Assembly: GCA_027022065.1 (NCBI GenBank)
Contig: JALVZS010000059.1
Span: 1-12,142, forward strand
Reading direction: 5' to 3'
From: a bacterium
GTDB taxonomy: Bacteria; Thermosulfidibacterota; Thermosulfidibacteria; Thermosulfidibacterales; Thermosulfidibacteraceae
DNA length: 12,142 nt
Each line of letters begins with the position of its first letter. Position 1 is the stretch's first letter. The translations under genes and the position numbers were made by a program. The notes beneath the pieces were generated by a model that saw only the letters and a program-made list of their open reading frames with translations, searched no databases and was not told where the DNA came from. Shown one piece after another: positions 1 to 12,142 of this stretch.

Positions 1-2
1 AC

Positions 3-1526
3 ATAAAGCAGGGGGATCCCGCAAAGGCCGCCTCCATATATGAGGAGCTTGGAAGGCTTGATGAGGCCGTAAGGTGCTATGTGGATGCGGGAAAACTCAA
101 GGATGCGAAAAGACTGCTTGAGGAGGTATCCGATCCAAAGCTTAAAGTTGATGTGGCATCCGCACTGGTGAAAGCGGGGAGGTTTGACGATGCCTTAGAG
201 CTTGTAGAGGGTTTGGATAGCCCAGAGGCCAGACTTATAAAGGCCCTGTGCATTGAGAATGAAAAGCCTGATGAGGCTTTGGAGCTTGCCCGCTCATCCT
301 TTAAGCAGCTTTCCGGACAGCTTAAAAAGTGGGCTCTGGCCCTTATGGCAAGAAGGCTAAAGGATAAGGGAAAGTGGAGTGAGATCGTTTCTCTGCTTTA
401 TCCCTATGAAGCCACAGGGGATTTGGATACTAAAGAGAGGCTGATTCTGGCTCATGCCCTCTACACTACGGGGGACGAACCTAGGGCCTTAAAGCTTCTG
501 GCTCTGCTTATGGATACGGAGGCAAGGAGGGAGGCTAAGGCACTTGTCAAGGAGATAAAGAAGAGCACGGAGGATTCCGAAATAGAGGAGATATGCGCCA
601 ACATACTGGCGGAGGACTCCTTTTTTAAGCGTCTCAAAGAGGGACTGAAAAAGAGCAAGGACTCCATAATCGGTAGGCTTGAGGCCCTTATAGAGGATAA
701 GAAGCAGATAAAGGAGCTTTCCATTGAAGAGGTGGAGGAGATACTCCTTTCCGCTGACATGGGGGTTGAGGCCACGGAGGAGATAGTAGGTACTTTAAAG
801 AGAAGGATAGAGATAGGGGAGATAAAAAGCGGACAGGGCTTAATGCATGCCTTGGAGGAGGAGATACTGAGAATACTTAAAAAGGCTGAGGCTCCACTGC
901 TTCTGGATACCAAACCAACGGTAATAATGGTTGTTGGAGTAAACGGCACGGGCAAGACCACCACCATAGGCAAGCTGGGCCACATGCTGAAAAAGAAAGG
1001 GTATTCGGTGCTCTTTGCCGCTGGCGATACATTCAGGGCCGCTGCCATTGAACAGCTGGAAATATGGGGCCAGCGCACAGGGATACCGGTTATAAAGCAA
1101 AAACCTGGAGCCGATCCCTCTGGAGTGGTTTACGATGCCATAAAGTCCGCAAAGGCCAGAAACATTGATGTTGTCATTATAGATACGGCGGGACGCCTGC
1201 ACACCAAGGTGAACCTTATGGAGGAGCTTAAGAAGATGGCCAGAATAGCCTCAAGAGAGGTACCAGGTGCTCCACATGAGACCCTGCTGGTTCTGGATGC
1301 GGTGGTGGGGCAGAATGCCATATCTCAGGCCAAGCTCTTTTCCGAGGCGGTTCCCGTAACGGGTATTGTGCTGACAAAGCTGGACGGCACCGCCAAGGGG
1401 GGCATAGTTGTTGCCATTGCTAAAAAGTTTGGAATTCCCATAAAATTTATAGGGGTGGGAGAGGGGATAGATGACCTTCAGGAGTTTAACGCTGAGCGCT
1501 TTGTTGACGCTCTTTTTGATAGGTAG
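3..1526 (+). CDS. ftsY: Signal recognition particle receptor FtsY with helical-repeat N-terminal extension (5' partial)
   Basis: FtsY is the SRP-receptor GTPase that docks ribosome-SRP complexes at the inner membrane for co-translational insertion. The frame is open to the left edge (507 visible residues), so the true start is outside the window; the GTG at 81 is only the first in-window start-like codon. The C-terminal NG domain is complete. The N-domain begins near nucleotide 620 (FFKRLKEGLKKSKDS). G1 is GVNGTGKTT at visible residues 312-320, followed by DTFRAAA at 342, DTAGR at 394, TKLDG at 458 and a closing GVGEGIDDL. Instead of the usual short acidic A-domain, about 200 residues upstream read as TPR-like helix pairs (IYEELGRLDEAVRCY, LVKAGRFDDALELV, YTTGDEPRALKLL). 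The last 56 bases overlap the next gene. Ffh is unlikely because no M-domain follows the G-domain. The identity is secure; the role of the extension is unknown. Confidence 0.96.
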   Translation: MKQGDPAKAASIYEELGRLDEAVRCYVDAGKLKDAKRLLEEVSDPKLKVDVASALVKAGRFDDALELVEGLDSPEARLIKALCIENEKPDEALELARSSFKQLSGQLKKWALALMARRLKDKGKWSEIVSLLYPYEATGDLDTKERLILAHALYTTGDEPRALKLLALLMDTEARREAKALVKEIKKSTEDSEIEEICANILAEDSFFKRLKEGLKKSKDSIIGRLEALIEDKKQIKELSIEEVEEILLSADMGVEATEEIVGTLKRRIEIGEIKSGQGLMHALEEEILRILKKAEAPLLLDTKPTVIMVVGVNGTGKTTTIGKLGHMLKKKGYSVLFAAGDTFRAAAIEQLEIWGQRTGIPVIKQKPGADPSGVVYDAIKSAKARNIDVVIIDTAGRLHTKVNLMEELKKMARIASREVPGAPHETLLVLDAVVGQNAISQAKLFSEAVPVTGIVLTKLDGTAKGGIVVAIAKKFGIPIKFIGVGEGIDDLQEFNAERFVDALFDR

Positions 1527-2067
1527 CGCCTTTCCAAAGGTTAGGTGTGGAAGCATGCTGGACAGGTACGTCTGCTATTCTTATGACAGGGATTACCTTA
1601 TCTCCCTAATAAAAGAGACTGCAAAAAAGCTGGGAGTTGATCCAAAGCTTGCCTTGGAGCTTGCCAAAAGGGAGTCGGACCTCAATCCCTTTGCCGTCTC
1701 TAAAAAGGGAGCCATAGGCATCATGCAGCTTCTTCCCTCAACGGCTAGGCTGTTGGGCGTTGATCCCTTTGACCTAGAGCAGAACATAGAAGGGGGGCTC
1801 CGCTACTTTAAGCATCTTCTTGAGCAGTACAACGGAGATGTTGAGCTTGCCCTTGCTGCCTATAATGCAGGTCCTGGAAGCGTGGAGAAATATGGAGGGG
1901 TTCCTCCCTATGAAGAGACCAAAAAATTTGTAAAGGATATTACTTCAAGATACCATGGTTCTACTGCCTACTATGCCCAAGAATCCACTCCCTCCGGCAT
2001 AAGAAAGGTGGTTCTTCCCGATGGAACCATCCTCATAACCAATCTTCCTCTGGAGCTTGTGAGGTGA
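1471..2067 (+). CDS. Exported lytic murein transglycosylase, SLT family
   Basis: This enzyme would cleave the MurNAc-GlcNAc bond of peptidoglycan in the periplasm, leaving 1,6-anhydro ends. The 198 residues begin with a signal peptide (MTFR, then a hydrophobic stretch to about residue 20, possible cleavage after GSA). A Slt-type catalytic domain follows: LALELAKRESDLNP with probable catalytic Glu68, then GAIGIMQLLPSTA, then LALAAYNAGPGSV. The tail LPDGTILITNLP resembles short beta segments seen in similar enzymes. The ATG at 1471 is chosen because GGGAGAGGGG stands just upstream and because only this start supplies a signal peptide; the next in-frame ATG (1555) would give a leaderless protein. 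The signal peptide is therefore encoded inside the last codons of ftsY in another frame. The stop overlaps the thiL GTG. Short one-domain enzymes of this kind often serve trans-envelope machines, but a link to the pilus genes is inference only. Confidence 0.9.
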   Translation: MTFRSLTLSALLTLFLIGSAFPKVRCGSMLDRYVCYSYDRDYLISLIKETAKKLGVDPKLALELAKRESDLNPFAVSKKGAIGIMQLLPSTARLLGVDPFDLEQNIEGGLRYFKHLLEQYNGDVELALAAYNAGPGSVEKYGGVPPYEETKKFVKDITSRYHGSTAYYAQESTPSGIRKVVLPDGTILITNLPLELVR

Positions 2068-2996
2068 GGCTCAGGGATATTGGTGAGGATGGCTTCATTG
2101 AGATCCTATCCTGCAGGTTTCCTCAGATAGGTGATGACTGCTCCCTTTTGCCCGATGGCAGGGTGATTACCACTGACATGTTCCTCCTCGGCACCCACTT
2201 TGTGATCCCTCCCTTTACCTGGAGACAGGTGGGAACCAAGTGCGTTTGTGCGGCTATAAGTGATGTTATAGCCATGGGGGCAAGGCCGGAGGGCGTACTC
2301 ATATCTTTAGGCGTTCCTCCGGACGAAGAGCTGGAGCATCTTGAGGAGTTTTACAGGGGTGTTGAGGATGTGGCGGAACGCTACGGTTTTAAGGTTGCTG
2401 GGGGAGATACCTGTAAGTTTGAAGCTTTTGTTGTTAACATAACCGCCTGGGGCCTTCCCGCTGAAAGACCCATTTTGAGAAGTACAGCAAAACCCGGAGA
2501 CACTCTATTTGTTACAGGGACTCCTGGGGCCAGTGCCGTGGGCCTTGAGGCTATTCTTAAAGGGCTTTCCCTTGACGACTTCATCAAAAAGCACGTCTTT
2601 CCAGATCTCAGGCTTAAATTTTCCCTTGCGCTTGCTAAAGAAAAACTTGCCTCTTCCATGATGGACATAAGCGATGGCTTAATAATAGATGCGTCAAGAC
2701 TTGCCCGCCTAAGCGGCGTTGCTCTGGAAATAGACAGAGCCAAGCTTCCATCCTTAAACATTTCCACTGAGGACAAAAGGCTTTTACAGCACAAGGGGGA
2801 GTTCTACATCTTGCACGGTGGAGAGGATTTTGAGCTTCTCTTTACCTCTCCTTTTCCCTCAAAGGTTATGGAGGTGGCTGAGGCTACGGATACACCTGTA
2901 ACGGCAATAGGCAGAGTGGTTGAGGGGGAGGGCGTTTATATTGTAGAAGGTAAAAAGAAAGTGAAGGCCACTCATAAAGGTTACAGCCACTTCTAG
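2064..2996 (+). CDS. thiL: Thiamine-monophosphate kinase
   Basis: ThiL uses ATP to phosphorylate thiamine monophosphate, giving the cofactor thiamine pyrophosphate, in the cytoplasm. At 310 residues it has the normal family length and the PurM/ThiL-fold motifs in order: GDDCSLL at 23-29 (usually GDDAA), TTDM at 36-39, AISDVIAMGARP at 64-75, GGDT at 113-116, MDISDGLIIDASRLA at 200-214 and GGEDFELLF at 252-260. These supply the Mg-ATP and substrate carboxylates. The GTG start overlaps the stop of the transglycosylase gene as GTGA, with GGAG eight bases upstream, which indicates translational coupling. The sirtuin gene follows after 11 bases. No other thiamine gene is visible, so the operon is mixed in function. 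HypE and PurM share the fold, but the TTDM, MDISDG and GEDFELL set identifies ThiL. Confidence 0.95.
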   Translation: MRLRDIGEDGFIEILSCRFPQIGDDCSLLPDGRVITTDMFLLGTHFVIPPFTWRQVGTKCVCAAISDVIAMGARPEGVLISLGVPPDEELEHLEEFYRGVEDVAERYGFKVAGGDTCKFEAFVVNITAWGLPAERPILRSTAKPGDTLFVTGTPGASAVGLEAILKGLSLDDFIKKHVFPDLRLKFSLALAKEKLASSMMDISDGLIIDASRLARLSGVALEIDRAKLPSLNISTEDKRLLQHKGEFYILHGGEDFELLFTSPFPSKVMEVAEATDTPVTAIGRVVEGEGVYIVEGKKKVKATHKGYSHF

Positions 2997-3007
2997 GGGG
3001 AATCGCA

Positions 3008-3730
3008 ATGCTGGAGGAGGTTGCAAAAAGACTAAAAGAAGCCAAAAAGGCAGTTGCCCTTACAGGTGCTGGCATATCCAAGGAATCGGGCATTCCCACA
3101 TTCAGGGGTGCCAACGGGCTTTGGAAGAAGTTTAAACCGGAGGAGCTTGCAACTCCCTGGGCTTTTCAAAGGGATCCCAAGCTCGTCTGGGAGTGGTATC
3201 TCTGGAGAAGATCCCTCGTGATAGACAAAGAGCCCAACGAGGGCCATTTTCTCCTTGCCAGGCTTGAGACCATGGTGCCTGAATTCTGGGTGATCACCCA
3301 GAACATAGACGGACTCCACGCCCAGGCTGGCTCAAAAAACATCATAGAGCTGCATGGTAATATATGGAGGGAGAGGTGCTCTTCTTGCGGTTTCAAAAGG
3401 GTTAACCGTAGCGACAGGATGGAGGAGCTGCCGCCCAGGTGTCCGGAATGCGGTGCCCTTTTGAGGCCTGATGTGGTTTGGTTCGGTGAGGCGCTTTCTC
3501 CCGATGCCCTTGATGCCGCCATCCACCACAGCGAAACCTGCGATGTCATGCTTGTTATAGGCACATCCGCTGTGGTTCAGCCCGCCGCTTCCCTTCCTCT
3601 CATGGCGAAAAACGCTGGAGTTTTTGTGGTGGAAGTGAATCCGGAGAGGACTCCTATTTCGGATATGTGTGATGTATCTTTAAGAATGGGCGCCGTAGAA
3701 TTTGCCCAAGCTTTACAGCGCTATCTTTGA
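3008..3730 (+). CDS. cobB: NAD-dependent protein deacylase, sirtuin with SIRT5/CobB-type acyl pocket
   Basis: Sirtuins remove acyl groups from lysines, consuming NAD and releasing nicotinamide and O-acyl-ADP-ribose. The 240 residues carry GAGISKESGIPTFRG (NAD site, 20-34), QNIDGLH (98-104), catalytic His116 in LHGN, a zinc knuckle at Cys124/Cys127 and Cys145/Cys148, GTSAVVQPAASLP (185-197) and VEVNPE. The acyl-binding wall reads ELATPWAF then WEWYLWRR, giving Ala48, Tyr64 and Arg67. This is the Ala + Tyr-x-x-Arg signature of class III sirtuins, which in human SIRT5 and E. coli CobB binds negatively charged succinyl or malonyl groups. Desuccinylase activity is therefore predicted alongside deacetylation. 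The start is well supported by AGGGGGA six bases before the ATG. The length fits a single catalytic domain with no extensions. It sits between thiL and rsh in an apparent operon; no acyl-CoA synthetase or acetyltransferase target is next to it. Confidence 0.93.
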   Translation: MLEEVAKRLKEAKKAVALTGAGISKESGIPTFRGANGLWKKFKPEELATPWAFQRDPKLVWEWYLWRRSLVIDKEPNEGHFLLARLETMVPEFWVITQNIDGLHAQAGSKNIIELHGNIWRERCSSCGFKRVNRSDRMEELPPRCPECGALLRPDVVWFGEALSPDALDAAIHHSETCDVMLVIGTSAVVQPAASLPLMAKNAGVFVVEVNPERTPISDMCDVSLRMGAVEFAQALQRYL

Positions 3731-3739
3731 GGTTATATT
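3712..3739 (+). promoter_or_regulatory. Possible internal promoter before rsh
   Basis: TTTACA (3712-3717) and TATATT (3734-3739) are separated by 16 bases and resemble a sigma-70-type promoter. It lies in the last codons of the sirtuin gene and the 17-base gap before rsh. A start about seven bases downstream of the -10 would fall at roughly 3746, almost on the rsh ATG (3748). That would fit the absence of a well-spaced Shine-Dalgarno there. Such matches arise by chance in AT-rich stretches, so this is tentative. Confidence 0.25.
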
Positions 3740-3747
3740 AAACAATT

Positions 3748-5898
3748 ATGGCAACCTTAACCCTCTATCAGAAAAAGCTGGAAAAGATAAAGGAGAATGT
3801 AGCAAAGCATCACAAAAGTGCCGATCTTTCTTTAATAGATAAGGCCTTTGAATTTGCAGCTGAAGCCCACGAGGGACAAAAGCGCCGTTCGGGAGAGCCT
3901 TACATAGTTCACCCGCTTGAGGTGGCCTGCATACTTTCCAACATGCGCATGGACCACATCACCGTTGCGGCTGCCCTTCTTCACGATGTTCTAGAGGACA
4001 CACCTATTACCAAGAAGGAGCTGGAAAAGGAGTTTGGAGAGGAGATAGCCTTTCTTGTGGACAGCGTTTCCAAGATCAGCAAGATAGAGGCCCGCACACA
4101 GCTTCAGAGACAGGCCGAGACCATAAGAAAGATGCTTTTGGCCATGGCCAAGGATTTAAGGGTGATAATAATCAAGCTTGCGGATCGGCTGCACAACATG
4201 CGAACGCTCCACTATGTTCCTGATTCTGAAAAGAGAAAGAAAATCGCCCAGGAAACCCTTGATATATACGCACCTTTAGCCCATCGCTTGGGTCTTGCCA
4301 GGATAAAGTGGGAAATGGAGGACCTCGCCTTTAAAGAGATAAATCCCGAAATGTACCACTACATAGAGCAGAGAGTGGCCAAAAGTAGAGAGGAAAGGGA
4401 AGAGTACATCAAGAAAATGATAGAAATAGTAAAGCAGAAGCTGAAGGAAAAGGGCATAGACGCCTACGTTGAGGGAAGGCCTAAGCACTTCTACAGCATC
4501 TACAAAAAGATGCTGGAAAACAATCTGAGTTTTGAGGAGCTTTACGATTTGATAGCCCTACGCATCATAGTCAACACAGTGGATGAGTGCTACACTGTGC
4601 TTGGTGTAATTCACTCCAACTGGCCGTACATTCCTGGGCGCTTCAAGGATTACATAGCCATGCCAAAGCCCAACATGTACCAGTCTCTCCACACCACTGT
4701 TGTAGGTCCTGGCGGTGAGAAGGTAGAGTTCCAGATAAGAACCTGGGAGATGCACAGAGTTGCTGAAGAGGGAATAGCCGCCCACTGGAAGTACAAAGAG
4801 AAGGGCAGGGTGGATAAAGAGGAAGAGCAGATATTTTCCTGGATAAGAAGATTCCTTGACTGGCAGAAGGACGTAAGCAACTACAGGGACTTCATGTACA
4901 ACCTCAAAACGGACCTCTTTCCCGAAAAGGTTTACGTTTTTACTCCCAAAGGAGAGGTAAAAGCCCTTCCTAAAGGAGCCACTCCCATAGATTTTGCCTA
5001 TGCCATCCACACGGAGGTGGGCCACCACTGTGCGGGAGCAAAGGTGGATGGAAGAATGGTTCCCTTGGACTACGAGCTTAAAACGGGCGAAAAGGTGGAG
5101 ATAATCGTTTCACCGAAGCAGCATCCCAGCAAGGATTGGCTCAGGATCGTTAAGACCACCAGGGCCCGCACAAAGATAATGGCCTGGCTCAGGGCTATGG
5201 AGAGGGAAAGGGCCCTGGAGATGGGAAGGGAAATGCTCATAAAGGAGTTCAGAAAGCACGATTCCAACTTCTCCAAACTGCTGGATGAGGGAAAAATAGA
5301 TGAGATAGCTCCGGATCTTGGGTACAAAACCGCAAACGATCTAATAATTGCCGTTGGCCTTGGCAAAATCCATGCAAGAACCGTTTACAGAAAGCTATTC
5401 CCAGAGGAGGTTGAGAAAAAGCCCGAAAAAGAGGTCCAGAAAAGGCAGGATACAAAGATAAAGGTATCCGTTGAGGGCATGGACAACGTGCTTGTGCGTT
5501 TTGCCAAGTGCTGCAACCCTCTTCCCGGAGATGATATAGTGGGCTACATAACAAAGGGCAGAGGAATAACCATCCACACGGCAGAGTGTCCCAATCTGCA
5601 AAGGATATACGATCCTGAAAAAATAGTTGATGTTGAGTGGGAGTCCCTAACAAGCGGCGGGCTGCCCGCAAAGATCCGCATAGAGACCTACGACAAACCG
5701 GGCCTTTTGGCAGAAATAACCAGCATAATTTCTCAGGAGGGCATAAACATAGAGTCCGCCAATGTGTCAACTACCGTGGATAAAAGAGCCTTCCTAAACT
5801 TCGTTCTCACCGTAAAAAGCAAGGCCCAGCTTGAAAGGGTCCTTGCGAAGATCCAGAATGTAGATGCAGTATTGAAAGCAGAAAGGGTGAAGCGGTGA
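3748..5898 (+). CDS. rsh: Bifunctional (p)ppGpp synthetase/hydrolase, long RSH (Rel/SpoT)
   Basis: This enzyme makes ppGpp from ATP and GDP (pppGpp from GTP) during starvation and hydrolyses it otherwise, acting at the ribosome and in the cytoplasm. The 716 residues show the complete long-RSH order. The HD hydrolase has His55, His79-Asp80, Glu83-Asp84 and Asp146 in LADRLHNMRT. The synthetase has GRPKHFYSIYKKM at 243-255, YDLIALRI, RFKDYIAMPKPNMYQSLHT from 298, and VEFQIRT. A TGS domain spans about 394-456, a conserved-cysteine domain has FAKCCNPLPGD (Cys588/589) and HTAEC (Cys614), and an ACT domain spans about 643-714. Intact hydrolase residues together with RFKD (the RxKD form of bifunctional enzymes, not ExDD of RelA) argue that both activities are present. 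No good Shine-Dalgarno precedes the ATG; GAGG lies about 15 bases away. The stop overlaps the pilY1 GTG. With only one RSH in view it is probably the main alarmone enzyme, but other copies could lie elsewhere. Confidence 0.96.
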   Translation: MATLTLYQKKLEKIKENVAKHHKSADLSLIDKAFEFAAEAHEGQKRRSGEPYIVHPLEVACILSNMRMDHITVAAALLHDVLEDTPITKKELEKEFGEEIAFLVDSVSKISKIEARTQLQRQAETIRKMLLAMAKDLRVIIIKLADRLHNMRTLHYVPDSEKRKKIAQETLDIYAPLAHRLGLARIKWEMEDLAFKEINPEMYHYIEQRVAKSREEREEYIKKMIEIVKQKLKEKGIDAYVEGRPKHFYSIYKKMLENNLSFEELYDLIALRIIVNTVDECYTVLGVIHSNWPYIPGRFKDYIAMPKPNMYQSLHTTVVGPGGEKVEFQIRTWEMHRVAEEGIAAHWKYKEKGRVDKEEEQIFSWIRRFLDWQKDVSNYRDFMYNLKTDLFPEKVYVFTPKGEVKALPKGATPIDFAYAIHTEVGHHCAGAKVDGRMVPLDYELKTGEKVEIIVSPKQHPSKDWLRIVKTTRARTKIMAWLRAMERERALEMGREMLIKEFRKHDSNFSKLLDEGKIDEIAPDLGYKTANDLIIAVGLGKIHARTVYRKLFPEEVEKKPEKEVQKRQDTKIKVSVEGMDNVLVRFAKCCNPLPGDDIVGYITKGRGITIHTAECPNLQRIYDPEKIVDVEWESLTSGGLPAKIRIETYDKPGLLAEITSIISQEGINIESANVSTTVDKRAFLNFVLTVKSKAQLERVLAKIQNVDAVLKAERVKR

Positions 5899-8800
5899 GG
5901 GGGTTTCTAGGATTTTGTTTAATTTTACTTTTCTTGGGTTGCTTGAATGTTAATGTGGTGTTGTCTGCCTCTATGACTAATTACTGTGCTGTTCCTCCTT
6001 TTCTGAGTAGGGTTCTTCCGCCTAATGTTATGATAATTTTGGATAATTCAGGCTCAATGTTTAATTTCGCTTATAACTACAGAGGTGAAGATGTTAGCTA
6101 TGGCTTTGATTCTGCTAAAAAGTATTATGGATATTTCAATCCAGATTATTGGTATAAATATGAAAACGGAAAGTTTATAGCAACTGCTAAAAAAGATAGT
6201 AGATCAAAAGAGGATGATGAATGGGATGGGAACTTCTTAAATTGGCTTACTATGAGAAGGATAGATATTGCTAGAAAGGTTTTGACTGGGGGGAAATATG
6301 TCAATGGTTATTTAGTAGGTGAGGAAGCGGATGGTAAAGGTAGAGGTTATATAAAAAGAGTCGATAATGCAGAGTATTATACCCCTTATACTGGAACGAT
6401 AGACTTTACATTTGATCTGGGAAGTGGAGGTGTTTCTAAGTTTGAAGTATGTCATCGGGAAATGAGGAGGTGGGGTTGGGGAGAAATATGTGAGGAGTAT
6501 AATGTTAAAATTCAAGTTTCTGCTAGGCCAGTGGGGGTTATTCAAAAAATTGGTAATAAAGTAAGATGGGGACTAGCTTTTTATCATGTAAATATATACG
6601 ACAACGGTGGATATATATCAGTACCTATATCATATAACAACACAAGTGAATTGGTGGAAAAAATAAATGAAAAACGACCAGATTCTAACACTCCTTTGGC
6701 AGAAACCTTGTGGACTGTAGTAGGGTATTTTGCTCAGAAGGATAAGATGCTAAATGGTCCAGGACCTAGATATCAAGAGGGAGATTATCAGATAGACACA
6801 AGTGTTGACCCTTACAACTACGGCACAGCGGATAATCCTGTAATGGCCTGGTGTGCTAAAAGCTTTGTCATTTATATAACTGATGGAGAACCGTGCGGAG
6901 ACGATGAGCTACCTGAAGGTTTGAAAAACTATGCTGAGAATAATGGAGGTTGTTCTTATGACGGCAGTTTACCAACTTGCAGAGCGGGGGGTAATAAGCC
7001 TTGGGTTCAAGATGTTGCCTTATATGCGCACACCAACGACCTTAGAAGCGATTTGAGGGGTAACCAGACACTAACTATATACACTATATTTGCTTTTGGT
7101 GAAGGATCAGGTTTGCTAAATTGCACAGCAATAAATGGCGGTTTTGAAGACATAAATAGAGACGGCAAACCATCATCAAGAGAAGAATGGGATAGAAACG
7201 GAGATGGAGTCCCTGATAATTATTTTGTAGCTAGTAACGGTTATGAGCTAGAAGAAGCCCTTGAAAACGTGCTTACCGATATCTTGCGCCGTGCTTCTTC
7301 GGGAACAGCTGTAAGTGTTCTTTCCGAAAAATCCCAAATGGAAATGTTTGCATACCAGGCTGTGTTTTATCCTGAAAAAACTTTATCTGTTGGCCGAAAG
7401 ATTACCTGGACAGGTTACCTTTACACCTGGTGGCTCTTCAACTCTATGTTGTGCCAAAACATAAGGGAGGACACAAAAAACGACAAAATCCTGGAGCTTG
7501 CCTATGACAGAGTCCTTGACTGGAAGCTGGATTCATCTGGCCACCTGAAGATAGTTGCCTACTTAACAAATGAGGACGGCTGCACCAATTCTACCGCTGG
7601 GGGAATAGTTACCTACAACTCCTTTGATGAGACTCATCCTCTCATAGAGGCAGGAAGTAAGTTGGCCAGTGAAGGACCGGCTGATAGAAAGATTTACACT
7701 GTTTCTTCCAAAAACGAATTGGTTGAGTTCACTGTTGCCAACAAAAGTAAATTTTCGCAGTATCTGGGAAATTCAGATAATTTTCCGTATTGTTTGATTT
7801 CTCAGGTATCTAATAAAGATGAGCGTGTAAATAAACTTATAGAGTTTATAAGAGGTAATGATGTTGGTAAATGTAGAAGTAGAAAGATAGACGATGCTGG
7901 CCATACATGGAAGCTGGGAGACATTATATATTCAACGCCTGCCGCTGCTGAGTATGGTAATTACACCGTGGTCTTCGTTGGGGCAAATGATGGGATGCTT
8001 CACGCCTTTAAAGTGGGCTATCTCAAAAAAGGTTTCTTCTCTCCGACTAAGCTCTGCGAGGATAAAAACTCCTGCGGGGATACTACATTAGGTAAAGAAC
8101 TTTGGGCATTTATTCCTAAAAACGCTCTTCCCTATCTCCGGTACCTAATGGATCCAAATTATTGCCACATATACTATGTGGATCTTCCTCCCTATCTCAT
8201 CCTCGTAAACGGAAAGCGCATACTTATAGGCGGCATGAGATTTGGAGGCGGAACAAGTGTGGTGCATCCACCTGAGGATACCTGCCCTGATGTTAACTCA
8301 GAAAACTGCACGGGCCTATCTTCCTACTTTGCCCTTGATGTTACTGATCCTGAAAATCCTAAGTTCTTGTGGGAGTTTACGGATCCTCACCTCGGATTTG
8401 CCTATTCAGGCCCTGCCCATATCACCTACAGAGGCAAGCACTTTATACTATTTGCCTCAGGTCCTACAAATTATGATGGAACTTCGGATCAGGACTTGAG
8501 ATTTTTCGTTTTGGAGCTTGATGGTGATGGGAAGATAGCAGGGAAGTATGTTATTGATAAAAACGTGGCTTCTACTCTTGCTTCATTTAAAAACGCTTTT
8601 GGTGGCAGGTTGTTTACTGAAGGCATAGACTACAATGAGGATGGGAATACAGACATGGTTTTCGTAGGCGTTAGTTATTGCACAGGTTCAGAATGGCAGG
8701 GTAATGTAATTGGCATAGGCATAAACGGCGATGATCCTACAAGATGGGATTATGTAAAAGTGTTCAATAGCGCAATTAAACCCGTTACTGCGAAGATAGA

Positions 8801-9419
8801 GCATATGAAGTGCTTTGATATGCACTACATTTACTTTGGAACGGGAAGGTGGTTTTTCAAGACAGATGATGAAGGGCAAAACCAAAATGACAGAGAAAGA
8901 TTATACGGCGTAAGGATTGATGGATGCTACGATGACATGGCGCATTGTAATGTTAATGTTGCGCATAATGCTGAAGGTGTGTGTAATGAGTTGATTGGCG
9001 ATCGCAGAGTTACTGCATGGTATGTAGAGTTGGATCCCAAGGAAGAAGGATACATGAAGGAGAGAGATATAGCTGATCCAACTGTAAGTGTCCAAGATGT
9101 TATATTCTTTACCACTATACAACCTACAGATGATATATGCGGTTTTGGTGGGCGAAGCAGAATGTGGGGTTTGAACTGTGCTACCGGAGGGAATTCAACT
9201 TCAGGTTGTCCAGGTGGTAAGTACAAGACAAAAGGTTTCAAAGGTACTTTATTTTTGCAGCTTTCAGGAGGAAATGTTGAACCTATAACACAGAAAACTT
9301 TTACAAAAAAGAGAGGGCGTGCCACTCCTTGGTATAAAGGAATAGCTCCTGAGACCGCCACTCCTCTGGTTTCTCCTGTGGGTAAGAAGGGCACTTTAAT
9401 TCTCTGGCTAGAAAGGTGA
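5895..9419 (+). CDS. pilY1: PilY1-like type IV pilus tip adhesin/assembly factor with vWA domain
   Basis: PilY1 proteins sit at the pilus tip, help prime assembly with minor pilins, oppose retraction and mediate adhesion and surface sensing. The 1174-residue product starts with a signal peptide (hydrophobic to about 24). A von Willebrand A-like domain with full MIDAS follows: ILDNSGSM (Asp50, Ser52, Ser54), Thr266 in SNTPLAE, Asp330 in YITDGEP. Calcium-loop-like DINRDGK (419) and DRNGDGVPDNYF (433) lead into the conserved ALENVLTDILRRASSGTAVSVLS segment. The C-terminal PilY1 beta-propeller has VVFVGANDGMLHAF at 692-705 and a calcium loop DYNEDGNTD at 912. About 25 cysteines in the mature part suggest disulfides. 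The GTG overlaps the rsh stop as GTGA with AAGGG upstream. GC falls to about 35% over the vWA half, with GC-richer islands at about 7250-7740 and 7960-8460. It is the first gene of the pilus block. Family assignment is firm; ligand and exact function are not predictable. Confidence 0.92.
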   Translation: MRGFLGFCLILLFLGCLNVNVVLSASMTNYCAVPPFLSRVLPPNVMIILDNSGSMFNFAYNYRGEDVSYGFDSAKKYYGYFNPDYWYKYENGKFIATAKKDSRSKEDDEWDGNFLNWLTMRRIDIARKVLTGGKYVNGYLVGEEADGKGRGYIKRVDNAEYYTPYTGTIDFTFDLGSGGVSKFEVCHREMRRWGWGEICEEYNVKIQVSARPVGVIQKIGNKVRWGLAFYHVNIYDNGGYISVPISYNNTSELVEKINEKRPDSNTPLAETLWTVVGYFAQKDKMLNGPGPRYQEGDYQIDTSVDPYNYGTADNPVMAWCAKSFVIYITDGEPCGDDELPEGLKNYAENNGGCSYDGSLPTCRAGGNKPWVQDVALYAHTNDLRSDLRGNQTLTIYTIFAFGEGSGLLNCTAINGGFEDINRDGKPSSREEWDRNGDGVPDNYFVASNGYELEEALENVLTDILRRASSGTAVSVLSEKSQMEMFAYQAVFYPEKTLSVGRKITWTGYLYTWWLFNSMLCQNIREDTKNDKILELAYDRVLDWKLDSSGHLKIVAYLTNEDGCTNSTAGGIVTYNSFDETHPLIEAGSKLASEGPADRKIYTVSSKNELVEFTVANKSKFSQYLGNSDNFPYCLISQVSNKDERVNKLIEFIRGNDVGKCRSRKIDDAGHTWKLGDIIYSTPAAAEYGNYTVVFVGANDGMLHAFKVGYLKKGFFSPTKLCEDKNSCGDTTLGKELWAFIPKNALPYLRYLMDPNYCHIYYVDLPPYLILVNGKRILIGGMRFGGGTSVVHPPEDTCPDVNSENCTGLSSYFALDVTDPENPKFLWEFTDPHLGFAYSGPAHITYRGKHFILFASGPTNYDGTSDQDLRFFVLELDGDGKIAGKYVIDKNVASTLASFKNAFGGRLFTEGIDYNEDGNTDMVFVGVSYCTGSEWQGNVIGIGINGDDPTRWDYVKVFNSAIKPVTAKIEHMKCFDMHYIYFGTGRWFFKTDDEGQNQNDRERLYGVRIDGCYDDMAHCNVNVAHNAEGVCNELIGDRRVTAWYVELDPKEEGYMKERDIADPTVSVQDVIFFTTIQPTDDICGFGGRSRMWGLNCATGGNSTSGCPGGKYKTKGFKGTLFLQLSGGNVEPITQKTFTKKRGRATPWYKGIAPETATPLVSPVGKKGTLILWLER

Positions 9420-9883
9420 GATCGGGGCTTTCCTTAATAGAGCTTGTGGTAGTTATGGCCATAATAGCCATTTTAGCTTCAATCGCTGTTCCCAACATAC
9501 AAGACTGGATATGGACCAGCAAAATAGAGGCAAATGTTGAAAAGGTGTACAGCTTCCTTCAAGAGGTGAGAACTAAGGCGTTTAATAGGAAGTTATATTT
9601 TGATGTTAACCTAAATGATCACCTTATATGTGCAAGAACTGCTGGTCGTATTTGTGAAGATGTTTGCGGTGAAAATAATACCAACAGCAGTAGTAACTTT
9701 ACCATTTGTGAAAAGCTTGAGGTTGATTTTAGAATGACCAACGCTCCTATACATGTGTCTGGAGTAGGTTATACAAAGTCAAGAATATACTATCCTGAGC
9801 CTAACGATGCAAAATATGACTGTGTGGTTGTATCTACTTTGAGGGTTAAAATGGATAAGTGCAATGGAACGAATCAAGAGTGA
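9416..9883 (+). CDS. FimT/FimU/GspH-like minor type IV prepilin
   Basis: A minor pilin probably belonging to the initiating tip complex under PilY1. The 155-residue product has a very short basic leader MRSG, then the class III prepilin-peptidase site and helix LSLIELVVVMAIIAILASIAV. Glu5 of the mature protein is present; residue +1 is Leu rather than the usual Phe. The globular part fits the GspH/FimT class in size (LQEVRTKAFNRK, then beta-rich). Six cysteines occur, two of them bracketing an Asn/Ser/Thr-rich loop (9665-9709). The GTG start overlaps the pilY1 stop as GTGA; no clear Shine-Dalgarno is present, so translation is probably coupled. FimT-type proteins in some bacteria bind DNA for uptake, but no residue seen here settles that role. 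Class is confident, exact ortholog is not. Confidence 0.85.
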   Translation: MRSGLSLIELVVVMAIIAILASIAVPNIQDWIWTSKIEANVEKVYSFLQEVRTKAFNRKLYFDVNLNDHLICARTAGRICEDVCGENNTNSSSNFTICEKLEVDFRMTNAPIHVSGVGYTKSRIYYPEPNDAKYDCVVVSTLRVKMDKCNGTNQE

Positions 9884-10250
9884 TGATGGTTTTAGTCTGG
9901 TTGAGGTTTTGGTTGCTTTGGTGGTTCTAATAGTGGTGATTTTGGCCCTTGTATTTTCCAGTATCACGAGCTTATCCTATTCGACTCAAAATCTTTTGAG
10001 GGACGAAGCGGTCAGAATAGCTACAGAGTTCGTTGAGGGTAATTTAAACTGCACTCATAGTAACGCTACTAGTAGCATTGTCATTAGAAGAATAAGAAAT
10101 GCTGAAATTGCGTATAATGTAACCTGTGCATCACAGCAGTGCTGTGGCTTGGAAGATGTTAGAAAGGTGACCGTTACTGTAAGCTGGAGCTACAAGGGAC
10201 AGCTTTATTCTTACAGTACTGAAACCATAGTGGATATTAACCAATGGTAA
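9864..10250 (+). CDS. pilV: PilV/GspI-like minor type IV prepilin
   Basis: A 128-residue prepilin with leader MERIKSDDG and mature start FSLVEVLVALVVLIVVILAL, so Phe1 and Glu5 are both present. The VEVLVALVVL pattern is typical of PilV/GspI-type minor pilins, which form the tip trimer with PilW and PilX. Four cysteines lie in the small globular domain, including a CASQQCC cluster, and a run CTHSNATSS echoes the Asn/Ser/Thr-rich loops of its neighbours. The ATG lies 20 bases inside the preceding pilin gene; two later ATGs at 9883 and 9886 are out of frame and cannot serve. The ribosome-binding site is weak, so coupling to the upstream gene is likely. The pilV symbol rests on N-terminal pattern and gene order, as globular domains in this class diverge greatly. 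Confidence 0.8.
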   Translation: MERIKSDDGFSLVEVLVALVVLIVVILALVFSSITSLSYSTQNLLRDEAVRIATEFVEGNLNCTHSNATSSIVIRRIRNAEIAYNVTCASQQCCGLEDVRKVTVTVSWSYKGQLYSYSTETIVDINQW

Positions 10251-11182
10251 GCGATAGCCACAAACAGCAGGGCTTTTCCCTTGTGGAGTTGATGGTTGTG
10301 ATAGTGATAATAATGATCCTAATGGCAGCTGCTTATTCTGGGTTTACAAATGTTATGAAAAATACCAAGCAGGAAAGCGAAAAAGTTGCTTCTCACATAG
10401 AGCAGATTGCTCTTCAGGTGTTGAGGCTTGATATTGAACATATGGGTTATGGAATAGCTTCTGATGAAACTTCTCCTATAGTTGAGTGGGATGCCAACAG
10501 TAAGAGACTCACCATTAGATCAACTATTAATAACACAAATAGAGATACAAGGGACTACTTAATACTAAAGTGCAAAGCAGGTAGTTTGAAGCTTGTAGAG
10601 GCAGGCTGCAACTTGGAATCTGGCTGGTATGCTTTGCTTAACGCTAGAACAAAGTCATATGTAGGAGATGTAAAACTCAGCTCCAGAGGAGATATAATTT
10701 CTGGCAATTCAACCTGTTCAGGTACGGATGTTTATGTAGCATTCCCTATAAGGGATAAGGTTGAAAGTGGTGAAGCTAATGGCTGTGATGTTGGAAAGTG
10801 CGAAAGGATACAGTATTATTTAAGCGATAGTCCTTTAATTTCTAGGTGCAATCCTCACACTCACAGCCTTCTGAGGAAGGTTGGAAACGGGACTGGTGAA
10901 CCTGTTATCAACTGTATTGCTGATTGGGATGTGAAGTTTGATAGTTTAACCTTTCCTGCTGATAATAAAAAAATACGTGAGTACCTTAGGTTAGTCAGAG
11001 TTTATATAGTAGCTCAGGAAGGCAAAAAGGATTTAAATTATAAGTATATAGGAAATAGAACAATCACCGTTGATGATGTAACTTTGTTCCTGCCTAATGA
11101 TTATGAGCATTACAGATGGAGGGTAATAAGGCTTTTCGTTAAACCAATGAACTTGTATGGGAGAAAAAGTGAGAGCAAATAA
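10244..11182 (+). CDS. pilW: PilW/GspJ-like minor type IV prepilin
   Basis: At 312 residues this is the largest minor pilin in the set, as expected for PilW. The leader MVSDSHKQQG is followed by FSLVELMVVIVIIMILMAAA, with Phe1 and Glu5 in place. After the helix comes a segment typical of PilW (LQVLRLDIEHMGYGIA), then a large beta-rich domain with seven cysteines and an NSTCSG element. PilW is expected to pair with PilX and PilV below PilY1 at the pilus tip and to help start assembly. The ATG overlaps the preceding stop by seven bases, with at best a weak Shine-Dalgarno. The end overlaps the start of the next gene. The family is confident from size, N-terminus and order. Confidence 0.83.
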   Translation: MVSDSHKQQGFSLVELMVVIVIIMILMAAAYSGFTNVMKNTKQESEKVASHIEQIALQVLRLDIEHMGYGIASDETSPIVEWDANSKRLTIRSTINNTNRDTRDYLILKCKAGSLKLVEAGCNLESGWYALLNARTKSYVGDVKLSSRGDIISGNSTCSGTDVYVAFPIRDKVESGEANGCDVGKCERIQYYLSDSPLISRCNPHTHSLLRKVGNGTGEPVINCIADWDVKFDSLTFPADNKKIREYLRLVRVYIVAQEGKKDLNYKYIGNRTITVDDVTLFLPNDYEHYRWRVIRLFVKPMNLYGRKSESK

Positions 11183-11576
11183 CGAAGGAATAGTTTTGGT
11201 GATAGTGCTTATACTAAGTCTAGTTTGCCTGCTTCTAATATTAGGGCTTTTTTATATGCTTAGAACTTCTACCGCTATTTCTGGTTCTGTCAAAAGATAT
11301 ACTACTGCACTTGAGGCTGCTAAAGGTACTATCAACCTTATAATAGCCGCTATTCAGGAGGGAATTGAGTTTGATTGTAATTCCACAAATTCTACGGAAG
11401 GATGTTCAGTAACTTTGCCTATCAGTAGATTGGGGGATTATGAAATCAACGCATGCCTTTTGAATAAAGAACAATTTTTGCAAGCCAAAGCTATTACCAC
11501 TGTATATACTTTCAGAGTAAAAGCCAAAAGATTAAACGAAGAGGCAGTAATAGATTTTGTATACAGATATCCCTAA
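11169..11576 (+). CDS. pilX: PilX/GspK-like minor pilin component lacking Glu5
   Basis: A 135-residue protein with a short leader ending NNEG, then IVLVIVLILSLVCLLLILGL, followed by LRTSTAISGSVKRYTTALEAAKG. This matches PilX N-terminal style: a very hydrophobic helix without the Glu5 found in other pilins, as in tip-located GspK. The globular domain is small (about 100 residues) and has a Cys-bracketed Asn/Ser/Thr loop (11376-11405). I choose GTG at 11169 because GGGAG stands five bases upstream and the start has the same GTGAG form as thiL, pilY1 and the first pilin gene. An in-frame ATG at 11157 has no Shine-Dalgarno and would add four residues. It overlaps pilW by 14 bases and ends the + strand pilus block, 11 bases before the tRNA scar. 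No separate terminator is visible. Confidence 0.78.
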   Translation: MRANNEGIVLVIVLILSLVCLLLILGLFYMLRTSTAISGSVKRYTTALEAAKGTINLIIAAIQEGIEFDCNSTNSTEGCSVTLPISRLGDYEINACLLNKEQFLQAKAITTVYTFRVKAKRLNEEAVIDFVYRYP

Positions 11577-11587
11577 TCTGCCTTTCT

Positions 11588-11635
11588 TGGCTGGGGCGCC
11601 AGGATTCGAACCTGGGAATGGCGGATCCAAAGTCC
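11588..11635 (-). pseudogene. 3' half of tRNA-Gln(UUG): probable integration scar (att site)
   Basis: Read on the minus strand, this has in order: part of the 5' anticodon stem (GGA), loop CTTTGGA with anticodon TTG, 3' stem TCCGC, a five-base variable region, a perfect T-arm (CCAGG, TTCGAAT, CCTGG), acceptor strand CGCCCCA, discriminator G and an encoded CCA. It closely matches the 3' half of bacterial tRNA-Gln. The 5' half is missing: upstream there is no TGGGGCG acceptor strand or D-arm, and pairing in the anticodon stem fails after three base pairs. A truncated tRNA beginning in the anticodon arm is the classic leftover of a tyrosine-recombinase insertion. By that geometry the inserted DNA lies at higher coordinates, with an intact tRNA-Gln at its far end. 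It cannot be a working tRNA. Confidence 0.85.
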
Positions 11636-11904
11636 TTGATAGCGCATTTTTAGTAGGTTTTAGCTTTGTTGGTGAAATTGCTAAGCCTTTGAAAATCAAG
11701 CACTTTCAGTTTCAATCATGTTTGTTTGTAATGTTTCTTCACAATGCCGTTGGAACCCTAAATGGAACCCCGTGGAACCCTCTAGCTAGTCCGCAAGCCA
11801 TGCGCTTGTGCAGCAAGGATGCTATTGCTGCCTCAATACGGCAGCTGCAATTAGGCTGTTAAGGACAGAGGGATTATTCGTTGGGTGGTTGGATACATGC
11901 CTGT
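11636..11904. other. Non-coding, repeat-rich stretch beside the tRNA scar
   Basis: No convincing gene is present on either strand. A + strand open frame across 11557-11862 runs through the tRNA fragment and shows no coding character. The stretch holds an AT-rich portion (to about 11740), three TGGAACCC copies, an 8-base palindrome CTAGCTAG (11782-11789), and two short hairpins: CAAGC/GCTTG at 11794-11808 and GCTGCC/GGCAGC at 11827-11845. This organisation suits recombination-site DNA or decayed element sequence, but no recombinase fragment can be recognised. Confidence 0.5.
11751..11780. repeat. Three direct copies of TGGAACCC
   Basis: TGGAACCC occurs at 11751-11758, 11763-11770 and 11773-11780 in the same orientation, with start-to-start spacings of 12 and 10 bases, near one helical turn. 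Repeats of this size and spacing are typical of protein-binding sites. Lying about 115 bases from the tRNA att-like core, they could be recombinase arm-type sites; that role is inference. Confidence 0.6.
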
Positions 11905-11973
11905 CTAAAGGCTCCTATTATCCTCCAGAAGGCTCCAAAGCCACTCTTCATCTTCCCACCACCTACGCTTCAT
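11905..11973 (-). CDS. Tiny reading frame, Trp/Glu-rich, unknown
   Basis: A 22-codon minus-strand frame begins MKRRWWEDEEWLWSLLEDNR and has no recognised family. Its ATG overlaps the stop of the neighbouring small frame (ATGA), and AAGGAAG stands about nine bases upstream, so coupled translation is possible. Five tryptophans would be unusual for random sequence. It could also be the -1 frameshifted tail of one decayed gene together with the preceding frame. The short length keeps confidence low. Confidence 0.25.
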   Translation of the reverse strand: MKRRWWEDEEWLWSLLEDNRSL

Positions 11974-12059
11974 GACTCATTCTTCCTTTCCCATTCCTCA
12001 AAGTACTTCTTGACAGCCTCCAGCACTTTATCAAAGGGCGCCATTTTTACTCCAAGCAT
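11970..12059 (-). CDS. Tiny reading frame with amphipathic helix, unknown
   Basis: A 29-codon minus-strand frame whose core reads MAPFDKVLEAVKKYFEEWER, a strongly amphipathic helix with GAG, AAG and AGG codons like the housekeeping genes here. Two starts are possible: ATG at 12059, or ATG at 12044, which has GGAG five bases upstream and is better supported. The frame is also open upstream for about a dozen codons to a stop near 12095, so it may be the tail of a broken gene. It overlaps the 22-codon frame by four bases. No family is recognised. Confidence 0.3.
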   Translation of the reverse strand: MLGVKMAPFDKVLEAVKKYFEEWERKNES

Positions 12060-12141
12060 GGGTACATATACTGCTCCCCTATAGAATGGGACATAAGCTT
12101 AGTATAGTAATAAGACCCATATAGGAGGGGAGCATGGGTAC
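12055..12141. repeat. 11-base direct repeat AGCATGGGTAC
   Basis: AGCATGGGTAC occurs at 12055-12065 and 12131-12141 on the same strand, 76 bases apart. The right copy covers the ATG of a possible + strand gene; the left copy covers the start region of the small minus-strand frame. Together with the inverted repeat between them, this suggests a local duplication or paired operator. Confidence 0.55.
12072..12134. repeat. Imperfect inverted repeat flanking a divergent intergenic centre
   Basis: The left arm (12072-12090) and right arm (12116-12134) are 19 bases each and pair at 14 positions: TGCTCCCCT with AGGGGAGCA at the outer ends and ATGGG with CCCAT at the inner ends, over a 25-base AT-rich centre. 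Each arm contains a purine-rich Shine-Dalgarno reading outward, so both divergent leaders share the same sequence. Candidate -10 elements TATAGT (+, 12103-12108) and TATACT on the minus strand lie in the centre, but no -35 match is seen. It could be an operator, an RNA hairpin hiding the ribosome-binding site, or a mobile-element end. Confidence 0.5.
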
Positions 12142-12142
12142 C
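12134..12142 (+). CDS. Start of a possible + strand gene cut by the window edge
   Basis: AGGAGG (12123-12128), five bases before ATG at 12134, is the strongest Shine-Dalgarno in the right part of the window. Only three codons (Met-Gly-Thr) are visible, so the product cannot be named. If real, it diverges from the small minus-strand frames and belongs to the DNA right of the tRNA scar. Confidence 0.3.

Follow-up and report, generated by a model that had tools for sequence, protein, structure and literature searches.

The window analysed here, a stretch of 12,142 nucleotides, is the entire contig C59 of a genome that is 88% complete and distributed over 251 contigs. Close to its right end, a pilX-like minor pilin gene on the forward strand (11157..11576, stop at 11576; an ORF without a Pfam or NCBIfam match) converges on a 48-base 3′ fragment of tRNA-Gln(TTG) on the reverse strand (11588..11635), which runs from the anticodon stem-loop to the CCA and lies outside the pilX-like ORF. 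Between the pilX stop and the CCA is an 11-base host spacer (11577..11587). ARAGORN called no complete tRNA in the window, and no Rfam family scored above its gathering threshold there. A BLAST search of the window with the intact tRNA-Gln(TTG) of the same genome identified the fragment: window positions 11635-11588 equal positions 29-76 of the 76-nt gene, with 100% identity (E 2.6e-23). This exact match bears out the proposal of the sequence-only reading that a truncated tRNA-Gln retains the anticodon loop through the CCA; the coordinates, boundary description and 11-base gap to pilX given there are all correct. The 28-nt 5′ half of tRNA-Gln is represented anywhere in the window by chance 9-mers only, and a D-arm or acceptor half near the fragment, which that reading had named as evidence against its claim, was not seen. 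A split or intron-containing tRNA is ruled out, the 5′ half not being found near the fragment.

Together with its flanks, the fragment forms a block of 52 identical bases (window 11584..11635, reverse strand) matching contig C62 at 6938-6989 in 52/52 positions, which we presume to be the att core. The block extends from three bases ahead of the anticodon loop to four bases past the CCA, on the host side, so that 11584-11587 are common to the block and to the spacer. Copies are present in the genome on C62 and in the window only; a third was not found. Judged by its length and exactness, the match is not a product of chance.

As for the host side, the positional counterpart of the pilX-like gene in the relative G002 closes the same pilin operon, which there abuts another pilin gene, without any intervening tRNA sequence. 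We rejected the possibility that the tRNA piece is a conserved tail of the pilX operon, given this operon end in G002; the same truncated fragment in relatives lacking adjacent foreign DNA, the other finding that had been named as counter-evidence, was likewise not seen. The nearest genomes compared, two relatives in the same family, are members of a different genus, with other neighbours around tRNA-Gln. The polarity proposed earlier, with the resident chromosome to the left and the element to the right, fits, since the 3′ side of a displaced 3′ fragment would face pilX, as it does here.

The intact tRNA-Gln(UUG) and the integrase predicted for the far end are both present in the genome, on a different contig from the fragment. 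ARAGORN placed the intact tRNA-Gln(TTG) at C62 6910-6985, where its neighbours are tRNA-His and four further tRNA genes, the whole group lying next to tuf and the ribosomal-protein operon. On its other side, a toxin-antitoxin-like RHH/PIN pair (C62 7305-7936) separates the tRNA gene from a tyrosine integrase encoded on the reverse strand (C62 8003-9328), the ORF of which ends ~1 kb beyond the intact tRNA-Gln. The assignment of the integrase is based on Pfam PF00589 (E 2.6e-30), phrog_1 (E 2.9e-73) and the presence of all motifs carrying the catalytic R, K, HxxR, H and Y residues (TGWRIGE, TKASK, HDIRHT, GHST and LHYTH); the protein is only ~30% identical to known phage integrases, and a scan of a collection of genome contigs with the integrase as query returned distant integrases only (26-38%). 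Then come a 298-aa ORF with a weakly NinG-like end, an excisionase-family HTH protein (C62 10115-10435; TIGR01764 above cut-off), a Prim-Pol protein (C62 10453-11358; PF09250 above cut-off) and a helicase-like ORF truncated at the end of the contig, the last two together spanning 10453-11977. Searches for relatives of the Prim-Pol protein gave no match in phages or viral contigs and no convincing one in 40 other genomes. No viral relative of the helicase-like ORF was found in the viral collection, and its one match, of 28% identity, is to the Desulfohalobium plasmid pDRET01. The end of C62 matches nothing else in the genome, and a search with the C-terminal part of the pDRET01 homologue, which at 28% identity is a weak test, found no continuation of the element.

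The two contigs are also linked by a repeat, GGGTTCC. Four copies, the only ones in C62, cluster at C62 7034-7095, within 110 bases of the core; three of the window's four copies cluster at 11752-11780, ~115-145 bases from the core (11752..11758, 11764..11770 and 11774..11780, all reverse strand). All copies of both clusters lie on the tRNA strand and have the same orientation relative to the tRNA, and the first of the three window sites is contained in a 14-mer, AGGGTTCCAACGGC, that is common to both flanks. The observed GGGTTCC counts were not reached by any of 5000 shuffled versions of each flank, and any 7-mer as frequent in both flanks occurred in only 7 of 3000 shuffled flank pairs. By place and direction, the clusters look like candidate arm-type integrase sites, and they would tie the two unjoined contigs, C62 and the window, to one element.

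It is very probable that a tyrosine integrase inserted a mobile element at the anticodon region of tRNA-Gln(TTG), the ends of this element being on the unjoined contigs C62 and C59. A partial copy of tRNA-Gln arising through chance duplication, with no integrase involved, would find precedent in the partial or decayed tRNA-like copies that do occur, for example in the relatives G005 and G006; we consider this highly improbable. The breakpoint is inside the anticodon stem, and the fragment is oriented as a displaced 3′ end should be; genes for an integrase and an excisionase-family protein come after the intact tRNA-Gln, and arm-like repeats are found beside both copies. The precedent itself is a tRNA-Gln(TTG)-like sequence common to G005 and G006 (L111 1140-1220 and L112 1630-1700, respectively) that is not called by ARAGORN, lies just before a NUDIX gene and overlaps the start of its ORF, with a T stem that differs from that of these genomes' own tRNA-Gln; it may represent a second, degenerate tRNA-Gln, or else an old scar. 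We rejected these partial matches as instances of the same fragment: they are diverged and stand before the NUDIX gene rather than beside pilX, and the one in G006 has a D-arm-like part of its own.

The window ends soon after the fragment. What we presume to be the element's distal end (11636..12142) contains small ORFs only and is cut by the contig end. The element sequence recovered amounts to at least 5.5 kb, 4990 bases on C62 plus 507 in the window. A point against integration is that the presumed element has the same base composition as the adjacent host sequence. At the very end of the window, positions 12066-12142 form an imperfect, hairpin-forming 76-base palindrome; contigs C73 and C3 have similar repeats at their ends (87-91% identity). 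This repeat, either a dispersed hairpin repeat or a transposon end, probably caused the assembly break.

With the contigs unjoined and only 507 bp left beyond the fragment before the dispersed 76-bp repeat ends the contig, the fragment could also be a scar: the displacing element would since have disappeared or undergone rearrangement, and the one on C62 would represent a separate insertion at tRNA-Gln. This seems improbable, if somewhat less so than a chance duplication: an unselected fragment that still matches at 52/52 positions points to a recent event, both cores are accompanied by the same GGGTTCC cluster and the common 14-mer, and a third copy of the block was not found. For the integration of a single element, the perfect identity retained in the unselected fragment suggests that the event was recent.

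When an attP carrying the 3′ part of a tRNA gene recombines with that gene, the integrated element has a complete tRNA gene at one end, and the former 3′ part is moved to the opposite end (PMC4383910). Before integration, the tRNA-Gln would have faced pilX directly, the empty site reading CCAAGAA running into AGGCAGATTAGGG and then the pilX stop. The attP of the element would have borne a copy of the tRNA 3′ part, such that integration regenerated a full tRNA on C62, near the integrase, while the original 3′ part came to lie at the distal end (window 11584-11635), beside the resident minor-pilin operon. The resulting chromosomal order would be tuf, the tRNA genes and tRNA-Gln, followed by the element, and then the tRNA fragment and the convergent pilX operon. 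Reversal may be possible, with the integrase contacting the GGGTTCC arm sites at either side and an excisionase-family protein encoded nearby; the element may be mobile.

Integrases and displaced tRNA fragments were also seen elsewhere. The same genome encodes a second integrase (L094 9506-10603), 41% identical to that on C62; its gene lies close to the end of a contig, 86 bases past one for a chemotaxis receptor, and adjoins no tRNA. In the relative G002, contig C4 carries a 36% identical integrase (L095 7687-8910) whose gene end adjoins the 3′ end of a tRNA-Lys(CTT); it differs from the C62 case in the tRNA used and in one in-frame stop within the match, and no displaced tRNA-Lys fragment was found within the 16 kb examined. 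The unrelated genome G036 displays the same signature as C62 and the window: its contig C6 has an intact tRNA-Gln(TTG) (L116 740-813) and, 19.1 and 19.9 kb downstream on the same strand, two tRNA-Gln 3′ fragments (L117 8826-8877 and 9624-9663) that begin in or near the anticodon arm and are 97-98% identical, as would be expected of one island or of two in tandem. The 22 kb read there contained no relative of the C62 integrase.

This arrangement is what genomic islands integrated into a tDNA typically show at the anticodon subsite, with a displaced 3′ fragment; the phenomenon is a textbook one. In Islander, a tDNA and a displaced fragment mark the ends of an island, the fragment being a 3′ one in 3760 of the 3919 islands and the site being anticodon-centred in 2083 of the 3919 (PMC4383910); by these counts, the present arrangement is among the commonest. 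As with Islander tDNA islands of subsite A, one genome contains both an intact tDNA and a fragment from the end of that tDNA, a tyrosine integrase adjoins the intact tDNA (here 1 kb inside the C62 end), and the 3′ fragment includes the tDNA end, reaching the CCA, with no overlap with a conserved domain since it falls outside the pilX ORF. Islander further places both ends on the same replicon and in the same orientation, with the 3′ fragment downstream of the tDNA and 2-200 kb away; here the two ends are on separate contigs, C62 and C59, each with a compatible polarity, and in principle the arrangement does not otherwise differ from such islands. Lambda-type systems likewise combine a tyrosine integrase, an excisionase-family protein and clustered repeats on both arms, although the C62 integrase is distant from the known phage enzymes and the arm sites are putative. 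As to virion genes (terminase, capsid, portal), which would indicate a prophage, one weak match to a terminase profile (E 4e-5) was detected on a 3.2-kb contig, and the same profile matches 11 of 14 control genomes. As to a relaxase, which would indicate an integrative conjugative element, no match to the one family PF03432 was found in the genome as assembled.

This probably fixes both ends of an integrated element, in a lineage of which few relatives have been sequenced, and supplies the core and candidate arm sites of its integrase; the mode of action would be standard. Given its own replication genes (Prim-Pol and helicase-like) and its poorly sampled lineage, the integrative element might, tentatively, represent a new element family at a conventional tRNA-Gln site.
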